A stretch of DNA of 64,000 nt from Paenarthrobacter ureafaciens (lineage in GTDB: Bacteria > Actinomycetota > Actinomycetes > Actinomycetales > Micrococcaceae): contig NZ_SBHM01000007.1 in assembly GCF_004028095.1 (NCBI RefSeq), forward strand, positions 744,001 to 808,000, given 5' to 3'. Made by a program: the position numbers and the translations under genes. The notes under the pieces were generated by a model that was not told where the DNA came from, ran no database searches, and worked only from the letters and a program-made list of their open reading frames with translations. Below, piece after piece: positions 1 through 64,000 of the stretch (positions are counted from its first letter, which is position 1; each line of letters opens with the position of its first letter).

Positions 1-1718
1 TCCTCGTTCACCACATCCTGTTCTCCACCTTTCCCAACAAGCTGTTCCGTGCCCACGTTGCCCGTACCCTTGGCGACAAGGCAGTGGACATGTTCAGCAT
101 CGAGGCACCGGTGTGGTCGGGCAGCAACGCGTGGGCTGCGCATGGATCCGTCAAAGAAAGCGGGCTTCCGCTGGTGGCCGGCGACCCCCATCGCCTCATG
201 GAACTGCCCGGCGTGTACCAGCAAGTGCGCCTGGCCTGCCCGGAGTTCGACGCCGTCGGGTTCGCTTTCCCGGGTGTCCCCGGGCTGCCGCATTTTGCGC
301 ACACAGGTCACACCGCCTGGGCCATCACCAATGCCATGGCCGACTACCAGGATCTCTTTGAAGAACACCTCCGCCGGCTCCCCGGCCGTGGGGACTCCGC
401 CGAGCGGGTGCTCGCGCGGGGCCCCAGGGGTTGGGACGTCGTTGAGGCCGGGGTCGAAACCATCACCGTGCGGGGCGGCGAGCCGGTCCGTGTGGAAGTC
501 CTCCAGACGCCCCGCGGTCCCGTTATTTCACAAACGCCCGACGGCGGCGCGCTGAGCTTGCGCTTCCCCGCGTCGGTTGAAGGGCGGCTGGGTTTCGAAT
601 CCCTCCTTCCGCTGTTGCGGAGCCGGAGCGTGGCAGATGTGGAGGCTGCTTTCGATTCATGGGTGGAACCCGTCAACAGTGTCATAACAGCAGACATCCA
701 TGGCTCCGTACGACAATTCGTGGCCGGCCTGGTTCCGCAACGCAATCCTGCGAACCGTCGCTTGCCTGTTCCGGGCTTCTCCTCCCGCCACGGATGGGAC
801 AAGCAGTACGTGGCTCTTCCCCGCACCGAGGTCCGGCATTTCGCCGTCAGCGCCAACGATCGCGCAGCCGGCGGTGGAGACTCCGTAGCTTTGGAGTTCG
901 CACCGGAACACAGGGCGCGGAGGATTCGCGAGCTCTTGGAAGCCGCCTCGGAACCCTTGACAGCGGACCACATGCGGGGCATTCACTCGGACACGTACCT
1001 GGGGCCGTGGCCACACTTCCGGAAACTCTTGGCGACCCTTGACCCGGGCGGCCTTTCCCCGGAAGCCGCCTCCCTCCGCGTCCAACTTCTCGAATGGGAT
1101 GGCCGGATGGACGCCGGGAGCCATCTGGCGGCGTGCTTTGCAGCGTGGCGGGGTGCCCTGGTCCAAAGGATGGTCAGGCATCCTGCCTTATCTGCCCTTG
1201 CCGGGCCGACGGGATTTTCGCCCTTGTTCGGACCGTGGCTCTCCATAGCTTCCCGGGTGGGGTTCGCGCTCGAAACCCTGGCGGTCCGCGCCGGCGAACT
1301 GGGGATATCGGTGCCTGTTGAGGCTACTGCGGCCCTTGAGGATGCGGCGCAGGATAGGGCCTTGGAGGATTCAAGCAAGAACCGCGGCACGTGGGGTGAC
1401 CGGCACCAGCTTCTGGCGGTCCATGTGCTGCCCGGAGACCTCGCCGGTTCGGCACCAACACGTGCGCTCAGCGGGGACACCGGATGCGTCCTCTGCACGG
1501 AGAGCCTTCCCGGTGTTGACGACCGCAGCTTCCGGGGACCTGTCGCCCGTTATGTCTGGGACCTTGCCGAGCGAAGCAACAGCCGCTGGGTGGTCCCTTT
1601 CGGCGCCTCCGGCAGACCGGACAGCCCCCATTTTGCCGACCAACTCCCCCTCTGGGCCGAGGGTGAACTCATTCCCGTGATCACGGATTGGGGCCGTCTT
1701 CGCAAGGAAACGCGCTGA
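1..1718 (+). CDS. Penicillin acylase family protein, 5' end missing
   Basis: Ntn-hydrolase of the penicillin G acylase / acyl-homoserine-lactone acylase family, which hydrolyses amide-linked acyl groups and is usually exported. The reading frame is open from base 3, so the gene begins before the window. The visible part contains the autoproteolysis site: Gly followed by the catalytic Ser codon at 123-125 (SNAW), then AGDPH about 20 residues later, both hallmarks of the beta-subunit N-terminus. The fragment therefore holds the whole beta subunit of about 530 aa and a short piece of the upstream spacer or alpha chain. A good Shine-Dalgarno for the next gene lies 45 bp downstream. The substrate cannot be told from sequence; the family is certain, the specificity unknown. 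Confidence 0.9.
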   Translation, partial: LVHHILFSTFPNKLFRAHVARTLGDKAVDMFSIEAPVWSGSNAWAAHGSVKESGLPLVAGDPHRLMELPGVYQQVRLACPEFDAVGFAFPGVPGLPHFAHTGHTAWAITNAMADYQDLFEEHLRRLPGRGDSAERVLARGPRGWDVVEAGVETITVRGGEPVRVEVLQTPRGPVISQTPDGGALSLRFPASVEGRLGFESLLPLLRSRSVADVEAAFDSWVEPVNSVITADIHGSVRQFVAGLVPQRNPANRRLPVPGFSSRHGWDKQYVALPRTEVRHFAVSANDRAAGGGDSVALEFAPEHRARRIRELLEAASEPLTADHMRGIHSDTYLGPWPHFRKLLATLDPGGLSPEAASLRVQLLEWDGRMDAGSHLAACFAAWRGALVQRMVRHPALSALAGPTGFSPLFGPWLSIASRVGFALETLAVRAGELGISVPVEATAALEDAAQDRALEDSSKNRGTWGDRHQLLAVHVLPGDLAGSAPTRALSGDTGCVLCTESLPGVDDRSFRGPVARYVWDLAERSNSRWVVPFGASGRPDSPHFADQLPLWAEGELIPVITDWGRLRKETR

Positions 1719-1763
1719 CAGCTGCTTCCGGCACGCACACCACACAAACCAAAAGGAGAATGA

Positions 1764-2366
1764 ATGACCACCTCAACAGAAGACTTTGCCGTCCGCCGGA
1801 CCATCTACGCAGAAGAACTCACGGGCTGGGGTTCGTTGCGGATTGTCCCGCTCATTCCTGCGGAAGACATCGAGCTGGTCCACGAGTGGGTCTCGCAGCC
1901 AAGGGCAAGGTTCTGGGGCATGACCGAAAAATCACGCGAGGAAGTCCAGGAAATCTACGAGTTCCTGGATTCCCTGGACACGCACCATGCCTTCCTGGTG
2001 ATCCTGGACGGGGAGCCGCTGGCTTTGTTCCAGACGTACGAGCCGCTGCACGATCCCGTGGGTGAGGCCTACCCTGCGCGGGAGGAGGACATCGGCATGC
2101 ACCTGCTGCTCGCTCCCGCGACGCGACCGATTCCGCACTTCACCCCGCGGCTTGCGACGTCCCTCATCAAGTACATGTTCTCGGTGCCCGGAAAGGACCG
2201 GATCATAGTTGAGCCCGATGCCAGGAACGCCAAAGCGCTTCGACGGCTGGAGGCGACCTGCTTCGAGCTGGGTCCGATCATCCAGCTCGAAGAAAAGGAA
2301 GCCCAACTCGGCTTCCTCACGCGGGCCGGCTTCGAACAAATCCAAGCGGAGCAATCCACTCGCTGA
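1764..2366 (+). CDS. GNAT acetyltransferase, siderophore-type (Acyltransf_8/IucB-MbtK-like)
   Basis: 200-aa acyltransferase of the IucB/RhbD/MbtK/DesC group, which acylates N-hydroxylated lysine or diamines during hydroxamate siderophore assembly. Features seen are the N-terminal beta strands with PLIPAEDIELVHEWV, the central RARFWGM segment typical of this group, a DIGMHLLLAP strand and a C-terminal ARNAKALRRLE helix that resembles the acetyl-CoA-binding region. An AAGGAG Shine-Dalgarno precedes the ATG. It follows the penicillin acylase gene by 45 bp on the same strand, so the two may be cotranscribed. No other siderophore gene is in view; the substrate is therefore inferred from the family only. 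Confidence 0.8.
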   Translation: MTTSTEDFAVRRTIYAEELTGWGSLRIVPLIPAEDIELVHEWVSQPRARFWGMTEKSREEVQEIYEFLDSLDTHHAFLVILDGEPLALFQTYEPLHDPVGEAYPAREEDIGMHLLLAPATRPIPHFTPRLATSLIKYMFSVPGKDRIIVEPDARNAKALRRLEATCFELGPIIQLEEKEAQLGFLTRAGFEQIQAEQSTR

Positions 2367-2370
2367 ACCC

Positions 2371-3165
2371 CTAGCGCCAGACGAAGCTCCACGTCCCGGC
2401 GCCCAAAGCGGCCAGCACGGCAGCGGCGGCAATCAGCACCCCTCCCAGCAAGACCCAAACGTCCAGCAAGGAGTAGGTGGACTCCCGGGCCCACGTGCGC
2501 TGCGCTCCCCCGAAGCCCCGGGCCTCCATGGTCACAGCCAGCCGCGACGCCCGCCGGACAGCCTGGACCAGCAGCCCGAAGCTCTGGCCCAGGGTCGCTT
2601 TGAGCCGCTGCACCGGGCTCCCCTGCGAACCCACGCCGCGGGCGCGCCGGGCCATGCCGATGGTTTGCCATTCCTCCGCCATCAGCCCCACAAGCCGCAT
2701 CGCAGCCAACGATCCCAACACGAACCGGTGCGGGAGGCGGGCCTTCTGAGCCAACGCATCGGCAAGGTCCGTGGGGTCCGTGCAGGTCATCAGGAGGATC
2801 GCCGGAAGGGCGATCGCCAAACCGCGGAGCATGAAACCCAGCCCCAACTCAAGGGAGCCTTCGCTGATGGACCACAGTCCGACGTCGAGCAGTACGGCCC
2901 CGCTGTCCGCGGCGACAATCGCAGTGCTCCACCCGCCGATTGCGGCTGCGATGATGAGCGGCCACGCCCGCACCCACAAGAGCCGCAAGGTCAGCCCGGC
3001 GAGGGGGAACAGTGCGAGTTCGGCGGCAAGGGCGATGGACGCCGATACCCAGTCGATGGACAGGGCCAGGACCATTGAAATAAGGAACACCGCAACGAAC
3101 TTCGCCAGGGGGTTGGCCTTGGTCAGCACCGCGTTGTTTCCGGTGAGGCTTAGCGCATCCCTCAT
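2371..3165 (-). CDS. ykoC: ECF transporter transmembrane (T) component, YkoC-like
   Basis: 264-aa integral membrane coupling subunit (CbiQ/EcfT family) of an energy-coupling factor importer. It shows four to five hydrophobic segments and the two cytoplasmic Ala-Arg-Gly motifs (about residues 175-177 and 215-217) that sit in the coupling helices and contact the ATPases. Its start codon overlaps the stop of the ATPase gene in an ATGA arrangement, so the two are translationally coupled. It is the last gene of a ykoE-ykoD-ykoC operon headed by a TPP riboswitch. The gene ends 4 bp from the convergent acetyltransferase gene. YkoEDC is predicted to import hydroxymethylpyrimidine or thiamine. Confidence 0.88.
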   Translation of the reverse strand: MRDALSLTGNNAVLTKANPLAKFVAVFLISMVLALSIDWVSASIALAAELALFPLAGLTLRLLWVRAWPLIIAAAIGGWSTAIVAADSGAVLLDVGLWSISEGSLELGLGFMLRGLAIALPAILLMTCTDPTDLADALAQKARLPHRFVLGSLAAMRLVGLMAEEWQTIGMARRARGVGSQGSPVQRLKATLGQSFGLLVQAVRRASRLAVTMEARGFGGAQRTWARESTYSLLDVWVLLGGVLIAAAAVLAALGAGTWSFVWR

Positions 3166-4703
3166 GCCGCACCCGCTTCCTGCCTGGCAGCTTCAGTGGC
3201 CGGGTCCAGCCGCAACTCCATGCCGCCCAGCACTGCGCTGAATTCCTCGTCGTGGGTGACGGACACAACGGCCGTGCCCTGGTCCAGCAACTCGGACAGG
3301 AACGACGCGAGTTCCGCCCAGGTGTTGGCATCCTGCCCGAAGGTGGGCTCATCGAGCACCAGGACCTGCGGGTGGGCGGCAAGGACGGTCGCAACGGAAA
3401 GCCGCCGCTTCTCGCCGCCGGACAGGGTGTAGGGATTCGCGTCCACCAAGTGCGTCAAGCGGAGCCTCTCCAGAAGTTCATCCACCCGCTCCTCACCCCT
3501 GCCGAGGTGGCGGGGCCCAAACATCAACTCATCCATCACTTTGCCCGTGACGAACTGATGCTCGGGCTCCTGGAACACCGTCCCGATGCGCGAAATCAGT
3601 TGATCCGCCTTCCACTTGAAGGGATCGATTCCGGCGCCTTCGGAAAGCTCGACGGCGGCTGAGACCTTTCCTGCCACCGGCGCCAGAAGGCCGGCCATCG
3701 TGAGCGCAAAGGTGGACTTCCCCGCACCGTTGGGGCCAGTGATGGTCAACGCCCGTCCTGCCCGCACCTGAGCGGACACACCGGCTTGGACCGGGATGGG
3801 CGGGATGCTCTTGAAACCCCTCCGTCGGGGCTTTTCGCGGGAAACGGCCACGTGCTCTGCTGCGAGGAGCAACTCCGCCGGCCCCTCGGCGGTGGTCCTG
3901 GTACGGGTACGGGGCACATATCCCGGGACCCAGACTCCGGCTGTGATGAGCATGCTCCGGGCTTCGGCGAGCACCTGATCGGGAGGGCCGTCCAACAGCA
4001 CTCCGCCACCGGCCGAGCCCGGCTGGAGGACCACGATGCGGTCAACCAAGTCCTTCCATACGGACACCCGGTGTTCTACAACCACCAGCGTGGCACCGGT
4101 CTTCTCCAGGCAGCGGCGAACTGCGTCCCGGACTTCCAGCACGCCGGCCGGGTCCAGATTCGCCGTTGGTTCATCGAGCAGGATCAGCCCCGGCCGCATC
4201 GCCAGGATCCCGGCCAGCGCCAGGCGCTGCTTCTGTCCGCCGGAAAGAGCCGCCGTCGGGTGGTCCAACGCGAGGCCGTCGCCGGCAGCGGTACGCAACC
4301 CGACGTCGTCGAGCGCTTCATGGACCCGGGCCCAAATGTCGTCACGGGGCACGGCAAGGTTCTCGGCGCCGAAAGCGACGTCGTCGCCCACGCGGGACAG
4401 GACTACTTGCGTTTCCGGGTCCTGCTGCATGAGCCCGGCCCGGCCCCGCTGTTCGCGAGGTGCCGCACCGTCAATGAGGAGGGAACCGGTCTCGTCCGCG
4501 TCGTCTTCCTCATCGCCCAGCACCCCGGCGAGGGCGTGCAGGAACGTCGATTTGCCGGCGCCGGACGGCCCCAGCAGCAGAACCCGTTCCCCGGGTTCGA
4601 TCTGCAGGTCCAGCCCCTGGATGGCTGGTACCGTCCGGCCGGAATGCCGCCAGCCCCAGCCGTTGGCGGAGATGGCGGCGGGCCGTACCTGTGCCGGTCC
4701 CAT
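3162..4703 (-). CDS. ykoD: ECF transporter double ATPase, YkoD-like
   Basis: 513-aa protein with two fused ABC ATPase domains, the A/A' pair of an ECF importer. Domain 1 has Walker A at about residues 45-53 (GPSGAGKST), signature LSGGQ at 153-157 and Walker B LLDEPT near 175-180. Domain 2 has Walker A at 323-331, LSGGE at 427-431 and LVLDEPT at 448-454. Both sets look intact. The reading frame is open 180 bp further upstream, but the ATG at 4703 overlaps the upstream TGA (TGATG) and is the natural start. It powers uptake through YkoE and YkoC. Confidence 0.9.
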   Translation of the reverse strand: MGPAQVRPAAISANGWGWRHSGRTVPAIQGLDLQIEPGERVLLLGPSGAGKSTFLHALAGVLGDEEDDADETGSLLIDGAAPREQRGRAGLMQQDPETQVVLSRVGDDVAFGAENLAVPRDDIWARVHEALDDVGLRTAAGDGLALDHPTAALSGGQKQRLALAGILAMRPGLILLDEPTANLDPAGVLEVRDAVRRCLEKTGATLVVVEHRVSVWKDLVDRIVVLQPGSAGGGVLLDGPPDQVLAEARSMLITAGVWVPGYVPRTRTRTTAEGPAELLLAAEHVAVSREKPRRRGFKSIPPIPVQAGVSAQVRAGRALTITGPNGAGKSTFALTMAGLLAPVAGKVSAAVELSEGAGIDPFKWKADQLISRIGTVFQEPEHQFVTGKVMDELMFGPRHLGRGEERVDELLERLRLTHLVDANPYTLSGGEKRRLSVATVLAAHPQVLVLDEPTFGQDANTWAELASFLSELLDQGTAVVSVTHDEEFSAVLGGMELRLDPATEAARQEAGAA

Positions 4704-5323
4704 CAGTTGAAGACTGGCTCTGACGCGGCTTTCCGGGACGCGAAGGAGCTCAGGACGCCCGTGGACGCGAGCCCGCGGGTGGCCACCCAGGACAGTGCCC
4801 CGGCGATGATTGCACCCGAAATGGTGGTGAAGGCGATGTAGGCCAGCTTGTCGACGGCTTCGTAGGCGATGTTCCAGCCCCACGGCATGAAGGAATCGTT
4901 GAGGCCGCAGAACAGTCCTGCCCCGGCACCCGCGAGGAGGGCCACCGGGAGGTTGAACTTCTTGTAGCGGAAGGCGGCGAAGATCAGTTCCGCGCCGAGG
5001 CCCTGAAGGACACCGGAGATCAGGACCGTGGTGCCGTACTGGGACCCCATGATGAGCTCACCCGTTGCTGCGACGGCTTCGCAGAACAGCGCTGCTCCCG
5101 GTTTGCGGATGATGAGCATGCCCAGCACGGCCGGGATCATCCACCCACCGGCGATCAGGCCGGTGAGGGGCGGATAAGCAGCATTCATGGGAACGGATAC
5201 GAGTGCGGCGCCCTGGGACCAGGCCCAGAAGATCACTCCGCCTGCGATGGCAATCAGCGCCGCCACCACAATGTCTACAACGCGCCAGCTGTTGCCGGCC
5301 TTCTTCACGCTTGACGTGGTCAT
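4703..5323 (-). CDS. ykoE: ECF transporter substrate-binding (S) component YkoE
   Basis: 206-aa hydrophobic protein of the YkoE family, the substrate-capture subunit predicted to recognise hydroxymethylpyrimidine or thiamine. It has about five to six membrane segments after a short cytoplasmic N-terminus, and the segments around FWAWSQGAAL, PPLTGLIAGGWMIPAVLG and NDSFMPWGWN are typical of the family. It is the first gene of the operon. Its Shine-Dalgarno (AGGAGG) sits inside a predicted hairpin downstream of a TPP riboswitch, so expression should fall when thiamine pyrophosphate is plentiful. The riboswitch makes the thiamine-related assignment much firmer than sequence similarity alone. Confidence 0.92.
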   Translation of the reverse strand: MTTSSVKKAGNSWRVVDIVVAALIAIAGGVIFWAWSQGAALVSVPMNAAYPPLTGLIAGGWMIPAVLGMLIIRKPGAALFCEAVAATGELIMGSQYGTTVLISGVLQGLGAELIFAAFRYKKFNLPVALLAGAGAGLFCGLNDSFMPWGWNIAYEAVDKLAYIAFTTISGAIIAGALSWVATRGLASTGVLSSFASRKAASEPVFN

Positions 5324-5329
5324 TCTTAG

Positions 5330-5349
5330 CCTCCTGAGGTTACAGGAGG
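5330..5349 (-). promoter_or_regulatory. Shine-Dalgarno-sequestering hairpin of the riboswitch
   Basis: On the minus strand CCTCCTG (5349-5343) and CAGGAGG (5336-5330) form a perfect 7-bp stem with a 6-nt loop. The right arm is the ribosome binding site of ykoE, 6 bases before its ATG. This is a ready-made translational OFF state for the upstream TPP aptamer. Confidence 0.7.
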
Positions 5350-5413
5350 GGAAAGTGCTCCCCGGTATTCCCGGCGGCCTGCTGCCATCCGGTTCCGGAC
5401 ACTCTGAGAAGCT

Positions 5414-5527
5414 CGACTCCCTTGCGCCGGTACTAACCGGATCAGGTTCGAGGGTCTGCGGCTGTCCGCACTCTCAGCGCCCTCGCGTCTCCTGCATGCC
5501 TGCAGGTTCGACGGCGGCGCTCCCCTG
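5414..5527 (-). promoter_or_regulatory. TPP riboswitch (THI element)
   Basis: Read on the minus strand, the conserved TPP aptamer blocks appear in order: GGGGAGC, then GCGCTGAGAG, then ACCCTCGAACCTGATCCGG followed by TTAGTACCGGCGCAAGGGA. These are the P1/P2/P3 and pyrophosphate-sensor (P4/P5) consensus segments. The aptamer lies about 90 nt before ykoE; the intervening stretch is the expression platform. The remainder of the ykoE-Nudix interval (5528-5719) shows no gene. Confidence 0.95.
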
Positions 5528-5719
5528 TCGTTATCAATCTGCCCTTGTGGGCGTGCCCAGTTTACACCGGAAGGGGTGCGCCGGGTTATGGGCCCGGTCA
5601 TAAACCTTTTTGCTGTTTCACGGGCGCACAGCCGCGACCGGCTGCGCTGCACACCTGAGAGAATGGGGCCAGCAGGTTCAGCACACCGGATTCACAGCAG
5701 CAAGAGGGGCGCCCATCCC

Positions 5720-6391
5720 ATGACAGAACAGCCAGCCAAGGACACCCCCGTGGCCGAACCCCGTCTTGCCGCCAGCGTGATCCTGCTCCGGGATGCGGCG
5801 GCGGGACTGGAAGCCTTTGTCCAGCACAGGGTCTCTTCCATGGACTTTGCAGCAGGCATGGTGGTGTTCCCCGGCGGTCGCGTCGATGCCTCGGACGCGG
5901 AGGGCTGGGACTACTCCTCCGAACTGCTGGAAAGGCATGCGGCCGATTGGGCGATGAGCTCGATCGCAGCCTCCGACCCGTATGCGCAAGCCGGCACGGT
6001 GTTGGCGGCTGCCATCCGCGAAGTGTTCGAGGAAGCAGGGCTGACCCTCGACGCCTCCCAGCTCCGCCCTTGGGCCAACTGGGTGACGCCCACGGACATG
6101 CCCAAGCGCTTCGACACCTACTTCTACGTGGCCAGGCCCGCCCCCGGAGCCGAACCGCAGCACCAAACCACGGAGGCCTGGCAGTCACTCTGGATGCCGG
6201 TGGAAGGCATCCTGGCGGCCGAGGCAGAGGGCAAGCTTCAGCTCATGCCGCCAACCTATTTCCTGCTCAAGGAGATCTCGGAGTTCCACAGCGTGGAGGC
6301 CGTGTGGCAGGCCGAGCACCAAGTGCGGCCCGTCCTGTCACCTCCGGGCTCCATGGCTGCGTTCCTGAAGGAACGCGGGAACAAGCAGTAA
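5720..6391 (+). CDS. Nudix hydrolase, NUDT19/RP2p-like
   Basis: 223-aa Nudix-fold hydrolase. The Nudix box is split as in the NUDT19 (RP2p) branch: FPGGRVD at residues 50-56, an insertion of about 40 residues, then the core REVFEEAG at 100-107 with the metal-binding glutamates. Members of this branch cleave nucleoside-diphosphate-linked molecules such as CoA derivatives; the substrate here is not known. The frame is open from 5576, but the ATG at 5720 gives a normal N-terminus and precedes the first conserved strand. It is monocistronic by spacing: the riboswitch region lies upstream and a small membrane protein gene 68 bp downstream. Confidence 0.85.
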   Translation: MTEQPAKDTPVAEPRLAASVILLRDAAAGLEAFVQHRVSSMDFAAGMVVFPGGRVDASDAEGWDYSSELLERHAADWAMSSIAASDPYAQAGTVLAAAIREVFEEAGLTLDASQLRPWANWVTPTDMPKRFDTYFYVARPAPGAEPQHQTTEAWQSLWMPVEGILAAEAEGKLQLMPPTYFLLKEISEFHSVEAVWQAEHQVRPVLSPPGSMAAFLKERGNKQ

Positions 6392-6459
6392 ACCGCGGTC
6401 CCCCTGAATGCCACGGCTTCCGCACGCGACCGCCACTGCCGTGCCGCTAGGCTGAGGTC

Positions 6460-6720
6460 ATGAACTTCTTCTTCAAGCTTCTGGGTGCCGGCGTGAGCCT
6501 CGGCGCGGGTTTCCTTGGCACCAAACTGGTGAACAAGGGTTGGGAAAAGGCCACAGGCCACAAGCCGCCCACAGGCCACGACGACGTCGAGACGAGCCTC
6601 CGCTCAGCCCTGACCTTCGCGTTGGTGTCGGCTTTCGTCAGCACGCTCATCCAGGTGCTCACCAGCCGCGGAACCCAGCGTGCCATTGCCCGCTTCGCGA
6701 AGTCACAGGACATCATCTAG
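6460..6720 (+). CDS. Small membrane protein, DUF4235
   Basis: 86-aa protein matching the actinobacterial DUF4235 family: an N-terminal hydrophobic segment rich in glycine (FFFKLLGAGVSLGAGFLGTK), a short polar loop containing WEKATGHKPP, and a second hydrophobic helix (ALTFALVSAFVSTLIQVLTS). Probably two membrane spans with little outside the bilayer. Function unknown. It is convergent with the Mrp antiporter operon, from which it is separated by an inverted repeat that may terminate both. Confidence 0.8.
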   Translation: MNFFFKLLGAGVSLGAGFLGTKLVNKGWEKATGHKPPTGHDDVETSLRSALTFALVSAFVSTLIQVLTSRGTQRAIARFAKSQDII

Positions 6721-6747
6721 GAGTTCCCGGTTTCCTGACACGCGTCG

Positions 6748-6797
6748 CTGACACCCGTCCTTGGCACCCGTCAGGGTACGCAGGGAACGGGTGTCAG
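6748..6797. terminator. Inverted repeat between convergent genes, candidate terminator
   Basis: CTGACACCCGT (6748-6758) and ACGGGTGTCAG (6787-6797) are perfect 11-bp complements around a 28-nt loop. The right arm includes the mrpG stop codon. There is no strong T-run, so it may be Rho-assisted or an RNA end-protecting stem. Confidence 0.45.
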
Positions 6798-7177
6798 TTC
6801 TCCTTCTGGCTTTCGGCTGCCCGCTGGACCACTGCTTCCAGTTCATCCTTGGTCAGCAGTTCCCGGTGTCCATGCTTGGTGCGGTACGCGGAGCGGCCCA
6901 CCATGTGCGCGGAGACTGGCGCGGTGAGCAGCTGGAAGATCCAGGCCACCAGCAGGACCGGCCACACCCACCACGTCCTCATCTGCAGCCCTATGGAGGC
7001 CAGCATCAGGAACAGCCCCAGGACCTGGGGCTTGGTGGCGGCGTGCATGCGGCTCATCAGGTCGGGAAAACGCAGCAAGCCAATAGCGGCGCCCAGGGAC
7101 ATCAACGCGCCCACCACCAGAAAGACGGCGGTCACGCCATCAATGACTGCGTCCATGCCTGTCGCATCAGGACTCAT
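6794..7177 (-). CDS. mrpG: Mrp Na+/H+ antiporter subunit G
   Basis: 127-aa small membrane subunit (MnhG/PhaG family) of the Mrp multisubunit cation/proton antiporter. It has three hydrophobic segments and the family sequence LRFPDLMSRMHAATKPQVLG, followed by a charged C-terminal tail. The start at 7177 overlaps mrpF by 11 bp; the frame stays open to 7213 but that would add residues not seen in the family. Last gene of the mrpACDEFG operon. Confidence 0.9.
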   Translation of the reverse strand: MSPDATGMDAVIDGVTAVFLVVGALMSLGAAIGLLRFPDLMSRMHAATKPQVLGLFLMLASIGLQMRTWWVWPVLLVAWIFQLLTAPVSAHMVGRSAYRTKHGHRELLTKDELEAVVQRAAESQKEN

Positions 7178-7445
7178 TGCTTTGACCCCTTCTGTCGGCC
7201 ACGAAGCGGGCAACCGTTACGGATCCAATGAATCCAATGACGGCCAAGGCAACCAGCAACATGAGGTTGTTCAAGTGGCGGTTCACGGCCATGTCGATAG
7301 CCAGCGCCGCGCCAAGGATGGCCAGCAGGACGTCCGAAGCCAACACGCGGTCCAGGAGTGACGGGCCGACCGCGATCCGGATGATGGCCCCGGCAGCCGC
7401 CAGGCTCAGGATCACCGCCGTAACCACCAGTACAAGTTCCTTCAT
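7167..7445 (-). CDS. mrpF: Mrp Na+/H+ antiporter subunit F
   Basis: 92-aa subunit (MnhF/PhaF family) with three membrane segments and the diagnostic RIAVGPSLLDRVLASDVLLA stretch followed by a conserved aspartate in the third helix region. The ATG overlaps the mrpE stop by 4 bp. In other bacteria all Mrp subunits are needed for a functional antiporter, and this one sits in the standard position between E and G. Confidence 0.93.
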   Translation of the reverse strand: MKELVLVVTAVILSLAAAGAIIRIAVGPSLLDRVLASDVLLAILGAALAIDMAVNRHLNNLMLLVALAVIGFIGSVTVARFVADRRGQSNES

Positions 7446-8008
7446 AGCGCTGCCCCTTTCACGCCTGGCCGCTGCTCGCTTTGCAGCGCATCCAGTTCCT
7501 CACGGGTTCCCATGATCCGGATCAGCCCGGCTTCGATGTCCTGGACCTCCCGGCGGATCTTCTGGATGTCCTCTTCGGTTTTCATGTTCAGGGCGTGCAG
7601 GTACAGGGTGGACGTAGAGCGGTCCACTTCCACCACCAGCGAGCCCGGAATCAGCGAAATGACGTGGCCGGTGGCCGTCACCATGAGGTCGGAATGGCTC
7701 CGCAACGGAACAGCTACGATGGCGCTGCGCACGCTGGGCCCTTTGACCACGGCCAAGTAGAGGACCAGGAAGCTCGCTGCCGCCACTTTGCCGAGGAACA
7801 TGAGGGCGAAGCGGAATGCCCGGAGCACATTGAACCGCCCACTGAGCTCCACGGGCGGAAGGTAGAACAGCTTGGCCACAATGATCGCAATCAACGCACC
7901 GAACAGCAGGTTGCCCGGGCTGAAGTCCCGCCAGAGGGCACCCCACACGATGACGAGCCATACGAGCAGCGGCAGTTCGGTCCGGAAGGATATGGGTTTA
8001 CGGCTCAT
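7442..8008 (-). CDS. mrpE: Mrp Na+/H+ antiporter subunit E
   Basis: 188-aa membrane subunit (MnhE/PhaE family). It shows the hydrophobic N-terminal half with SPGNLLFGALIAIIVAKLFYLP and the conserved motif GHVISLIPGSLVVEVDRSTS, then a cytoplasmic helix rich in Glu, Arg and Asp. The ATG overlaps the end of mrpD by 4 bp and the stop overlaps mrpF, consistent with tight translational coupling in the complex. Confidence 0.92.
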   Translation of the reverse strand: MSRKPISFRTELPLLVWLVIVWGALWRDFSPGNLLFGALIAIIVAKLFYLPPVELSGRFNVLRAFRFALMFLGKVAAASFLVLYLAVVKGPSVRSAIVAVPLRSHSDLMVTATGHVISLIPGSLVVEVDRSTSTLYLHALNMKTEEDIQKIRREVQDIEAGLIRIMGTREELDALQSEQRPGVKGAAL

Positions 8009-9573
8009 TTGGCATCACCCGGCTGCGCCTGCGCGGGCACGGGAGCGGTGTCACCCAGGACGGAGTGGATGTACGCACCCCGGTCCAGCATGATTTCCGC
8101 AGACCCGCCGGCGAGTTTGAAGAGCGGTCCGGCGAAGACTGTCAGTGCCACGCCGAAGACCACCAGCGCTGCGGTAGAACCCACCATGCTTCGCGGGAGG
8201 ACTCCGACGCTGCCGGGAGATTGAAGGACGGGGTCCGGGAAGTCGGCGTCCTCGGGCTTGCGCCAGAAGGCCCTGTTCCAGACGCGGGCGATCGCCAGCA
8301 GCGTCAAGAGGCTTGTGACAACCCCGCCCACTACAAGCGTGATGGCCAGCGGTGTTCCCAGGTCCACGCCGGCCTGCAGAAGGCCAAGTTTGCCCAGGAA
8401 GCCTGAGAAGGGCGGGATGCCGGCAAGGTTCATGGCCGGTACGAAGAACAGCAGGGCCAGCAGCGGGGAGAGCTTGGCCAGCCCGCCCAACCTGTCGATG
8501 GATGACGATCCACCGCGACGCTCAATGAGGCCAGTGACCAAGAACAGGCTCGTCTGCACCGTAATGTGGTGGGCCACGTAGAAGACCGCTGCTCCCAGCC
8601 CCGTCACGGAAGACATCGCCAGGCCGAACACCATGTAACCGATGTGGCTGACCAACGTGAAGGAGAGCAGACGTTTGATGTCGCTCTGCGCCAGAGCACC
8701 GAGGATGCCCACCACCATCGTCAGCAGGGCCACCACCATGAGCGGGGTGTTGAGCGTGTCCCCCGGGAACAGGAGCGTCTCCGTCCGGACCATGGCGTAC
8801 ACCCCCACTTTGGTCAACAGGCCGGCGAACACGGCCGTGACCGGCGCCGGGGCCGTCGGATAGGAGTCCGGCAGCCAGAACGACAACGGGAAGACAGCTG
8901 CCTTGATCCCAAAGGCGACCAGGAGCATCACGTGCAGGAGATTCCGGGTCCCGTCGTCCAGCTCGGCCAGTTTGATGGCCAGGTCCGCCATGGTGATGGT
9001 GCCGGTGGCGCCGTAAATCATGGCGATGGCGATCAGGAACAGGACCGAGGAGACAACGGAGACCACCACGTAGGTGACGCCGGCGCGGATGCGCGGTCCG
9101 GTACCTCCCAGGGTCATGAGAACGTAACTCGCGGTCAGGAGGATCTCGAAGCCCACGTAGAGGTTGAAAAGGTCACCGGTGAGGAAGGCATTGGACACAC
9201 CGGCCACGAGGATCAAGTAGGTGGGGTGGAAGATCGAGACGGGAGCTTCCTGGTCGCCGTCGGCCATGCCCTGGCCGGTTGCGTAGATCAACACCGCCAG
9301 ACTCACCACCGTGGAGACCACCAGCATGAGCGAGGAGAACTGATCCACCACCAGGACCACGCCCCACGGAGGCAGCCAACCGCCCAGCGTGACGGACGTC
9401 GTGCCGCCGTTCCAGACGGAGAAAAGGAGGAAGGATTCCAGAATCAGTGTGAGGCTCAGGATCCCGATGCTGACGGCACGCTGCGCCGCAGTGTGCCGGA
9501 TCAACACGAACGCCAGCGCAGCGCCCAGGATGGGGAGAAGGACAGCGAGCGGTGACAGGTTAGCGAGATTCAC
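8005..9573 (-). CDS. mrpD: Mrp Na+/H+ antiporter subunit D
   Basis: 522-aa proton-translocating subunit homologous to complex I NuoM/N (Proton_antipo_M family), with about 14 membrane helices. Recognisable segments include FNLYVGFEILLTASYVLM with the helix-5 glutamate, AAVFPLSFWLPDSYPTAPAPV with the Lys/His/Pro signature of antiporter subunits, and SHIGYMVFG. The start codon is GTG in a GTGA overlap with mrpC. Together with MrpA it forms the ion-moving core of the complex. Confidence 0.94.
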   Translation of the reverse strand: MNLANLSPLAVLLPILGAALAFVLIRHTAAQRAVSIGILSLTLILESFLLFSVWNGGTTSVTLGGWLPPWGVVLVVDQFSSLMLVVSTVVSLAVLIYATGQGMADGDQEAPVSIFHPTYLILVAGVSNAFLTGDLFNLYVGFEILLTASYVLMTLGGTGPRIRAGVTYVVVSVVSSVLFLIAIAMIYGATGTITMADLAIKLAELDDGTRNLLHVMLLVAFGIKAAVFPLSFWLPDSYPTAPAPVTAVFAGLLTKVGVYAMVRTETLLFPGDTLNTPLMVVALLTMVVGILGALAQSDIKRLLSFTLVSHIGYMVFGLAMSSVTGLGAAVFYVAHHITVQTSLFLVTGLIERRGGSSSIDRLGGLAKLSPLLALLFFVPAMNLAGIPPFSGFLGKLGLLQAGVDLGTPLAITLVVGGVVTSLLTLLAIARVWNRAFWRKPEDADFPDPVLQSPGSVGVLPRSMVGSTAALVVFGVALTVFAGPLFKLAGGSAEIMLDRGAYIHSVLGDTAPVPAQAQPGDAK

Positions 9574-10070
9574 GCGCTGCCTCCTTCCCGGCTCTTTGCC
9601 GTTTTGGGGGTTTCGGTTTCTTCCGGATCCAGGCGTTCCTCGGGGGTGGACGGCGTAATGGCGAACTCGGACGTTTCCAAGGGAACGATCGCATCGTCTT
9701 CAGCGTCATAGCTCGGTGTCTTGGCCACGCGGCGGTCTTCAACGTCATCCTGGATTTCGTCTTGCCGCGCCAGCGCCCAAGTGCGGTAGATGATGCCGAG
9801 CATGAACGCCGTGACAGCGAAGGAGATGACGATCGAGGTCAGGATCAAAGCCTGCGGCAGGGGGTCGTTGTAGGCTCCCGGATCTGTTTCCTTGCTGTAC
9901 AAGGGAGCCAGGCCCGCGTAGCCGCCGGTCGCGAGGATGAGGATGTTGGTGGCATTTGCCAACAGCATCAGTCCCAGCAGGACGCGCGTGAGGCTGCGTT
10001 CCAGGATGAGGTAGATCCCGCAGGCGTAGAGAACGCCCATGACGATCAGCAAGGTCAGGTTGATGCTCAT
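9570..10070 (-). CDS. mrpC: Mrp Na+/H+ antiporter subunit C
   Basis: 166-aa subunit homologous to complex I NuoK, with three membrane helices and the conserved LLANATNILILATGG segment. It is longer than the usual 110-115 aa because of a roughly 45-residue acidic, proline-rich cytoplasmic tail (from about residue 120, with many Asp/Glu), a form common in actinobacteria. The ATG overlaps the mrpA stop by 4 bp. Confidence 0.92.
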   Translation of the reverse strand: MSINLTLLIVMGVLYACGIYLILERSLTRVLLGLMLLANATNILILATGGYAGLAPLYSKETDPGAYNDPLPQALILTSIVISFAVTAFMLGIIYRTWALARQDEIQDDVEDRRVAKTPSYDAEDDAIVPLETSEFAITPSTPEERLDPEETETPKTAKSREGGSA

Positions 10071-13048
10071 GCGTTGCCCTTCCCTGCAGAGGCGGTCTCG
10101 GCGGCGTCTTCCTCGGCGATGGGGGCTCCCTTTCCTTCAAAGTGCTCATCGATCTCGGCACCAAGGCTGCGGAGCACGTCCAAGGCCAGGCCCACCACCA
10201 CGACGTACACGCCGATATCGAAGATGGTGGAGGTGACGAACTTGACGTCTCCGAACACCGGGAGCCAGAACTCGATGATGGCGCTCTGGAACACCTGGCC
10301 GCCAAGGAACAGCGGTACGACGCCGGACGCAGCCGCCGTGGCCAGGCCAGTTCCCAGGAGCGTACCGGCGCTGACTGTAGCTGCCTCACTGAGCTCGAAC
10401 CGGCCGCCGGCCAGATAACGAATGGTGAGGGCCAGGCCTGCTGTCAGGCCTCCCGCAAAGCCGCCGCCGGGCAGGTTGTGTCCGGCCAAAAGCAGGTAGA
10501 TCGAGAAAACAATCATGGAGTGGAAGATCAACCTGGTGACAACTTCGAAGATGATGGACCTGCGCTCGGGGGCCAGGGTACGGCCTGCCACAAGCCAGGC
10601 ATCGCGTGTCACGTCGCTGAACTTCCGGGCGACGGCCAGCGTGGCACTGTCGCGGGAATCGCGCTCCACCCGCCGGCCCACACTGCCTTCAGGTACTGCC
10701 GCAGACGTGCGGATCCGGTCGCCCCGGCTGCGCACGAAGATCAAGCTGGCCACACCGGTGGCTGCAACGGCCAGCACCGAGATCTCACCGAACGTGTCCC
10801 ATGCCCGTATGTCCACGAGGGTCACGTTGACGACGTTCAGTCCCCCGCCGCCTTCGTAGGCAAGCTTCGGGAATTCCAGGGAGACCGGCGTGGCCACCCG
10901 AGCACCCATCGCGAACATGGCAACGAAGATCATGGTGGCGCCAAAGGCTGCACCGATAATGACGCGGATAACCCGCAGCCTGCCGCCGGTGCGGTCCCGC
11001 AGCTCTGCAGGAAGGCTGCGCATGGCCAGCACGAAAGCAACCAGGACGATTGTTTCCACAAGCATCTGGGTCAAGGCGAGGTCAGGAGCGCCTTGGAGGG
11101 CGAAGACCAGGGCGATCCCGTAACCGGTGACGGACACCATGAGTACAGCGAGGAAACGTTTGTTGGCCCGGACGGCCGCCAACGCACCCACCACAATGCC
11201 GATTCCCACAATCAGCTGGAGCGGCGAATTGGGATCAATGAAGTACACGTTGCCGGGCAACGGCTTGTTGGAAACGAGCAGTGCCGTCAGGGGAACCGCG
11301 AAAGCGACACTGAGGATGACCGTCAGGTAGAAGTACAGGGAACCACGCTGCGTGCGGCCGGTGATCCAGACTGCGACGTCGTCCAACGCACCGATGGTGT
11401 GCTGGTAGGCGCGGTCGCCATCCACCCAGTCCGGTACCAGGGCCTGTGCCCGCGACACAAGGTTCCGGCCGTAGAACATGGCCGCGCCCACCGCGAAAGT
11501 CAGTGCTGTCAGACCTAACGCGGGAGTGACGCCATGCCACAAAGCCAGGTGCCCGGCGTCGACGGCGTTTTCCTTGCCTGCGAAGAGCGCGGCGTAAGGC
11601 TGGATCCATGCGTCCACAGGAACCGGCCAGAGGCCGTAGACGATCGACAGCGCGGCAAGGATAGCGGGGGCTGCGAGGAAGGCCGGCTTGATGGCCTTGA
11701 AGGGAGTGGGTTCCACACCGGGCTTGGTGGCGAAAGCACCCCACATGAACCGCGCACTGTAAGCGAATGTGAGGATGGAGCCGATCACCAGCCCCACCAG
11801 GATCCAGATGCCCCAGGCGGGCGCATCGGGCTCGGTGGCGTAATGCACGAACGTCTCGAACACAGACTCCTTGGCCACGAAACCCGCCAACGGCGGCACG
11901 CCGGCCATCGATGCCGCGGCGATGGCAGCCACTACGCCCAAAGCCCGGGAGGAACGGAATACGCCGGACAGCTTGCGGATATCTCGCGTACCCGACTGGT
12001 GATCGATGATGCCCACCACCAGGAACAGCGTGGCCTTGAACAAACCGTGGGCCAGCAACAGTGCCAGTCCGGCAAGGGCCGCGTCCGGCCTGCCCAAGCC
12101 AACCACCATGGTGAGGAAGCCGAGCTGGCTGACAGTGCCGTAGGCGAGGATGAGCTTGATATCGGTCTGCCGCAGCGCCCGGTAGCCGCCTATGAGCATG
12201 GTCGCCAGGCCCAATCCGAGGACCAGCGGCAGCCAGAACGCAGACTCGGCGAAGCCGGGAGCAAGCCTGGCAACAATGTAGATGCCGGCCTTCACCATCG
12301 CCGCAGCGTGGAGGTATGCACTCACTGGCGTGGGCGCCGCCATGGCACCGGGCAGCCAGAAGTGGAACGGGACGAGGGCCGATTTGGTGATGGCACCAAC
12401 CAGGACAAGCACGACGGCGGCGGTCACGGCATCCTGCATGGGGCCGCCCATGAGCGCCCCGGCTTGCTCGAGGATCGCCGAGATCCGGTAGCTTCCGGCT
12501 GCCTGGCCGAGGATGATGAGGCCCACGAGCATCGCCAGCCCGCCTGCGGTGGTGACCATCAATGCCTGCAGGGCCGAGCGGCGGGCTGCCAGCCTGGTCC
12601 GCGCGTAGCCGATCAGGAGGTAGGAGAGGATGGTGGTCAGTTCCCAGAAGATGAACAGCATCAGCAGGTCATCGGACGTCACCAAACCGAACATCGCGCC
12701 TGCAAAAGCCAGCAGTTGGGCGCCGAATCCGCCAAGACTGTGGTCTGAGTCCTTGAAGTACCGCGCGCAATAAACCAGCACCAGCGTGCCCACGCCAAGG
12801 ATCAACAGCGACATCACCCAGGACAGGGCGTCCATCCTGAACGCGAATTCCAGTTTCAGGTCCGGAATCCAGGGGACGATCTCTTCTATGCCACCGGCGG
12901 AATATACAGCGTCATGCTGAAGGACCAGCCAAGCGAACGCGCCGGCAGGTATGGCCGCCAGGGCATAAAAAGCGTTCCTACCAAGTTTGCTGAAGATCAA
13001 GGGCGCCACAGTTGCCGCTACAAAGGTGATGGCGAGAACTGTGATCAA
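10067..13048 (-). CDS. mrpA: Mrp Na+/H+ antiporter subunit A, fused to subunit B
   Basis: 993-aa first subunit of the Mrp antiporter. Residues 1 to about 600 are NuoL-like with the antiporter signature FHFWLPGAMAAPTPVSAYLHA; a middle part carries the A-specific DUF4040-type helices (GYGIALVFALQGAPDLALTQ); and from about residue 800 on there is a MrpB-type domain (IYLLLAGHNLPGGGFAGGL). No separate mrpB gene exists, so A and B are fused. The start is TTG at 13048, supported by GGAG spaced 6 nt upstream; no better ATG is in frame. It heads the operon mrpA-C-D-E-F-G, which confers Na+/alkali tolerance and pH homeostasis in other bacteria. Confidence 0.93.
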   Translation of the reverse strand: MITVLAITFVAATVAPLIFSKLGRNAFYALAAIPAGAFAWLVLQHDAVYSAGGIEEIVPWIPDLKLEFAFRMDALSWVMSLLILGVGTLVLVYCARYFKDSDHSLGGFGAQLLAFAGAMFGLVTSDDLLMLFIFWELTTILSYLLIGYARTRLAARRSALQALMVTTAGGLAMLVGLIILGQAAGSYRISAILEQAGALMGGPMQDAVTAAVVLVLVGAITKSALVPFHFWLPGAMAAPTPVSAYLHAAAMVKAGIYIVARLAPGFAESAFWLPLVLGLGLATMLIGGYRALRQTDIKLILAYGTVSQLGFLTMVVGLGRPDAALAGLALLLAHGLFKATLFLVVGIIDHQSGTRDIRKLSGVFRSSRALGVVAAIAAASMAGVPPLAGFVAKESVFETFVHYATEPDAPAWGIWILVGLVIGSILTFAYSARFMWGAFATKPGVEPTPFKAIKPAFLAAPAILAALSIVYGLWPVPVDAWIQPYAALFAGKENAVDAGHLALWHGVTPALGLTALTFAVGAAMFYGRNLVSRAQALVPDWVDGDRAYQHTIGALDDVAVWITGRTQRGSLYFYLTVILSVAFAVPLTALLVSNKPLPGNVYFIDPNSPLQLIVGIGIVVGALAAVRANKRFLAVLMVSVTGYGIALVFALQGAPDLALTQMLVETIVLVAFVLAMRSLPAELRDRTGGRLRVIRVIIGAAFGATMIFVAMFAMGARVATPVSLEFPKLAYEGGGGLNVVNVTLVDIRAWDTFGEISVLAVAATGVASLIFVRSRGDRIRTSAAVPEGSVGRRVERDSRDSATLAVARKFSDVTRDAWLVAGRTLAPERRSIIFEVVTRLIFHSMIVFSIYLLLAGHNLPGGGFAGGLTAGLALTIRYLAGGRFELSEAATVSAGTLLGTGLATAAASGVVPLFLGGQVFQSAIIEFWLPVFGDVKFVTSTIFDIGVYVVVVGLALDVLRSLGAEIDEHFEGKGAPIAEEDAAETASAGKGNA

Positions 13049-13177
13049 AGGTGTCTCCGCAAAGTCAGGAATGAATTATCAAAAGTTGGAGCAGGCGGTA
13101 CATACGTTGGGTTCAGTCTGTCTAGTTTATCAAGGCGAACCGACAGTTTTTCCCCTGCTCCGGATAGCATTCAGGCT

Positions 13178-14581
13178 ATGAACGCGGCTGCAGTTCCCGA
13201 AACTTCCCCACCGTCGTCCGAGCTTGCCTCGGGTCCTGCCTCTTCCAAGAAAGGCCAAATACTGGCGTGGGCTGCATGGGACTGGGGTTCGGCTGCGTTC
13301 AACGCCGTGATGACCACTTTCGTGTTCACCGTGTACCTCACGTCGAATGCTTTCGGCGGGGAAGATACTGCATCTGCTGCCCTTGGCGCCGCCCTGGCCG
13401 TCGCCGGCCTCGCCATTGCCCTCCTTGCCCCGGTCACCGGCCAACGCTCGGATGCCGGAGGAAGCCGGAAGCTCTGGCTGGGCGTCAACACTGCAGCGAC
13501 GGCAGTTCTGACCGCGTTGTGTTTCTTCGTGTTCCCGGAACCGGGTTTCCTTCTGCTGGGCGTCAGCCTGATCGCGCTGGGGAATGTCTTCTTCGAGTTC
13601 GCGGGGGTCAACTACAACGCGATGCTCGCCCAGATCTCCACGCCCAAAAACATCGGCAAGGTCAGTGGCTTCGGGTGGGGCATGGGGTACCTCGGCGGGA
13701 TTGTCGCCCTCCTGCTGGTCCTGCAACTGTTTGTCCAGCCGTCTTTCGAGTGGTTCGGTTCGTCCACGGAAGACTCCCTTAATATCCGCCTGGTGGCTGT
13801 CTTCTCGGCTTTGTGGTTCTTTGTCTTTGCCCTGCCGGTCCTCTTGACGGTGCCGGAAGTGCGGATTCGCAAGGACACTGCCGCGCTGGGTTTCTTCGCC
13901 TCATATCGCTTGCTGCTGCGGCGCATCGCAGCCATCTACCGCACCAGCCCGCACACGATCTTCTTCCTTCTCTCCAGCGCGATCTTCCGGGACGGGCTGG
14001 CCGCCGTCTTTACTTTTGGCGGGGTGATTGCCGCAGGCACGTTCGGCTTTGAACTGAAGGACGTCATCTTCTTCGCAATCTTCGGCAACGTGGTCGCAGC
14101 CGCCGGCGCCATCGTGGGCGGCTTCCTGGATGACAGGATCGGGCCCAAGGCCGTCATCGTCCTGTCGTTGATCGGGTTGCTCATCGCCGGAACGGTCATC
14201 CTGGTCCTCGGCAACGGGGACTATGATTTCTTCGGATACCAATGGGCCGGCTCCACCACCTTCTGGGTTTTCGGACTCCTCCTCTGCCTGTTCGTAGGAC
14301 CGGCGCAATCGTCATCCCGGGCTTACCTTGCCAGGCTGGCTCCGGAGGGCGAATCGGGCGAACTCTTTGGTCTTTACGCCACTACGGGCCGGGCTGTCAG
14401 CTTCCTCGCTCCCAGTCTTTTCACCTTGTGCATCACAATCGCCGCTCCGTTTGTTGAAGAAGGTGGGGCCCAACGTTGGGGCATCCTCGGGATCATGGTG
14501 GTCCTGCTGGCAGGCCTGCTGGTGATCCTGCCGGTGAGGCCGCCGAACAAGACCGCGATTGCCGTGGTCCCCAGCAAATAA
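13178..14581 (+). CDS. MFS transporter, UMF1/Atg22-like
   Basis: 467-aa integral membrane protein of the Atg22/UMF1 major facilitator group. After a Pro/Ser-rich N-terminal tail it has about 12 helices; the family's ILAWAAWDWGSAAFNAVMTT opening, GKVSGFGWGMGYLGG between helices and PAQSSSRAYLARLAPEGE in the second half are visible. Fungal Atg22 exports amino acids from the vacuole; the bacterial substrate is unknown. The open frame extends far upstream into the Mrp promoter region, but the ATG at 13178 fits the N-terminus. It is divergent from the Mrp operon with about 130 bp between the starts. Confidence 0.85.
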   Translation: MNAAAVPETSPPSSELASGPASSKKGQILAWAAWDWGSAAFNAVMTTFVFTVYLTSNAFGGEDTASAALGAALAVAGLAIALLAPVTGQRSDAGGSRKLWLGVNTAATAVLTALCFFVFPEPGFLLLGVSLIALGNVFFEFAGVNYNAMLAQISTPKNIGKVSGFGWGMGYLGGIVALLLVLQLFVQPSFEWFGSSTEDSLNIRLVAVFSALWFFVFALPVLLTVPEVRIRKDTAALGFFASYRLLLRRIAAIYRTSPHTIFFLLSSAIFRDGLAAVFTFGGVIAAGTFGFELKDVIFFAIFGNVVAAAGAIVGGFLDDRIGPKAVIVLSLIGLLIAGTVILVLGNGDYDFFGYQWAGSTTFWVFGLLLCLFVGPAQSSSRAYLARLAPEGESGELFGLYATTGRAVSFLAPSLFTLCITIAAPFVEEGGAQRWGILGIMVVLLAGLLVILPVRPPNKTAIAVVPSK

Positions 14582-14658
14582 AGGCCCGGCGGAAACCGGG
14601 TACGAATGCCGCTCCCCAGCGGACTATCGAAGATTTTCTACAGAGTTAAGGTTGAGAG

Positions 14659-15141
14659 ATGAACGTGGAAGAGACCGAACTCCCGGGCCTCGGTGTCCGC
14701 AAGGACTTCGTCACAGCGTCGGGTCGTCGCATCGGCGTGGTTGAGCACCGTGAGGGTGAGACCGAACTATTCGTTTCCACATGGGACGATCCTGACACTT
14801 GCCAGGCTTCCATCCCGCTGACGGCCGATGAAGCTGCAACCTTGGGCAACCTCCTGGGCGGACAGCACATTGCCATGCGGCTTGCGGAAGATCACAAGGA
14901 ACTTCCGGGCATCATCACGCGGCAGTTCTCCATCAAGTCCAGTTCCCCCTTTGCCAACCAGCCCATGGGGAAGGCACAGATCAGGACGCGAAGCGGGGTT
15001 TCCATCGTGGCCCTCATGCGCGAAGGCGAGGTGATCCCGTCACCGTCACCCGAAGACGTCCTTCATCCCGGTGATTTGCTCGTAGCGGTCGGCACGCAGG
15101 AAGGCCTTGACCTGGCCGCCGCCATCTTCCGTAACGGCTGA
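14659..15141 (+). CDS. khtT: Cation:proton antiporter regulatory subunit, KhtT-like (TrkA-C domain)
   Basis: 160-aa cytoplasmic protein with an N-terminal region of about 75 residues (ETELPGLGVRKDF, as in KhtT) and a C-terminal RCK_C/TrkA-C domain of about residues 80-158, where ligand-binding segments such as GVSIVALMREGEVIPSPSP and LHPGDLLVAVGTQEGL are clear. In Bacillus, KhtT binds cyclic di-AMP and gates the antiporter KhtU. The next gene, 5 bp downstream, encodes that antiporter, so the pair forms one K+/H+ efflux system. Confidence 0.88.
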   Translation: MNVEETELPGLGVRKDFVTASGRRIGVVEHREGETELFVSTWDDPDTCQASIPLTADEAATLGNLLGGQHIAMRLAEDHKELPGIITRQFSIKSSSPFANQPMGKAQIRTRSGVSIVALMREGEVIPSPSPEDVLHPGDLLVAVGTQEGLDLAAAIFRNG

Positions 15142-15146
15142 CCCGC

Positions 15147-16346
15147 ATGGATCCTTTAGCAGTGACCCTGGTGGAACTGGGCGCCGTAGTCTTCTGCCTG
15201 GGGCTGCTTGCCAGGTTGGCCGGCAGGATCGGCATGTCCCCGATTCCGCTGTACTTGGTTGGCGGACTGGCCTTTGGGGCAGGCGGACTGGTGGATTTGG
15301 ATGGCCTGCATGAGTTCGCGCACCTGTCCGGCGAGATCGGGGTGATCCTGCTCCTGCTGATGCTCGGGCTGGAATACACCGCATCCGAACTTGTCACCGG
15401 GCTCAAGCGCTCATGGCAAGCCGGAATTATGGACCTTGTCCTCAACTTCATCCCCGGCGCGGGCATCGCCATGCTCCTGGGATGGGGACTCGTGGGGGCA
15501 ATCGTGATGGGCGGCGTCACCTACATTTCGTCCTCGGGCATCGCCGCGAAGGTCATTACGGACCTTGGCCGGATCGGTAACCGTGAAACACCCGTAGTGT
15601 TGTCGATCCTTGTTTTCGAGGACCTCGCCATGGCCGTCTACCTCCCGATCCTCACCGCCATCCTTGCCGGCGTCGGCTTCCTCGGCGGGCTGCAAACCGT
15701 GGGCATAGCACTGGCCGTTGTCACGGTGGTCCTGGTGGTGGCGCTGCGGCACGGACATCGGGTGTCGAAGGCGATCCACAGCGAGAACTCCGAGGTGTTC
15801 CTGCTCAACGTCCTCGGCCTGGCGCTCCTGGTTGCGGGCCTTGCCTCGGCGTTGCAGGTCTCGGCCGCAGTGGGTGCCTTCATGCTGGGCATCGCCATCT
15901 CCGGTGCAACCGCCCACAACGCCACCCGCATCCTGGAACCCCTGCGGGACCTTTTCGCGGCTATTTTCTTCGTAGCGTTCGGGCTCAACACCGATCCGGC
16001 ATCTATTCCGCCGGTCCTCGGCTGGGCGCTTGTCCTGGCGGTCCTCACAGCCGCAACCAAGGTGATTACCGGCGTCTGGGCAGCCAAGCGCGCGGGTATC
16101 GCAGTTCCCGGTCGTTTCAGGGCAGGGGCGGCCTTGATTGCCCGCGGCGAATTCTCGATCGTCATTGCCGGGCTTGCCCTTGCGTCCGGCGCCGTTCCGG
16201 GCGAGCTCGCGGCTCTCGCAACGGCTTACGTGCTCATCATGGCCATCCTTGGCCCACTCGCGGCCCGGTTCGTGGAGCCCTTGGTCAAGATGATCCGCAA
16301 GAGCCCCAAGGCCCCTCCCCGGAGAACCGAGCCCACCCCGGTCTAA
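15147..16346 (+). CDS. khtU: K+/H+ antiporter of the CPA2 family, KhtU/KefB-like
   Basis: 399-aa Na+/H+ exchanger-fold transporter (CPA2) with about 12 to 13 membrane helices. Visible family segments are GMSPIPLYLVGGLAFG, EIGVILLLLMLGLEY, TYISSSGIAAKVITDLGR (discontinuous helix) and VFEDLAMAVYLPIL with the conserved acidic residue. There is no C-terminal RCK domain in the protein; that role is played by the separate subunit encoded just upstream. Likely exports K+ in exchange for H+ under high turgor or alkaline conditions. The gene ends 13 bp before a 63-bp inverted-repeat element. Confidence 0.88.
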   Translation: MDPLAVTLVELGAVVFCLGLLARLAGRIGMSPIPLYLVGGLAFGAGGLVDLDGLHEFAHLSGEIGVILLLLMLGLEYTASELVTGLKRSWQAGIMDLVLNFIPGAGIAMLLGWGLVGAIVMGGVTYISSSGIAAKVITDLGRIGNRETPVVLSILVFEDLAMAVYLPILTAILAGVGFLGGLQTVGIALAVVTVVLVVALRHGHRVSKAIHSENSEVFLLNVLGLALLVAGLASALQVSAAVGAFMLGIAISGATAHNATRILEPLRDLFAAIFFVAFGLNTDPASIPPVLGWALVLAVLTAATKVITGVWAAKRAGIAVPGRFRAGAALIARGEFSIVIAGLALASGAVPGELAALATAYVLIMAILGPLAARFVEPLVKMIRKSPKAPPRRTEPTPV

Positions 16347-16358
16347 CGCCGCCCCGCT

Positions 16359-16421
16359 CGCCGAGGAGTGAGCTCCCGGCACTAACCCCTTGCCTAAGCC
16401 CAGAGAACTAACCCCTCGGCG
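16359..16421. repeat. 63-bp inverted-repeat element, copy 1
   Basis: Begins CGCCGAGG and ends CCTCGGCG; the two 26-bp halves are imperfect inverted copies. It matches the copy at 17427-17489 at 56 of 63 positions by hand alignment, in the same orientation. It lies between convergent genes and contains the last codons and the stop of the DUF559 gene. Confidence 0.8.
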
Positions 16422-17349
16422 ACCAGCCTTTGCGGATCAGGGCATCCCGCACACGCCTTGCCGCGGCGTCATACCCACCGGACCGGATGTGCTTTGCCGT
16501 CACCGTTATGGACGTCCATCCGTTTTCGGCCAAGGCTTCGTCCCGGCGAATATCGGATTCCTTCTGCTCGGCAGTCAGGTGATGACCGCCGTCGTAGTGG
16601 ACAGCCACCTTGAACTCCCGAAAGGCGAGGTCGGGCCACGCTATTTCCCGCCCCTCCGGAGTGCACACCACATAACTAAGCACCGGCTCGGGGAGGAATG
16701 CACGGTCCAGGGCCAGGCGAAGCTTGGTCTCGGGCACTGAGTCGGCACCTACCCTCGCGAGTTCCAAAGCGGCCCGTGCCTTGCGAATTCCCCGCTGACC
16801 AGCGTTTGCTTCGATCTGTGCAGCCAAGTCGGCGAGCGAACACAGGGCGGTGCTGTTGTGTCCAAAACTCCTGGTCTGGCTGCAGATAAAATGGTCGGCC
16901 GCCGCCACCAGGTCTTCGAACGGCAGCACGTTTGCCAGGTCCAACCACGTACGGGCCGGGGTGGTCAGCGGCACGCCGTCCAGCTCGCAGACATCCGCGT
17001 CGGGCAGGACCATACGATGTCCGCGGACTCCACGCCGTTGCGGCCGATGCGTTCCATCACGCCGGGAGAGGTGCACCAGGAAGTCGCGCTGGGTGGCCAA
17101 GGGCAACGGACACAGCCACAGCATTGCAGCGGTTTCACGAACGCAAACGGTCCCCTCACAGACCGACGTCAGAACACGTGCTGTGTGCCGGATGTCCTGG
17201 GCTTGGCCCCACGGAACCCGGATGCCCCGGCTGGGAACCAGCAAGTCACTGGCCCACGCGCGGTGCTCGGGAACGCCTGCATCCCTCTGCTGGGACAGCG
17301 TGAACGAACGTCCTTGGATGTCGAAAGGCAGGGCCGCAGGTTTCCTCAT
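16408..17349 (-). CDS. DUF559 / Vsr-like endonuclease domain protein
   Basis: 313-aa protein of a type common in Arthrobacter. The N-terminal two thirds resemble AbiEi-like regulators (HRMVLPDADVCELDGVPLTTPARTWLDLA); the C-terminal 110 residues form a DUF559 domain with the Vsr/PD-(D/E)xK pattern (AWPDLAFREFKVAVHYDGGHH, then DIRRDEALAENGW). In most DUF559 proteins the residue before YDG is Glu; here it is His, so nuclease activity is uncertain. The gene is flanked by two copies of the same 63-bp repeat and its stop codon lies inside one of them. Function unknown. Confidence 0.75.
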   Translation of the reverse strand: MRKPAALPFDIQGRSFTLSQQRDAGVPEHRAWASDLLVPSRGIRVPWGQAQDIRHTARVLTSVCEGTVCVRETAAMLWLCPLPLATQRDFLVHLSRRDGTHRPQRRGVRGHRMVLPDADVCELDGVPLTTPARTWLDLANVLPFEDLVAAADHFICSQTRSFGHNSTALCSLADLAAQIEANAGQRGIRKARAALELARVGADSVPETKLRLALDRAFLPEPVLSYVVCTPEGREIAWPDLAFREFKVAVHYDGGHHLTAEQKESDIRRDEALAENGWTSITVTAKHIRSGGYDAAARRVRDALIRKGWSPRG

Positions 17350-17426
17350 GAACTATTTTTGGCACGACCAAAGGGCCCCGATCGGGTTACCCACAGTGTG
17401 GAGGAGCAGTCCCGGTCAGAACCCTA

Positions 17427-17489
17427 CGCCGAGGGGTGAGTTCCCGGCACTAAGCCCCCACCTAAGCCCAGAGAGCTAACCCCTCGGCG
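17427..17489. repeat. 63-bp inverted-repeat element, copy 2
   Basis: Second copy of the element seen at 16359-16421, direct orientation, differing at 7 positions. Consensus of each half is CCGAGGGGTKAGYTC followed by a GGcaCTAAG-like end. It lies 12 bp after the dcd stop and 78 bp before the DUF559 start, so it could terminate dcd. Confidence 0.8.
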
Positions 17490-17500
17490 GGCAGAAAGTG

Positions 17501-18076
17501 CTAAATGGACGTCCTATGGAAGTTCAGGTGGCTGCGGCTGGCGGTCGGGCCACGCTGGCCTTGGTAGCGGTTGCCGTACTCGCCGGACCCATAGGGGTGC
17601 TCCGCTGCCGACGTGAGCCGGAAGAAGCACAACTGGCCGATCTTCATTCCGGGCCAGAGCTTGATGGGCAGGGTTGCCACGTTGGACAGCTCCAGCGTGA
17701 CGTGGCCGGAGAATCCCGGGTCAATGAACCCGGCGGTGGAGTGGGTCAAAAGACCAAGCCGGCCAAGGGAAGATTTTCCCTCCAGCCGCGCCGCGATGTC
17801 ATCCGGAAGGCTCACGGTTTCATACGTGGAACCGAGGACGAATTCACCCGGGTGCAGGATGAACGGCTCGTCGCCCTCGACCTCCACCAGCCGGGTCAGC
17901 TCGGGCTGCTCCTCGGCGGGGTCGATGTGGGCGTATTTGTGGTTGTCGAACAGCCGGAAAAAGCGGTCAATCCGCACGTCCACGGAAGACGGCTGAACCA
18001 TCGCGGGATCGTACGGTTCAAGGACAATCCGTTGGGAGTCAATTTCGGCACGAATATCGCGGTCAGAGATCAGCAC
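17501..18076 (-). CDS. dcd: dCTP deaminase, dUMP-forming type
   Basis: 191-aa trimeric enzyme of the dCTP deaminase/dUTPase fold. The active-site block [20 protein letters not shown] at residues 100-119 carries the catalytic Glu-side loop and the Thr-Ala-Gly-Phe form seen in the mycobacterial and Methanocaldococcus bifunctional enzymes, which turn dCTP straight into dUMP; enteric Dcd has His-Arg there. The C-terminal [14 protein letters not shown] is the nucleotide lid. The start codon is GTG. Provides dUMP for thymidylate synthesis. Stands alone between a repeat and a divergent secreted-protein gene. Confidence 0.95.
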
Positions 18077-18184
18077 AGCATCAAAAATACAGTATTGATT
18101 GTTCCGGCTCCCGTGGGACGATAGTTCCCGGACAAGTTAAGCCGCGCCCGTGGTTTGGGGGCAACGAGCATTCGCGGGGTAATT

Positions 18185-20191
18185 GTGGGGAAATGGGCAG
18201 CGCCCGCGGCTATGGTCGTGGCCGGAACAGTGGCATTGGTCATAGTCGGATCCAGCCAGCTGCTTCCAGCGACGGAATCCACGCCGGGCGGCGGGACCAC
18301 CCCCTCCAGCAGCGCACCTTCCGCTTTTCAGGCTCCCGAACCAAGTACGACGCCGGTACCCTCACCTGCGGTGGACACGCCCGCGGTTGGCGGGGATGCC
18401 ACGTCCAGCCCGGCGACGGACCCGGGATCAATTCCGGCACCTGCAGGACCAACCCGGCCAGTCGCCGTCGAGCCGACCATTGAGAGCCCGCCGCCGGTGC
18501 CGACGATCGGACCGTCATGGGGTCCGGACGCCCCGGGCACGGTTGGTACGCCATCGGAAAGCGCAGGGGCTGGTGCTTCAGGACCGGCACCGAGCGAACC
18601 GTCAGCGTCCGCAGTCCCGACGCCGACTGCACCCGCCGCTGGACCCGCACCTTCCGCGCCGCCGTCGGAAGCGCCCACCGCAACGGTGACCCCGTCACCC
18701 AAGCCCACCGCAACAGCAATCCCAACGGCAACACCCACAGCCACCCCGACGGCCACAGCCACCCCGTCACCCAAGCCGACTGCAACGGCCACCCCGACCC
18801 CCACCAAGGCAACGGGACCCAGCGCAACTCCGACGCCGACGAGCCCTCCAACACCGTTCCCCGGCAAGACCCCCAGCGGCGACACCAACGCTGACAACGG
18901 CGCCCTCGCCCTGCTTCCCGACAGCAACACGGCAGCGATCCTCACTGTTTTCAACTCCATCAACAGCTACCGGGCTTCCCTCGGACTGGCCCCGGTGAAG
19001 TACCACGCAACCGTGGCAGGCCTCGCCCAGGAGTGGTCCAACAACATTGCCAGCCGGGAAGTGATCCAGCACAGGGCCAACTTCTGGACGGATCCCCGCG
19101 CTTTGAACCCGAACAACGGTGCCGGCGAGGTGATCGCCGTCCGTTGGGACCGCGACGCCGCACAGTTGGTGGAGTGGTGGAAGGGTTCTCCCGGCCACGA
19201 TGCCGTATTGAGGGATCCCCGGTTCAACGTGATCGGCATCGGCATCACGTACACCGACGGTAACTGGCAGACCACGCCCAACCGCTTCACCATGTGGGGC
19301 GTGGTCAACTTCTTTGGCTACACCACTTTGCCGGCGGGAACGGTGACCAAACCGGGCGGGACAGTCACGCCTCCGGGAACGGTCACCCCGCCGGCTGATC
19401 CGGTGGCCGCCTGCGAACCCGGCGACAAATACCAGCCGCCCACGGTGGACCTGAAGTCAGCCGCCATCCGCAGCGGAGCCGACCTCGTGTCTGTCGCAGC
19501 CGACGGTTCGGTGTACTCGTACCCTTCCTTGGGCAACGCCAAGTACGGGGCGGCCCGGAAGATCGCCCAGGGTTTCACCGGGCTCAAGGAACTCTTCGTT
19601 TCGGACTGGGACCGTGACGGGGTGTTCGACCTCATCGCCCAGCGGACGGATGGACAGCTCCTGGTGTACCCGGGCAGGGCTTCGGGCGGGTTCGGCTCGC
19701 CCGGCGTCCTGGGCCATGGGTGGCAGTCGCTGACCCTCGCGGTGGGTCAGTGGTGCGCGACCAACCGCCTGCCGCAGATCGTGGCCATGGACGGTTCGGG
19801 CGGGTTGTGGCTCTACAAGAACTCCGGCATGACGTACATCCGAAGCCAGGCCGCCATCGCCACAGGCAATCCTGCGGTGCGGCTCAGCATGGTGGACTAC
19901 AACGCCGATGGTTTCCAGGACCTGCTCACGGTGGAGGCCAGCGGTTACCTTCGCCTGTACCGCGGCAGCGGGCTGGCCACTCCACGCCAGGAAGCACGGC
20001 CGATTGTCGGTGCGGCCTGGACCGACTACACCGGCTTGCGTTCCCTCCAGGGAGTGGACGGGCCCGGCAGCACGGGCGTCGCGGGCTTGGGCACGAACGG
20101 CGTTCTGGAGTACTGGGACCTCACGTCGGGACGACTCACAACGCCCGTGTCCGTGGGCGGCGGCTGGACCGGATTCAAACTGGCGCAGTAG
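18185..20191 (+). CDS. Secreted CAP-domain protein with Pro/Thr linker and C-terminal FG-GAP-like repeats
   Basis: About 668 aa. Order of parts: an N-terminal signal segment (AAPAAMVVAGTVALVIVG), a linker of about 220 residues almost wholly Pro, Thr, Ser and Ala including PTATPTATPTATATPSPKPT, a CAP (SCP/PR-1) domain with INSYRASLGLAPV, QEWSNNIASREVIQHR and WKGSPGHDAVL, then a second linker and a C-terminal domain with DWDRDGVFDLIAQ-type repeats. The same C-terminal domain occurs in the VanY-like protein encoded at 20877-22430. Start uncertain: GTG at 18185 has GGGG upstream; a TTG at 18155 is also in frame. Extracellular; substrate unknown. Confidence 0.8.
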   Translation: MGKWAAPAAMVVAGTVALVIVGSSQLLPATESTPGGGTTPSSSAPSAFQAPEPSTTPVPSPAVDTPAVGGDATSSPATDPGSIPAPAGPTRPVAVEPTIESPPPVPTIGPSWGPDAPGTVGTPSESAGAGASGPAPSEPSASAVPTPTAPAAGPAPSAPPSEAPTATVTPSPKPTATAIPTATPTATPTATATPSPKPTATATPTPTKATGPSATPTPTSPPTPFPGKTPSGDTNADNGALALLPDSNTAAILTVFNSINSYRASLGLAPVKYHATVAGLAQEWSNNIASREVIQHRANFWTDPRALNPNNGAGEVIAVRWDRDAAQLVEWWKGSPGHDAVLRDPRFNVIGIGITYTDGNWQTTPNRFTMWGVVNFFGYTTLPAGTVTKPGGTVTPPGTVTPPADPVAACEPGDKYQPPTVDLKSAAIRSGADLVSVAADGSVYSYPSLGNAKYGAARKIAQGFTGLKELFVSDWDRDGVFDLIAQRTDGQLLVYPGRASGGFGSPGVLGHGWQSLTLAVGQWCATNRLPQIVAMDGSGGLWLYKNSGMTYIRSQAAIATGNPAVRLSMVDYNADGFQDLLTVEASGYLRLYRGSGLATPRQEARPIVGAAWTDYTGLRSLQGVDGPGSTGVAGLGTNGVLEYWDLTSGRLTTPVSVGGGWTGFKLAQ

Positions 20192-20237
20192 CAAACTGGC
20201 GCAGAGCCCTTCGGCCCGGCCGGCCTGATAACGAACG

Positions 20238-20681
20238 TCAGGCGGCAGGCCGCGATTCGATCACTGCCTTGAGCTGTTCCAGCTGGGCAACCTCGGCCTC
20301 CATGGTTTTCTGGACCATGCCAACCATCAGCTTTTGCAGGCCTTTGGGGTGGTATTCGAGGGCAAACCGGAGGCGCGTTGCAGGCCCCTCGGTGCTGAGG
20401 TAGTAGCCGCCCGTGGGGCGTGCGGGCCCGGCGATGACTTCGAAACGGACTTCCGCACCGGGCCGCGCCTCGGTGATCTTGAAGTCCGCGGCGATCGGAC
20501 GGCCGCCGGGGCCTGTCAGCGTCTGCTGGTACACGGCACCTTTTTGGCCGCGCTCCCCTGATTGCAGCGAAATGCTGCGCACGCCGGAACGCCAGAGGGA
20601 ATTGTTAAGGCCATCCATGAGGAACCCGTAAACGGTCATGGCGTCCCTGTTGATCACCACTTCATAGGCTGCGAGTGCCAC
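20238..20681 (-). CDS. SRPBCC family protein
   Basis: 147-aa START/Bet v1-like protein (polyketide cyclase/dehydrase group), which forms a hydrophobic ligand pocket. It begins VALAAYEVVINRDAMTVYGFLMD and shows the strand pattern ADFKITEARPGAEVRFEVIAG, ending in a long amphipathic helix with MVQKTMEAEVAQLEQLKAVIE. The GTG at 20681 has a GAAG ribosome binding site about 6 nt upstream and gives a normal family N-terminus; the frame stays open to 20780. Ligand and role unknown. Convergent with the CAP protein gene. Confidence 0.75.
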   Translation of the reverse strand: MALAAYEVVINRDAMTVYGFLMDGLNNSLWRSGVRSISLQSGERGQKGAVYQQTLTGPGGRPIAADFKITEARPGAEVRFEVIAGPARPTGGYYLSTEGPATRLRFALEYHPKGLQKLMVGMVQKTMEAEVAQLEQLKAVIESRPAA

Positions 20682-20876
20682 GGAAACTTCTTTCGGCGTA
20701 CGGTCGAATGGTCGTAGCCCGGTTCCCCATACACTGCAGCTAACACCTTCAGAATAATCAGCCGGACCTGCCTCCAACACGCACTCGGGCGAGCCTTGAT
20801 CGAATGGTTACCTGACATGGCACCCCGGGGCGCGGTAGAGTGCGTGCCGCTGGCAAAAACAGATGTTGGGGGAAAC

Positions 20877-22430
20877 ATGCAGCTTCACGATCACCGCGCT
20901 CGGGCGGCAAAAGTACGACGACGGCTGGTCGGGCTCGCTGCCGGCCTCGCCGTGGTGACGGGCAGCGCAGCAGTCGCCGCACCGGCAAACGCAACAGCCG
21001 CCGCATCGGCAAGCGCAGCCCACATGACCCCGGCGCGGGTGGGTGCAACGCCCAACTCCGCACCGCCGTCGTCGGTTACCAAGGCGGCCCTGCCCGCCAC
21101 CGTGAACCCGCTGCCAAGCGTGGACCCCATCAGCGACCCCGCGAGTTTCTCCGTGCTGGTGAACAAGTCCCGTCCGCTGAACCCCGCAAGCTACGCGCCG
21201 GGTGACCTCATCAATGCGCGCGGCTCAGGGCAGTACCTAAGGGCCGAAGCAGCGGCGTGGCTGAACGGCCTGTTCCAAGGGGCAGCGGACGCGGGCACGG
21301 GCGGGCTGTCGATCGTGAGCGGCTACCGGTCCTACGCCCAACAGCAGCAGGTCTATGCCTACTACGTCAGCATCTACGGCCAGGCATATGCGGACACCAT
21401 TTCCGCGAGGCCGGGCTACAGCGAGCACCAGACCGGCCTGGCGGTGGACGTCGGCAACCAGAACGGTTCCTGCGGCCTGAGCACGTGTTTCGGGGACACC
21501 GTGGCCGGACGGTGGGTGGCTGCCAACGCGCACAAGTACGGTTTCATAGTGCGCTACCCCAACGGCTACACCGGAACCACGGGCTACAGCTACGAACCGT
21601 GGCATTTGCGGTACGTGGGAGTGGCACTGGCGACGGACATGAACCGCCGCGGCTACGCCACCATGGAGCAGTACTTTGCGGGCAACCCGGCCGCTGCCGC
21701 CAGCATCAAGTCCGGAGCGGACCTGGTGGCTGCCGATTCTTCCGGCCGCTTGCTGCGTTACCCGGCGACGGCGGTGGGCAGCTACGCGGCGCCGGTTCAG
21801 ATCGGCTCGGGCTGGACGGGGCTGAAACAAGGCTTCGTGGTGGACTGGGACATTGACGGCGTGTACGACATCCTGGCCCAGTGGAACAACGGTGTCCTGG
21901 GCGTCTACCGGGGACTTCCCGGAGGTGGCTTCGCCGGGCAGGTTGTGGTGGGCAACGGCGGTTGGGACCGCATGACCATCACCGTGGGCAAGTGGTCGCA
22001 CGCCCATCCCCGGCCTTCCGTGGTTGGATACTTCCCCGACGGCGTCCTGCGCTATTACCCCAACACGTTCGGTGGAGCACTCAGCGGCCCGCAGGTCATC
22101 GGCACGGGGTGGAACGGCCTCGAACTCACCATGGCCGACTGGGAGGGCGATGGCGCCAACGACATCATTGCCCGCAGGTCATCGGGAGCACTCATCAACT
22201 ATCGCGGTGATGGCTGGGCCGGTTTTTACGGGCCGGCGATGACGGTCGGCACCGGGTGGCAATACATGCGGGTTCTGACGCCGAGCTTTGGTCTGACAGG
22301 CGCGGGAACGCGGGGCATCACGGCCCAGACCATGGAAGGCAACCTGTACAACTACGGACTGGGCCGCGGGCAGTGGACGACGTATGCACAGGTCGGCTCC
22401 GGGTGGAACAGCCTGAAGCTCTTCAAGTAG
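20877..22430 (+). CDS. Secreted D-alanyl-D-alanine carboxypeptidase, VanY/M15 family, with C-terminal FG-GAP-like repeats
   Basis: 517 aa with a typical signal peptide (KVRRRLVGLAAGLAVVTGSAAVAAPANA). The M15B peptidase domain spans about residues 85-260: SGYRSYAQQQ, then SxHxxGxAxD at 182-191 giving zinc ligands His184 and Asp191, and EPWH at 240-243 giving catalytic Glu240 and ligand His243. It therefore has a full active site and should trim stem peptides of peptidoglycan outside the cell. The last 250 residues are DWDIDGVYDILAQ-type repeats, shared with the CAP protein two genes upstream. The ATG at 20877 follows GGGGG; the longer open frame from 20796 lacks a signal-peptide layout. Confidence 0.88.
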   Translation: MQLHDHRARAAKVRRRLVGLAAGLAVVTGSAAVAAPANATAAASASAAHMTPARVGATPNSAPPSSVTKAALPATVNPLPSVDPISDPASFSVLVNKSRPLNPASYAPGDLINARGSGQYLRAEAAAWLNGLFQGAADAGTGGLSIVSGYRSYAQQQQVYAYYVSIYGQAYADTISARPGYSEHQTGLAVDVGNQNGSCGLSTCFGDTVAGRWVAANAHKYGFIVRYPNGYTGTTGYSYEPWHLRYVGVALATDMNRRGYATMEQYFAGNPAAAASIKSGADLVAADSSGRLLRYPATAVGSYAAPVQIGSGWTGLKQGFVVDWDIDGVYDILAQWNNGVLGVYRGLPGGGFAGQVVVGNGGWDRMTITVGKWSHAHPRPSVVGYFPDGVLRYYPNTFGGALSGPQVIGTGWNGLELTMADWEGDGANDIIARRSSGALINYRGDGWAGFYGPAMTVGTGWQYMRVLTPSFGLTGAGTRGITAQTMEGNLYNYGLGRGQWTTYAQVGSGWNSLKLFK

Positions 22431-22504
22431 CTCGCGCGTCTGTCCGGAACAGCTCGTGAACTGCGCTAAGCTGGGATTCGCTCCGGTCACCAACCGGGAC
22501 GAAT

Positions 22505-22575
22505 GCGGGCGTAGCTCAATGGTAGAGCGCTAGCTTCCCAAGCTCGATACGCGGGTTCGATTCCCGTCGCCCGCT
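22505..22575 (+). tRNA. tRNA-Gly(CCC)
   Basis: A cloverleaf can be drawn: acceptor stem GCGGGCG with CGCCCGC, D arm GCTC-AATGGTA-GAGC, anticodon loop TTCCCAA giving CCC, and T arm with TTCGATT. One mismatch occurs in the anticodon stem. The CCA end is not encoded. It reads GGG glycine codons and is followed at once by an intrinsic terminator. Confidence 0.95.
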
Positions 22576-22583
22576 CAGACGAA

Positions 22584-22621
22584 GACCCCTTGCCTGTGGT
22601 TCCACGGGCAAGGGGTCTTTT
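22584..22621 (+). terminator. Intrinsic terminator of tRNA-Gly
   Basis: GACCCCTTGCC pairs with GGCAAGGGGTC (11 bp) around a 12-16 nt loop and is followed by TTTTCTT. A classic Rho-independent terminator, rare in such a GC-rich region. Confidence 0.9.
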
Positions 22622-22677
22622 CTTGTGCCGCCCCGAGCCTAAAATCGTAGGTACATCACCTACCCGGGAGGTCCCCC

Positions 22678-23154
22678 ATGACTCTCACCGACGATGCTGG
22701 GGCGGGTCCGCTCGCCGTCATCCACCGCCTGTTGGAAGCCACGAACAAACACGATCTGGAAAGCCTGGCGGAGTGCTTCGCTCCGGGCTACGTCAACGAA
22801 ACCCCGGCCCACCCCACCCGCGGATTCACGGGCCGCGACACTATCCGCAGCAACTGGGAGCAGCTCTTCACCGGAGTTCCGGACATCAAGGTCCGCATGG
22901 TCTCGCACAGTGTTTCCGCAGACCAGGTGTGGACGGAACTGCACATGCAGGGTGCCTGGCGCGACGGAACACCCCACGAGCTGACGGGCGTAGTGATCTT
23001 CGGTGTGGAAGAGCATGCCATCAACAGCGCCCGCTTCTATATGGAGCCTGTGGAGCATCTCCCCCGCGTCGTCGACACCGCGGACAGGGTCAGTCACCGG
23101 GTCACGCATGGCCGGCCGGCAACCCGGGAAGCACCGGCTGAAGCGGCACGGTAA
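22678..23154 (+). CDS. SnoaL-like / NTF2-fold protein
   Basis: 158-aa protein of the nuclear transport factor 2 fold, closest to the SnoaL-like ester cyclase branch: an N-terminal helix VIHRLLEATNKHDLESLAECFAPGYV, then TRGFTGRDTIRSNWEQLFTGVPDIKVRMV, and strands WTELHMQGAWRDGT and VVIFGVEEHAINSARFYMEPVE. Members are small enzymes or binding proteins with a conical pocket; the ligand is unknown. GGAGG precedes the ATG. It stands alone between tRNA-Gly and a convergent MFS gene. Confidence 0.75.
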   Translation: MTLTDDAGAGPLAVIHRLLEATNKHDLESLAECFAPGYVNETPAHPTRGFTGRDTIRSNWEQLFTGVPDIKVRMVSHSVSADQVWTELHMQGAWRDGTPHELTGVVIFGVEEHAINSARFYMEPVEHLPRVVDTADRVSHRVTHGRPATREAPAEAAR

Positions 23155-23175
23155 TCCACCGACGCCGGCCAGGCC

Positions 23176-24591
23176 TCAGGCGGTTTGTGTCCTCTCCACG
23201 ATCCGCACCACGCGGCGACGGTCGCGCAGGTCCACTTTCAGCTGCAGGGAGGACCGGCGGGCGAGGACGACGGCGACCACCGCGGCTGCCGTTGCCGGAA
23301 CGCCGCCTGCTATCAGGATGCCCAGCTGCGGCCCGAGGTGTTCGGCGAGCCAGCCCATCACCGGACCGCCAATTGCCTGGCCGCCAATGAGCACCACCAG
23401 GTAGAGGCTCATGACGCGACCCCGGATGCCCATGTTCGAACTTGTCTGGACCATTTGGTTGGCGGCAGTCAGGAACATGAGGCACCAGAACCCTGCAAGG
23501 ACCATGGCCACGCAGAACCACACCATGGAGGGCATAGCCGCCGACAGGACCAGCATCAGTCCGTAGAGGCCCGCGGATACCACCACCGAACGCAGCCGGA
23601 GCTGGCGACGGCGCGCTGACGCCACTGCCCCCGTCAGCGCACCGAGCGCAACCATGGCGTTCAGCAGGCCGTAGCCTCCGGCACCGGCGTCGTACACGTG
23701 GTCCGCGAACGCGGCCAGCAGCACGGGCAGGCTCATCGCGAAAACCGCCACGAACCCGGCCATCAACCACGGCCAGTAGATGGTCGGCTTGCTGAGCGCG
23801 TAGTTCAGTCCTTCGCGCAGCATGCCCTTCCGGCGGGGCGTGGGCTGGCTGATGTGGAGCTGATCCTTGCGCAGGATGAAGAGCATGGTCACCGTGGAAC
23901 AGCACGCCACGGCGTTCCCGGCGAAGGCCCAACCGGCTCCGACGGCGGTCAGGAGCCAGCCTGCCAGGGCCGGACCGATCAGCCCGCCCAATTGGAACGT
24001 TGTGGAGTTCACGCTGATGGCGTTGCGCAAGTACTTGGGACCGACCAGCTCGTTGACGAACACTTGGCGTGCGGGCTGGTCCAGCACGGTCACGAAGCCC
24101 AGCAGGAGCGCGATCACGTAGACGTGCCACACCTCCACCACGTGCGTCAGGGAGAGGATGGCCAGCGCTGCCGCCAGGATCGCGGCGGCGGACTGGCAGA
24201 TGATCAGGATCTTCCGCTTTGCGAAGCGGTCGGCAATCATGCCGCCCCACGGTCCCAGGAACAGCGACGGCAGGAACTGCAGGGCCACGGTTATTCCGAC
24301 GGCTGTGACGGAGGCGGAGAGCTGAAGCACCATCCAGTCCTGCGCGATGCGCTGCATCCATACAGCAATGACGGCAATGAAGTGGCCGATGGCGAAGATC
24401 CGGAAGTTTGGAACCTTCAGTGAAATGAATGTGTGGCGCCAGGGCAGCTTCTCGCTCACGACGGCGAGCGGCTGGGTGGCGGTGTCCGGCTTGTTTGTGC
24501 CCGGCTGGTTCGTGACCGGCATGGGACCAGCGGAGAGGGAATCGACGACGGGCTGGCTGACGTTTGCCGCAGAAGGCGGAGGGGGTGCCAA
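23176..24591 (-). CDS. MFS transporter, MFS_3/enterobactin-exporter-like
   Basis: 471-aa major facilitator with about 12 helices. The N-terminal 45 residues are polar; the core starts at KVPNFRIFAIGHFIAVIAVWMQ, then GPWGGMIADRFAKRKILI (the loop 2-3 signature), DQPARQVFVNELVGPKYLRNAISVN and RGRVMSLYLVV, as in the MFS_3 branch that exports siderophores and drugs. The TTG at 24591 has GAGGA 6 nt upstream and is the best start. The gene is divergent from a LysR regulator with about 150 bp between them, which contains a palindrome; regulation of the exporter by that LysR is likely. Confidence 0.85.
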   Translation of the reverse strand: MAPPPPSAANVSQPVVDSLSAGPMPVTNQPGTNKPDTATQPLAVVSEKLPWRHTFISLKVPNFRIFAIGHFIAVIAVWMQRIAQDWMVLQLSASVTAVGITVALQFLPSLFLGPWGGMIADRFAKRKILIICQSAAAILAAALAILSLTHVVEVWHVYVIALLLGFVTVLDQPARQVFVNELVGPKYLRNAISVNSTTFQLGGLIGPALAGWLLTAVGAGWAFAGNAVACCSTVTMLFILRKDQLHISQPTPRRKGMLREGLNYALSKPTIYWPWLMAGFVAVFAMSLPVLLAAFADHVYDAGAGGYGLLNAMVALGALTGAVASARRRQLRLRSVVVSAGLYGLMLVLSAAMPSMVWFCVAMVLAGFWCLMFLTAANQMVQTSSNMGIRGRVMSLYLVVLIGGQAIGGPVMGWLAEHLGPQLGILIAGGVPATAAAVVAVVLARRSSLQLKVDLRDRRRVVRIVERTQTA

Positions 24592-24683
24592 AGGAAGTCC
24601 TCGGATCAGGGGTTTTAGTGGAATGCCATTAACGCTAGGGTTGCCAACAGTAATTGTGGAAGCGTATTGCGGTGATAACTAAG

Positions 24684-24698
24684 ATTGCGGATCGCAAT
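24684..24698. promoter_or_regulatory. Putative LysR operator
   Basis: ATTGCGGATCGCAAT is a perfect 6+3+6 inverted repeat in the space between the divergent MFS and lysR genes, 45 bp before lysR. A half site ATTGCGG recurs at 24665. LysR proteins usually bind such dyads next to the gene they control. Confidence 0.55.
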
Positions 24699-24742
24699 GG
24701 GACGTCCGCCACTCCGCCTTCCGCCAGGCCTCGAGGAGTTCC

Positions 24743-25597
24743 GTGTTTGAACCTGTCCAGCTCCGTTCTTTCCTCGCCGTGGCGGAAACGCTGAGCTTCA
24801 CCAAGGCCGCAGAACGCTTGGGCCTGGCGCAACCCACCGTGAGCCAGCACGTCCGCAAGCTTGAGACCGCCGCGAAGCGCGTGCTGGTGGCCAGGGATAC
24901 CCGCGAAGTCCGACTGACCGACAACGGTGACGCCATGGCCGGGTTTGCACGCAACATCCTGGCAGCACACGACTCCGCTGCCCGATATTTTTCAGGCTCG
25001 GCGATGAGGGGCCGCCTGCGCTTCGGAACCGCTGACGACCTGGCCATCACCGGCCTGCCCCGTATCCTCCGCGAGTTCAGGCAGCTTTACCCGCAGATCA
25101 ACCTGGAACTCACGGTGAGCCAGAGCGACCAGCTGTACAAGCGCCTCAACGCCGGGCAACTGGATCTGGTGTTCGTCAAATGGGTGGCAGGCGCCAAGGA
25201 CGGGACGGTGGTCCGGCATGACAACTTCGCCTGGGTGGGCCTTGAGCAGACTGTCCTGGAACCGGGTGCTCCGGTACCGCTGATCGCCTACCCCGCTCCG
25301 AGCCTGAGCCGGAAGCTTGCGATTGACGCGTTGGAGGCGGCAGGCCGGACCTGGCGTATCACGTGCAGCACCAAGCAGATCAGCGGCGTCCTCGCAGCGG
25401 TGCGGGCCGGCATCGGAGTAGCCGTCATGCCCGCTTCCCTGGTTCCGGAAGACCTGAAAGTCATCACCCAACGCTTCGGGCTGCCACCGGTGGGGGACGT
25501 CGACTTCACGTTGATCCGGAATCCCTTGGCCAACGCAGAAGTCATTGATGCACTGACCCAGGCGATCATGGGCAGAACGCTGAACAAGTCCACATAG
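24743..25597 (+). CDS. LysR family transcriptional regulator
   Basis: 284 aa with the N-terminal winged helix-turn-helix (residues 1-60: LRSFLAVAETLSFTKAAERLGLAQPTVSQHVRKLE) and a C-terminal LysR substrate-binding domain that begins RGRLRFGTADDLAITGLPRIL. The start is GTG preceded by GGAG. It is divergent from the MFS exporter, its likely target, and followed 45 bp later by an isomerase-like gene. The effector is unknown. Confidence 0.9.
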   Translation: MFEPVQLRSFLAVAETLSFTKAAERLGLAQPTVSQHVRKLETAAKRVLVARDTREVRLTDNGDAMAGFARNILAAHDSAARYFSGSAMRGRLRFGTADDLAITGLPRILREFRQLYPQINLELTVSQSDQLYKRLNAGQLDLVFVKWVAGAKDGTVVRHDNFAWVGLEQTVLEPGAPVPLIAYPAPSLSRKLAIDALEAAGRTWRITCSTKQISGVLAAVRAGIGVAVMPASLVPEDLKVITQRFGLPPVGDVDFTLIRNPLANAEVIDALTQAIMGRTLNKST

Positions 25598-25642
25598 CAG
25601 TCAGGCCTATCCCGGTAAGCGCATTCCCGGTAACCTTGGCCG

Positions 25643-26416
25643 ATGATCGACCTCACTACGCTGGCGGACCTCACGCCCGGCATCTGTTCCGTCACGCTCC
25701 GCTCCGCAAGTATCGAAGAGGTGGTCAGCGTTGCCTCCGAGGCGGGACTGGCGGGCATCGAGTGGGGAACGGATGCGCATGTCACCGATACCGCTTCCGC
25801 GGAGAAGGCCCGGGAGGCCTCGGAGGAAGCCGGCCTGACCGCGCTTTCCCTCGGCTCCTACTATCGCGCGGGCTCGTTCGGGGACTTCGAGCAGGAGCTC
25901 AAGCTTGCGGAGATCCTGGGCGCACCGAGGATCCGGATCTGGGCAGGCGGGTCGGGCTCAGCCGACGCGGACGCCGAACTCCGGGACGCCGTCATCCGTG
26001 ATGCCCGGCGGGTTGCAGGGCTCGCTGCCGAACGCGGAATCTCCATCGCTTTTGAGTACCACGCCAACACCCTCACCGACTCCCCCGAGGCCACCCTTGA
26101 CCTCTTGGATCGCGTCGGCCAAGGCAACGTGGGCACTTACTGGCAGCCCGCCGTCGGGCTTTCCGATCAACAAGCCCTGGAGTCGCTCCACAAGGTCCTG
26201 CCCCACGTGGTGGGCGTCCATTGCTTCTCCTGGGGTCCGGAAGCTGAACGCCAACCCCTGCGGTCACGGAAGCAGCTGTGGCAGGCAGTCTCCGATGTGC
26301 TGAGGGGCAATGGGAAAGACATGGACGTAATGATCGAATTCGTCGCGGACGACCTCCCGGAAAACGTGCTCAACGACGCCACGTTCCTGCACAGCATCGC
26401 CCTCGGCGAGGACTAA
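25643..26416 (+). CDS. Sugar phosphate isomerase/epimerase-like TIM barrel protein
   Basis: 257-aa AP-endonuclease-2/xylose-isomerase-like TIM barrel. Metal-site segments are visible: GIEWGTDAHV, FEYHANTLTDS with the conserved Glu and His, GTYWQPAVGLS, GVHCFSW and the C-terminal VMIEFVADD Glu. Members are isomerases or epimerases of sugars and inosose-like compounds, or dehydratases; the substrate is not clear here. It lies 45 bp after lysR and may share its transcript. Its last 47 bp overlap the 3' end of the convergent Abi gene. Confidence 0.8.
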   Translation: MIDLTTLADLTPGICSVTLRSASIEEVVSVASEAGLAGIEWGTDAHVTDTASAEKAREASEEAGLTALSLGSYYRAGSFGDFEQELKLAEILGAPRIRIWAGGSGSADADAELRDAVIRDARRVAGLAAERGISIAFEYHANTLTDSPEATLDLLDRVGQGNVGTYWQPAVGLSDQQALESLHKVLPHVVGVHCFSWGPEAERQPLRSRKQLWQAVSDVLRGNGKDMDVMIEFVADDLPENVLNDATFLHSIALGED

Positions 26417-27098
26417 GCCCGGGCACAGCCGCCGAGCCGGCATACCAGGATGGACACTGGCCCTGAACCTCGGTCACTCGGTGGGACGCCTTAACCCAAT
26501 TGCCGACATCGTGAGATCTGCATGCCGATATTCTCTGGATGGCGTCCATGACGCGGTCTATGTTCTGGGAGAAAATCGGCTCATGATGTGCCACCCGGTT
26601 CCTTATGCCACGGACCACGCCCACGTCCCGGGCTAACCCTCGTACAGCGGCCGATGTTCCTTCGCTTTCGGGCACGTTCGGGAACACCGTGGTCAGCAAA
26701 GGATTCCAGATCGCTGTGTCGTACCGGCTGGAAAGCATTTGTTCCCAGAATACGAACTTGAGCTCTGGGATAACTTTGCCTGTTGTGGGGTTCCGGGAAG
26801 CTGCCTGCTGAACATCCCTGCGAGGCTCGTAGCGCCCGTGCTTTTGGGGGACGCTGTACAAAAAACGGTTGTCCCAGGGCCATCTCTCCAGGTACGTCCG
26901 CGTAAGTGCTTCGTGGATGGCGTTCCGAAGCACTACCTCAAACAAGTGCAACGGCAGCAGCAGTGCCGAAGCCAGCTCGGCGTTCCACTCGTACAAGTTG
27001 ATGGCGTCATCGTGGCTGGCGCCTCTGCTTTGCGCCGCACGGTCAAAAGCTGTCAGTCGGGCAGGGGTGATGGCCCTGCGTATCTCGGCGTACTGCAA
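26370..27098 (-). CDS. Abi-like protein with HEPN motif, possible phage-defence gene
   Basis: About 242 aa, resembling the Abi (AbiD/AbiF-type) family found scattered in actinobacteria. It shows LYEWNAELASALLLPLHLFEVVLRNAIHEAL and, at about residues 166-172, RNRVAHH, which fits the R-x4-H ribonuclease motif of HEPN domains. The TTG at 27098 is the likely start, because an open frame to 27281 would run through an intrinsic terminator. Base composition is visibly more AT-rich than the neighbours, which suggests recent transfer. The C-terminal 15 residues lie antisense to the isomerase gene and look like read-through rather than conserved sequence. Confidence 0.7.
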   Translation of the reverse strand: MQYAEIRRAITPARLTAFDRAAQSRGASHDDAINLYEWNAELASALLLPLHLFEVVLRNAIHEALTRTYLERWPWDNRFLYSVPQKHGRYEPRRDVQQAASRNPTTGKVIPELKFVFWEQMLSSRYDTAIWNPLLTTVFPNVPESEGTSAAVRGLARDVGVVRGIRNRVAHHEPIFSQNIDRVMDAIQRISACRSHDVGNWVKASHRVTEVQGQCPSWYAGSAAVPGLSPRRGRCCAGTWRR

Positions 27099-27189
27099 TT
27101 GACCGGACCCGCCTATCTCGGTAGTGTCTTGCGTACACGCTTCGGGTTTTGAGGGCGAAAGCCTACGCTCGGAGATAAAAGAGATTGAG

Positions 27190-27217
27190 AAAATGCCACC
27201 CGATCGGGTGGCATTTT
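27190..27217. terminator. Bidirectional intrinsic terminator
   Basis: A 28-bp perfect palindrome, AAAATGCCACCCGA followed by its complement, with T-runs on both sides (TTTTTC on plus, TTTTCTC on minus). On the minus strand it should end the lacI transcript from 27380. Confidence 0.85.
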
Positions 27218-27379
27218 TCATGCTATCGACGCGCTCCATTCGGACCCAATCCGGCTCAGGCGCCTGTTGAAAACCGGGCACAGCCGCCGAGTTCGCCGCA
27301 ACGCTGCGGTTCGTGGGAAAGCTTGGGGTGTCACTGCAGGTTTCCGGCGAACGCGGCGAAAAGCATCGCCCGGCCGACC

Positions 27380-28417
27380 TCAGGCGGGGTCGCCGGCAGG
27401 GACCTCAGTACTGCGTCGAAGCTTGAGGGACCCCGTGACAGAGCCGCCTTCCGTTGCTCCGGCAGCCAGGCGGCCGATCTCCTCCAACGGCAGGAACACG
27501 GTGGACAGGGCCGGACGGAAGTCGCGGAGGGTTTCAATGTCGTCGAACCCGGCAATGGTGGCGTCCCTCGGGATCCATACCCCCTTGGAACGGAGGGCCG
27601 CGGTAACGCCAATGGCCATGACGTCGTTGACAGCGAAAATGCAGAGGCGGTCCTTGGCTGAGGTGATCCGTTCGGCCAACGCCAGCCCGGCGTCGTAACC
27701 ACCTGCACGGTTGAAGCCGGTCCGGATAACCTCGGCGGCAGGCCTGCCGGCTTCCGCAAGTCCACGCTGGAATCCGCGGACACGGTCGTCCGAGGTAAAG
27801 AGCCCTTCCGGTCCCGCCACCACCACGAACCCAGCGTCGTGGGAGTCTGCAAGTTCCCGGGCCAGATCGGCAGCGAGTTCTTCGTTGGGTACCTCCACTA
27901 CGCGGTAGCCCTCGGTTGTTGAAGCACCCACCACTGGATGGCCGACCACCCCTACACGGCCACCGTTGCGGCAATAGCGGTCCAATTCCGCGGCGAGCCC
28001 GGCATTGGCCAGAGCGTCTTCGTCCCGGGCAGAGCGTGAACCGGCGATCACGATCGAATCAGCCCGCCGCGCCGCAAACGCGGCCACGGCTTCACGTTCT
28101 TCTGCGGGCGATCCGGAGGTGCTGGCCAACAGGACCATGCGGTTTTGCTCGCGGGCCGCACCCTGTACTCCTCGGGCAATCGCCGAGAAATAGGGGTCGG
28201 CGATGTCGTGCACGATGAGGCCGATCAAACCCGAGCTGGACTTGGCCAGCGCCTGGGCCTGCGCGTTGGGGACATAACCGAGCTTGTCCGCAGCCTGGCG
28301 GACCCGGTCGGCGATGTCCTCTGCCGGCTTGCGGGAGGATCCATTCAGGACGCGCGATGCCGTTGCCAGGGAAACCCCTGCCAGGCGCGCTACTTCGCTC
28401 AGTGTGCTGGCGGCCAC
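27380..28417 (-). CDS. LacI family repressor of the divergent DUF993 sugar operon
   Basis: 345 aa. The N-terminal LacI helix-turn-helix is TLSEVARLAGVSLATASRVL (about residues 5-25), followed by the hinge and a periplasmic-binding-protein-like domain with SSGLIGLIVHDIADPYF and FDDIETLRDFRPALSTV. The start is GTG at 28417, with AGAAGGAGG 6 nt upstream; the frame is open to 28504 but without a comparable site. It is divergent from the dehydrogenase-DUF993-isomerase operon, and two near-palindromic operators lie between them, so it most likely represses that operon and itself. Confidence 0.9.
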   Translation of the reverse strand: MAASTLSEVARLAGVSLATASRVLNGSSRKPAEDIADRVRQAADKLGYVPNAQAQALAKSSSGLIGLIVHDIADPYFSAIARGVQGAAREQNRMVLLASTSGSPAEEREAVAAFAARRADSIVIAGSRSARDEDALANAGLAAELDRYCRNGGRVGVVGHPVVGASTTEGYRVVEVPNEELAADLARELADSHDAGFVVVAGPEGLFTSDDRVRGFQRGLAEAGRPAAEVIRTGFNRAGGYDAGLALAERITSAKDRLCIFAVNDVMAIGVTAALRSKGVWIPRDATIAGFDDIETLRDFRPALSTVFLPLEEIGRLAAGATEGGSVTGSLKLRRSTEVPAGDPA

Positions 28418-28487
28418 AACGGCCCTCCTTCTCTGCGTGCGCCCGGGACTGGCGCTAGGGAAATTATGGCAGCATTCCTCCAATTCC

Positions 28488-28503
28488 GGGAAAGCGCTTG
28501 CCA
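28488..28503. promoter_or_regulatory. LacI-type operator 1
   Basis: GGGAAAGCGCTTGCCA, a near-palindrome with the central GCGC/AAGCGCTT core of LacI/CcpA-type operators, 70 bp upstream of the lacI start and shared with the divergent operon. Confidence 0.7.
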
Positions 28504-28536
28504 AGCAGCCACGCCATAAGGCATCATCGATTCAGT

Positions 28537-28552
28537 GGGAATGCGCTTTCCC
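28537..28552. promoter_or_regulatory. LacI-type operator 2
   Basis: GGGAATGCGCTTTCCC, a 16-bp imperfect palindrome (two mismatched positions), 49 bp from operator 1 centre to centre. Paired operators at this spacing could allow looping repression. Confidence 0.7.
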
Positions 28553-28614
28553 ATCCTGCAGACATCCACTGCCCGCACCGTCGCGGCAGGCAACTTTAGG
28601 CACTTGGAGAAAAC

Positions 28615-29784
28615 ATGGGCTTCGAAACAAAGACGATCCGCATCGCCATGAACGGCATCACCGGCCGAATGGGGTACCGCCAGCACTTGCTGCGTTCCAT
28701 CCTCCCCATTCGTGACGCGGGCGGCTTCACCCTGGAGGACGGCACCAAGGTCCAGGTGGAGCCCATCCTTGTGGGCCGAAACGAAGCCAAGATCCGTGAA
28801 CTCGCCGAGCTGCACAAGGTTTCCGAGTGGACAACGGACCTCGATGCCGTGATCAACGATCCCACCGTGGACATCATCTTCGATGCCTCCATGACCAGCC
28901 TCCGCGCAGCCACACTGAAGAAGGCCATGCAGGCCGGCAAGCACACCTTCACTGAAAAGCCCACGGCCGAGACGCTTGAAGAAGCCATCGAACTGGCCAG
29001 GATCGGCAAGGAAGCCGGCGTCACCGCAGGCGTCGTCCACGACAAGCTGTACCTCCCGGGACTGGTGAAGCTGCGCCGCCTGGTTGATGAAGGGTTCTTT
29101 GGCCGCATCCTCTCCATCCGCGGCGAGTTCGGCTACTGGGTCTTTGAAGGTGACGTTCAGGCGGCACAGCGCCCGTCCTGGAACTACCGCAAGGAAGACG
29201 GCGGTGGAATGACCACGGACATGTTCTGCCACTGGAACTACGTCCTTGAAGGCATCATCGGCAAGGTCAAGAGCGTCAACGCCAAGACAGCCACGCACAT
29301 CCCCACCCGCTGGGACGAAGCCGGCAAGGAGTACAAGGCAACGGCTGATGACGCTTCCTACGGCATCTTCGAGCTGGAGACCCCGGGCGGCGACGACGTC
29401 ATCGGCCAGATCAACTCTTCCTGGGCCGTGCGCGTGTACCGCGACGAACTGGTTGAGTTCCAGATCGACGGCACGCACGGTTCCGCCGTCGCAGGTTTGA
29501 ACAAGTGCGTCGCGCAGCAGCGCGCCCACACCCCCAAGCCCGTCTGGAACCCGGACCTTCCCGTCACCGAATCCTTCCGCAGCCAGTGGCAGGAAGTCCC
29601 CGCCAACGCCGAACTGGACAACGGCTTCAAGTTGCAGTGGGAAGAGTTCCTGCGCGACGTCGTAGCGGGACGCGAGCACCGTTTCGGCCTGCTTTCCGCG
29701 GCCCGCGGAGTGCAGCTGGCCGAACTCGGCCTTCAGTCCTCGGCCGAGCGCCGCACCATCGACATCCCGGAGATCAGCCTCTAA
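28615..29784 (+). CDS. Gfo/Idh/MocA family sugar dehydrogenase
   Basis: 389-aa NAD(P)-dependent oxidoreductase. The Rossmann segment is IAMNGITGRMGYR near the N-terminus, where the GxxGRMG pattern recalls DapB rather than the usual GxGxxG; the family's FTEKPTAETLEEAIELAR and the substrate-domain GGGMTTDMFCHWNYVLEG with the catalytic His are present. It should oxidise a hydroxyl of a sugar, glycoside or polyol to a keto group. First gene of a three-gene operon whose next start overlaps its stop (TAATG). The substrate is unknown. Confidence 0.87.
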   Translation: MGFETKTIRIAMNGITGRMGYRQHLLRSILPIRDAGGFTLEDGTKVQVEPILVGRNEAKIRELAELHKVSEWTTDLDAVINDPTVDIIFDASMTSLRAATLKKAMQAGKHTFTEKPTAETLEEAIELARIGKEAGVTAGVVHDKLYLPGLVKLRRLVDEGFFGRILSIRGEFGYWVFEGDVQAAQRPSWNYRKEDGGGMTTDMFCHWNYVLEGIIGKVKSVNAKTATHIPTRWDEAGKEYKATADDASYGIFELETPGGDDVIGQINSSWAVRVYRDELVEFQIDGTHGSAVAGLNKCVAQQRAHTPKPVWNPDLPVTESFRSQWQEVPANAELDNGFKLQWEEFLRDVVAGREHRFGLLSAARGVQLAELGLQSSAERRTIDIPEISL

Positions 29785-30998
29785 TGACGTCCCTTATCCT
29801 CCCCACCGACGACGGCGGTACCCGCGAATACCGCCTTCAGGCGGCCACCACATGGGCCAAACCCGCTGCTCCCCTGACCGCACGGCGCGCTTATGCCGCA
29901 GCCCACGTCATCCCCGAGGTCGCTGCTGACAACACCCCCGGCGCCCCGGCCCAGCTCGACTGGGAAGCCACGCTCGCCTACCGGCATGAACTATGGTCCT
30001 ACGGCCTGGGCGTTGCCGATGCCATGGACACCGCTCAACGCGGCATGGGCCTGGACTGGGCCGCAACCCAGCAACTCATCAAGCGCACCGGCGCCGAGGC
30101 CGCCTCGGTGGTGAGCGGCAACAACGCCGCAATCGCCGGAAAGTCCGTGCGTGACCTCGTTTCCTGCGGCGCGGGCACCGATCAGCTGGACATCGCCGCC
30201 CTTCCGGACGGCGCAGCCGGCATCAAAGCCGTGATCGAGGCCTACCGCGAGCAGATCGCCGTCGTCAGCGTAGCCGGTCCCAAGGTGATCCTGATGGCAT
30301 CCCGCGCGCTGGCCAAAGTGGCCACCAGCGCCGACGATTACCTGCACGTCTACTCCACGCTCCTCCAGGAAGTCGAACAGCCGGTCATCCTGCACTGGTT
30401 GGGCACCATGTTCGATCCCGCACTGGCCGGCTATTGGGGCTCGGACGACGTTTCCGTGGCTACCGACACGTTCCTCAGCCTGATCCGTGAACACGCGGAC
30501 AAGGTGGACGGCGTGAAGGTTTCCCTGCTGGATGCTTCCCATGAGGTTGGCCTCCGCGCAGCCCTTCCGGAAGGCGTGCGCCTCTACACGGGCGACGACT
30601 TCAACTACCCGGAACTGATCGACGGCGACGCCACCCACCACTCGGACGCGCTGCTGGGCATCTTCGCGGCCATCTATCCGGCCGCGTCGGTCGCCCTCCA
30701 GAAGTACGACGCCGGCAACGGTGCAGAGGGGCGCGCCATCCTTGATTCGACGCGTGAGCTGGGAAAGCACATCTTCAGCGCACCGACGTTCTACTACAAG
30801 ACCGGAATCGCCTTCCTGTCCTGGCTCAACGGCAGACAGCCCGGCTTCCAGATGGTGGGCGGACTGCACTCCGGCCGTTCCGTGCTGCACCTCGCGAAGA
30901 CCTTCGAGCTGGCAGACAAGGCCGGGCTCTTGAAGGACCCGTCGCTGGCAGCTTTCCGCATGTCCGATTACCTGCGGATCAACGGGGTGGCCGCATGA
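29784..30998 (+). CDS. DUF993 protein, dihydrodipicolinate-synthase-like
   Basis: 404-aa member of DUF993, an uncharacterised family regarded as related to the DapA/NAL aldolase group. Segments such as VSGNNAAIAGKSVRDLVSCG, VILHWLGTMFDPALAGYWG, DGVKVSLLDASHEV (a candidate Schiff-base lysine strand) and LYTGDDFNYPELIDGD are seen. The ATG overlaps the dehydrogenase stop and its own stop overlaps the next start (ATGA), so all three products are made together. In this setting it probably acts as an aldolase, lyase or hydrolase on the oxidised sugar. The long frame from 29505 is only upstream read-through. Confidence 0.8.
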   Translation: MTSLILPTDDGGTREYRLQAATTWAKPAAPLTARRAYAAAHVIPEVAADNTPGAPAQLDWEATLAYRHELWSYGLGVADAMDTAQRGMGLDWAATQQLIKRTGAEAASVVSGNNAAIAGKSVRDLVSCGAGTDQLDIAALPDGAAGIKAVIEAYREQIAVVSVAGPKVILMASRALAKVATSADDYLHVYSTLLQEVEQPVILHWLGTMFDPALAGYWGSDDVSVATDTFLSLIREHADKVDGVKVSLLDASHEVGLRAALPEGVRLYTGDDFNYPELIDGDATHHSDALLGIFAAIYPAASVALQKYDAGNGAEGRAILDSTRELGKHIFSAPTFYYKTGIAFLSWLNGRQPGFQMVGGLHSGRSVLHLAKTFELADKAGLLKDPSLAAFRMSDYLRINGVAA

Positions 30999-31834
30999 GC
31001 GACTTCTCGCGTCTTTCCCTCAACAGCGCCACCACCAAGAAGTGGACGCTCGCGGAAGCAGTCGACGGTTGCGCACGGGCGGGCATCCCGGCCATCGGCC
31101 CTTGGCGTGACCGCGTTGCGGAAGCGGGCCTGGACAAGGCAGCCAAGCTGATCAAGGACGCCGGCCTTCGGGTCTCATCACTGTGCCGCGGCGGTTTCCT
31201 CACGGCAGCCGATCCCGAGGGCCAGGCAGCAGCACTTGCCGACAACTTTGAGGCTGTCCGCGAGGCCGTGGCGCTGGATACCCGGGAGCTGTTCCTGGTG
31301 GTCGGCGGACTCGCACCCGGGGAGAAGGATGTTGTGGCTGCCCGCCAGCGCGTCGCGGACCGGCTCGAGGAACTGGTTCCCTTCGCCTCGGAAAACGGCG
31401 TGCGCCTGGTGCTGGAACCCCTGCACCCCATGTACGCAGCGGACCGGGCACTCATTTCCACCCTCGGCCAGGCCTTGGATCTTGCCGCGCCCTACGACGC
31501 CAGGGCCGTGGGCGTCGCCGTCGACACTTTCCATGTCTGGTGGGATCCGGAACTGAAGGCGCAGATCGAACGCGCCGGCCGCGACAACCGCATTGCTTCC
31601 TACCAGGTGTGCGACTTCAACCTGCCGATTGCCGCCGATGCGCTGCTGTCGCGCGGAATGATGGGCGACGGCGTCATCGACTTCGCGACCATCGGCACCT
31701 GGGTCAGGGACGCCGGATACACGGGTGACATCGAGGTGGAGATCTTCAACCAGGAGATTTGGGATGCGGACGGGGACAAGGTCCTGGAAACCATGAAGGA
31801 GCGCTACGCGGAGCTCGTGCTTCCGTACGCCTGA
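30995..31834 (+). CDS. Sugar phosphate isomerase/epimerase family protein
   Basis: 279-aa xylose-isomerase-like TIM barrel. Metal-binding pieces are visible in LVLEPLHPMYAADR, GVAVDTFHVWWDPE, QVCDFNLP and the C-terminal GDIEVEIFNQEIW. It is third in the dehydrogenase-DUF993-isomerase operon, joined by an ATGA overlap, and likely isomerises or epimerises the keto-sugar intermediate. A strong terminator follows 50 bp downstream, closing the operon. No transporter gene belongs to this unit. Confidence 0.85.
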   Translation: MSDFSRLSLNSATTKKWTLAEAVDGCARAGIPAIGPWRDRVAEAGLDKAAKLIKDAGLRVSSLCRGGFLTAADPEGQAAALADNFEAVREAVALDTRELFLVVGGLAPGEKDVVAARQRVADRLEELVPFASENGVRLVLEPLHPMYAADRALISTLGQALDLAAPYDARAVGVAVDTFHVWWDPELKAQIERAGRDNRIASYQVCDFNLPIAADALLSRGMMGDGVIDFATIGTWVRDAGYTGDIEVEIFNQEIWDADGDKVLETMKERYAELVLPYA

Positions 31835-31840
31835 GACTTG

Positions 31841-31873
31841 TGATCCGTCAGGTCGGGAATCCCTGGCGGATCA
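31841..31873 (+). terminator. Hairpin downstream of the DUF993 operon
   Basis: TGATCCGTCAGG pairs with CCTGGCGGATCA (12 bp, one G-T pair), just after the stop codon. It lacks a T-run and precedes the stronger terminator at 31884. Confidence 0.5.
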
Positions 31874-31883
31874 CAGCCAAACG

Positions 31884-31925
31884 AGCGGATCCCTGCCAAG
31901 GTCACGGCAGGGATCCGCTTTTGTT
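31884..31925 (+). terminator. Intrinsic terminator of the DUF993 operon
   Basis: AGCGGATCCCTGCC and GGCAGGGATCCGCT form a perfect 14-bp stem with an 8-nt loop, followed by TTTTGTTT. It ends the sugar operon just before the convergent brkB-like gene. Confidence 0.9.
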
Positions 31926-31950
31926 TGTGCCCCCCGGCAGGTCCAGGGTC

Positions 31951-33033
31951 CTAGGAGCTCCGCCCGCTTTCTCCCTTGCCGTGGACTTCACGGATTTCCT
32001 CACCGCTGCGGACCAACTCGTCTTCCTTTTCCTGCATCTTGTCGCTCTTCTTGGTGTCGCGCGGAGGCAGTTGAATGGTCTCTTCGGCTTCGATGCCGCC
32101 CTGCAACTGACGGCCCCGCTCCATCTCGGCGTCGAACTCTGCACCAAACAGGAGGGACATGTTCAGGATCCAGAGCCACAGCAGCATGATGATCACACCC
32201 GCAAGGGCGCCATAGGTCTTGTTGTAGTTGCTGAAGTTGGCAACGTAGAACCCAAAGCCGAGCGAGGCCAGGGCAAAGATCACCAGGGCGATCAGGGAGC
32301 CCATGCTCATCCAGCGGAACTTGGGCTGCTTCACGTTGGGAGTGAAGTAGTAGAGCACCGCGATGATGGCGACGACGATCAGGATCAGGACCGGCCACTT
32401 GGCAATGTTCCAAATGGTCAGGAACGTCTCCGACATACCGATGGCCCCGCCCACTGCTTCAGCCACCGGGCCGCTGAGGACAAGCATGGCCGCCACCAGG
32501 GCAGCGCCAACCACGGCCACGACGGTCACGGCGAGCATGGTGCCGCGCAGCTTGACGAAGCCGCGGCCTTCGTCCACCTCGTAGACTCGGTTCATGGCCC
32601 GGCTAAAGGCCGTGGTGTAGCCGGAAGCTGACCACAAGGCCACCAAAATACCGAAGACCAGGGCCAAACCTGCGGTGTTGGACTTAGTCAGCTCTTCGAT
32701 GGGCTGGCGCATGGCCTCGACGCCCGGCCCCGGCGCGAATTGCTGGACGATGTCCAGGAGCGCCCCGGTCGTCTTCCCGGCATCGCCAAAGATACCGATC
32801 AGGGAAACCAGGGCGAGCAGCGCCGGGAACATGGAAAGGACCGCGTAGTAGGTCAAACCCGCGGCCGCGTCGGGGCACTGGTCCTTGGTGAACTCACGCA
32901 GCGTGCGCTTGGCAATGTACGTCCAGGTGGGCTTCACAAGGTCATTGGGACTGTCCGGCTTCCGGGAGTCCTCGGGAGAAGGGGCAGTAGCTGCCTTCGC
33001 GGTGCTGGTCTTTTCAGTTTCGTTAGTACTCAT
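31951..33033 (-). CDS. YihY/BrkB family inner membrane protein
   Basis: 360-aa integral membrane protein of the YihY/virulence factor BrkB family. It has a polar N-terminal tail, then TYIAKRTLREFTKDQCPDAAAGLTYYAVLSMFPALLAL, six or so helices with ALWSASGYTTAFSRAMNRVYEV and a C-terminal charged tail from about residue 315. Family function is unsettled (once thought to be RNase BN, now viewed as a transporter-like membrane protein). Convergent with the DUF993 operon and upstream of the ROK regulator gene on the same strand with about 130 bp between. Confidence 0.88.
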   Translation of the reverse strand: MSTNETEKTSTAKAATAPSPEDSRKPDSPNDLVKPTWTYIAKRTLREFTKDQCPDAAAGLTYYAVLSMFPALLALVSLIGIFGDAGKTTGALLDIVQQFAPGPGVEAMRQPIEELTKSNTAGLALVFGILVALWSASGYTTAFSRAMNRVYEVDEGRGFVKLRGTMLAVTVVAVVGAALVAAMLVLSGPVAEAVGGAIGMSETFLTIWNIAKWPVLILIVVAIIAVLYYFTPNVKQPKFRWMSMGSLIALVIFALASLGFGFYVANFSNYNKTYGALAGVIIMLLWLWILNMSLLFGAEFDAEMERGRQLQGGIEAEETIQLPPRDTKKSDKMQEKEDELVRSGEEIREVHGKGESGRSS

Positions 33034-33163
33034 GAGGCACCTGTCCGTGGGGGATAGCTTGCGCGAACAACTGACCCAACAATACTAAGCATGCTGATTA
33101 TCACAAGGGAAGTCCGTTGCCCCAATCAGGCCGGCGCCCACGGGCCGGCTTTCACAGTCCGCC

Positions 33164-34375
33164 CTAGGCGGTGCGGTCCGTCACCACCAGGCCCAGCGGC
33201 GACGCGATGACGGAGCGGATCACCTGCCCGGCAGCGCCAAGCAAGGTACCGGCGTGCTTGAGTCCGGACACCTTGAGGTCTTCGGGGCGCACCAGGCCCG
33301 GGGCGTGGCGCTCCACGCTGGCCAACACCGCGGGACGCAGCCACTCGGCGAGTTCGGCGAAGTGACCGCCCAGGACCACGGCTTCAATATCCATCAACCG
33401 GGCTGATGAGGCGAGCGCGACGCCCAAGTACTTTCCGGCGTCGTCCACTGCTTTGACGGCGCGCGGCTCCTTGTCCGCCAAGGCGGCCAGCAAAGCTGCC
33501 GTCCGTCCGGAGAGTGGACCGGGGGCAATCCCGGCAGCCTCGAACACAGCCTCCTGGCCCGCGAAAGTTTCCAGGCATCCCACGCCGCCGCAGGAACATC
33601 CGGACCCCTCCGGGTGCACCACAATATGGCCGAGCTCCCCGGCCGAACCGCCGGGGCCCGTGTAGAGCTCGGAGCCGATGATGACGCCGCCACCTACGCC
33701 TACTTCGCCGGAGACGTAGAGGAAATCGGGCTGGCCTGCCCCGTACCAAAGCTCGCCCAAGGCAGCGCTGTTGGCCTCATTGGACAAGCGGACACCCAGC
33801 GGCACATCACCCAGCAGCGCGTCCACGTTCAATTGCTCATGCTCCCAATGCAGGTTGGGAGCGGACAGGACAACACTGCGGGCCTCATCCACGAGGCCCG
33901 GAACGGCAAGCCCGCCTCCCAGGATGGCTATGTCCCCGGCAGCCGCGGCGCCCTTCGCCTCGCCGGCAAGTTCTGCGAGCTTGGCCATGACCTCGCCGGG
34001 TTTAAGACCACGGTTATGCGACTCCACAGTGGTGGTGAAGCGGAGGTTTCCCCCGAGGTCCACCAGCCCCACCGCGAGGTAATCCACGTTGATTTCCATG
34101 CCCACCACGCCCCGCCTGGGGCTGAGCTCCAGGCTCTGGCCTGGCCGGCCGCGTTCGCCGTCCCTGTAGAGGCCCACCTCGGAAACGAGCCCGGATTCCA
34201 CCAACTCCGCAACCAGGCTGGACACGGCCGCCTTGGTGAGGCCGGTTGCCGCAGCCAGCTGCGCCCGGCTTGGCTTGGCGTCTCCCGTCCGGGCTATGGA
34301 GTCCAGGACCAGTGAAAGATTACGACGGCGGACGTCACCCACCCGCCCGGGCGCGGCGTTCTCATTCACTGGCAT
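33164..34375 (-). CDS. ROK family transcriptional regulator, XylR-like
   Basis: 403 aa with an N-terminal winged helix (RAQLAAATGLTKAAVSSLVAELVESGLVSE) and a ROK sugar-kinase-like domain with GEVGVGGGVIIG, GGSAGELGHIVVHPEG and the zinc motif CSCGGVGCLE. The ATG at 34375 has AGGAAG upstream. It is divergent from xylA with about 140 bp between, where a promoter is seen, so it most likely represses xylAB in the absence of xylose, as XylR does in Bacillus. It lacks evidence of being an enzyme itself. Confidence 0.88.
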   Translation of the reverse strand: MPVNENAAPGRVGDVRRRNLSLVLDSIARTGDAKPSRAQLAAATGLTKAAVSSLVAELVESGLVSEVGLYRDGERGRPGQSLELSPRRGVVGMEINVDYLAVGLVDLGGNLRFTTTVESHNRGLKPGEVMAKLAELAGEAKGAAAAGDIAILGGGLAVPGLVDEARSVVLSAPNLHWEHEQLNVDALLGDVPLGVRLSNEANSAALGELWYGAGQPDFLYVSGEVGVGGGVIIGSELYTGPGGSAGELGHIVVHPEGSGCSCGGVGCLETFAGQEAVFEAAGIAPGPLSGRTAALLAALADKEPRAVKAVDDAGKYLGVALASSARLMDIEAVVLGGHFAELAEWLRPAVLASVERHAPGLVRPEDLKVSGLKHAGTLLGAAGQVIRSVIASPLGLVVTDRTA

Positions 34376-34415
34376 GGGACTTCCTCGCGGCTTGAAAGTT
34401 TCTTGTCGGATTCCA

Positions 34416-34445
34416 TTGACCATGATCCATCATCACCCATATAGT
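34416..34445 (+). promoter_or_regulatory. Promoter of xylA
   Basis: TTGACC (34416-34421) and TATAGT (34440-34445) with an 18-bp spacer, 67 bp before the xylA start. Copies of TTGAAA at 34392 and 34451 flank it (TTGAAAGTTTCTTG and TTGAAAACTAATT) and could belong to the ROK operator. Confidence 0.55.
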
Positions 34446-34512
34446 TCAGATTGAAAACTAATTGGAGTGCTTTTCTCAGGTGCCTCCGTCCACGCATTGC
34501 AAAGGAGCAAGA

Positions 34513-35700
34513 ATGTCCCCGCAACCCACACCCCAGGACCGTTTCACCTTTGGCCTCTGGACTGTTGGCTGGACCGGCAATGATCCCTTCGGTGTTCCCA
34601 CCCGCGAGGCGCTGGACCCGGTGGAAGCCGTCCACAAGCTGAGTGAGCTTGGCGCCTATGGCATTACGTTCCATGACAACGATCTGGTCCCGTTCGACGC
34701 CACCGCGTCCGAACGCGACCTCATCCTCAAGAACTTCAAGGGCGCCCTCGCAGAAACGGGCCTCAAGGTGCCCATGGTCACCACCAACCTGTTCAGCCAC
34801 ACGGTCTTCAAGGACGGCGGCTTCACGTCCAACGACCGATCCATCCGCCGCTACGCCCTGAGCAAGGTCCTGAGGAACATCGATCTTGCCGCTGAGCTCG
34901 GCGCAGAAACGTTCGTCATGTGGGGCGGCCGCGAAGGCAGCGAGTATGACGGCTCCAAGGACCTTTCCGCAGCACTGGACCGCATGAAGGAAGGCGTCGA
35001 CACCGCTGCGGGCTACATCAAGGAGAAGGGCTATGGCCTGCGCATCGCACTGGAGCCCAAGCCGAACGAGCCCAGGGGCGACATTTTCCTCCCGACCGTA
35101 GGCCACGCCCTGGCATTTATTGCCCAGCTGGAACACGGCGACATTGTCGGCCTCAACCCGGAGACCGGCCACGAGCAAATGGCAGGCCTGAACTTCACCC
35201 ACGGAATCGCCCAGGCACTGTGGGCCGGCAAGCTCTTCCACATTGATCTCAACGGCCAGCGCGGCATCAAGTACGACCAGGACCTGGTGTTCGGCCACGG
35301 CGACCTCACCAGCGCCTTCTTCACCGTCGACCTCCTGGAGAACGGCTTCCCGAACGGCGGACCCAAGTACGACGGTCCGCGCCACTTCGACTACAAGCCC
35401 TCACGCACCGACGGTTACGACGGCGTCTGGGAGTCGGCCAAGTCCAACATGGCCATGTACCTGCTCCTCAAGGAACGTGCCGTTGCCTTCCGCGCGGACC
35501 CCGAAGTCCAGGAAGCACTCGCAACCTCCGGCGTGTTCGAACTCGGCGAATCCACCCTGGCCGCCGGCGAGACCACCGCGGACCTCCTGGCTGACGCATC
35601 AGCCTTCGAGTCGTTCGACGCCAACAAGGCCGCGGAGCGCTCCTTCGCCTTCATCAGGCTGAACCAGCTGGCCATCGAGCACCTCCTCGGCGCCCGCTGA
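34513..35700 (+). CDS. xylA: Xylose isomerase
   Basis: 395 aa, the size of the well-known Arthrobacter/Streptomyces group I xylose (glucose) isomerases. It converts D-xylose to D-xylulose. The catalytic His54 lies in FHDND, and the metal-binding residues lie in [25 protein letters not shown] and [10 protein letters not shown], with the C-terminal [19 protein letters not shown] precedes the ATG at 34513; the open frame to 34462 is not needed. Transcribed divergently from the ROK regulator and followed by xylB after a 92-bp gap with a strong hairpin. Confidence 0.97.
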
Positions 35701-35719
35701 TTCATTCCATCGTGAAGTT

Positions 35720-35759
35720 GCGGTGGCCGGTCCGGCTTTGACCCCGGGCCGGCCACCGC
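35720..35759 (+). other. Hairpin between xylA and xylB
   Basis: GCGGTGGCCGG (35720-35730) and CCGGCCACCGC (35749-35759) pair perfectly; inner TCCGG/CCCGG can extend the stem. No T-run follows. It may slow 3' exonucleases or partly terminate, giving more XylA than XylB. Confidence 0.55.
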
Positions 35760-35792
35760 ACCCGATCCGTTTACACGAAAGATAAGAGAGTT

Positions 35793-37217
35793 ATGCCCCT
35801 CGTCGCCGGGATCGACAGTTCCACCCAGTCCTGCAAGGTAGTCATCAGGGACGCAGCAACCGGCGCCCTGGTGCGCCAGGGCCGCGCAGCCCACCCGGAA
35901 GGCACCGAAGTCCACCCCGACCATTGGTGGAACGCGCTGCAGGAAGCCATCGCCCAAGCGGGCGGATTGGACGACGTCGATGCCGTTTCCGTAGGCGGCC
36001 AGCAACACGGCATGGTGTGCCTCGACGAGTCCGGCGAGGTGGTGCGGCCGGCGCTTCTGTGGAATGACACGCGCTCCGCTCCCGACGCCGAAGCCATGGT
36101 TATGGAGGCAGGCGAAGGAGATCCGGCTGGCGGCGCAGCGCAGTGGGCCGCGCTCACCGGCACTGTCCCGGTAGCATCCCTGACAGCCACCAAGCTGCGC
36201 TGGCTTGCACGCAACGAGCCGGAAAACGCCCGACGCACCGCTGCGGTTTGCCTGCCGCATGACTGGTTGTCGTGGCGGCTTGCCGGTCACGGTCCGGGAT
36301 CGGGCCCCGAGCCGCTGCGCCTGCTCCGCACAGACCGCTCCGATGCTTCCGGGACAGGCTACTTCTCCACCGAACGCAATGAATTCCTGCCGCAGGTCCT
36401 TGAGAACACGCTGGGTCATGTGCCCCTGCTGCCCGTAGTCCTTGGACCACTGGAAGCGGGCGGCAAAACTCCCGCCGGCGCCCTGATCGGACCCGGCGCC
36501 GGGGACAACGCCGCAGCGGGACTCGGCGTCAGCGCCGCCGTCGGAGATGTCGTGGTGTCGATCGGCACCTCCGGGACAGTCTTTGCCGTATCCGATGTTC
36601 CGGCCAAGGACGCCAGAGGCCTGGTGGCGGGGTTCGCCGACGCCACAGGCAACTACCTCCCCCTCGCCTGTACCCTCAACGCCACCAGGATCTTCGATGC
36701 CACCGCATCGTTGCTCGGGGTTGACCTTGCCGAACTGGGCCGGCTGGCGTTGTCCGCTCCGGAGGGTGCCGGCGGCCTGACGCTCATTCCTTATTTCCAG
36801 GGTGAACGCACTCCGAACCTTCCCAATGCCACCGGCTCCCTTCATGGGCTCACGGTGTCCAATTACACGCCCGCGAACCTGGCGCGCGCCGCCGTCGAGG
36901 GTGTCCTGTGTTCGCTGGCCGACGGCCTTGCGGCGCTTCAGGCGCAAGGCGTGGCCGCCCGGCGGATCATCCTGGTGGGCGGAGGCGCGCAATCCGAGGC
37001 CGTGCAGCAGGTGGCCGCCGCGGCGTTCGGGCTGCCCGTGTCCGTGCCGGAACCGGGAGAGTACGTCGCCGACGGCGCAGCACGTCAGGCCGCCGGAGTC
37101 CTCACCGGATCGCTTCCGGACTGGGAGATGGAGGGAACCAACGTTGCCGCCGGTTCCCCGGACCCGGAGTTCCTGGCCAGGTACCGTCATTACGCCGCGA
37201 AGGCAGCCAACCACTGA
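35793..37217 (+). CDS. xylB: Xylulokinase
   Basis: 474-aa FGGY-family kinase that phosphorylates D-xylulose to xylulose-5-phosphate. It shows the first ATP-fold strand [27 protein letters not shown] with the xylulose-contact residues, [35 protein letters not shown] and the C-terminal [18 protein letters not shown]. It follows xylA in the same direction and is followed 30 bp later by a LacI regulator gene, so those three may be read together. Confidence 0.95.
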
Positions 37218-37247
37218 TCGGCGTTGCCGGTGCTCTATCGTGACAGG

Positions 37248-38270
37248 GTGAGCCCCGAACAATCCGCCCCCAGTCGGCCTCCGGTCATGGAAGACGTCGC
37301 CCGCGTGGCCGGCGTCTCCCACCAGACAGTTTCCCGGGTCCTGAACAACCATCCGAACGTCAGCGCAAAAACCAAAGAGCGCGTCGAGCAGGCGATCACC
37401 GAGCTCGGGTACCGGCGGAACACCGCTGCCCGCAGCTTGGTGACACGCCGGTCCCAGACCATTGGTGTGCTCGGGAGCGAAATGGGCCAATACGGTCCGT
37501 CGCGTACCCTGCTTGGAGTACAGCAGGCGGCGCGGGACGCCGGGTACTTCGTCAGCGTCGCCGGGCTGCGGGACGTGACACCGGAAACCATCAAGGACGC
37601 AGTGGCGCACTTCATGGACCAGGGCGTGGACGGCATCGTGGTGATCGTCCCGCACCCGGGGACGTTCGAGGTGTTGCACCAAGTCACAAGCCAAGTGCCC
37701 TTGGTAGCCGTAGGTGCCGTGGGGGACGAAGAGTTGAGCGGCGCCGCCGTCGATCAGCGTGAGGGGGCCCGGCTCGCGGTCCAGCACCTCATTGAACTCG
37801 GGCACCGCAGGATAGGGCACCTCTCCGGCCCCACTGACTGGATTGACGCAGCCGCCCGCATCGAAGGGTGGCAGGAGGCCCTGCAGGGGGCCGGGCTGGA
37901 GCCGGCGGAGTTGATCGAAGGCGACTGGAGTGCCGAATGCGGCTATCGCGAAGGCCTCAGGATCGCCGCCGACCGCACTGTGACGGCGTTGTTCGTAGCC
38001 AATGACCAAATGGCCCTGGGCGTCTTGCGCGCTTTCCACGAATCGGGAACACGGGTTCCGGAAGACATCAGCGTGGTGGGCTTCGACGACCAACCTGAAT
38101 CTGCGTTCTTCATTCCGCCACTGACAACCGTCGCCCAGGATTTCGAAGAGCTGGGCCGGCGCTGCATCGATCTTATGCTCCACCTGGTGGAGAACGGCCC
38201 GGGCGTCACTGCCGCAACCGTGGCGCCCCGTCTGGTGACGCGCAAGACCACCTCCGCCCCTCCCAACTGA
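37248..38270 (+). CDS. LacI family regulator, probable AraR-type repressor
   Basis: 340 aa. HTH: MEDVARVAGVSHQTVSRVLNNHP, then hinge and the sugar-binding domain (RRSQTIGVLGSEMGQYGPSRTL; SVVGFDDQPESAFFIPPLTTV). The start is uncertain: GTG at 37248 is chosen, while GTG at 37230 and TTG at 37224 are also in frame and none has a strong ribosome site. It lies between xylB and araB; a perfect 16-bp LacI operator sits just ahead of araB, so arabinose control is the best guess, though a xylose role cannot be excluded. Its stop codon lies inside a 66-bp palindromic repeat. Confidence 0.88.
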   Translation: MSPEQSAPSRPPVMEDVARVAGVSHQTVSRVLNNHPNVSAKTKERVEQAITELGYRRNTAARSLVTRRSQTIGVLGSEMGQYGPSRTLLGVQQAARDAGYFVSVAGLRDVTPETIKDAVAHFMDQGVDGIVVIVPHPGTFEVLHQVTSQVPLVAVGAVGDEELSGAAVDQREGARLAVQHLIELGHRRIGHLSGPTDWIDAAARIEGWQEALQGAGLEPAELIEGDWSAECGYREGLRIAADRTVTALFVANDQMALGVLRAFHESGTRVPEDISVVGFDDQPESAFFIPPLTTVAQDFEELGRRCIDLMLHLVENGPGVTAATVAPRLVTRKTTSAPPN

Positions 38271-38327
38271 GTCGCAGCACTGCGCGTTTTGAGCCGTGAA
38301 AACGCGCACTGCTGCGACTCAGTTGGG
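38262..38327. repeat. 66-bp palindromic element, copy A
   Basis: Arms of 29 bp (CCCAACTGAGTCGCAGCA... and its complement) match with one mismatch around the 8-nt loop GAGCCGTG. The core GTGCGCGTTTT/AAAACGCGCAC is shared with copies at 43392 and 52543. It overlaps the lacI stop and could act as its terminator. Confidence 0.85.
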
Positions 38328-38347
38328 GGCGGCGGTGAGTGGGGGGC

Positions 38348-38376
38348 TTGACTTGCTTGTTGTTAGCGCTAACAAT
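38348..38376 (+). promoter_or_regulatory. araB promoter with embedded LacI operator
   Basis: TTGACT (38348-38353) and AACAAT (38371-38376) are spaced 17 bp. Between and over them lies TTGTTAGCGCTAACAA (38360-38375), a perfect 16-bp palindrome of LacI type. A bound repressor would cover the promoter spacer and -10 box. Confidence 0.75.
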
Positions 38377-38465
38377 TGCAGCAGACCCTTTGTCCGCCCC
38401 TTCACCCCTCCCCACTTCACCCGACCCCCGGCAACGAGGCCTTGGCCAGCCGGATGGAGAATCCC

Positions 38466-40232
38466 ATGAACCCCGTAGAAAACTCACCCTTGGATCAGCA
38501 GTACGTCATCGGCGTCGATTTCGGGACGCTGTCCGGACGCGCGGTAGTAGTCCGCGTCTCGGACGGGCTGGAACTCGGCAGTGGCGTGTTCGAGTATCCG
38601 CATGCCGTGGTGTCCGAGGTACTCCCCGCTACCGGCGAGCGCCTCCCCGCCGATTGGGCCCTCCAGGTTCCCAACGACTACCGCGACGTCCTGCGCAACG
38701 CAGTCCCCGCCGCCGTCGCCGACGCGGGCATCGATCCAGAGAACGTCGTGGGCATCGCCACTGACTTCACGGCCTGCACCATGGTCCCGACGACGGCGGA
38801 CGGCACTCCGCTGAACGAACTGGACCGCTTCGCTGACCGGCCGCATGCCTACGTCAAGCTCTGGCGTCACCATGCCGCGCAGCCCCAGGCGGACCGCATT
38901 AACCAGCTTGCGGAAGAGCGGACGGAAGCGTGGCTGCCCCGCTACGGCGGGTTGATCTCCTCCGAATGGGAATTCGCCAAGGGCCTTCAGCTGCTTGAGG
39001 AAGACCCCGAGATCTACGCTGCGATGGACCACTGGGTGGAAGCGGCGGATTGGATCGTCTGGCAGCTGTGCGGCACCTACGTTCGGAACGCCTGCACAGC
39101 CGGGTACAAGGGCATTCTCCAGGACGGGCAATACCCGTCCAAAGACTTCCTCACGGCACTCAACCCGCAGTTCGGGGACTTCGTTGACGACAAGCTCGCC
39201 CACCGCATCGGGCGCCTCGGCGAAGCGGCGGGAACCTTGACGGAGGAAGCTGCAGCCTGGACCGGATTGCCGGCCGGGATCGCCGTGGCTGTTGGCAATG
39301 TGGATGCCCATGTCTGCGCCCCTGCGGCGAACGCGGTCGAACCTGGCCAGTTGGTGGCCATCATGGGCACATCGACGTGCCACGTTATGAACGGGGACAC
39401 CTTGCGTGAGGTCCCCGGCATGTGCGGAGTGGTCGACGGCGGAATCGTGGACGGGCTGTGGGGTTACGAAGCAGGGCAGTCCGGTGTGGGGGACATCTTC
39501 GGCTGGTTCACCAAGAACGGCGTTCCACCGGAATACCACCAAGCTGCCTCGGCTCAAGGCGTCAGCGTCCACGAGTACTTGACCGAACTCGCAGAAAAGC
39601 AGGAAATCGGCCAGCACGGCCTGATTGCGTTGGACTGGCACTCCGGTAACCGCTCGGTGCTGGTGGATCACGAACTTTCCGGCGTTGTTGTGGGCCAAAC
39701 GTTGGCCACCAAACCGGAGGACACCTACCGGGCGCTGCTCGAGGCCACGGCATTCGGCACCCGGACGATCGTGGACGCCTTCCGCGACTCCGGCGTTCCG
39801 GTAAAGGAGTTCATCGTGGCAGGCGGGCTCCTCAAGAACAAGCTCCTCATGCAGATCTACGCCGACGTCACGGGTCTGCAGCTCTCCACGATCGGTTCGG
39901 AACAAGGCCCGGCGCTGGGCTCGGCCATCCACGCTGCAGTGGCTGCGGGCAAGTACAAGGACATCCGCGAAGCCGCCGCGGCCATGGCTGCAGCCCCGGG
40001 TGCCGTGTACACGCCCATCCCTGAAAACGTCGCGGCCTACCAGGCACTGTTCAACGAGTACCGGACCCTCCACGACTACTTCGGTCGCGGCACCAACGAC
40101 GTGATGCATCGGCTCAAGGCCATCCAGCGGAAAGCGGCGTCCAAGGGAAGCGCATCAGCGATGGCCGGCGACGCACCGCCGTCGAACGCCGCGTCCCAAG
40201 CAAGCCAAGCACTGGAAGGTGCCACCGCATGA
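38466..40232 (+). CDS. araB: Ribulokinase
   Basis: 588-aa FGGY-family kinase of the AraB type, phosphorylating L-ribulose to L-ribulose-5-phosphate. Seen: YVIGVDFGTLSGRAVVVRV, GIATDFTACTMVPTTADGTPL, HAYVKLWRHHAAQPQADRIN (typical of ribulokinases), MGTSTCHVMNG, DWHSGNRSVLVDHELSG and GGLLKNKLLMQIYADVTG. GGAG stands 6 nt before the ATG at 38466; an upstream ATG at 38454 is less well placed. First gene of araB-araD-araA-epimerase, the next start overlapping by 4 bp. Confidence 0.95.
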   Translation: MNPVENSPLDQQYVIGVDFGTLSGRAVVVRVSDGLELGSGVFEYPHAVVSEVLPATGERLPADWALQVPNDYRDVLRNAVPAAVADAGIDPENVVGIATDFTACTMVPTTADGTPLNELDRFADRPHAYVKLWRHHAAQPQADRINQLAEERTEAWLPRYGGLISSEWEFAKGLQLLEEDPEIYAAMDHWVEAADWIVWQLCGTYVRNACTAGYKGILQDGQYPSKDFLTALNPQFGDFVDDKLAHRIGRLGEAAGTLTEEAAAWTGLPAGIAVAVGNVDAHVCAPAANAVEPGQLVAIMGTSTCHVMNGDTLREVPGMCGVVDGGIVDGLWGYEAGQSGVGDIFGWFTKNGVPPEYHQAASAQGVSVHEYLTELAEKQEIGQHGLIALDWHSGNRSVLVDHELSGVVVGQTLATKPEDTYRALLEATAFGTRTIVDAFRDSGVPVKEFIVAGGLLKNKLLMQIYADVTGLQLSTIGSEQGPALGSAIHAAVAAGKYKDIREAAAAMAAAPGAVYTPIPENVAAYQALFNEYRTLHDYFGRGTNDVMHRLKAIQRKAASKGSASAMAGDAPPSNAASQASQALEGATA

Positions 40233-40936
40233 GCTCCCTCCAGGACACCATCGCCGCAGTCCGGCAAGAAGTCTGCAGGCTGCACGCCGAACTGACCCGC
40301 TACCAACTGGTGGTGTGGACGGCCGGCAACGTCTCGGGCAGGATCCCCGGCCACGAGCTCATGGTCATTAAACCGTCCGGCGTTTCCTATGACGACCTAA
40401 CCCCTGAACAAATGGTGGTCACCGACCTCCATGGCGTGCCGGTCGACAGCATCACCACCGGCACTGGCCAAACCATCTCTTGGCACAATCCGGCCCTGTC
40501 GCCGTCCTCCGATACCGCTGCACATGCTTACGTGTACCGGAACATGCCCGAGGTGGGCGGGGTGGTCCACACGCATTCCACCTACGCCACGGCGTGGGCT
40601 GCCCGCGGAGAGGACATCCCCTGCGTGCTGACCATGATGGGGGACGAATTCGGCGGCCCGATCCCCGTGGGGCCGTTTGCGCTGATCGGTGACGACTCCA
40701 TTGGCAAGGGAATTGTGGAGACGCTCAAGAATTCGAACTCCCCCGCGGTGCTGATGCAGAACCACGGGCCCTTCACTATCGGCAAGGACGCCCGTGCGGC
40801 GGTGAAGGCAGCCGTGATGTGCGAAGAAGTGGCCAAGACCGTCCACGTTTCGCGCCAACTTGGCGAGCCGCTGCCGATTGATGAAGCCAAGATCGCCTCC
40901 CTGTTCGACCGCTACCAGAACGTCTACGGCCGCTGA
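40229..40936 (+). CDS. araD: L-ribulose-5-phosphate 4-epimerase
   Basis: 235-aa class II aldolase-fold enzyme that converts L-ribulose-5-phosphate to D-xylulose-5-phosphate, which enters the pentose phosphate pathway. Motifs: [12 protein letters not shown] (phosphate binding), [14 protein letters not shown], zinc ligands in [16 protein letters not shown] and the C-terminal [11 protein letters not shown]. The ATGA overlap with araB indicates coupled translation; araA follows after 31 bp. Confidence 0.95.
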
Positions 40937-40967
40937 ACCAGGCCCACCCCAAACTTCAGGAGAACTC

Positions 40968-42497
40968 ATGCCCCACAACACATCGGCCAACAGCACATCC
41001 CTCGACCAGTTCGAAGTCTGGTTCCTGACCGGCAGTCAGCACCTCTACGGCGAGGACGTCCTCAAACAGGTCGCTGCCCAGTCACAGGAAATCGCCGAGG
41101 CCCTCAACGCCAACAGCAACGTTCCGGTCAAGCTCGTGTGGAAGCCCGTCCTCACCGACTCGGACGCCATCCGCCGGACAGCCCTTGAAGCCAACTCGGA
41201 CGACTCCGTGATCGGCGTGACCGCGTGGATGCACACGTTCAGCCCGGCCAAAATGTGGATCCAAGGCCTGGACGCCCTCCGCAAACCGCTCCTGCACCTG
41301 CACACCCAGGCCAATCGGGACCTGCCGTGGGCGGACATCGATTTCGACTTCATGAACCTCAACCAGGCAGCCCACGGGGACCGCGAATTCGGGTACATCC
41401 AGTCCCGCCTCGGCGTGCCGCGGAAGACCGTCGTCGGGCATGTCTCCAACCCGGAGGTCGCGCGCCAGGTGGCCGCGTGGCAGCGCGCCTCCGCCGGTTG
41501 GGCGGCGGTCCGGAACCTGAAGCTGACGAGGTTCGGCGACAACATGCGCAACGTCGCCGTCACTGAAGGCGACAAGACCGAGGCCGAACTCCGCTTCGGC
41601 GTCTCGGTCAACACCTGGTCTGTCAACGAACTCGCCGACGCTGTCCACACCGCGGAAGAGTCCGACGTCGACGCCCTGGTTGCCGAGTACGAGCACCTTT
41701 ACGAGGTGGCTGACGAGCTGAAAGCCGGTGGCGCCCGCCACGAGTCCCTCCGCTACAGCGCCCGGATCGAGCTGGGCCTCCGGAGCTTCCTTGAGGCCAA
41801 CGGCTCGGCCGCGTTCACCACATCGTTCGAGGACCTGGGCGAACTCCGCCAACTCCCCGGTATGGCAGTGCAACGGCTCATGGCCGACGGCTACGGGTTC
41901 GGGGCCGAGGGCGACTGGAAGACCGCCATCCTGGTCCGCGCCGCAAAGGTCATGGGATCCGGGCTTCCCGGCGGTGCCTCGCTGATGGAGGACTACACCT
42001 ACCACCTGGAACCGGGCAGCGAAAAGATCCTCGGCGCCCACATGCTTGAAGTCTGCCCGTCCCTGACCGCGAAAAAGCCGCGTGTGGAGATCCACCCGCT
42101 TGGTATTGGCGGCAAGGAGGACCCCGTCCGGATGGTGTTCGACACCGATGCCTCGTCCGGCGTCGTCGTTGCGCTGTCCGACATGCGCGACAGGTTCCGC
42201 CTGGTCGCGAACGCTGTGAACGTCGTCGACCTTGACCAGCCGCTGCCCCACCTGCCGGTGGCCCGCGCGCTCTGGGAACCCAAGCCGGACTTCGCCACCT
42301 CGGCCGCCGCGTGGCTCACCGCCGGAGCGGCGCACCACACGGTATTGTCCACGCAGGTAGGTATGGACGTGTTCGAGGACTTCGCCGAAATCGCCCAAAC
42401 CGAACTCCTCACCATCGACGAAAGCACCACCATCAAACAGTTCAAGAAGGAACTCGCTTGGAACGCGGCCTACTACAAACTGGCAGGCGGCCTGTGA
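40968..42497 (+). CDS. araA: L-arabinose isomerase
   Basis: 509-aa enzyme converting L-arabinose to L-ribulose. Recognised by [18 protein letters not shown] at the start, [29 protein letters not shown], the catalytic region [15 protein letters not shown] with the conserved Glu, and [31 protein letters not shown] ribosome site precedes the ATG at 40968. The next gene starts within its stop codon (GTGA). Confidence 0.97.
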
Positions 42498-43390
42498 GCA
42501 CGGAATTCACCCTTGAAGCCGGCGGTTACAAGGCCGTAGTGACGGAACACGCTGCGGCCTTGCGGGTGCTGCAGTTCCACGGCCGGGACTTGGTGGTTCA
42601 GTTCCCGGAAGGGGGGCCCATCCCCGATTACCGGGGCATCATCGCCGCGCCGTGGCCCAACAGGATCGAAGACGGCCAGTACACCTTCGACGGCGTCACC
42701 CACCAGCTCCCCGTCAATGAACCCGAGCGTGGCGCTTCTTTGCATGGCCTCGCCTTTCCGCTCGACTGGACTGCGAAGGAGCACGACGCCGGTTCGGTCA
42801 CGCTGACGTGTGTGGTGGGACCAAGCGAGGGCTACCCCTTCGTGCTGGAACTCACGGCGCAGTACGCCCTGGATGAAAACGGGCTGCACAGCACGGTCCG
42901 CGCCGCGAACATCGGGGAGTCCGCAGCTCCCTTCGGCGTGTGTCCGCATCCGTACCTGGTGGCCGGCAGATCGCCACTGAACGAATGGATCCTCGAAGTC
43001 CCCGCAGCCACGTTCCTTGAGGTGACGCCGGACCGGCTCCTCCCCATTGAACTGGCGTCTGTGGAAGGTCATGAGTTCGACTTCCGCTCCCCACGTGCAA
43101 TCGGCACCACCGAGATCGACCACGCGTTCACGGACATAGCGTTCGACGGCGGGTCGGCGCGCCTGTCGCTACGGGACCCGGCGGGCGCCGGCGTCGGAAT
43201 GGCGTGGGACGAACGCTGCCCGTGGCTGCAGATTCACACGGCGGACAAGCCGGCTCCCCTGCCCAACCGGATCGGACTGGCAGTGGAGCCCATGACGTGC
43301 CCGCCGGATGCCTTCAACAGCGGCACGGACCTGATCCGTCTGGAACCGGGCGCAACCCACTCCGCGTCCTGGAGCATCTACTCCCTGTAA
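42494..43390 (+). CDS. Aldose 1-epimerase family protein
   Basis: 298-aa galactose-mutarotase-like protein. The family's substrate residues are seen in [26 protein letters not shown] (His), [11 protein letters not shown] (His) and [15 protein letters not shown] (catalytic Glu). It probably speeds interconversion of arabinose anomers for the isomerase. The GTG start overlaps the araA stop, so it is part of the arabinose operon and its last gene; a 66-bp palindrome follows 2 bp after the stop. Confidence 0.88.
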
Positions 43391-43391
43391 A

Positions 43392-43457
43392 CCCAACTGG
43401 GTCGCATTTGTGCGCGTTTTGAACGTTCAGAACGCGCACAAATGCTACCTACTTGGG
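43392..43457. repeat. 66-bp palindromic element, copy B
   Basis: Two 33-bp halves meet at GAACGTTC and pair with four mismatches; the core TTTGTGCGCGTT is intact. It sits between the convergent epimerase and lacI genes and contains the lacI stop. Likely a bidirectional terminator, or a mobile repeat used as one. Confidence 0.85.
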
Positions 43458-44465
43458 GGAGCCGGCGGTACTTTGGCGCACCACGAGTTCGGGCGTGAAG
43501 ACGACGGCGCGGTGCTTGGCTCCGCCGCTCTCCTGCTCTTCGGCGAGAAGCTCGACGGCGGTCCGGCCCAGCGCCTCGGTGGGCTGCCGGATGGAGGACA
43601 AGGGCACGACGGCGGAGACGGCGAAGTCGATGTCGTCGTAACCGATCAAGGCGATGTCTTCGGGGATTCTCACCGTTCGCAGCATGGTCAGTGACTGCAT
43701 GACGCCAAGGGCAAGGAGGTCGTTGGAGCAGAAGACGGCTTCAGGACGTTCCTCCGGCGAGCGCTCCACCAGGCTGTTGCCCACCTGGCGCCCGGCAAGG
43801 ACGGTCTGGCCGGCAGAATCCAGTACCTCCATGGACGCATCGGATTCTTTGGCGACCGCACGCTGCGCGCCCTTGAGTCGGTGGGCCACCTGGCGGATGG
43901 ACGGGGTACCAACAAAAGCCAGACGACGGCGGCCGATGTCCAGCAGGTGCCGGGCGGCCAGGTAACCGCCTTCCTCATCATCGACGGAGACTGAGCTGCA
44001 GCGATCGCTGTCGGCGAGTTGATCCACCAGCACCGTGGGCACGCCACGTTCCCGCAAGGTATCGATCCGGGCCGTGACGTCCCCTACGGGTGAGATCAGG
44101 AGTCCTTGGACGCGCTGTTCCTGGAAGAGGTCCATGTAGTGGGCTTCGCGGGCAGCGTCTTGGCCACTGTCCCCCACCAGGACCACGCTTCCGAGCGCGG
44201 TGGCCGCATCTTCGGCGGCCCGGGCCACTGAAGAGAAGAAGGGGTTGCCGACATCGAGGACCACCAAGCCGATGGTTCGGCTCTGGCCGGCGCGCAACTG
44301 GCGTGCAGCGTCATTGCGCACGAATCCGAGCTCGGCAATGGATTTGAGAACGCGCTCCTTGGTCCGCTGCGAGACCCGGTCCGGGTAATTCAGCACATTG
44401 GACACGGTGCCCACGGCAACCTTGGCGTGGATGGCAACATCTTTGATGCTGGCTGTTTGGGACAT
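43449..44465 (-). CDS. LacI family repressor of the rhamnose operon
   Basis: 338 aa with HTH SIKDVAIHAKVAVGTVSNVLN, the hinge and a ligand domain (SRTIGLVVLDVGNPFFSSVARA; LIGYDDIDFAVSAVVPLSSIRQP). The ATG at 44465 has GGAAAG upstream. It is divergent from rhaM-rhaI-rhaEW-rhaB; the 127-bp space holds a strong promoter and a large inverted repeat just downstream of its -10 box, which fits repression by this protein. The effector is presumably rhamnose or a metabolite of it. Confidence 0.9.
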   Translation of the reverse strand: MSQTASIKDVAIHAKVAVGTVSNVLNYPDRVSQRTKERVLKSIAELGFVRNDAARQLRAGQSRTIGLVVLDVGNPFFSSVARAAEDAATALGSVVLVGDSGQDAAREAHYMDLFQEQRVQGLLISPVGDVTARIDTLRERGVPTVLVDQLADSDRCSSVSVDDEEGGYLAARHLLDIGRRRLAFVGTPSIRQVAHRLKGAQRAVAKESDASMEVLDSAGQTVLAGRQVGNSLVERSPEERPEAVFCSNDLLALGVMQSLTMLRTVRIPEDIALIGYDDIDFAVSAVVPLSSIRQPTEALGRTAVELLAEEQESGGAKHRAVVFTPELVVRQSTAGSPK

Positions 44466-44510
44466 GCTTTCCGGTCTCCCCCGTCGTCTTGTCCGGCTAT
44501 ATGAACGCCC

Positions 44511-44540
44511 TTGACACCCCCTTCCTTGCGAGGGTAATTT
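44511..44540 (+). promoter_or_regulatory. Promoter of the rhamnose operon
   Basis: TTGACA (44511-44516) and TAATTT (44535-44540) with an 18-bp spacer, 53 bp before rhaM. The operator begins within the -10 box. Confidence 0.65.
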
Positions 44541-44567
44541 GAATCGTAACAAATGAAACGATTCAAA
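44538..44567. promoter_or_regulatory. Rhamnose operon operator
   Basis: TTTGAATCGT and ACGATTCAAA form a perfect 10-bp inverted repeat with a 10-nt centre. The right part TGAAACGATTCA is itself a CG-centred LacI-type site. Position over the start site suggests repression. Confidence 0.7.
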
Positions 44568-44592
44568 ACCGAGTAACCCCGGAGAACCGCAG

Positions 44593-44955
44593 ATGAGGGT
44601 ATGTTTCCGCTCCTCAGTTCAGCCCGAACTGATGGATGAGTACAGGCGCCGGCACGCAGCTGTCTGGCCGGAGATGCTTCGCGCATTGAAGGACGCCGGA
44701 TGGAACAACTACTCACTGTTCCTTGCTCCGGACGGGCAGCTCATCGGCTACCTGGAATGCGAGGACTACGCGGACGCTCAGGCCCGCATGGCCCTCACCG
44801 AGGTCAACGCCCGTTGGCAAGCCGACATGGCAACCCTCTTCGCGAACAGCGACGTACCGCCGGATGAGGGATTCGAAATCCTCGACGAAGTTTTCAACCT
44901 TGAAGACCAACTGGCTGCGGCCAGTCACAGCACCCACCAGAAGGAAGAAGCATGA
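44593..44955 (+). CDS. rhaM: L-rhamnose mutarotase
   Basis: 120-aa dimeric alpha/beta-barrel protein (RhaM/RhaU) that interconverts alpha and beta L-rhamnose. The family's opening VCFRSSVQPELMDEYRRRHAAVWPEML includes the catalytic His at residue 21; NNYSLFLAPDGQLIGYLE and the C-terminal EVFNLED are also typical. It is first in the rhamnose operon; its stop overlaps the rhaI start by 4 bp. Confidence 0.93.
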   Translation: MRVCFRSSVQPELMDEYRRRHAAVWPEMLRALKDAGWNNYSLFLAPDGQLIGYLECEDYADAQARMALTEVNARWQADMATLFANSDVPPDEGFEILDEVFNLEDQLAAASHSTHQKEEA

Positions 44956-46118
44956 ACACCACGGAATCGGCCCTGGGCCGCTTGGGAGAACTGGCCATCG
45001 AAGTGCCGTCCTGGGCCTACGGAAATTCGGGGACCCGGTTCAAGGTCTTCGGCACCCCGGGGACCCCGCGCACGGTCCAGGAGAAGATCGCGGACGCGGC
45101 GAAGGTCCACGAACTGACGGGCCTGGCGCCCACTGTTGCGCTGCACATCCCGTGGGACAAGGTGGACGATTACTCCGCTCTGCGTTCGTATGCAGAGGAC
45201 CTGGGGATTGGCCTGGGCACCATCAACTCCAACACGTTCCAGGATGACGAGTACAAGTTCGGCTCCCTGACCTCGTCCAACGAGGCCGTACGCCGCAGGG
45301 CCATCGAGCACCACTTGGAGTGCATCCAGATCATGCACGCCACCGGGTCAAAGGATCTGAAGATCTGGCTGGCCGATGGCACCAACTACCCTGGCCAGGA
45401 CGACATGCGGGGCCGTCAGGACCGCTTGGCCGACTCGCTTCAGGAAATCTACGCCGCCCTGGGTGATGAGCAGCGCCTGGTGTTGGAGTACAAGTTCTTC
45501 GAACCGGCTTTCTACCACACCGATGTTCCGGACTGGGGTACCTCGTACGCGCAGACCCTGGCCCTGGGTGAGAAGGCGTTCGTGTGCCTGGACACCGGCC
45601 ACCACGCCCCGGGGACCAACATCGAGTTCATCGTGATGCAGCTCCTGCGCCTGGGCAAGCTGGGCTCGTTCGACTTCAACTCCCGCTTCTACGCCGATGA
45701 CGATCTCATTGTGGGCGCGGCTGATCCGTTCCAGCTCTTCCGCATCATGCACGAGGTCATCCGTGGCGGCGGCTTCGGGAAGGATTCCGGTGTCGCGTTG
45801 ATGCTGGACCAGTGCCACAACCTGGAAGAGAAGATCCCGGGCCAGATCCGCTCGGTGCTCAACGTGCAGGAAATGACTGCCCGCGCCCTGCTGGTGGACA
45901 CCGCAGCGCTGAACGAGGCGCAGCGTGCCGGGGATGTCCTGGCAGCCAACAGCATCTTCAACGATGCCTTCTACACCGATGTCCGTCAGGCCCTTGCCGA
46001 GTGGCGTGAATCCCGCGGCCTGCCCGCCGACCCGATCGCTGCCTACAAGGCCAGCGGCTACCAGAAGAAGATCAACGAGGACCGCGCAGGCGGCCAGCAA
46101 GCCGGATGGGGCGCATAA
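44952..46118 (+). CDS. rhaI: L-rhamnose isomerase, RhaI type
   Basis: 388-aa TIM-barrel isomerase of the Pseudomonas-type RhaI group, converting L-rhamnose to L-rhamnulose. Seen: VPSWAYGNSGTRFKVFGTPG, KIWLADGTNYPGQDD, VLEYKFFEPAFYHTDVPDWG (metal-binding Glu), CLDTGHHAPGTNIE, and FDFNSRFYADDDL. It starts inside the rhaM stop codon and is followed 6 bp later by the aldolase-dehydrogenase gene. Confidence 0.95.
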   Translation: MNTTESALGRLGELAIEVPSWAYGNSGTRFKVFGTPGTPRTVQEKIADAAKVHELTGLAPTVALHIPWDKVDDYSALRSYAEDLGIGLGTINSNTFQDDEYKFGSLTSSNEAVRRRAIEHHLECIQIMHATGSKDLKIWLADGTNYPGQDDMRGRQDRLADSLQEIYAALGDEQRLVLEYKFFEPAFYHTDVPDWGTSYAQTLALGEKAFVCLDTGHHAPGTNIEFIVMQLLRLGKLGSFDFNSRFYADDDLIVGAADPFQLFRIMHEVIRGGGFGKDSGVALMLDQCHNLEEKIPGQIRSVLNVQEMTARALLVDTAALNEAQRAGDVLAANSIFNDAFYTDVRQALAEWRESRGLPADPIAAYKASGYQKKINEDRAGGQQAGWGA

Positions 46119-46124
46119 GTAGCC

Positions 46125-48212
46125 ATGAACAAGACTGTTGAAGACCTGATCACCCGTTCCAACCGCCTCGGCGCGGACAAGCGGAACACCAACTTCGCCG
46201 GCGGCAACACCTCGGCCAAGGGTTTCGAGAAGGACCCCGTGACCGGCCAGGACGTTGAACTCCTCTGGGTTAAGGGCTCCGGCGGCGACCTGGGCACCCT
46301 GAAGGCCGAAAACCTCGCAGTACTTCGGCTCGACCGGCTCCAGGCGCTCAAGTCCGTTTACCCCGGCGTCGAGCGTGAAGACGAGATGGTGGCCGCGTTC
46401 GATTACTGCCTGCACGGCAAGGGCGGCGCAGCACCGTCGATCGATACCGCCATGCACGGCCTCGTGGACGCAGCCCACGTTGACCACCTGCATCCGGACT
46501 CGGGCATCGCCATTGCGACGGCGGTGGACGGTGAAGCGCTGACGTCGAAGATCTTCGGCGACAAGGTGGTGTGGGTTCCCTGGCGCCGACCCGGCTTCCA
46601 GCTCGGTTTGGACATCGCCGCGATCAAGGAAGCCAACCCGCAGGCCGTCGGCACCATCCTGGGCGGCCACGGCATCACCGCCTGGGGCGCCACCAGCGAA
46701 GAAGCCGAAGCGAACTCCCTCTGGATCATCGACCGGGCCGAGAAGTACATCGCAGAGAACGGCAAAGCCGAGCCATTCGGCCCCGCCCTCCCCGGCTACG
46801 GCGCCCTGCCGGAGAAGGAGCGCCGCGCCAAGGCGGCGGCCCTGGCCCCCGTGATCCGCGGCCTGGCCTCCACGGACAAACCGCAGCTGGGGCACTTCAG
46901 CGATGACGCCGTCGTGCTTGACTTCCTCGCCTCCACCGAGCATCCACGCCTCGGCGAACTCGGCACGTCCTGCCCGGACCACTTCCTCCGGACCAAGGTC
47001 AAGCCCCTCATCCTGGACCTGCCCGCGGACGCGTCCATCGAAGAGTCCGTGGCCCGCCTGAAGGAACTGCACGCTGAATACCGCGAGGATTACCAGGCGT
47101 ACTACGACCGGCACGCCGTCCCCAGCCGCTCCCTAACCTCGCAAGCTCGGCCAGGGGACCCGGCGGCCGTGGGCCCAGCCTCACCCCCAATGCGCGGCGC
47201 GGACCCGGCGATCGTGCTCATCCCCGGGGTGGGTATGTTCTCCTTCGGTAAGGACAAGCAGACCGCCCGCGTGGCCGGGGAGTTCTATCTCAACGCCATC
47301 AACGTCATGCGCGGCGCCGAGGCGATCTCCAGCTACGCCCCGATCGAGGAATCCGAGAAGTTCCGCATCGAGTACTGGGCACTGGAGGAAGCCAAGCTCG
47401 CCCGGATGCCCAAGCCCAAGTCCCACGCGACCCGCATCGCACTGGTCACCGGCGCGGCTTCCGGCATCGGGAAGGCGATCGCCACCCGATTGGCGTCCGA
47501 CGGCGCGTGCGTAGTGATTGCCGACCTGAACCTTGAGAACGCCCAAGCCGTCGCCGAGGAACTGGGCGGTCCCGACGTCGCCATCGGCGTCCAGGCCGAC
47601 GTGACCAACGAAGCCCAGATCAACGCCGCCATCGCCGAAGCCGTGCTCGCCTTCGGTGGCCTGGACCTGGTGGTCAACAACGCCGGCCTGTCCATTTCCA
47701 AGCCGCTGCTCGAAACCACCGAGAAGGACTGGGACCTGCAGCACAACGTCATGGCCAAGGGATCGTTCCTCGTCTCCAAGGCCGCAGCGAAGGTCATGAT
47801 TGACCAGGGCCTGGGCGGAGACATCATCTACATCTCCTCCAAGAACTCCGTGTTCGCCGGACCCAACAACATCGCCTACTCCGCCACCAAAGCCGACCAA
47901 GCCCACCAGGTCCGGCTCCTCGCTGCAGAGCTGGGCGACCACGGCATCCGCGTCAACGGCATCAACCCCGACGGCGTGGTCCGCGGCTCCGGCATCTTCG
48001 CCGGCGGCTGGGGCGCCAAACGCGCAGCGGTCTACGGCGTGGACGAGGAAAAGCTGGGCGAGTACTACGCCCAGCGCACCCTCCTCAAGCGCGAAGTCCT
48101 CCCCGAACACGTGGCCAACGCCGCAGCCGTGCTCACCAGCAACGAACTCTCCCACACCACCGGCCTGCACATCCCCGTGGACGCCGGCGTCGCAGCAGCG
48201 TTCCTCCGATGA
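46125..48212 (+). CDS. rhaEW: Bifunctional rhamnulose-1-phosphate aldolase / lactaldehyde dehydrogenase
   Basis: 695-aa fusion of the RhaEW (YuxG) type. Residues 1 to about 410 form a class II aldolase domain (GGNTSAKGF, zinc ligands in VDHLHPDSGIAIAT and GGHGITAWG) that cleaves L-rhamnulose-1-phosphate to dihydroxyacetone phosphate and L-lactaldehyde. From about residue 430 a short-chain dehydrogenase follows (LVTGAASGIGKAIATRL, NNAGLS, YSATKADQ with the catalytic Tyr and Lys), which oxidises lactaldehyde to lactate. The two domains channel the toxic aldehyde. Its stop overlaps the rhaB start. Confidence 0.95.
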   Translation: MNKTVEDLITRSNRLGADKRNTNFAGGNTSAKGFEKDPVTGQDVELLWVKGSGGDLGTLKAENLAVLRLDRLQALKSVYPGVEREDEMVAAFDYCLHGKGGAAPSIDTAMHGLVDAAHVDHLHPDSGIAIATAVDGEALTSKIFGDKVVWVPWRRPGFQLGLDIAAIKEANPQAVGTILGGHGITAWGATSEEAEANSLWIIDRAEKYIAENGKAEPFGPALPGYGALPEKERRAKAAALAPVIRGLASTDKPQLGHFSDDAVVLDFLASTEHPRLGELGTSCPDHFLRTKVKPLILDLPADASIEESVARLKELHAEYREDYQAYYDRHAVPSRSLTSQARPGDPAAVGPASPPMRGADPAIVLIPGVGMFSFGKDKQTARVAGEFYLNAINVMRGAEAISSYAPIEESEKFRIEYWALEEAKLARMPKPKSHATRIALVTGAASGIGKAIATRLASDGACVVIADLNLENAQAVAEELGGPDVAIGVQADVTNEAQINAAIAEAVLAFGGLDLVVNNAGLSISKPLLETTEKDWDLQHNVMAKGSFLVSKAAAKVMIDQGLGGDIIYISSKNSVFAGPNNIAYSATKADQAHQVRLLAAELGDHGIRVNGINPDGVVRGSGIFAGGWGAKRAAVYGVDEEKLGEYYAQRTLLKREVLPEHVANAAAVLTSNELSHTTGLHIPVDAGVAAAFLR

Positions 48213-49717
48213 GCACTGCATTTGGCGATATCGACGGCGGGCGGCCCACCTCCGGTGTGTTCGCCGCCGTCGATATCGGCGCGTCCTCCGGCCGCGTCAT
48301 GCTGGGCCGCGTCTGCCCCTCCACAGGCGCGACGCTGGAGACCGTGCACCGTTTCCCCAACGGAGTGGTGGAGCTCGACGGCGGACTCCGCTGGGATTTC
48401 GACGCCCTCTTCGCGGAGGTACTTGCAGGCCTCCGCGCGGCCGCGACTGTGGCAGCCGGAAACGGCGAGCGGATCCAAAGCATCGGAATCGACACCTGGG
48501 CCGTGGACTACGGGCTGGTGGACGCTTCCGGGAAACTGATCGCCCCACCGTACAGCTACCGGGACGAGCGAAGCCGGTCTGCCGTGGCGCGCGTGCACGC
48601 GCTCATTCCACCGGAGCAGCAGTACGCCACCACTGGCCTGCAGTTCCTGCAGTTCAACACCATCTACCAACTGGCTGCAGAGCCCTCCCTCGACGGTGTG
48701 CAGGCACTGCTCATCCCGGACCTGATCGCTTTCCTGCTGACCGGGCAGCGTCGGACCGAGGCAACGAATGCCTCCACCACCGGGATGTTTGATGCGGTGA
48801 CGGAGGAATGGGCCACGGAATTCCTGGATGTACTGGGGCTTCCGCGGGACATCTTCCCGCCACTGATCCAGCCGGGCGAATCTTACGGAACCCTGCGGCC
48901 GGACATCGCCTCACAGCTGGGCATGCCTTCCGGTACCCCCGTGGTTGCCGTGGGCTCGCATGACACCGCCTCGGCTGTTGCCGCAGTCCCTGTCGAGCAG
49001 GAAGAGTTCGCCTATATCTCCTCCGGAACGTGGTCCCTGGTGGGCCTGGAGCTGAAGCACCCCGTGCTCTCAGAAGAAAGCCGGGCCGCGAACTTCACCA
49101 ACGAACGCGGAGTCGACGGCACCACCAGGTACCTGCGCAACGTGGGCGGGCTGTGGCTACTAAGCGAGTGCCAGCGCACCTGGGCAGCCCAGGGATTCAC
49201 CCAATCACTCCCCGCACTGCTGGACGCGGCTGCCGCCCTGCCTCCTGGCGGACCGCAGATCAATGCCGAAGACCCCGCTTTCACCGCACCGGACAACATG
49301 CCAGAACGCATCCGCTCAGCCGTGCGGCACAACGGTGACGTGCTCCCCGACCGTCCGGCCTCCGTCGTGCGTTGCATCATGGACAGCCTCGCCGCGGGAT
49401 ACGCCCGGACCCTCAACGACGCCGAACGCCTCACAGGCCGTACCGCCGGCGTGGTGCACGTGGTGGGTGGCGGATCGCAAAACAGGCTGCTCTGCCAACT
49501 GACAGCGAATGCCACGGGCAGGCCGGTGGTCGCCGGGCCGGTTGAGGCCACGGCCCTGGGCAACGTGCTGGTCCAAGCCCGCGCCGCCGGCGTGGTGATC
49601 GGCGGGTTGACGGAATTGCGGGCGCTTGTTGCGTCAGGGACGGAACTGGTGAGGTACGAGCCCGTGGAGGCCCGGATCGTTCAGAGTTCCTCACGTTCCA
49701 GCACAGGCCCGCACTGA
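48209..49717 (+). CDS. rhaB: Rhamnulokinase
   Basis: 502-aa FGGY kinase that phosphorylates L-rhamnulose at O1. Motifs: FAAVDIGASSGRVMLGRV, GIDTWAVDYGLVD, PPYSYRDERS (typical of RhaB), LQFLQFNTIYQL, SHDTASAVAAVP, SSGTWSLVGLEL and HVVGGGSQNRLLCQLTANAT. The ATGA overlap with the aldolase gene closes the four-gene rhamnose operon. The gene ends 32 bp before a small toxin-antitoxin-like module of different base composition. Confidence 0.95.
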   Translation: MSTAFGDIDGGRPTSGVFAAVDIGASSGRVMLGRVCPSTGATLETVHRFPNGVVELDGGLRWDFDALFAEVLAGLRAAATVAAGNGERIQSIGIDTWAVDYGLVDASGKLIAPPYSYRDERSRSAVARVHALIPPEQQYATTGLQFLQFNTIYQLAAEPSLDGVQALLIPDLIAFLLTGQRRTEATNASTTGMFDAVTEEWATEFLDVLGLPRDIFPPLIQPGESYGTLRPDIASQLGMPSGTPVVAVGSHDTASAVAAVPVEQEEFAYISSGTWSLVGLELKHPVLSEESRAANFTNERGVDGTTRYLRNVGGLWLLSECQRTWAAQGFTQSLPALLDAAAALPPGGPQINAEDPAFTAPDNMPERIRSAVRHNGDVLPDRPASVVRCIMDSLAAGYARTLNDAERLTGRTAGVVHVVGGGSQNRLLCQLTANATGRPVVAGPVEATALGNVLVQARAAGVVIGGLTELRALVASGTELVRYEPVEARIVQSSSRSSTGPH

Positions 49718-49749
49718 AGAATGTAACCGAAAGGTGTCATAATGAAGTC

Positions 49750-50328
49750 ATGGACATGAGTGTTGAGTCTATTGGCCATGCAATTCGCGAGCGACGAAAG
49801 GCTTACGGCTACACCCAACAGGATTTGGCTGACGCAATCGGCACTTCCCGTAAGTTTGTGGTCGATCTGGAGGGGGGCAAGGGTGGGGCATCTTTTGGCC
49901 TGGTCCTGAAGACCATGAAAATCCTTGGCCTGAGCATAACCTTGGACGACAACCGTGCCCACGAATTCGCCGAAGACTTTACAAAGACAATTAATGAGGG
50001 CGACTTTCACTATGCCATTCGCTTGCTGGGTGAATACGCTGCTTCCTCACTCTCAGCCGGACGAGCGCTCATGCCAAATGCACCCTCCTTCGCGGACGAT
50101 GCCTACTGCACCGCACTTGGCGCAGTCACTCGGTGGGTAGCAGCTAAGACCGGCACCCCAGCGCCCAAATGGGCGAAGAACGCCAAGGCGGCAACGCAAC
50201 CCGTGTTCCTGGCCGAGAAGCTCCATCCGGTCAGCGAACGAATGAAGGAGCTCATTCGTCGTGAAACTCCGTATGAGATCGCTGCAATGAACGTATGGAT
50301 CCGCGAGCGGGACTTGGCGACGGTGTGA
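49750..50328 (+). CDS. XRE-family HTH protein, probable antitoxin
   Basis: 192 aa. An N-terminal HipB/y4mF-like helix-turn-helix (IRERRKAYGYTQQDLADAIGTSRKFVVDLEGGKGG, residues 12-46) is followed by a C-terminal region without a known enzyme motif, ending RETPYEIAAMNVWIRERDL, a type of tail seen on XRE proteins paired with nucleotidyltransferase partners. ATGs at 49750 and 49756 are both possible starts. The next gene begins in its stop (GTGA). Composition is more AT-rich than the rhamnose genes. The role as antitoxin and autorepressor is inferred from layout and domain pairing. Confidence 0.75.
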   Translation: MDMSVESIGHAIRERRKAYGYTQQDLADAIGTSRKFVVDLEGGKGGASFGLVLKTMKILGLSITLDDNRAHEFAEDFTKTINEGDFHYAIRLLGEYAASSLSAGRALMPNAPSFADDAYCTALGAVTRWVAAKTGTPAPKWAKNAKAATQPVFLAEKLHPVSERMKELIRRETPYEIAAMNVWIRERDLATV

Positions 50329-50891
50329 GTGCATTGAGTGAGTTTCGACGTTCAGACGTGGTTAGGTTGCTCCAGGAGCTAGAGGCTCGCCTCGCATCCC
50401 GTGGCGTCTCGTTGGACATCCAAATCATTGGCGGGGCCGCGCTCCTACTCCACGGTCTTCTTGATCGCGCAACCACCGACGTCGATGCCCAATACACCCC
50501 CAGCGGTGTGGTGGATGCAGTAGCTGCAGACATGTCCCAAGAGTACGGGTTGCCCCCAAAGTGGTTGAACAACCGCGCAGCAGCGTTCCTCCCTGACGAC
50601 GCCCAATGGATTGTTGGTCCGAAAGGAACCTCTTCGGCGGTGAGACTCGCCGACTTGCCCACCCTGGCTGCAATGAAGATAGCGGCGGAGCGAGCCAAGG
50701 ACATCGAGGACCTTGGGCATTTGGTGTTGGCCATGGGCATTGATGATGCTGCCGAATTGGTGCAACTGGCTTTTCAAAAGTATGGCGAGCATTCAGTGAC
50801 ACTGAGCGCCCCCACTGAAAATTACGAAATTGTCGCCGAAGAGGCAATTGCCGCCGCCCGGGCCCTGCGCCGACCACCCATTTCCCCGTAA
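50325..50891 (+). CDS. Nucleotidyltransferase-fold protein (DUF6036-like), probable toxin
   Basis: 188 aa. It carries a minimal nucleotidyltransferase core: IQIIGGAALLLHG with Gly36-Gly37, and RATTDVDAQY with Asp52 and Asp54 as the metal-binding DxD pair; further on, VRLADLPTLAAMKIAAERAKDIEDLGHL resembles the DUF6036/AbiEii-type helical part. Such proteins can act as toxins that modify tRNA or other targets. The GTG at 50325 lies in the stop codon of the upstream HTH gene, the usual antitoxin-first layout. The open frame to 50295 is upstream read-through. Target unknown. Confidence 0.72.
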   Translation: MSALSEFRRSDVVRLLQELEARLASRGVSLDIQIIGGAALLLHGLLDRATTDVDAQYTPSGVVDAVAADMSQEYGLPPKWLNNRAAAFLPDDAQWIVGPKGTSSAVRLADLPTLAAMKIAAERAKDIEDLGHLVLAMGIDDAAELVQLAFQKYGEHSVTLSAPTENYEIVAEEAIAAARALRRPPISP

Positions 50892-50995
50892 TTCATGCCG
50901 CCCAGCGGTTCATGCACCGCGAGCGCAGATCACTGACCTCGAACGTCTCCTACGTCACAGCGGCCGTGAAGCCCCCGCGCTAAACTGAACGCATT

Positions 50996-51427
50996 ATGAT
51001 CCGCACAATGTTCAAGTCCAAGATTCACCGTGCCACGGTGACCCACGCCGATCTCCACTACGTCGGGTCGGTCACCGTCGATCTGGATCTCCTGGACGCC
51101 GCCGACATTCTTCCCGGCGAACTCGTGTCCATCGTGGATATCACCAACGGTGCCCGCCTGGAGACGTACACCATCGCCGGCGAGCGCGGATCAGGGGTCA
51201 TCGGCATCAACGGTGCCGCAGCCCATCAGGTCCATGTGGGCGACCTCGTCATCCTCATCACTTATGCGGAGATGACTACTGAAGAAGCCAGGTCCTACGA
51301 GCCCAAGGTGGTTCACGTGGGGAAGGAAAACCAGATCCTGCAGCTCGGCAACGATCCCGCCGAGGCCCACACACCCGGACTGATGCGGCCCCCGCATGCC
51401 TTGAACAACGCGGCTCACCTTAGCTGA
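50996..51427 (+). CDS. panD: Aspartate 1-decarboxylase precursor
   Basis: 143-aa pyruvoyl-dependent enzyme that makes beta-alanine for pantothenate and CoA. The precursor cleaves itself between Gly24 and Ser25 in HYVGSVTVD; the Ser becomes the pyruvoyl group. [16 protein letters not shown] at the start, the conserved [11 protein letters not shown] and [14 protein letters not shown] are all present. The C-terminus is about 15 residues longer than in E. coli, as in other actinobacteria. Single gene with a strong hairpin 20 bp after the stop. Confidence 0.96.
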
Positions 51428-51447
51428 ACCAGCCACAAACCAAACCT

Positions 51448-51480
51448 CGACGGCGGCACTCACCCTGAGTGCCGCCGTCG
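51448..51480 (+). terminator. Hairpin downstream of panD
   Basis: CGACGGCGGCACTCA and TGAGTGCCGCCGTCG form a perfect 15-bp stem with a CCC loop, 20 bp after the panD stop. No T-run, but the stability makes termination likely. Confidence 0.7.
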
Positions 51481-51613
51481 GCGTCTGCGCGCGTGAGTGG
51501 GCCCTCGAGTGCGTGCGTCCGGATAACGGACCTCAGCACTGAAAACGCTTACTCGTGAATAAATCTGATTAGGCTGAAGGCGTGATCCACATTTACGCAG
51601 CCTGTCCCCTGCC

Positions 51614-52540
51614 ATGATCGGAGTCTTGTCCGGGTTCTTCGTGGTGTGGGCCATCATCCTGGTGGGAATGTTCGTGGGGCGCCGAAACATCCTCGGTGAC
51701 AACGCGAGATCCGTGCTCAGTTCGCTGACGTTCTTCGTCGCCAGCCCTGCCTTGCTGTTCGAAACGTTGAGCAAAGCCAAGCTTCACGAGGTCTTCGCCG
51801 CGCCGCTGCTGGTGACGGCAGTGGGAGCGACCATCACGGGTCTCTTGTTTTTCCTGATTGCGAAGTTCTGGCTGAAGCGCAGCCTTCCTGAATCGCTCAT
51901 GTCCTCGATGAGTTCGTCTTTGGCCAACTCGGCCAACCTTGGCATTCCCATCGCCGTGTTTGTCCTGGGCGACGCCAGCTACGTGGCGCCGTTGCTCATC
52001 TTCCAACTGGCATTTTTCACGCCCATGTATTTGATGGCGTTGGATGCGAGCACCAGCAACCATCGCACCACTCCCCTGCGGTTCGTCCTGATGATCGTCA
52101 GGAATCCGATGATCGTGGGATCCGCATTGGGCCTTGTGGTGGCTGGTACCGGCTTTCAAGTCCCCCAACTGATCCTCGAGGCGATCCACTTGATTGGCGG
52201 GGCGGCGATTCCGGCCATGTTGATGGCTTTCGGTATGAGCCTGAACGGTTCCAAGCCGCTGCAAAACTCCGGGGGCCGGCGCTTGGACACCCTGCTGGCC
52301 AGTGCGTTCAAGCTGCTGGTGCATCCCCTGATCGCGTATGTGTTTGCCCGCTTCGCCTTGAACATGGACGGGCACGCGCTGTTCGCGGTGGTGGTGACCT
52401 CTGCCCTGCCGACAGCACAGAACGTGTTCGTTGCCGCCAACCGATACCAAGCGGGCATCACGGTAGCGAAGGACACCGTCCTGCTCACAACCATCGTGGC
52501 TGTCCCCGCGATGATCGCAGTGGCGTTGTTGCTCGCCTAG
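51614..52540 (+). CDS. AEC family transporter (auxin efflux carrier-like)
   Basis: 308-aa membrane protein with ten hydrophobic helices of the AEC/malate-permease group. Family segments: FVASPALLFETLSKA, SSLANSANLGIPIAVFVLGD (the unwound helix with Asn-Pro), RNPMIVGSALGL, and LPTAQNVFVAANRY in the second repeat. Bacterial members move dicarboxylates or related acids; the substrate here is unknown. It is convergent with the GH15 gene across a 66-bp palindrome. Confidence 0.87.
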   Translation: MIGVLSGFFVVWAIILVGMFVGRRNILGDNARSVLSSLTFFVASPALLFETLSKAKLHEVFAAPLLVTAVGATITGLLFFLIAKFWLKRSLPESLMSSMSSSLANSANLGIPIAVFVLGDASYVAPLLIFQLAFFTPMYLMALDASTSNHRTTPLRFVLMIVRNPMIVGSALGLVVAGTGFQVPQLILEAIHLIGGAAIPAMLMAFGMSLNGSKPLQNSGGRRLDTLLASAFKLLVHPLIAYVFARFALNMDGHALFAVVVTSALPTAQNVFVAANRYQAGITVAKDTVLLTTIVAVPAMIAVALLLA

Positions 52541-52542
52541 TC

Positions 52543-52608
52543 CCCAACTGGATCGCAATTGTGCGCGTTTAGCGGCGTGTAAACGCGCACAACTGCGACC
52601 TGGATGGG
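52543..52608. repeat. 66-bp palindromic element, copy C
   Basis: 29-bp arms with five mismatches around the loop GCGGCGTG; the core TTGTGCGCGTTTA is intact. It fills the space between the AEC stop (ends 52540) and the GH15 stop (52609) almost exactly. Confidence 0.85.
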
Positions 52609-55245
52609 CTACTCGACGTCCGCCTTCGCCAAATTGAGCTCCAGGAGTTGGGCGCAGCGGATAAATCCCAGATGCGAGTAGGCCTGGGGGTGGTTGCCAA
52701 GGTGGGTCTCCGTGCCGGGATCGTATTCCTCCGGCAACAATCCCGTTGGACCGAACAAGGCGACCAGGCGGTTGAAGAGCTCCAAGGCATCGTCCAAACG
52801 GCCCACTGCGAGGTAGGCCTCGATCAGCCACGTGGTACAGATGTGGAAGCCACCCTCCAAGCCCGGCAGGCCGTCGTCGTACCTGTACCGGAAGACTGTG
52901 GGCCCCACGCGCAGTTCCCGTTCCACTGCGGTGACCGTATCCAGGAAGCGCTGGTCGCGGACATCCAGCAGGCCGGACAATCCAATGTGCAGCACTGCGG
53001 CGTCCAGGTCGGGGCTGTCATAGGCCACCGTGTAGGACGCAACGGAAGAATCCCACCCTTCCCGCAGGACTTCATCACGGATGGTCTCAGCGGTTCCCGC
53101 CCAATCGGCATGCGGCATCCGACCATGCAAACCCGCCGTGCGGACAGCACGATCCAGGGTGACCCAACACATGACCTTGCTGTAGACATGGTGCCGGGGC
53201 GGTTTGCGGGCCTCCCAGATTCCATGGTCCGGCTCGTGCCATCGGGCGATGACGGCGTGGGCCATCTGCTCCATGAGGAACCAGTGGTCATCCGGCAGGA
53301 AACCCCGCCGTTCCGCCAGGTCATGGATCAGTTCCGCAATGGGACCGAAGACGTCCAACTGAACCTGGTGGTCAGCCGCGTTGCCGATCCTGACCGGGCG
53401 CGAACCGGCATACCCCGGCAGGCTGTCCACAATTGCTTCGGTGGAAAGCGGCGCCCCCGTCACCGAGTACAACGGGTGCAGCCATTCGGGCCCCGGGGCG
53501 TTCTCCAGGATCCGCCCCAACCAGCCGAGGAAGCCCTCCGCTTCCTCCGTGGACCCGAGGCCCACCAACGCATTCACGGTCATCGAGGCATCACGGAGCC
53601 AGCAGTAGCGGTAGTCCCAGTTCCGCGTGCCGCCGATCCCCTCCGGAAGCGACGTGGTGGGCGCGGCAAGGACAGCCCCGGTGGGCTGGTGGACCAAGGA
53701 CTTCAGAACGAGCGCCGAGCGTCTCACCAGTGAAGTCTTAATGGCCGGCAACCGGAGCGATTTGACCCACTCCCTGGAGGACTGCCCGACGGCGGCGCGC
53801 CTGGCCGGTTCTCCGTCCGGATCCGGAGGGGCGGATTCTGTATCACCGCAGCGCAAATTGAGCACAACCGGCCCGGACCCCAGATATACCTCCGCGGTGG
53901 CAGTTGCGTGCCGGCTGTCACTGGTGATGGTGAACTCAACGCCCGGCGCGGACAGGATGATGGGATCCGAGGTGCCCACAACGTGGATCTCATCGCCGCG
54001 GATCTCCATGTTGAAGGGAGCGCTGGCGTAGTCCGGGCGGGGGGCGAAGACCACCCTGACCGTGCCGTTTCCGGACAGGACCCTGACCAGGCTGGTGATG
54101 CCGTCCGGTGCCGGTTCGAGGTAGTCGGTCACGGTGACATCGGCCCAGCGGGTCTCCACGATCATGGTGTTGTCCACGTAGCGCTGCGCGAGGACCGCAG
54201 AGGGTTTCACGGGCTCGATGCTGAAGTGACCTGCCGGCTCGCCACCGAGGATGTGTGCGAACAAGGACCCGGAATCGGGCAGCGGGTGACTCATCCAGCA
54301 GACCTTCGCGTCCGGGGTGAGCAGCGCCGTGGAGGTGCCGTTCCCAATCATCGAGTGCCGCTCCAAACCAACGGCGTCCTCACCAAAGAGCCACGACCGC
54401 CGCAGTTCGAACAACAAAGCCAGCACCCTCGCGAAGGCTTCGGGGTCCGGAATGGTGTGTGCCGCCGTCGTATCTCCCGGCCCGACGTGCAAGCCAAGGT
54501 CCGGTCCGCGCAGCGTGGCGAGCGCCCGTTCGTCGCTCTCGGCGTCCCCGGCGTAGAGAGCGGCTGTAACGCCCAAACGGGATCGGAGCTGTTCAAGTGC
54601 CTTGCCCTTGGCAGGTTCTTCCACCGTGAGGTCCAGGACGGTGCCGTCGACGATGAAGTAGAGGCCGTACTGGATGGCAATGTGCTGCGCCTTGTACGTT
54701 ACGCGTTCCACCACATCCTGCGTGGCGGGGCGGGTGCGGACCGCCACGCCTACGGGTTTGCGGACTATGCTGACGCCCTTCTCGAAGCCAACGGCCTCAC
54801 TCAACGCCGTAGCCACCTCATGCAGCAGGTTTTCGGTGGCAAGGGATTGCCCGTAGGCGAATCCCATGTCGAATTCGACTCCATGGGACCCCACCAAATG
54901 CACCTCCGCCGGCAACCGGGAAACGGCGGCCAGGTCCCGCAATGACCGCCCGGAGATGATGCCTGCATGCGTGTTGGGAAGCGCCGCCAGCGCACGCAGT
55001 GCCACGGCCGCGCTGTCCAAGGGCAACGTCTCATTGGAAACGCCTTCGGCCTCACACAGCGTGCCGCCGTAATTGCAGGCCACCAAAAGGCCCGGAACCC
55101 TGGACAGGACTTTGAGGTCAGCCATCAACTCCGGGGTGATCCCTTGGTCCTCCTGGGGACGGACAAACGAACGGAGTAAACCAAGCGGCAACGAGTTCAT
55201 CAAGAGCGCCGAATCGGCAACTGACTGGTTCAACGGCGTCGGCAT
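52609..55245 (-). CDS. Trehalose-phosphatase-like domain fused to glycoside hydrolase family 15
   Basis: 878 aa. Residues about 40-270 match OtsB-type HAD phosphatases (IISGRSLRDLAAVSRL, GSHGVEFD, GDAESDERAL), but the DxDGT nucleophile motif reads NYGGT at 58-62: both catalytic Asp are lost, so this half is probably inactive. Residues about 295-870 are a GH15 trehalase/glucoamylase-type (alpha/alpha)6 domain: MIGNGTSTALLTPDAKVCWM, GTRNWDYRYCWLRDA, GFLPEDDHWF-like helix and LPEEYDPGTETHLGNHPQAYSHLG with the catalytic acids. It lacks a signal peptide, so it acts in the cytoplasm, probably on trehalose. The ATG has GGAAGGA upstream. Confidence 0.9.
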   Translation of the reverse strand: MPTPLNQSVADSALLMNSLPLGLLRSFVRPQEDQGITPELMADLKVLSRVPGLLVACNYGGTLCEAEGVSNETLPLDSAAVALRALAALPNTHAGIISGRSLRDLAAVSRLPAEVHLVGSHGVEFDMGFAYGQSLATENLLHEVATALSEAVGFEKGVSIVRKPVGVAVRTRPATQDVVERVTYKAQHIAIQYGLYFIVDGTVLDLTVEEPAKGKALEQLRSRLGVTAALYAGDAESDERALATLRGPDLGLHVGPGDTTAAHTIPDPEAFARVLALLFELRRSWLFGEDAVGLERHSMIGNGTSTALLTPDAKVCWMSHPLPDSGSLFAHILGGEPAGHFSIEPVKPSAVLAQRYVDNTMIVETRWADVTVTDYLEPAPDGITSLVRVLSGNGTVRVVFAPRPDYASAPFNMEIRGDEIHVVGTSDPIILSAPGVEFTITSDSRHATATAEVYLGSGPVVLNLRCGDTESAPPDPDGEPARRAAVGQSSREWVKSLRLPAIKTSLVRRSALVLKSLVHQPTGAVLAAPTTSLPEGIGGTRNWDYRYCWLRDASMTVNALVGLGSTEEAEGFLGWLGRILENAPGPEWLHPLYSVTGAPLSTEAIVDSLPGYAGSRPVRIGNAADHQVQLDVFGPIAELIHDLAERRGFLPDDHWFLMEQMAHAVIARWHEPDHGIWEARKPPRHHVYSKVMCWVTLDRAVRTAGLHGRMPHADWAGTAETIRDEVLREGWDSSVASYTVAYDSPDLDAAVLHIGLSGLLDVRDQRFLDTVTAVERELRVGPTVFRYRYDDGLPGLEGGFHICTTWLIEAYLAVGRLDDALELFNRLVALFGPTGLLPEEYDPGTETHLGNHPQAYSHLGFIRCAQLLELNLAKADVE

Positions 55246-55335
55246 GGCGGTTCCTTCCGGAGTGGATAGGAATAGTTTCCGCCCGAAGGGTTTCCCTCGT
55301 ATAGCTCTGTAATTGCGTATGTGTAAAAGGAGGTC

Positions 55336-56325
55336 CTAGGCCGGGACCAGACCCGCCACCTCGGCCACCAACTCGACCGACCGCAGCCGCTCCTGAGTCC
55401 CCACGCTCTGGTGCGCAACGATCAGTTCATCCGCATCCGCATGCTTGGCGAATTCGTCCAGGTATTCCCGCACAACGTCGGGGGTTCCCACGGCGGAGAA
55501 CTTCATCATCTGGGCGATGTGCTGCCCCTGCGGGGAGTCAAGGACCATATCCGCCTCGTCGTCCGTGAACTCGCGTCCGCCGCCAAAAAACAGCGCCACC
55601 CTGGCACGCTTCACGGCGAGGTGGATTGCCTGGGCTTCTGCGTTGGTGTCAGCCGCTGTCACGTTGACGCCGGCAATGACGTAGGGCTCGGACAGTTGCT
55701 CGGAGGGCTTGAAGTCGCGGCGGTAGATAGCCACTGCGTCGCGCAGGGCGGCGGGCGCAAAGTGTGAAGCGAACGCGTACGGCAGTCCCAGCCGGGCAGC
55801 CAGCTGCGCACCGAAAAGCGAGGAGCCCAGAATGTACAGCGGCACGTTGGTTCCCTTGCCCGGAGTCGCCTCCACGCCTTGGATCCGGGTAGGACCCGTG
55901 AGGTAACCCTGAAGTTCCAGGACGTCCTGCGGGAACGAGTCGGCAGACATGTGATCGCGCCGCAAAGCACGCATGGTGTTTTGGTCGCTGCCCGGAGCAC
56001 GGCCCAGGCCGAGGTCGATGCGGCCCGGGTGGAGTGTTTCCAGCGTCCCGAATTGTTCGGCGATGGTCAGCGGCGAATGGTTGGGCAGCATGATGCCGCC
56101 TGCCCCCAACCGAATGCTGTTGGTGTGCGCTGCCACGTGGGCGATCAGCACGCTGGTGGCGGATGAGGCGATGGCGGACATGTTGTGGTGTTCGGCGTAC
56201 CAAACCCGGCGATATCCCAGCTCTTCCGCCTTCTGCGCCATGGCCACACTGCCCGCGAGGCTTTCCGCCACTGTCTGGCCCTTCCCGATGGTTGCCAGGT
56301 CGAGGATGGAAAGAGGAACAGTCAC
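55336..56325 (-). CDS. LLM class flavin-dependent oxidoreductase
   Basis: 329-aa luciferase-like monooxygenase of the group that lacks F420-specific features (family of MsnO8-type LLMs): [44 protein letters not shown], then [16 protein letters not shown] and [26 protein letters not shown] are diagnostic. It presumably uses FMN and an unknown substrate. The GTG at 56325 follows AAGG; the frame runs open to 56385 without a better start. The 266 bp to the next gene (56326-56591) shows no gene. Confidence 0.88.
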
Positions 56326-56591
56326 AGGGGTACCGGCCTTTCGGAGTGGTTCGCGTCGGCCCGTTGGCGGGCACTTAAGCGACAACGACGGCGTTGCCCG
56401 CCTTATTTCTGTGAGTTACGTCGCGGTTCTCCAAAGCGTCCAAAATGCCCCGCTTTGTGACCGGGCGGGACGCGTGATTACCGGCTGTGACCCCCTGTAT
56501 CTCCGCGTTTCATAGCGCTTTGACCGCTCTTTGCGCCCTACCGGATAGTGGCAGCGACAAGTACGCATCGAACTTCACCCAAGGGGTACCC

Positions 56592-57572
56592 ATGGCACGA
56601 TTCACAACCAAGACCGGCGTCACCGTGGCGCTGGCAGTCACTGCTCTCTTGGGCCTCGCGGCCTGCTCGGATCCCGGCGCGACGGCGGCAACCGGTTCCG
56701 GCTCCGCTTCGGCGAGCGCCACTGCCAAGCAGTTCAACCTCTCGCCGGTACAGGACCGGATCAAAGTTGACGTGGATTCTGCAGCCGCTGCACAGGTTCC
56801 CGATGCCATTAAGGCTGACGGCAAGCTCACGGTGGTGACTACCGGCGGAACCCCTCCCCTGAGTCTTTTCGCGTCCGACAACAAGACCCTCATCGGCAGC
56901 GAGGTGGATATCGCGTACGCCGTGGGCGGGACCTTGGGCCTTGAGGTGGAAGTCCTGCCGGTGGCGTGGGCCGATTGGCCGCTGGGCGTGGAGTCGGGCA
57001 AGTACGAGGCCGTGCTTTCCAACGTGACAGTCACTGAGGCCCGCAAGGAGAAGTTTGACTTCGCCACCTACCGCAATGACCTCCTGGGGTTCTACGCCAA
57101 GAGCGATTCGGACATCTCCCAGGTCAAGGAAGCCAAGGACGTAGCCGGAAAACGCATCATCGTGGGTTCCGGTACCAACCAGGAAGCCATCTTGGTCCGC
57201 TGGGACGAGGAGAACAAGAAGAACGGACTGAAGCCCGTTGATTTCCAGTATTACGACGACGACTCCGCCTCCCAGCTTGCCCTCCAGTCAGGCCGTGCGG
57301 ACCTCACGTTCGGCCCCAACGCCTCAGCGGCCTACAAGGCTGCGCAGGACGGCAAGACCAAGCAGGTAGGAACGGTTGAAGGCGGCTGGCCCCTGAAAGC
57401 GGAGATCGCCTTCACCACCAAGAAGGGCAACGGTTTGGCGGTAGCCGCCCAGAGCGCCCTGAACAAGCTGATCAAGGACGGCAACTACGGCAGGATTCTC
57501 GAGCGTTGGGGCCTTTCCTCCGAAGCCATCCCGGCTTCGGAACTGAACCCGGCAGGCCTGCCCAAGAAGTAG
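56592..57572 (+). CDS. ABC transporter substrate-binding lipoprotein, amino-acid type
   Basis: 326 aa with a lipoprotein signal peptide (VALAVTALLGLAAC, lipid-bearing Cys25), a Ser/Ala/Thr-rich spacer and an SBP_bac_3-type domain: GKLTVVTTGGTPPLSLFASDN, GSEVDIAYAVGGTLGLEVEVL, WPLGVESGKYEAVLSNVTVTEARKEKFDFA and GRADLTFGPNASAAY. This points to polar amino acids or similar ligands. GGGG precedes the ATG at 56592. No permease or ATPase gene lies beside it in the window, so it is an orphan or supplies a system encoded elsewhere. Confidence 0.88.
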   Translation: MARFTTKTGVTVALAVTALLGLAACSDPGATAATGSGSASASATAKQFNLSPVQDRIKVDVDSAAAAQVPDAIKADGKLTVVTTGGTPPLSLFASDNKTLIGSEVDIAYAVGGTLGLEVEVLPVAWADWPLGVESGKYEAVLSNVTVTEARKEKFDFATYRNDLLGFYAKSDSDISQVKEAKDVAGKRIIVGSGTNQEAILVRWDEENKKNGLKPVDFQYYDDDSASQLALQSGRADLTFGPNASAAYKAAQDGKTKQVGTVEGGWPLKAEIAFTTKKGNGLAVAAQSALNKLIKDGNYGRILERWGLSSEAIPASELNPAGLPKK

Positions 57573-57654
57573 CAGGGCACGGTGGTTCCAGGACCTGTGA
57601 AGGGTATGCAAACCTACGTGGCCGGCAGTAGCCACCGGTGTTTTACTGTTCACT

Positions 57655-58377
57655 ATGACTGAGTTGCTGAAGCAGCACCCCAACGAACCGCACAATGACA
57701 GCATCGCGGCACGCTTGAACTGGCTGCGCGCAGGCGTCCTCGGAGCCAACGACGGCATCGTGTCCGTGGCCGCCACGGTTGTGGGCGTCGCGGGTGTTAC
57801 CAACGATGTCACCCCCATTCTGGTAGCCGGCACGGCCGCCGTCGTGGGCGGGGCCGTTTCCATGGCCCTTGGCGAGTACGTCTCCGTCAGCAGCCAAAGC
57901 GACAGCCAGCGGGCCTTGATTGAGAAGGAACGGAAGGAACTCCGTGACGATCCCGAAGGCGAACTGGCGGAGCTTGCCTCCATCTACCAGGCCAAGGGCC
58001 TCAGCGAAGCCACCGCGCGGACGGTAGCCCGCGAACTCACCGAGCATGATGCCTTGGGCGCCCACCTGGAGGCTGAACTGAAGATCGACGAGGCAGAGGT
58101 AGTCAATGCCTGGCATGCGGCCTTCGCCTCGGCAATTGCCTTCACCGTTGGCGTAGTGCTTCCGCTGCTGGCCATCCTCCTCCTGCCGGCCGAGGTCCGG
58201 ATCCCGTTGACGTTTGTGGCCGTGGTGGTGGCTTTGGCCATCACCGGCACGGTCAGCGCCAGGATCGGTGGCAGCTCGAAGCGGAAGGCCACGTTGCGCT
58301 TGGTCATCGGCGGCGCCCTTGCCATGGCCTTCACCTACGCTGTTGGCCTGCTGCTGGGCACCACGGGGATAGCCTGA
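57655..58377 (+). CDS. VIT1/CCC1-family metal transporter
   Basis: 240-aa membrane protein of the vacuolar iron transporter type. The first helix region LRAGVLGANDGIVSVAATVVGVAG with the conserved Asp, AAVVGGAVSMALGEYVSVSSQSDS with its Glu, a cytoplasmic helical domain with many Glu and a C-terminal set of three helices match the family. Such proteins move Fe2+ or Mn2+ out of the cytoplasm by proton exchange; the metal here is unknown. Monocistronic by position. Confidence 0.88.
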   Translation: MTELLKQHPNEPHNDSIAARLNWLRAGVLGANDGIVSVAATVVGVAGVTNDVTPILVAGTAAVVGGAVSMALGEYVSVSSQSDSQRALIEKERKELRDDPEGELAELASIYQAKGLSEATARTVARELTEHDALGAHLEAELKIDEAEVVNAWHAAFASAIAFTVGVVLPLLAILLLPAEVRIPLTFVAVVVALAITGTVSARIGGSSKRKATLRLVIGGALAMAFTYAVGLLLGTTGIA

Positions 58378-58398
58378 CCTCGCCTCCAGGACCTGCCT

Positions 58399-59685
58399 CT
58401 AGGACGTCGATGCGTCCCGCAGATGGTCATTGTTGCGCATCCGCACGGCCACCACTGCGCCGGAAGCCGCGGTGATCGCTGCGACGACGGCGACTGCTGC
58501 GGGGATGCCGTAAAGGTCCGCGAGCACTCCTGACAGGAGGGCACCAACGGCGAACCCGCCGTCGCGCCATAACCGGTACACCCCTACGGAGCGCGCCCGC
58601 CAGATGGGGTGGGCAACGTCGCCGATGGCGGCCAACAGTGTTGGGTACACCAATGCGGTACCGAGGCCCAAAATAATGGCTGCGGCAAGCCAGGGTCCGA
58701 AGTCGTGGGCGAAGGCGAAGATTCCCAAGGCCACGGACTGAACCAGCATGCCGGCCGTAATGAACCATTTGCGGCCGCCGCGGTCTGAAGCCGCACCGGT
58801 GACCAGTTGTGCCAAACCCCAGGCGGCCGGGTAAGCGGCGGCCAGGATGCCAATTTGCCCAAGGTTCAGCCCGGCGCCAGCGAACAGGACGGGGAAGAGA
58901 CCCCAGGCCAAGCCGTCGTTGAGGTTGTTCACCAGTCCGGCCTGGCTGGCTGCGGACAGGGAGCGGTCCTTGAAACTGGTCAGGGTAAACACCTGCCCGG
59001 TGGTCAGGCTGCCGTGGGCCCGTGATTGAGTAGCGACGTGACGGGCAGCTTCCGTTTTTACGTGGTGGTGGGTTTCCTTCACGGCGAGCACCGTCAGGCC
59101 CAGGCCCAGGGCGATGAAGGCGGCCCCGAGCAGGAAGGGGGCTGGACGCAGGCCGTAGGCGGTGGCCAGATAGCCTGTGGCGAGTGCAGTGCCGGCCACG
59201 CCGAGGTAGCCTGCGGCCTCGTTGAAGCCCATGGCCAGTCCACGCTGCTTGGAGCCCACCAGGTCCATTTTCATGATGACGGCGGTGGACCAGGTGAGCC
59301 CTTGGCTGATGCCCAGCAGCACGTTGGCCGCTACGATCCAGGACCAGGACGGGCCGGCAATGAGAAGAATCGGAACGGGGACCGCCACCAGCCAGCCGGC
59401 GACGAGGACAGGTCTGCGGCCATACCTGTCAGAGAGCGTGCCGGCAAAGTAGTTCGTTACGGCCTTGGACAAGCCGAAGGCCAGGATGTAGGTCAGCCCG
59501 CCGGTGTACTGGTCCAGGTGGAATTCCTGTGCGGCGAGAAGGGGCAGCACGGTGCGTTCCTGGCCCAAGGTCCCGCCTACGAGGGCATTGACGGCCACCA
59601 GCAACATGAACTGCGGCAAGTTCTCCCGTAAGCCCAGTACGGTTCGTGGAGAGGGCGCATCGTACTTTGGGATGTCGCTGGCCAT
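58399..59685 (-). CDS. MFS transporter
   Basis: 428-aa major facilitator with 12 predicted helices. The loop 2-3 signature is FAGTLSDRYGRRPVLVAG, helix 4 has VLLGISQGLTWSTAVIMKMDLVG, and the second half repeats the pattern TGAASDRGGRKWFITAG. The central loop carries a His-rich stretch (KETHHHVKTEAARH). The ATG at 59685 is preferred over the open frame to 59733. It lies downstream of the sulfur-stress genes on the same strand, separated by about 117 bp with a strong hairpin, so it may or may not belong to that regulon. Substrate unknown. Confidence 0.85.
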   Translation of the reverse strand: MASDIPKYDAPSPRTVLGLRENLPQFMLLVAVNALVGGTLGQERTVLPLLAAQEFHLDQYTGGLTYILAFGLSKAVTNYFAGTLSDRYGRRPVLVAGWLVAVPVPILLIAGPSWSWIVAANVLLGISQGLTWSTAVIMKMDLVGSKQRGLAMGFNEAAGYLGVAGTALATGYLATAYGLRPAPFLLGAAFIALGLGLTVLAVKETHHHVKTEAARHVATQSRAHGSLTTGQVFTLTSFKDRSLSAASQAGLVNNLNDGLAWGLFPVLFAGAGLNLGQIGILAAAYPAAWGLAQLVTGAASDRGGRKWFITAGMLVQSVALGIFAFAHDFGPWLAAAIILGLGTALVYPTLLAAIGDVAHPIWRARSVGVYRLWRDGGFAVGALLSGVLADLYGIPAAVAVVAAITAASGAVVAVRMRNNDHLRDASTS

Positions 59686-59723
59686 GCGCGGGGTGCTCCA
59701 AATCCGGTGTGCGGGCAAAGGGT

Positions 59724-59756
59724 GCCCGGGCACGCTTGGGGGAAGCGTACCCGGGC
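59724..59756 (-). terminator. Hairpin after the MBL-rhodanese gene
   Basis: GCCCGGGCACGCTT and AAGCGTACCCGGGC pair over 14 bp with one mismatch around GGGGG. It lies between the MBL-rhodanese and MFS genes and probably ends the sulfur operon. Confidence 0.6.
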
Positions 59757-59802
59757 GGGGCCCGGACAGGAGGGGGGACCTGCCCGGGCGGCTTGGGGGT
59801 GG

Positions 59803-61203
59803 TTAGACGGCGGGGACGCTGTTCTTCCAGGAGTTCCAGGCTGCGTAGCTGCCGTCGAGTTCGACGACGTCGTACCCGGCACGGCGCAGGGCGCTGGCGG
59901 CGACGGAGTTCCGGACGCCGGACTGGCAGTAGCTGACGATCGTGCCGTTGGCGGGCAGTTCGTCCAGGTGCCACATGACACGGCCGCCGCTGAGCTGGTA
60001 CGAGCCCGGGACGTGCCCGGCGGCGTACTCAGTCTTGTTGCGGACGTCCAGGACCATGGCAGCGTCGAAACCTTCGAGTTCCTCAGGCTGGATCAGCTTC
60101 GGGGTGGTGGTGGGCAGCCCGTCAATGCTGGTGAGGTAGCCCGCCACGTTGTCGATGCCCACGCGTACCAAGTGGTCCCACAGGTCCATCGCCTGCTCCT
60201 GGTCTGCGGCGAGGAGCACCAGCGGGTTCTTGTCAGTTTCCGGGTTCACCACCCAGGCACCGTAGCTGGCCACGGACTTGCCGGCAGGGACATTCAGCGA
60301 TCGGGCCACGGTTCCCTCGTGGACTTCGCCGTTGGAACGGGTGTCGATGAAGGTCAAGGTGTCCTCGGCCAGGCCTGCTGCGACGGTCCCGGTGGAGAGC
60401 TCCGGCAGTGGGGTGCGTTCACCCATGACCACAGGGCCTTCACGGTTTTCGCGCTTCATGCGGCCGAAGTAGGCGTGTGCGTCGGGTTGGCCGTCGAGGA
60501 GTTCGTCGATGAAGCCCTGCTCGTCGTCGGCTGCCAGGTAGGGACCCCACCAGGCGTAGAGCCGTTCGTAACCAACCGTGGAGGACGGGATGGCCCCGAG
60601 TGCTTTGCCGCAGGCGCTTCCGGCGCCGTGCGCGGGGTGGACCTGAACGTAGTCCGGCAGAGTCAGGAACTTATCGCGCAGGCTGGCGAAGAGCTGCTTG
60701 GCGCCCTCGAAGCGGGTGTCAACGCCGCCGGCTGCTTCATCCAGCAGGTCCGGCCGGCCCAGGTCTCCGGAGAAGACGAAGTCACCGGAGAGCAGGTAAC
60801 CGGGCTGGTCGCTGAACGCGCCGTCGGTGACCAGGAAGGACAGGTGCTCCGGGGTGTGCCCGGGGGTGTGCACGGCCTTGATGCTGATGTTGCCCAGGGT
60901 GATGGTGTCCCCGTCGTAGAGCCGTTCACCGTCGAACTGGTACTGCCAGTCCGGGCCGCCTTCGCCGGAGACATAGATCTTTGCTCCGGTGGCGGCAGCC
61001 AGCTCGCGGGTGCCGGAGAGGTAATCGGCGTGGATGTGGGTCTCGGTGACTGCCACGATCTTCATGCCGTTCTTCGCGGCCAGGTCCTGGTAAACGGCGA
61101 TGTCGCGGCGACCGTCCACGACGATCGCTTCGCCTTTGGCCTGGCAGCCGATCAGGTAGCTGGCCTGGGCAAGGTCTTCGTCATAAATGCGCTCGATAAG
61201 CAT
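59803..61203 (-). CDS. MBL-fold persulfide dioxygenase / rhodanese fusion (CstB-like)
   Basis: 466 aa. Residues 1 to about 240 form a metallo-beta-lactamase domain of the ETHE1/persulfide dioxygenase type: THIHAD at 55-60 (iron ligands), HTPGHTPEHLSF and SGDFVFSGDLGRPDLL. A middle rhodanese-like unit without a catalytic Cys (VLLAADQEQA) is followed by a C-terminal rhodanese with Cys426 in CQSGVRNS. Such proteins oxidise low-molecular-weight persulfides to sulfite or thiosulfate. GAAGGAGAG precedes the ATG at 61203, and a CstR-type operator lies 52 bp upstream, so persulfide stress should induce it. Confidence 0.92.
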   Translation of the reverse strand: MLIERIYDEDLAQASYLIGCQAKGEAIVVDGRRDIAVYQDLAAKNGMKIVAVTETHIHADYLSGTRELAAATGAKIYVSGEGGPDWQYQFDGERLYDGDTITLGNISIKAVHTPGHTPEHLSFLVTDGAFSDQPGYLLSGDFVFSGDLGRPDLLDEAAGGVDTRFEGAKQLFASLRDKFLTLPDYVQVHPAHGAGSACGKALGAIPSSTVGYERLYAWWGPYLAADDEQGFIDELLDGQPDAHAYFGRMKRENREGPVVMGERTPLPELSTGTVAAGLAEDTLTFIDTRSNGEVHEGTVARSLNVPAGKSVASYGAWVVNPETDKNPLVLLAADQEQAMDLWDHLVRVGIDNVAGYLTSIDGLPTTTPKLIQPEELEGFDAAMVLDVRNKTEYAAGHVPGSYQLSGGRVMWHLDELPANGTIVSYCQSGVRNSVAASALRRAGYDVVELDGSYAAWNSWKNSVPAV

Positions 61204-61254
61204 GGGGTGCTCTCCTTCAAGTGAAAGGGGATGTTGGGGCCTACATTCAGTACA

Positions 61255-61272
61255 GATACCCCCTGGGGTATC
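61255..61272. promoter_or_regulatory. CstR/CsoR-type operator upstream of MBL-rhodanese
   Basis: GATACCCCCTGGGGTATC, a perfect 8+2+8 dyad. The same TACAGATACCCCCTGGGGTA core occurs in front of the divergent rhodanese operon at 63797. This gives the MBL-rhodanese gene its own regulated promoter. Confidence 0.88.
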
Positions 61273-61317
61273 TAGCAACCGCGCTGCGGTCGGGGTTTTT
61301 CCTGCAGGAGGGCCCTG

Positions 61318-61342
61318 GCGCCAGGCGCAGGAGGCCTGGCGC
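61318..61342. other. Hairpin between thioredoxin and MBL-rhodanese genes
   Basis: GCGCCAGGC and GCCTGGCGC pair over 9 bp around a 7-nt loop. No T-run. Possible terminator or processing stem after trxA on the minus strand. Confidence 0.4.
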
Positions 61343-61389
61343 TTCGTTGGGTTTGGCAGGTGCCGGCGGCCGGTTTTCCGGAACCTGGA

Positions 61390-61752
61390 TCAGGCGTGCT
61401 GACGGCCGGCTTCGGCGCGGGCTTTGTCCATGTCCAGGTTCTTCACGGCCTGGATGACTTCCTCGAGTCCCGTCGCGTTGAGGGCGCCCGGCTGGGAGAA
61501 GACGAGGGTTTTGTCCTTGAAAGCCATGAGGGTGGGGATGGACGTGATGTTTGCCGCGGCGGCGAGGGCCTGTTCGGCTTCTGTGTCTACCTTGGCGAAG
61601 GTGATGTCCGGGTGGCGTCCGGCGGCGGCGCCGTAGGTGGGGGCAAACATGCGGCACGGGCCGCACCAGGCTGCCCAAAAGTCAACGAAGACGATCTCGC
61701 TGCTCTCCAGGGCTTGGGCAAATGTGTGTTGGGTGATGTCAATGGTGGCCAT
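61390..61752 (-). CDS. trxA: Thioredoxin
   Basis: 120-aa thioredoxin with the active-site FWAAWCGPC (Cys30 and Cys33), the cis-proline loop SIPTLMAFKDK and a slightly long C-terminus (KARAEAGRQHA). The fold is complete and no signal peptide is present, so it works in the cytoplasm. It lies between a rhodanese gene and the MBL-rhodanese gene in a set controlled by CstR-type operators. It probably reduces persulfides on the rhodaneses or repairs oxidised thiols, rather than being the main housekeeping thioredoxin. Confidence 0.93.
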   Translation of the reverse strand: MATIDITQHTFAQALESSEIVFVDFWAAWCGPCRMFAPTYGAAAGRHPDITFAKVDTEAEQALAAAANITSIPTLMAFKDKTLVFSQPGALNATGLEEVIQAVKNLDMDKARAEAGRQHA

Positions 61753-61818
61753 GGCCTGGTGTCCCTTCGGGAGGTTTGGTTGCGCCCGGTTGGCTGGTGC
61801 CGCTGCCGGGTCAGGGGT

Positions 61819-62199
61819 TTAGGTGGTGGGAAGTCCTGCGCGGGTCCAGGCGCTCATGCCGCCTGCCATGGTGTCTGCTTTGTAACCGGCGCCGTTGAGG
61901 GCATTGGCGACGGCGGCGCTGCGGTTGCCGCTGCGGCAAACGGCGATCACGGGGACGGCAGGGTCAAGCTCGCCCAGGCGGGCCTGCAACTGCCCCATGG
62001 GAATGTGCAGGGCGCCGGGGATCATGCCCTCGGTGACTTCGAAGTCCTCGCGGACGTCGAGGATCCGGGCACTGGCGCGGCGCTGCTCGGCTTCGGTGAT
62101 GGTGATTTCTCCAGAGCCCAGGAGTTCCTCGGCCTGGGCCACGGAAATGGTTTGGTAGGGCTTGCTGAAGGCCTTCTTGAGGGAATCGAAAAGTCCCAT
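61819..62199 (-). CDS. Single-domain rhodanese
   Basis: 126-aa cytoplasmic sulfurtransferase. The domain starts YQTISVAQAEELLGSGEI, with ARILDVREDFEVTEGMIPGALHIPMG and the active-site Cys88 in CRSGNRS, ending AGGMSAWTRAGLP. The ATG at 62199 gives this normal length; the much longer open frame upstream (to 62913) overlaps the tauE gene and is a GC-rich artefact. It should move sulfane sulfur to cyanide, thioredoxin or glutathione-like thiols. Third of five genes in the sulfur set. Confidence 0.9.
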   Translation of the reverse strand: MGLFDSLKKAFSKPYQTISVAQAEELLGSGEITITEAEQRRASARILDVREDFEVTEGMIPGALHIPMGQLQARLGELDPAVPVIAVCRSGNRSAAVANALNGAGYKADTMAGGMSAWTRAGLPTT

Positions 62200-62225
62200 G
62201 GCAATTCCTTTCTGTGGTGCCCGGG

Positions 62226-63125
62226 TCAGACGGGCGACGGGACATCGGTACTGCGGCGGCCGCGGTTCCGGAGCGGGCAGGAGCTCACGAAGAACCAACA
62301 GATGCCTGCGGTTACCGCGGTGAGCCCCGCGACACCGGCGGCGATGGGCCACTGCATTCCGGCGGGGGCCTGCTGGATCAGGACGAAGGTACCCATGGCC
62401 AGGACGAACCAGCCGAAAGCCTTGCGCAGGGCCGTCTCCGGGATGCGCCCGGCGAGTTTGGCGCCGATCAATGAGCCCACGATGGCCGCGACGGTCACCC
62501 CGAGGGTGATGCCCCAGTCCAGCTGGACGGTAGTGAGGTAGCCCGCGAGGCCTGCAAAGGACTTCATGGCAATGACCACCAGGGACGTTCCCACGGCCAC
62601 CGCCATCGGCAGGCCACCCAGCAGCGCCAGCGCCGGCACCACGAGGAAACCGCCGCCCGCGCCGACCAGGCCGGTCACGAGACCGACGACGGCGCCGTCC
62701 AGCAGCACCCTGCCAAGGGGCAACTCGTGCTTGACAGGCGCCGCTCCGCCGTCGTTCTTTTTCTTCCGCCCACGCAGCATGGCCAGCGAGGTGGCCACCA
62801 TCATGATGGCGAAGGCGATGAGCAGTATCTGGCCGGGGATGTGACCGCCGAGGAGGCCGCCAACAAACGCACCCGCCATGCCGGCGGCACCGAAGATCAG
62901 TCCGGTCCGCCACATCACCCTGCCCTTGCGGGCGTGGCTGATCACGCTGACCACCGAAGTAACGCCGACGACGAACAGGGACGCCGCGATGGCTTCCTTG
63001 GCCTCGAATCCCGCCACGTAGACCAGGATTGGCACGGTCAGGATCGACCCGCCACCGCCCAGGACTCCCAGCGAGAGCCCGATGACCACCGACAGGGCCA
63101 GGACCAGGAGCAGGGTGAGGCTCAT
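62226..63125 (-). CDS. Sulfite exporter, TauE/SafE family
   Basis: 299-aa membrane protein with eight to nine helices and the twin glycine-rich repeats of the TauE/SafE family: VVIGLSLGVLGGGGSILTVPIL in the first half and GLVTGLVGAGGGFLVVPALALLGGLPMAVAVGTSL in the second. In cst operons this protein is thought to export sulfite or thiosulfate made by persulfide oxidation. The ATG at 63125 overlaps the upstream rhodanese stop (TGATG); the open frame to 63215 is not needed. Confidence 0.92.
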   Translation of the reverse strand: MSLTLLLVLALSVVIGLSLGVLGGGGSILTVPILVYVAGFEAKEAIAASLFVVGVTSVVSVISHARKGRVMWRTGLIFGAAGMAGAFVGGLLGGHIPGQILLIAFAIMMVATSLAMLRGRKKKNDGGAAPVKHELPLGRVLLDGAVVGLVTGLVGAGGGFLVVPALALLGGLPMAVAVGTSLVVIAMKSFAGLAGYLTTVQLDWGITLGVTVAAIVGSLIGAKLAGRIPETALRKAFGWFVLAMGTFVLIQQAPAGMQWPIAAGVAGLTAVTAGICWFFVSSCPLRNRGRRSTDVPSPV

Positions 63126-63745
63126 CAGGCTGCGGCTTCCGTGCTCTTGCTGCCGGCGGCGGGCAGGGCCAGGATGGCGCTTTCGCGGGTGGGCTCCTTG
63201 GCGGCCTTGTTCCACGGCATCGCGGAGATGGCCTTGCCCATGGCGCAGGTGTTGGTCGCAGCAGAGAAGGTCAGCCCGGTGCCGATAACGCCCGCGAGGG
63301 TCCGGATCTTGGGAGAAATGAACTTACCGCCGGCCAGGCCCAGCACCACCAGGGAGCCGGCCACCAGGCGCACCTGGCGTTCAAGGTCCCAGCGGTCCTT
63401 GCCCTTGACCACGTCGCCGCCGGCCGCGGCGTACCCCGGAGCCCCGCCCGTGAGGACGTACGCGGTGTCAATCCCGGACTTGGCAAGGCGCTGGCGGGCC
63501 TGCTCGGCGCGGACGCCGGACTGGCAGACCAAAACCACCCGGGAGCCAAGCCGGGCGGCGAGCTCGTCGGTGTGCTCGGACAGCAGCGACAGAGGCACGT
63601 TGTAGGAGCCGCGGATGTGCATGGACTCAAATTCGGCAGCGGAGCGGACGTCGATGACCACGAGGTCCTGATGCTCCTTGATCCAGGACTGCAGCGCCTC
63701 AGGAGCAAGGGCGGTAACAGCGGATGCCGTGGAAGGGGAAGTCAT
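63125..63745 (-). CDS. Rhodanese with C-terminal DUF2892 membrane domain
   Basis: 206 aa. Residues about 10-110 are a rhodanese domain with IDVRSAAEFESMHIRGSYNVPLS and active-site Cys74 in CQSGVRAEQ; from about 125 on, the DUF2892 part (DRWDLERQVRLVAGSLVVLGLAGG, then FSAATNTCAMGKAISAMPWN) has two membrane helices, so the sulfurtransferase is anchored at the membrane. GAGAGG precedes the ATG at 63745. It is the first gene of the operon, and its promoter has an operator between the -35 and -10 boxes. Confidence 0.92.
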   Translation of the reverse strand: MTSPSTASAVTALAPEALQSWIKEHQDLVVIDVRSAAEFESMHIRGSYNVPLSLLSEHTDELAARLGSRVVLVCQSGVRAEQARQRLAKSGIDTAYVLTGGAPGYAAAGGDVVKGKDRWDLERQVRLVAGSLVVLGLAGGKFISPKIRTLAGVIGTGLTFSAATNTCAMGKAISAMPWNKAAKEPTRESAILALPAAGSKSTEAAA

Positions 63746-63788
63746 GAATGGCCTCTCGATTCGAGTGAACAGGTGAATACCCCACCGA

Positions 63789-63817
63789 GTATTACAGATA
63801 CCCCCTGGGGTAGTCAA
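63789..63817 (-). promoter_or_regulatory. Promoter of the rhodanese-tauE operon
   Basis: On the minus strand TTGACT (63817-63812) and TAATAC (63794-63789) are separated by exactly 17 bp. The CstR-type dyad at 63797-63814 fills the spacer, so bound repressor would block RNA polymerase. Confidence 0.75.
63797..63814. promoter_or_regulatory. CstR/CsoR-type operator, rhodanese side
   Basis: GATACCCCCTGGGGTAGT, a near-perfect dyad identical over 16 bases to the site at 61255. It overlaps the minus-strand promoter of the rhodanese operon. Confidence 0.88.
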
Positions 63818-63818
63818 A

Positions 63819-63836
63819 ACACCCTAGGGGGTATAG
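63819..63836. promoter_or_regulatory. CstR/CsoR-type operator, regulator side
   Basis: ACACCCTAGGGGGTATAG; read on the minus strand it contains TATACCCCCTAGGGTGT, a variant of the other two operators. It lies 37 bp before the regulator's ATG and suggests autoregulation. Confidence 0.8.

Positions 63837-64000
<164 letters not shown>

What the first reader, a model, noticed from the sequence alone, without database searches (positions are those of the whole stretch)
28418..31834. Uncharacterised sugar operon: dehydrogenase, DUF993 and isomerase under a LacI repressor
Three genes with TAATG and ATGA overlaps encode a Gfo/Idh/MocA dehydrogenase (with a DapB-like GxxGRMG loop), a DUF993 protein related to the DapA aldolase group, and a sugar isomerase. 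A divergent LacI gene and two GCGC-centred operators (28488-28503, 28537-28552) control them, and a strong terminator closes the unit. The order suggests oxidation, isomerisation and cleavage of a sugar, glycoside or polyol, but no pathway I know of uses DUF993 this way. There is no kinase or transporter, which hints at a non-phosphorylated route.
Basis: partly seen in the sequence, partly recalled or inferred. Interest (0 to 1): 0.7.

Follow-up and report, generated by a model that had tools for sequence, protein, structure and literature searches.

The report
Uncharacterised sugar-breakdown regulon around DUF993
A soil bacterium carries a widespread but apparently unstudied three-gene unit for breaking down an unknown sugar; the switch that controls it probably also controls a glycerate kinase, which suggests the sugar is cut without first being phosphorylated and its carbon enters metabolism as glycerate.

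Summary

New: a regulon. The operator GGGAAWGCGCTTNCC occurs exactly five times in this genome: twice at the operon, and before a second TIM barrel (window 25643-26416), a Gfo/Idh/MocA-DUF6807 gene beside an ABC transporter, and a glycerate kinase. In 25 other genomes of the genus, 26 of 28 inspected sites flank such genes. Glycerate kinase lies within 10 kb of DUF993 in 7 of 22 genomes (0.16 expected).

Best reading: a route without a sugar kinase, in which DUF993 cuts a keto sugar acid and the C3 piece becomes D-glycerate. Substrate and chemistry are unproven. Searches for DUF993 and PF06187 found no paper in the library.

The parts
28615..29784 (+). DH: Gfo/Idh/MocA dehydrogenase, 389 aa; E114, K115, D202 and H206 identical in 99 of 99 aligned rows
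   Evidence: nearest solved structure 3oqb, named only 'Oxidoreductase'
29784..30998 (+). DUF993 protein, 404 aa, DapA fold, predicted Schiff-base lysine K245
   Evidence: crystal structure of a relative 4dnh
30995..31834 (+). ISO: xylose-isomerase-like TIM barrel, 279 aa; E141, D177 and E247 kept in at least 97 per cent of 104 rows, fourth candidate metal ligand Q204 (Q in 90, H in 14)
   Evidence: solved relatives 7vpf, 3qc0, 3ju2
27380..28420 (-). Divergent LacI-family repressor gene, 346 aa from the GTG start used
28488..28502 (+). Operator 1 GGGAAAGCGCTTGCC
28537..28551 (+). Operator 2 GGGAATGCGCTTTCC, near-palindromic over 16 bp; same sequence upstream of DH in many close relatives
31883..31920 (+). 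Intrinsic terminator, 15-bp stem, T-rich tail
25614..25628 (-). Third operator copy GGGAATGCGCTTACC, 14 bases before the start codon of TIM2
25643..26416 (+). TIM2: second PF01261 TIM-barrel protein, 257 aa, likely regulon member; no NCBIfam family at E 0.001
   Evidence: same operator pattern before its homologue in two other genomes (L169, L185)

Best explanation
The operon is the centre of a LacI-controlled catabolic regulon for a carbohydrate or sugar acid taken up unphosphorylated. Dehydrogenases (DH, the Gfo/Idh/MocA-DUF6807 protein, here GFO6807) and TIM barrels (ISO, TIM2) oxidise and rearrange it to a keto sugar acid. DUF993, a DapA-fold enzyme, forms a Schiff base through K245 and makes a carbon-carbon cut. 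The C3 fragment (most simply hydroxypyruvate and/or glyceraldehyde from a 2-keto sugar acid) is reduced or oxidised to D-glycerate and phosphorylated by the co-regulated glycerate kinase to 2-phosphoglycerate. Shown by computation: gene order, conservation, fold, invariant residues, shared operator sequence, glycerate kinase association. Inferred: that this LacI binds these operators, that K245 is catalytic, that DUF993 is a lyase, the order of steps. Not known: the substrate. Likelihoods: LacI-controlled carbohydrate catabolism 0.95; Schiff-base enzyme 0.8; carbon reaches glycerate 0.75; the specific hydroxypyruvate-forming cut 0.3.
Against: DapA's catalytic tyrosine is H204 and its GTTGE loop is absent, so another reaction such as dehydration, hydration or isomerisation is possible. 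In 10 of the 16 plasmid loci opened, DUF993 sits near CoA-transferase and/or enoyl-CoA hydratase genes, which the simple scheme does not explain. The profile comparison with DapA is only 63.8 per cent probable. The second own-genome cluster lacks ISO and has no operator even with one mismatch. 93 of 115 loci show no glycerate kinase homologue within the fetched flank, and the 7 genomes counted above are among the 22 loci that do. Four genus genomes with DUF993 have no exact operator (G296, G297, G305, G311). Of the six one-mismatch sites in this genome four have no regulon homologue beside them (L151, L152, L155, L156). The LacI core GAAAGCGCTTTC may be shared by other LacI proteins (recalled).
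Confidence: 0.55

Rival explanations
1. A 3-keto-glycoside route of the levoglucosan type: Gfo/Idh/MocA enzymes oxidise C3 of a glycoside or anhydrosugar, PF01261 TIM barrels eliminate and hydrate, and DUF993 is a dehydratase or hydratase rather than an aldolase.
For: The regulon holds two Gfo/Idh/MocA and two PF01261 proteins, the same kinds as LgdA, LgdB1, LgdB2 and LgdC (PMC10066097, abstract and passages read). The best NCBIfam match of DH is levoglucosan dehydrogenase.
Against: The DH match is 75.7 bits against a cut-off of 650. Glycerate kinase and an invariant-lysine DapA fold are not needed to reach glucose. A genome of strain LG01 carries the trio (L004; taken by strain name to be the LG01 of that paper), yet the main text of the proteomics study on levoglucosan has 0 occurrences of 'dihydrodipicolinate' and 0 of 'glycerate' (supplements not read).
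Confidence: 0.22
2. An acyl-CoA or beta-keto-acid route like the oxidative deoxyribonate pathways: the sugar acid is oxidised at C3 and cleaved as a beta-keto acid or its CoA ester, giving glycerate; [quoted passage not shown]
For: CoA-transferase, enoyl-CoA hydratase, acyl-CoA dehydrogenase, ETF and SDR genes beside DUF993 in proteobacterial plasmids. Glycerate kinase is important in the deoxyribonate routes (PMC6365646, passages read).
Against: None of these CoA genes was found at the operator sites inspected (searched for regulon genes only, so this is weak), and they are rare beside the trio in the actinobacterial loci. Known beta-keto acid cleavage enzymes belong to another family, DUF849 (PMC10971088, passage read).
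Confidence: 0.12
3. Oxidative D-xylose degradation as reported, from recall, for plasmid pAO1, with DUF993 as the 2-keto-3-deoxypentonate dehydratase.
For: The pAO1 DH is 95 per cent and its DUF993 86 per cent identical to the window's. The pAO1 aldehyde dehydrogenase carries a D-xylose GO term in the record. The xylose claim itself is recalled; the two papers that I asked for were not held.
Against: No sugar acid dehydratase is listed in the pAO1 operon (a gene table that can be incomplete). Glycerate kinase has no role in that route. The window has separate genes that read as xylose isomerase and xylulokinase (34510-37217; names recalled beyond PF01261), with no operator match there.
Confidence: 0.07

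Closest known systems
DapA / N-acetylneuraminate lyase superfamily (class I aldolases, PF00701)
   Different: 404 aa against about 295; His in place of the strand-5 Tyr; invariant MDTAQRG region where DapA has GTTGE; not matched by PF00701.
Oxidative deoxyribonate pathways (PMC6365646, passages read)
   Same: Unphosphorylated sugar acid, dehydrogenase, cleavage enzyme, glycerate kinase as the entry to glycolysis.
   [quoted passage not shown] no PF01261 isomerase in the passages read.
Levoglucosan pathway LgdA-B1-B2-C (PMC10066097, abstract and passages read)
   Same: Gfo/Idh/MocA dehydrogenases with PF01261 TIM barrels; found in the same genus.
   Different: Ends at glucose; no DUF993 or glycerate kinase in the passages read; DH far below the LgdA cut-off.
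pAO1 sugar operon of Paenarthrobacter nicotinovorans (NZ_CP089294)
   Same: DH 95 and DUF993 86 per cent identical; the second cluster of this genome is its twin on a 3.1-Mb contig (96-100 per cent in the transporter, GMC, aldehyde dehydrogenase and glycerate kinase proteins compared).
   Different: GntR instead of LacI upstream; no ISO listed; GMC oxidoreductase and aldehyde dehydrogenase added.
Galactarate/glucarate route of E. coli ending in GarK (recalled)
   Same: Aldol cleavage of an unphosphorylated keto sugar acid, then D-glycerate and glycerate kinase.
   Different: GarL is a class II aldolase of another family (recalled).

Membership tests
DapA/NAL superfamily (structural) | (beta/alpha)8 barrel of the DHDPS type | tested here: met
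DapA/NAL superfamily (structural) | Schiff-base lysine on strand 6 | tested here: met
   K245 identical in 114 of 114 aligned rows, aligned with the DapA Lys at modest confidence; chemistry not tested
DapA/NAL superfamily (catalytic motif) | Tyr on strand 5 (E. coli Y133; role recalled) | tested here: not met
   H204 in 114 of 114 rows, aligned PVILHW to PVMLYD
DapA/NAL superfamily (catalytic motif) | GTTGE loop after strand 2 (role recalled) | tested here: not met
   AMDTAQRG in its place, judged from strand order in the model, with M81, D82, T83, Q85 and R86 in 114 of 114 rows
PF00701 DHDPS family | match above the Pfam cut-off | tested here: not met
   only PF06187 matched at E 0.001
Levoglucosan dehydrogenase (NF052479) | score above 650 bits | tested here: not met
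   DH 75.7 bits; best gene in the genome 359.6 bits
5-keto-L-gluconate epimerase IolO (NF041099), hydroxypyruvate isomerase (TIGR03234) | score above cut-off | tested here: not met
   ISO 36.1 of 300 and 22.2 of 353.45 bits
LacI repressor | LacI HTH plus ligand domain | tested here: met
   PF00356 53.3 bits, PF13377 64.1 bits
LacI repressor | binds the palindromic sites | not testable with these tools
   position and conservation only
Glycerate kinase (regulon member) | PF02595 / TIGR00045 above cut-off | tested here: met
   399.1 bits against 23.3; 368.9 against 168.45

The most novel reading that the evidence does not exclude
DUF993 is a natural class I aldolase that cleaves an ordinary (not 3-deoxy) 2-keto sugar acid into hydroxypyruvate and an aldehyde, giving bacteria a sugar route without a sugar kinase that enters glycolysis at 2-phosphoglycerate.
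Probability: 0.25. Interest if true: 0.8.

Novelty: new variant of a known kind. Interest (0 to 1): 0.6.

Why it matters
DUF993 (PF06187) has thousands of homologues (7,998 candidates scored, all at E 0.001 or better) and a crystal structure without an assigned function. A regulon with a defined operator, a likely catalytic lysine and a likely end product makes the function directly testable. If right, it adds a sugar-catabolic route and a new branch of DapA-type enzymes.

Tried and rejected
Considered and set aside: (1) The operon as part of the neighbouring xylose genes: the operator does not occur there. (2) Levoglucosan as substrate: DH far below the family cut-off, no gene of this genome at the cut-off. 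(3) The neighbourhood beyond the trio as a guide to substrate in actinobacteria: mostly not conserved. Single loci show a GH4 glycosidase and sugar ABC genes (L128), KdgD-like dehydratases (L060, L133), a gene annotated enolase (L093), tricarboxylate transporter genes (L094); they lean towards sugar acids but none recurs enough. (4) A one-mismatch operator before a PcRGLX (exo-rhamnogalacturonan lyase-like) gene (L159): kept as tentative only. (5) Literature: only searches 5 and 13 asked for DUF993 or PF06187; 0 papers hold either. One search gave PMC12542648 through SMc04133; its one passage lists SMc04132 and SMc04133 among genes changed in a PhaR study, without function. Searches gave no description of the trio in what I saw; PMC6214936 (passages) on pAO1 proteomics has no 'xylose' or 'carbohydrate'; PMC5342196 (one passage) only mentions a PF14100 gene. 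The library lacks most subscription journals.

Rows dropped or not looked at: one search left out rows by length or stop codons (kept, the window included: DUF993 114, ISO 104, DH 99; the window's sequence is present twice, as WIN and L084). The 41 rows proposed lost L025, L059 and L141 (a 12-aa fragment) before alignment A1. Structure alignment A3 used 24 rows. 16 of 147 plasmid records with a match were opened. Glycerate kinases were sought in 22 of the 24 genomes with DUF993 (G227 and G294, partial or weak, left out). Of 37 exact operator sites, the 5 own and 28 of the 32 other sites were inspected through loci; the remaining 4 had no locus of their own.
Full report
1. The observation. Reading the sequence and the ORFs confirms the three overlapping genes: DH 28615-29784, DUF993 29784-30998 and ISO 30995-31834, with TAATG and ATGA overlaps, and the divergent LacI gene 27380 to about 28420. 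Pfam places them as stated. The two operators are at 28488-28502 and 28537-28551; the terminator has a 15-bp stem at 31883-31920.

2. Conservation. DH and ISO are both present in 77 of 80, each of them alone in 78 of 80. The order DH-DUF993-ISO recurs, including in Paenibacillus (L067), Thermosporothrix (L052) and a Gemmatimonadetes MAG (L078). In L061 DH lies 1.5 kb away and matches in two pieces. DUF993 is in 24 of 296 genomes drawn from the phylum (two of these matches are partial or weak) and 46 of 61 from the genus, so it is common but not universal. The plasmid collection holds it in 147 records, mostly Sinorhizobium and Rhizobium.

4. The other two enzymes. DH keeps E114, K115, D202 and H206, the likely Gfo/Idh/MocA catalytic residues (roles recalled), in 99 of 99 rows. 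It is closest to 3oqb, named only oxidoreductase, and only distantly related to levoglucosan and scyllo-inositol dehydrogenases. ISO is a PF01261 TIM barrel nearest 7vpf, 3qc0 and 3ju2, with weak resemblance to IolI and IolO. Its fourth candidate metal ligand, by alignment with IolI, is Gln in 90 of 104 rows and His in 14.

5. The regulon. The pattern GGGAAWGCGCTTKCC with one mismatch allowed gave a third place in the window, 25614-25628, 14 bases before the start codon of a second PF01261 gene, 25643-26416. In the whole assembly the exact pattern GGGAAWGCGCTTNCC occurs five times: the two operon sites, TIM2, a site before a Gfo/Idh/MocA-DUF6807 gene (L157 5204-5218; gene 5328-7352) and a site 24 bases before a glycerate kinase start codon (L158 4676-4690; gene 4715-5857). 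With one mismatch 6 more places appear: one is the same operon palindrome on the other strand, one precedes a PcRGLX gene, and four have no regulon homologue nearby. The reversed control pattern gave 3 at that setting, so only the exact sites carry weight. On the other side of the GFO6807 site, divergently transcribed, lie a DUF624 gene, a solute-binding protein and two permease genes, so the site may serve a transporter too. Directly upstream of the glycerate kinase lies a D-2-hydroxyacid dehydrogenase gene.

6. Footprinting. In 26 genomes of the genus (this one included) the exact pattern occurs 37 times in 17 genomes, the control 0 times. Of the 28 non-own sites that came with loci, 16 precede DH (13 operons in 13 genomes), 6 precede a glycerate kinase (6 genomes), 2 TIM2, 1 GFO6807, 1 lies between LacI and an ISO-like gene in a genome without a DUF993 match (G307), and 2 (L187, L191) have none of these. 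Of the 20 genomes with a DUF993 match 16 have a site, of the 6 without one has; G296, G297, G305 and G311 have DUF993 but no exact site.

7. Glycerate kinase and GFO6807 by neighbourhood. Glycerate kinase lies within 10 kb of DUF993 in 7 of 22 genomes (G000, G009, G050, G075, G226, G257, G278). Expectation from copy number and genome size is 0.16, Poisson P about 5e-10 (relatedness of genomes is not corrected for). In one search a glycerate kinase homologue is found in 22 of 115 loci (the window is counted as WIN and L084); those 7 genomes are among them, so the two counts are not independent. GFO6807 homologues follow the trio in L015, L019, L020 and Paenibacillus L067 (blast cluster; Pfam checked on L015) and lie beside it in G306 and G316 (positions).

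8. The second copy. G000 has a second DUF993 in a row ABC transporter, GMC oxidoreductase, aldehyde dehydrogenase, DH, DUF993, glycerate kinase. It is 96-100 per cent identical to the pAO1 plasmid operon in the transporter, GMC, aldehyde dehydrogenase and glycerate kinase proteins compared. Its DH is 94 and its DUF993 86 per cent identical to the window's. The pAO1 GMC's best NCBIfam match, well below the cut-off, is pyranose oxidase.

9. Proteobacterial variants. In the 16 opened plasmid loci, two of them actinobacterial, glycerate kinase is annotated in 6. CoA-transferase and/or enoyl-CoA hydratase lie close to DUF993 in 10, ISO-type genes adjoin or nearly adjoin it in 10, and a DH of this family in 5 (for DH). 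The CoA genes are not explained by my scheme; they may mark a variant with CoA-bound intermediates, as proposed for deoxyribonate in Klebsiella (PMC6365646, passages read).

10. Mechanism proposed. A DapA-type lysine calls for a carbonyl, usually of a 2-keto acid (established knowledge of the family). If ISO or the dehydrogenases deliver a 2-keto sugar acid with a hydroxyl at C4, a retro-aldol cut between C3 and C4 gives hydroxypyruvate plus an aldehyde (glyceraldehyde from C6, glycolaldehyde from C5). A D-2-hydroxyacid dehydrogenase and, in the second cluster, an aldehyde dehydrogenase could lead to glycerate, and glycerate kinase to 2-phosphoglycerate (product by analogy with E. coli glycerate kinase 1 as described in PMC6365646). 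This is the simplest scheme I found that gives most regulon members a role, but every chemical step is inference.

11. Verdict. The parts are of known kinds, in a combination for which I found no description in the library searched (asked for it most directly).

Noticed in passing
   Followed up: yes
L083 (G000:C7:1098000-1116000) and L085 (pAO1): A block on a 3.1-Mb contig that is 96-100 per cent identical to plasmid pAO1 in the proteins compared outside DH and DUF993, which suggests recent exchange between plasmid and chromosome.
   Followed up: partly
window 26370-27281 (-): ORF between TIM2 and LacI that reads like an Abi-type protein (recalled, no family search); in relative L197 another gene stands there.
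   Followed up: no
window 33164-38270: ROK regulator, genes that read as xylose isomerase and xylulokinase and a second LacI gene (names partly recalled): an ordinary-looking xylose cluster next door.
   Followed up: partly
G008, G324, G353; L165: DUF993 matches that come in pieces or with stop codons inside in some genomes of the genus, so a copy of the gene may be decaying there.
   Followed up: no
L193 (G307:C26): Operator, LacI and an ISO-like gene but no DUF993 match in the genome: possible remnant.
   Followed up: partly
L159 4904-4918: One-mismatch operator copy 21 bases before a PcRGLX (exo-rhamnogalacturonan lyase-like) gene; a possible pectin link.
   Followed up: partly
ISO position 204 (window ISO protein): Candidate metal-ligand His (by alignment with IolI) replaced by Gln in 90 of 104 rows, His in 14.
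   Followed up: partly
L060:6141-7043, L133:11595-12509: KdgD-like (5-dehydro-4-deoxyglucarate dehydratase subfamily) genes just downstream of the trio region in two actinobacterial genomes.
   Followed up: partly
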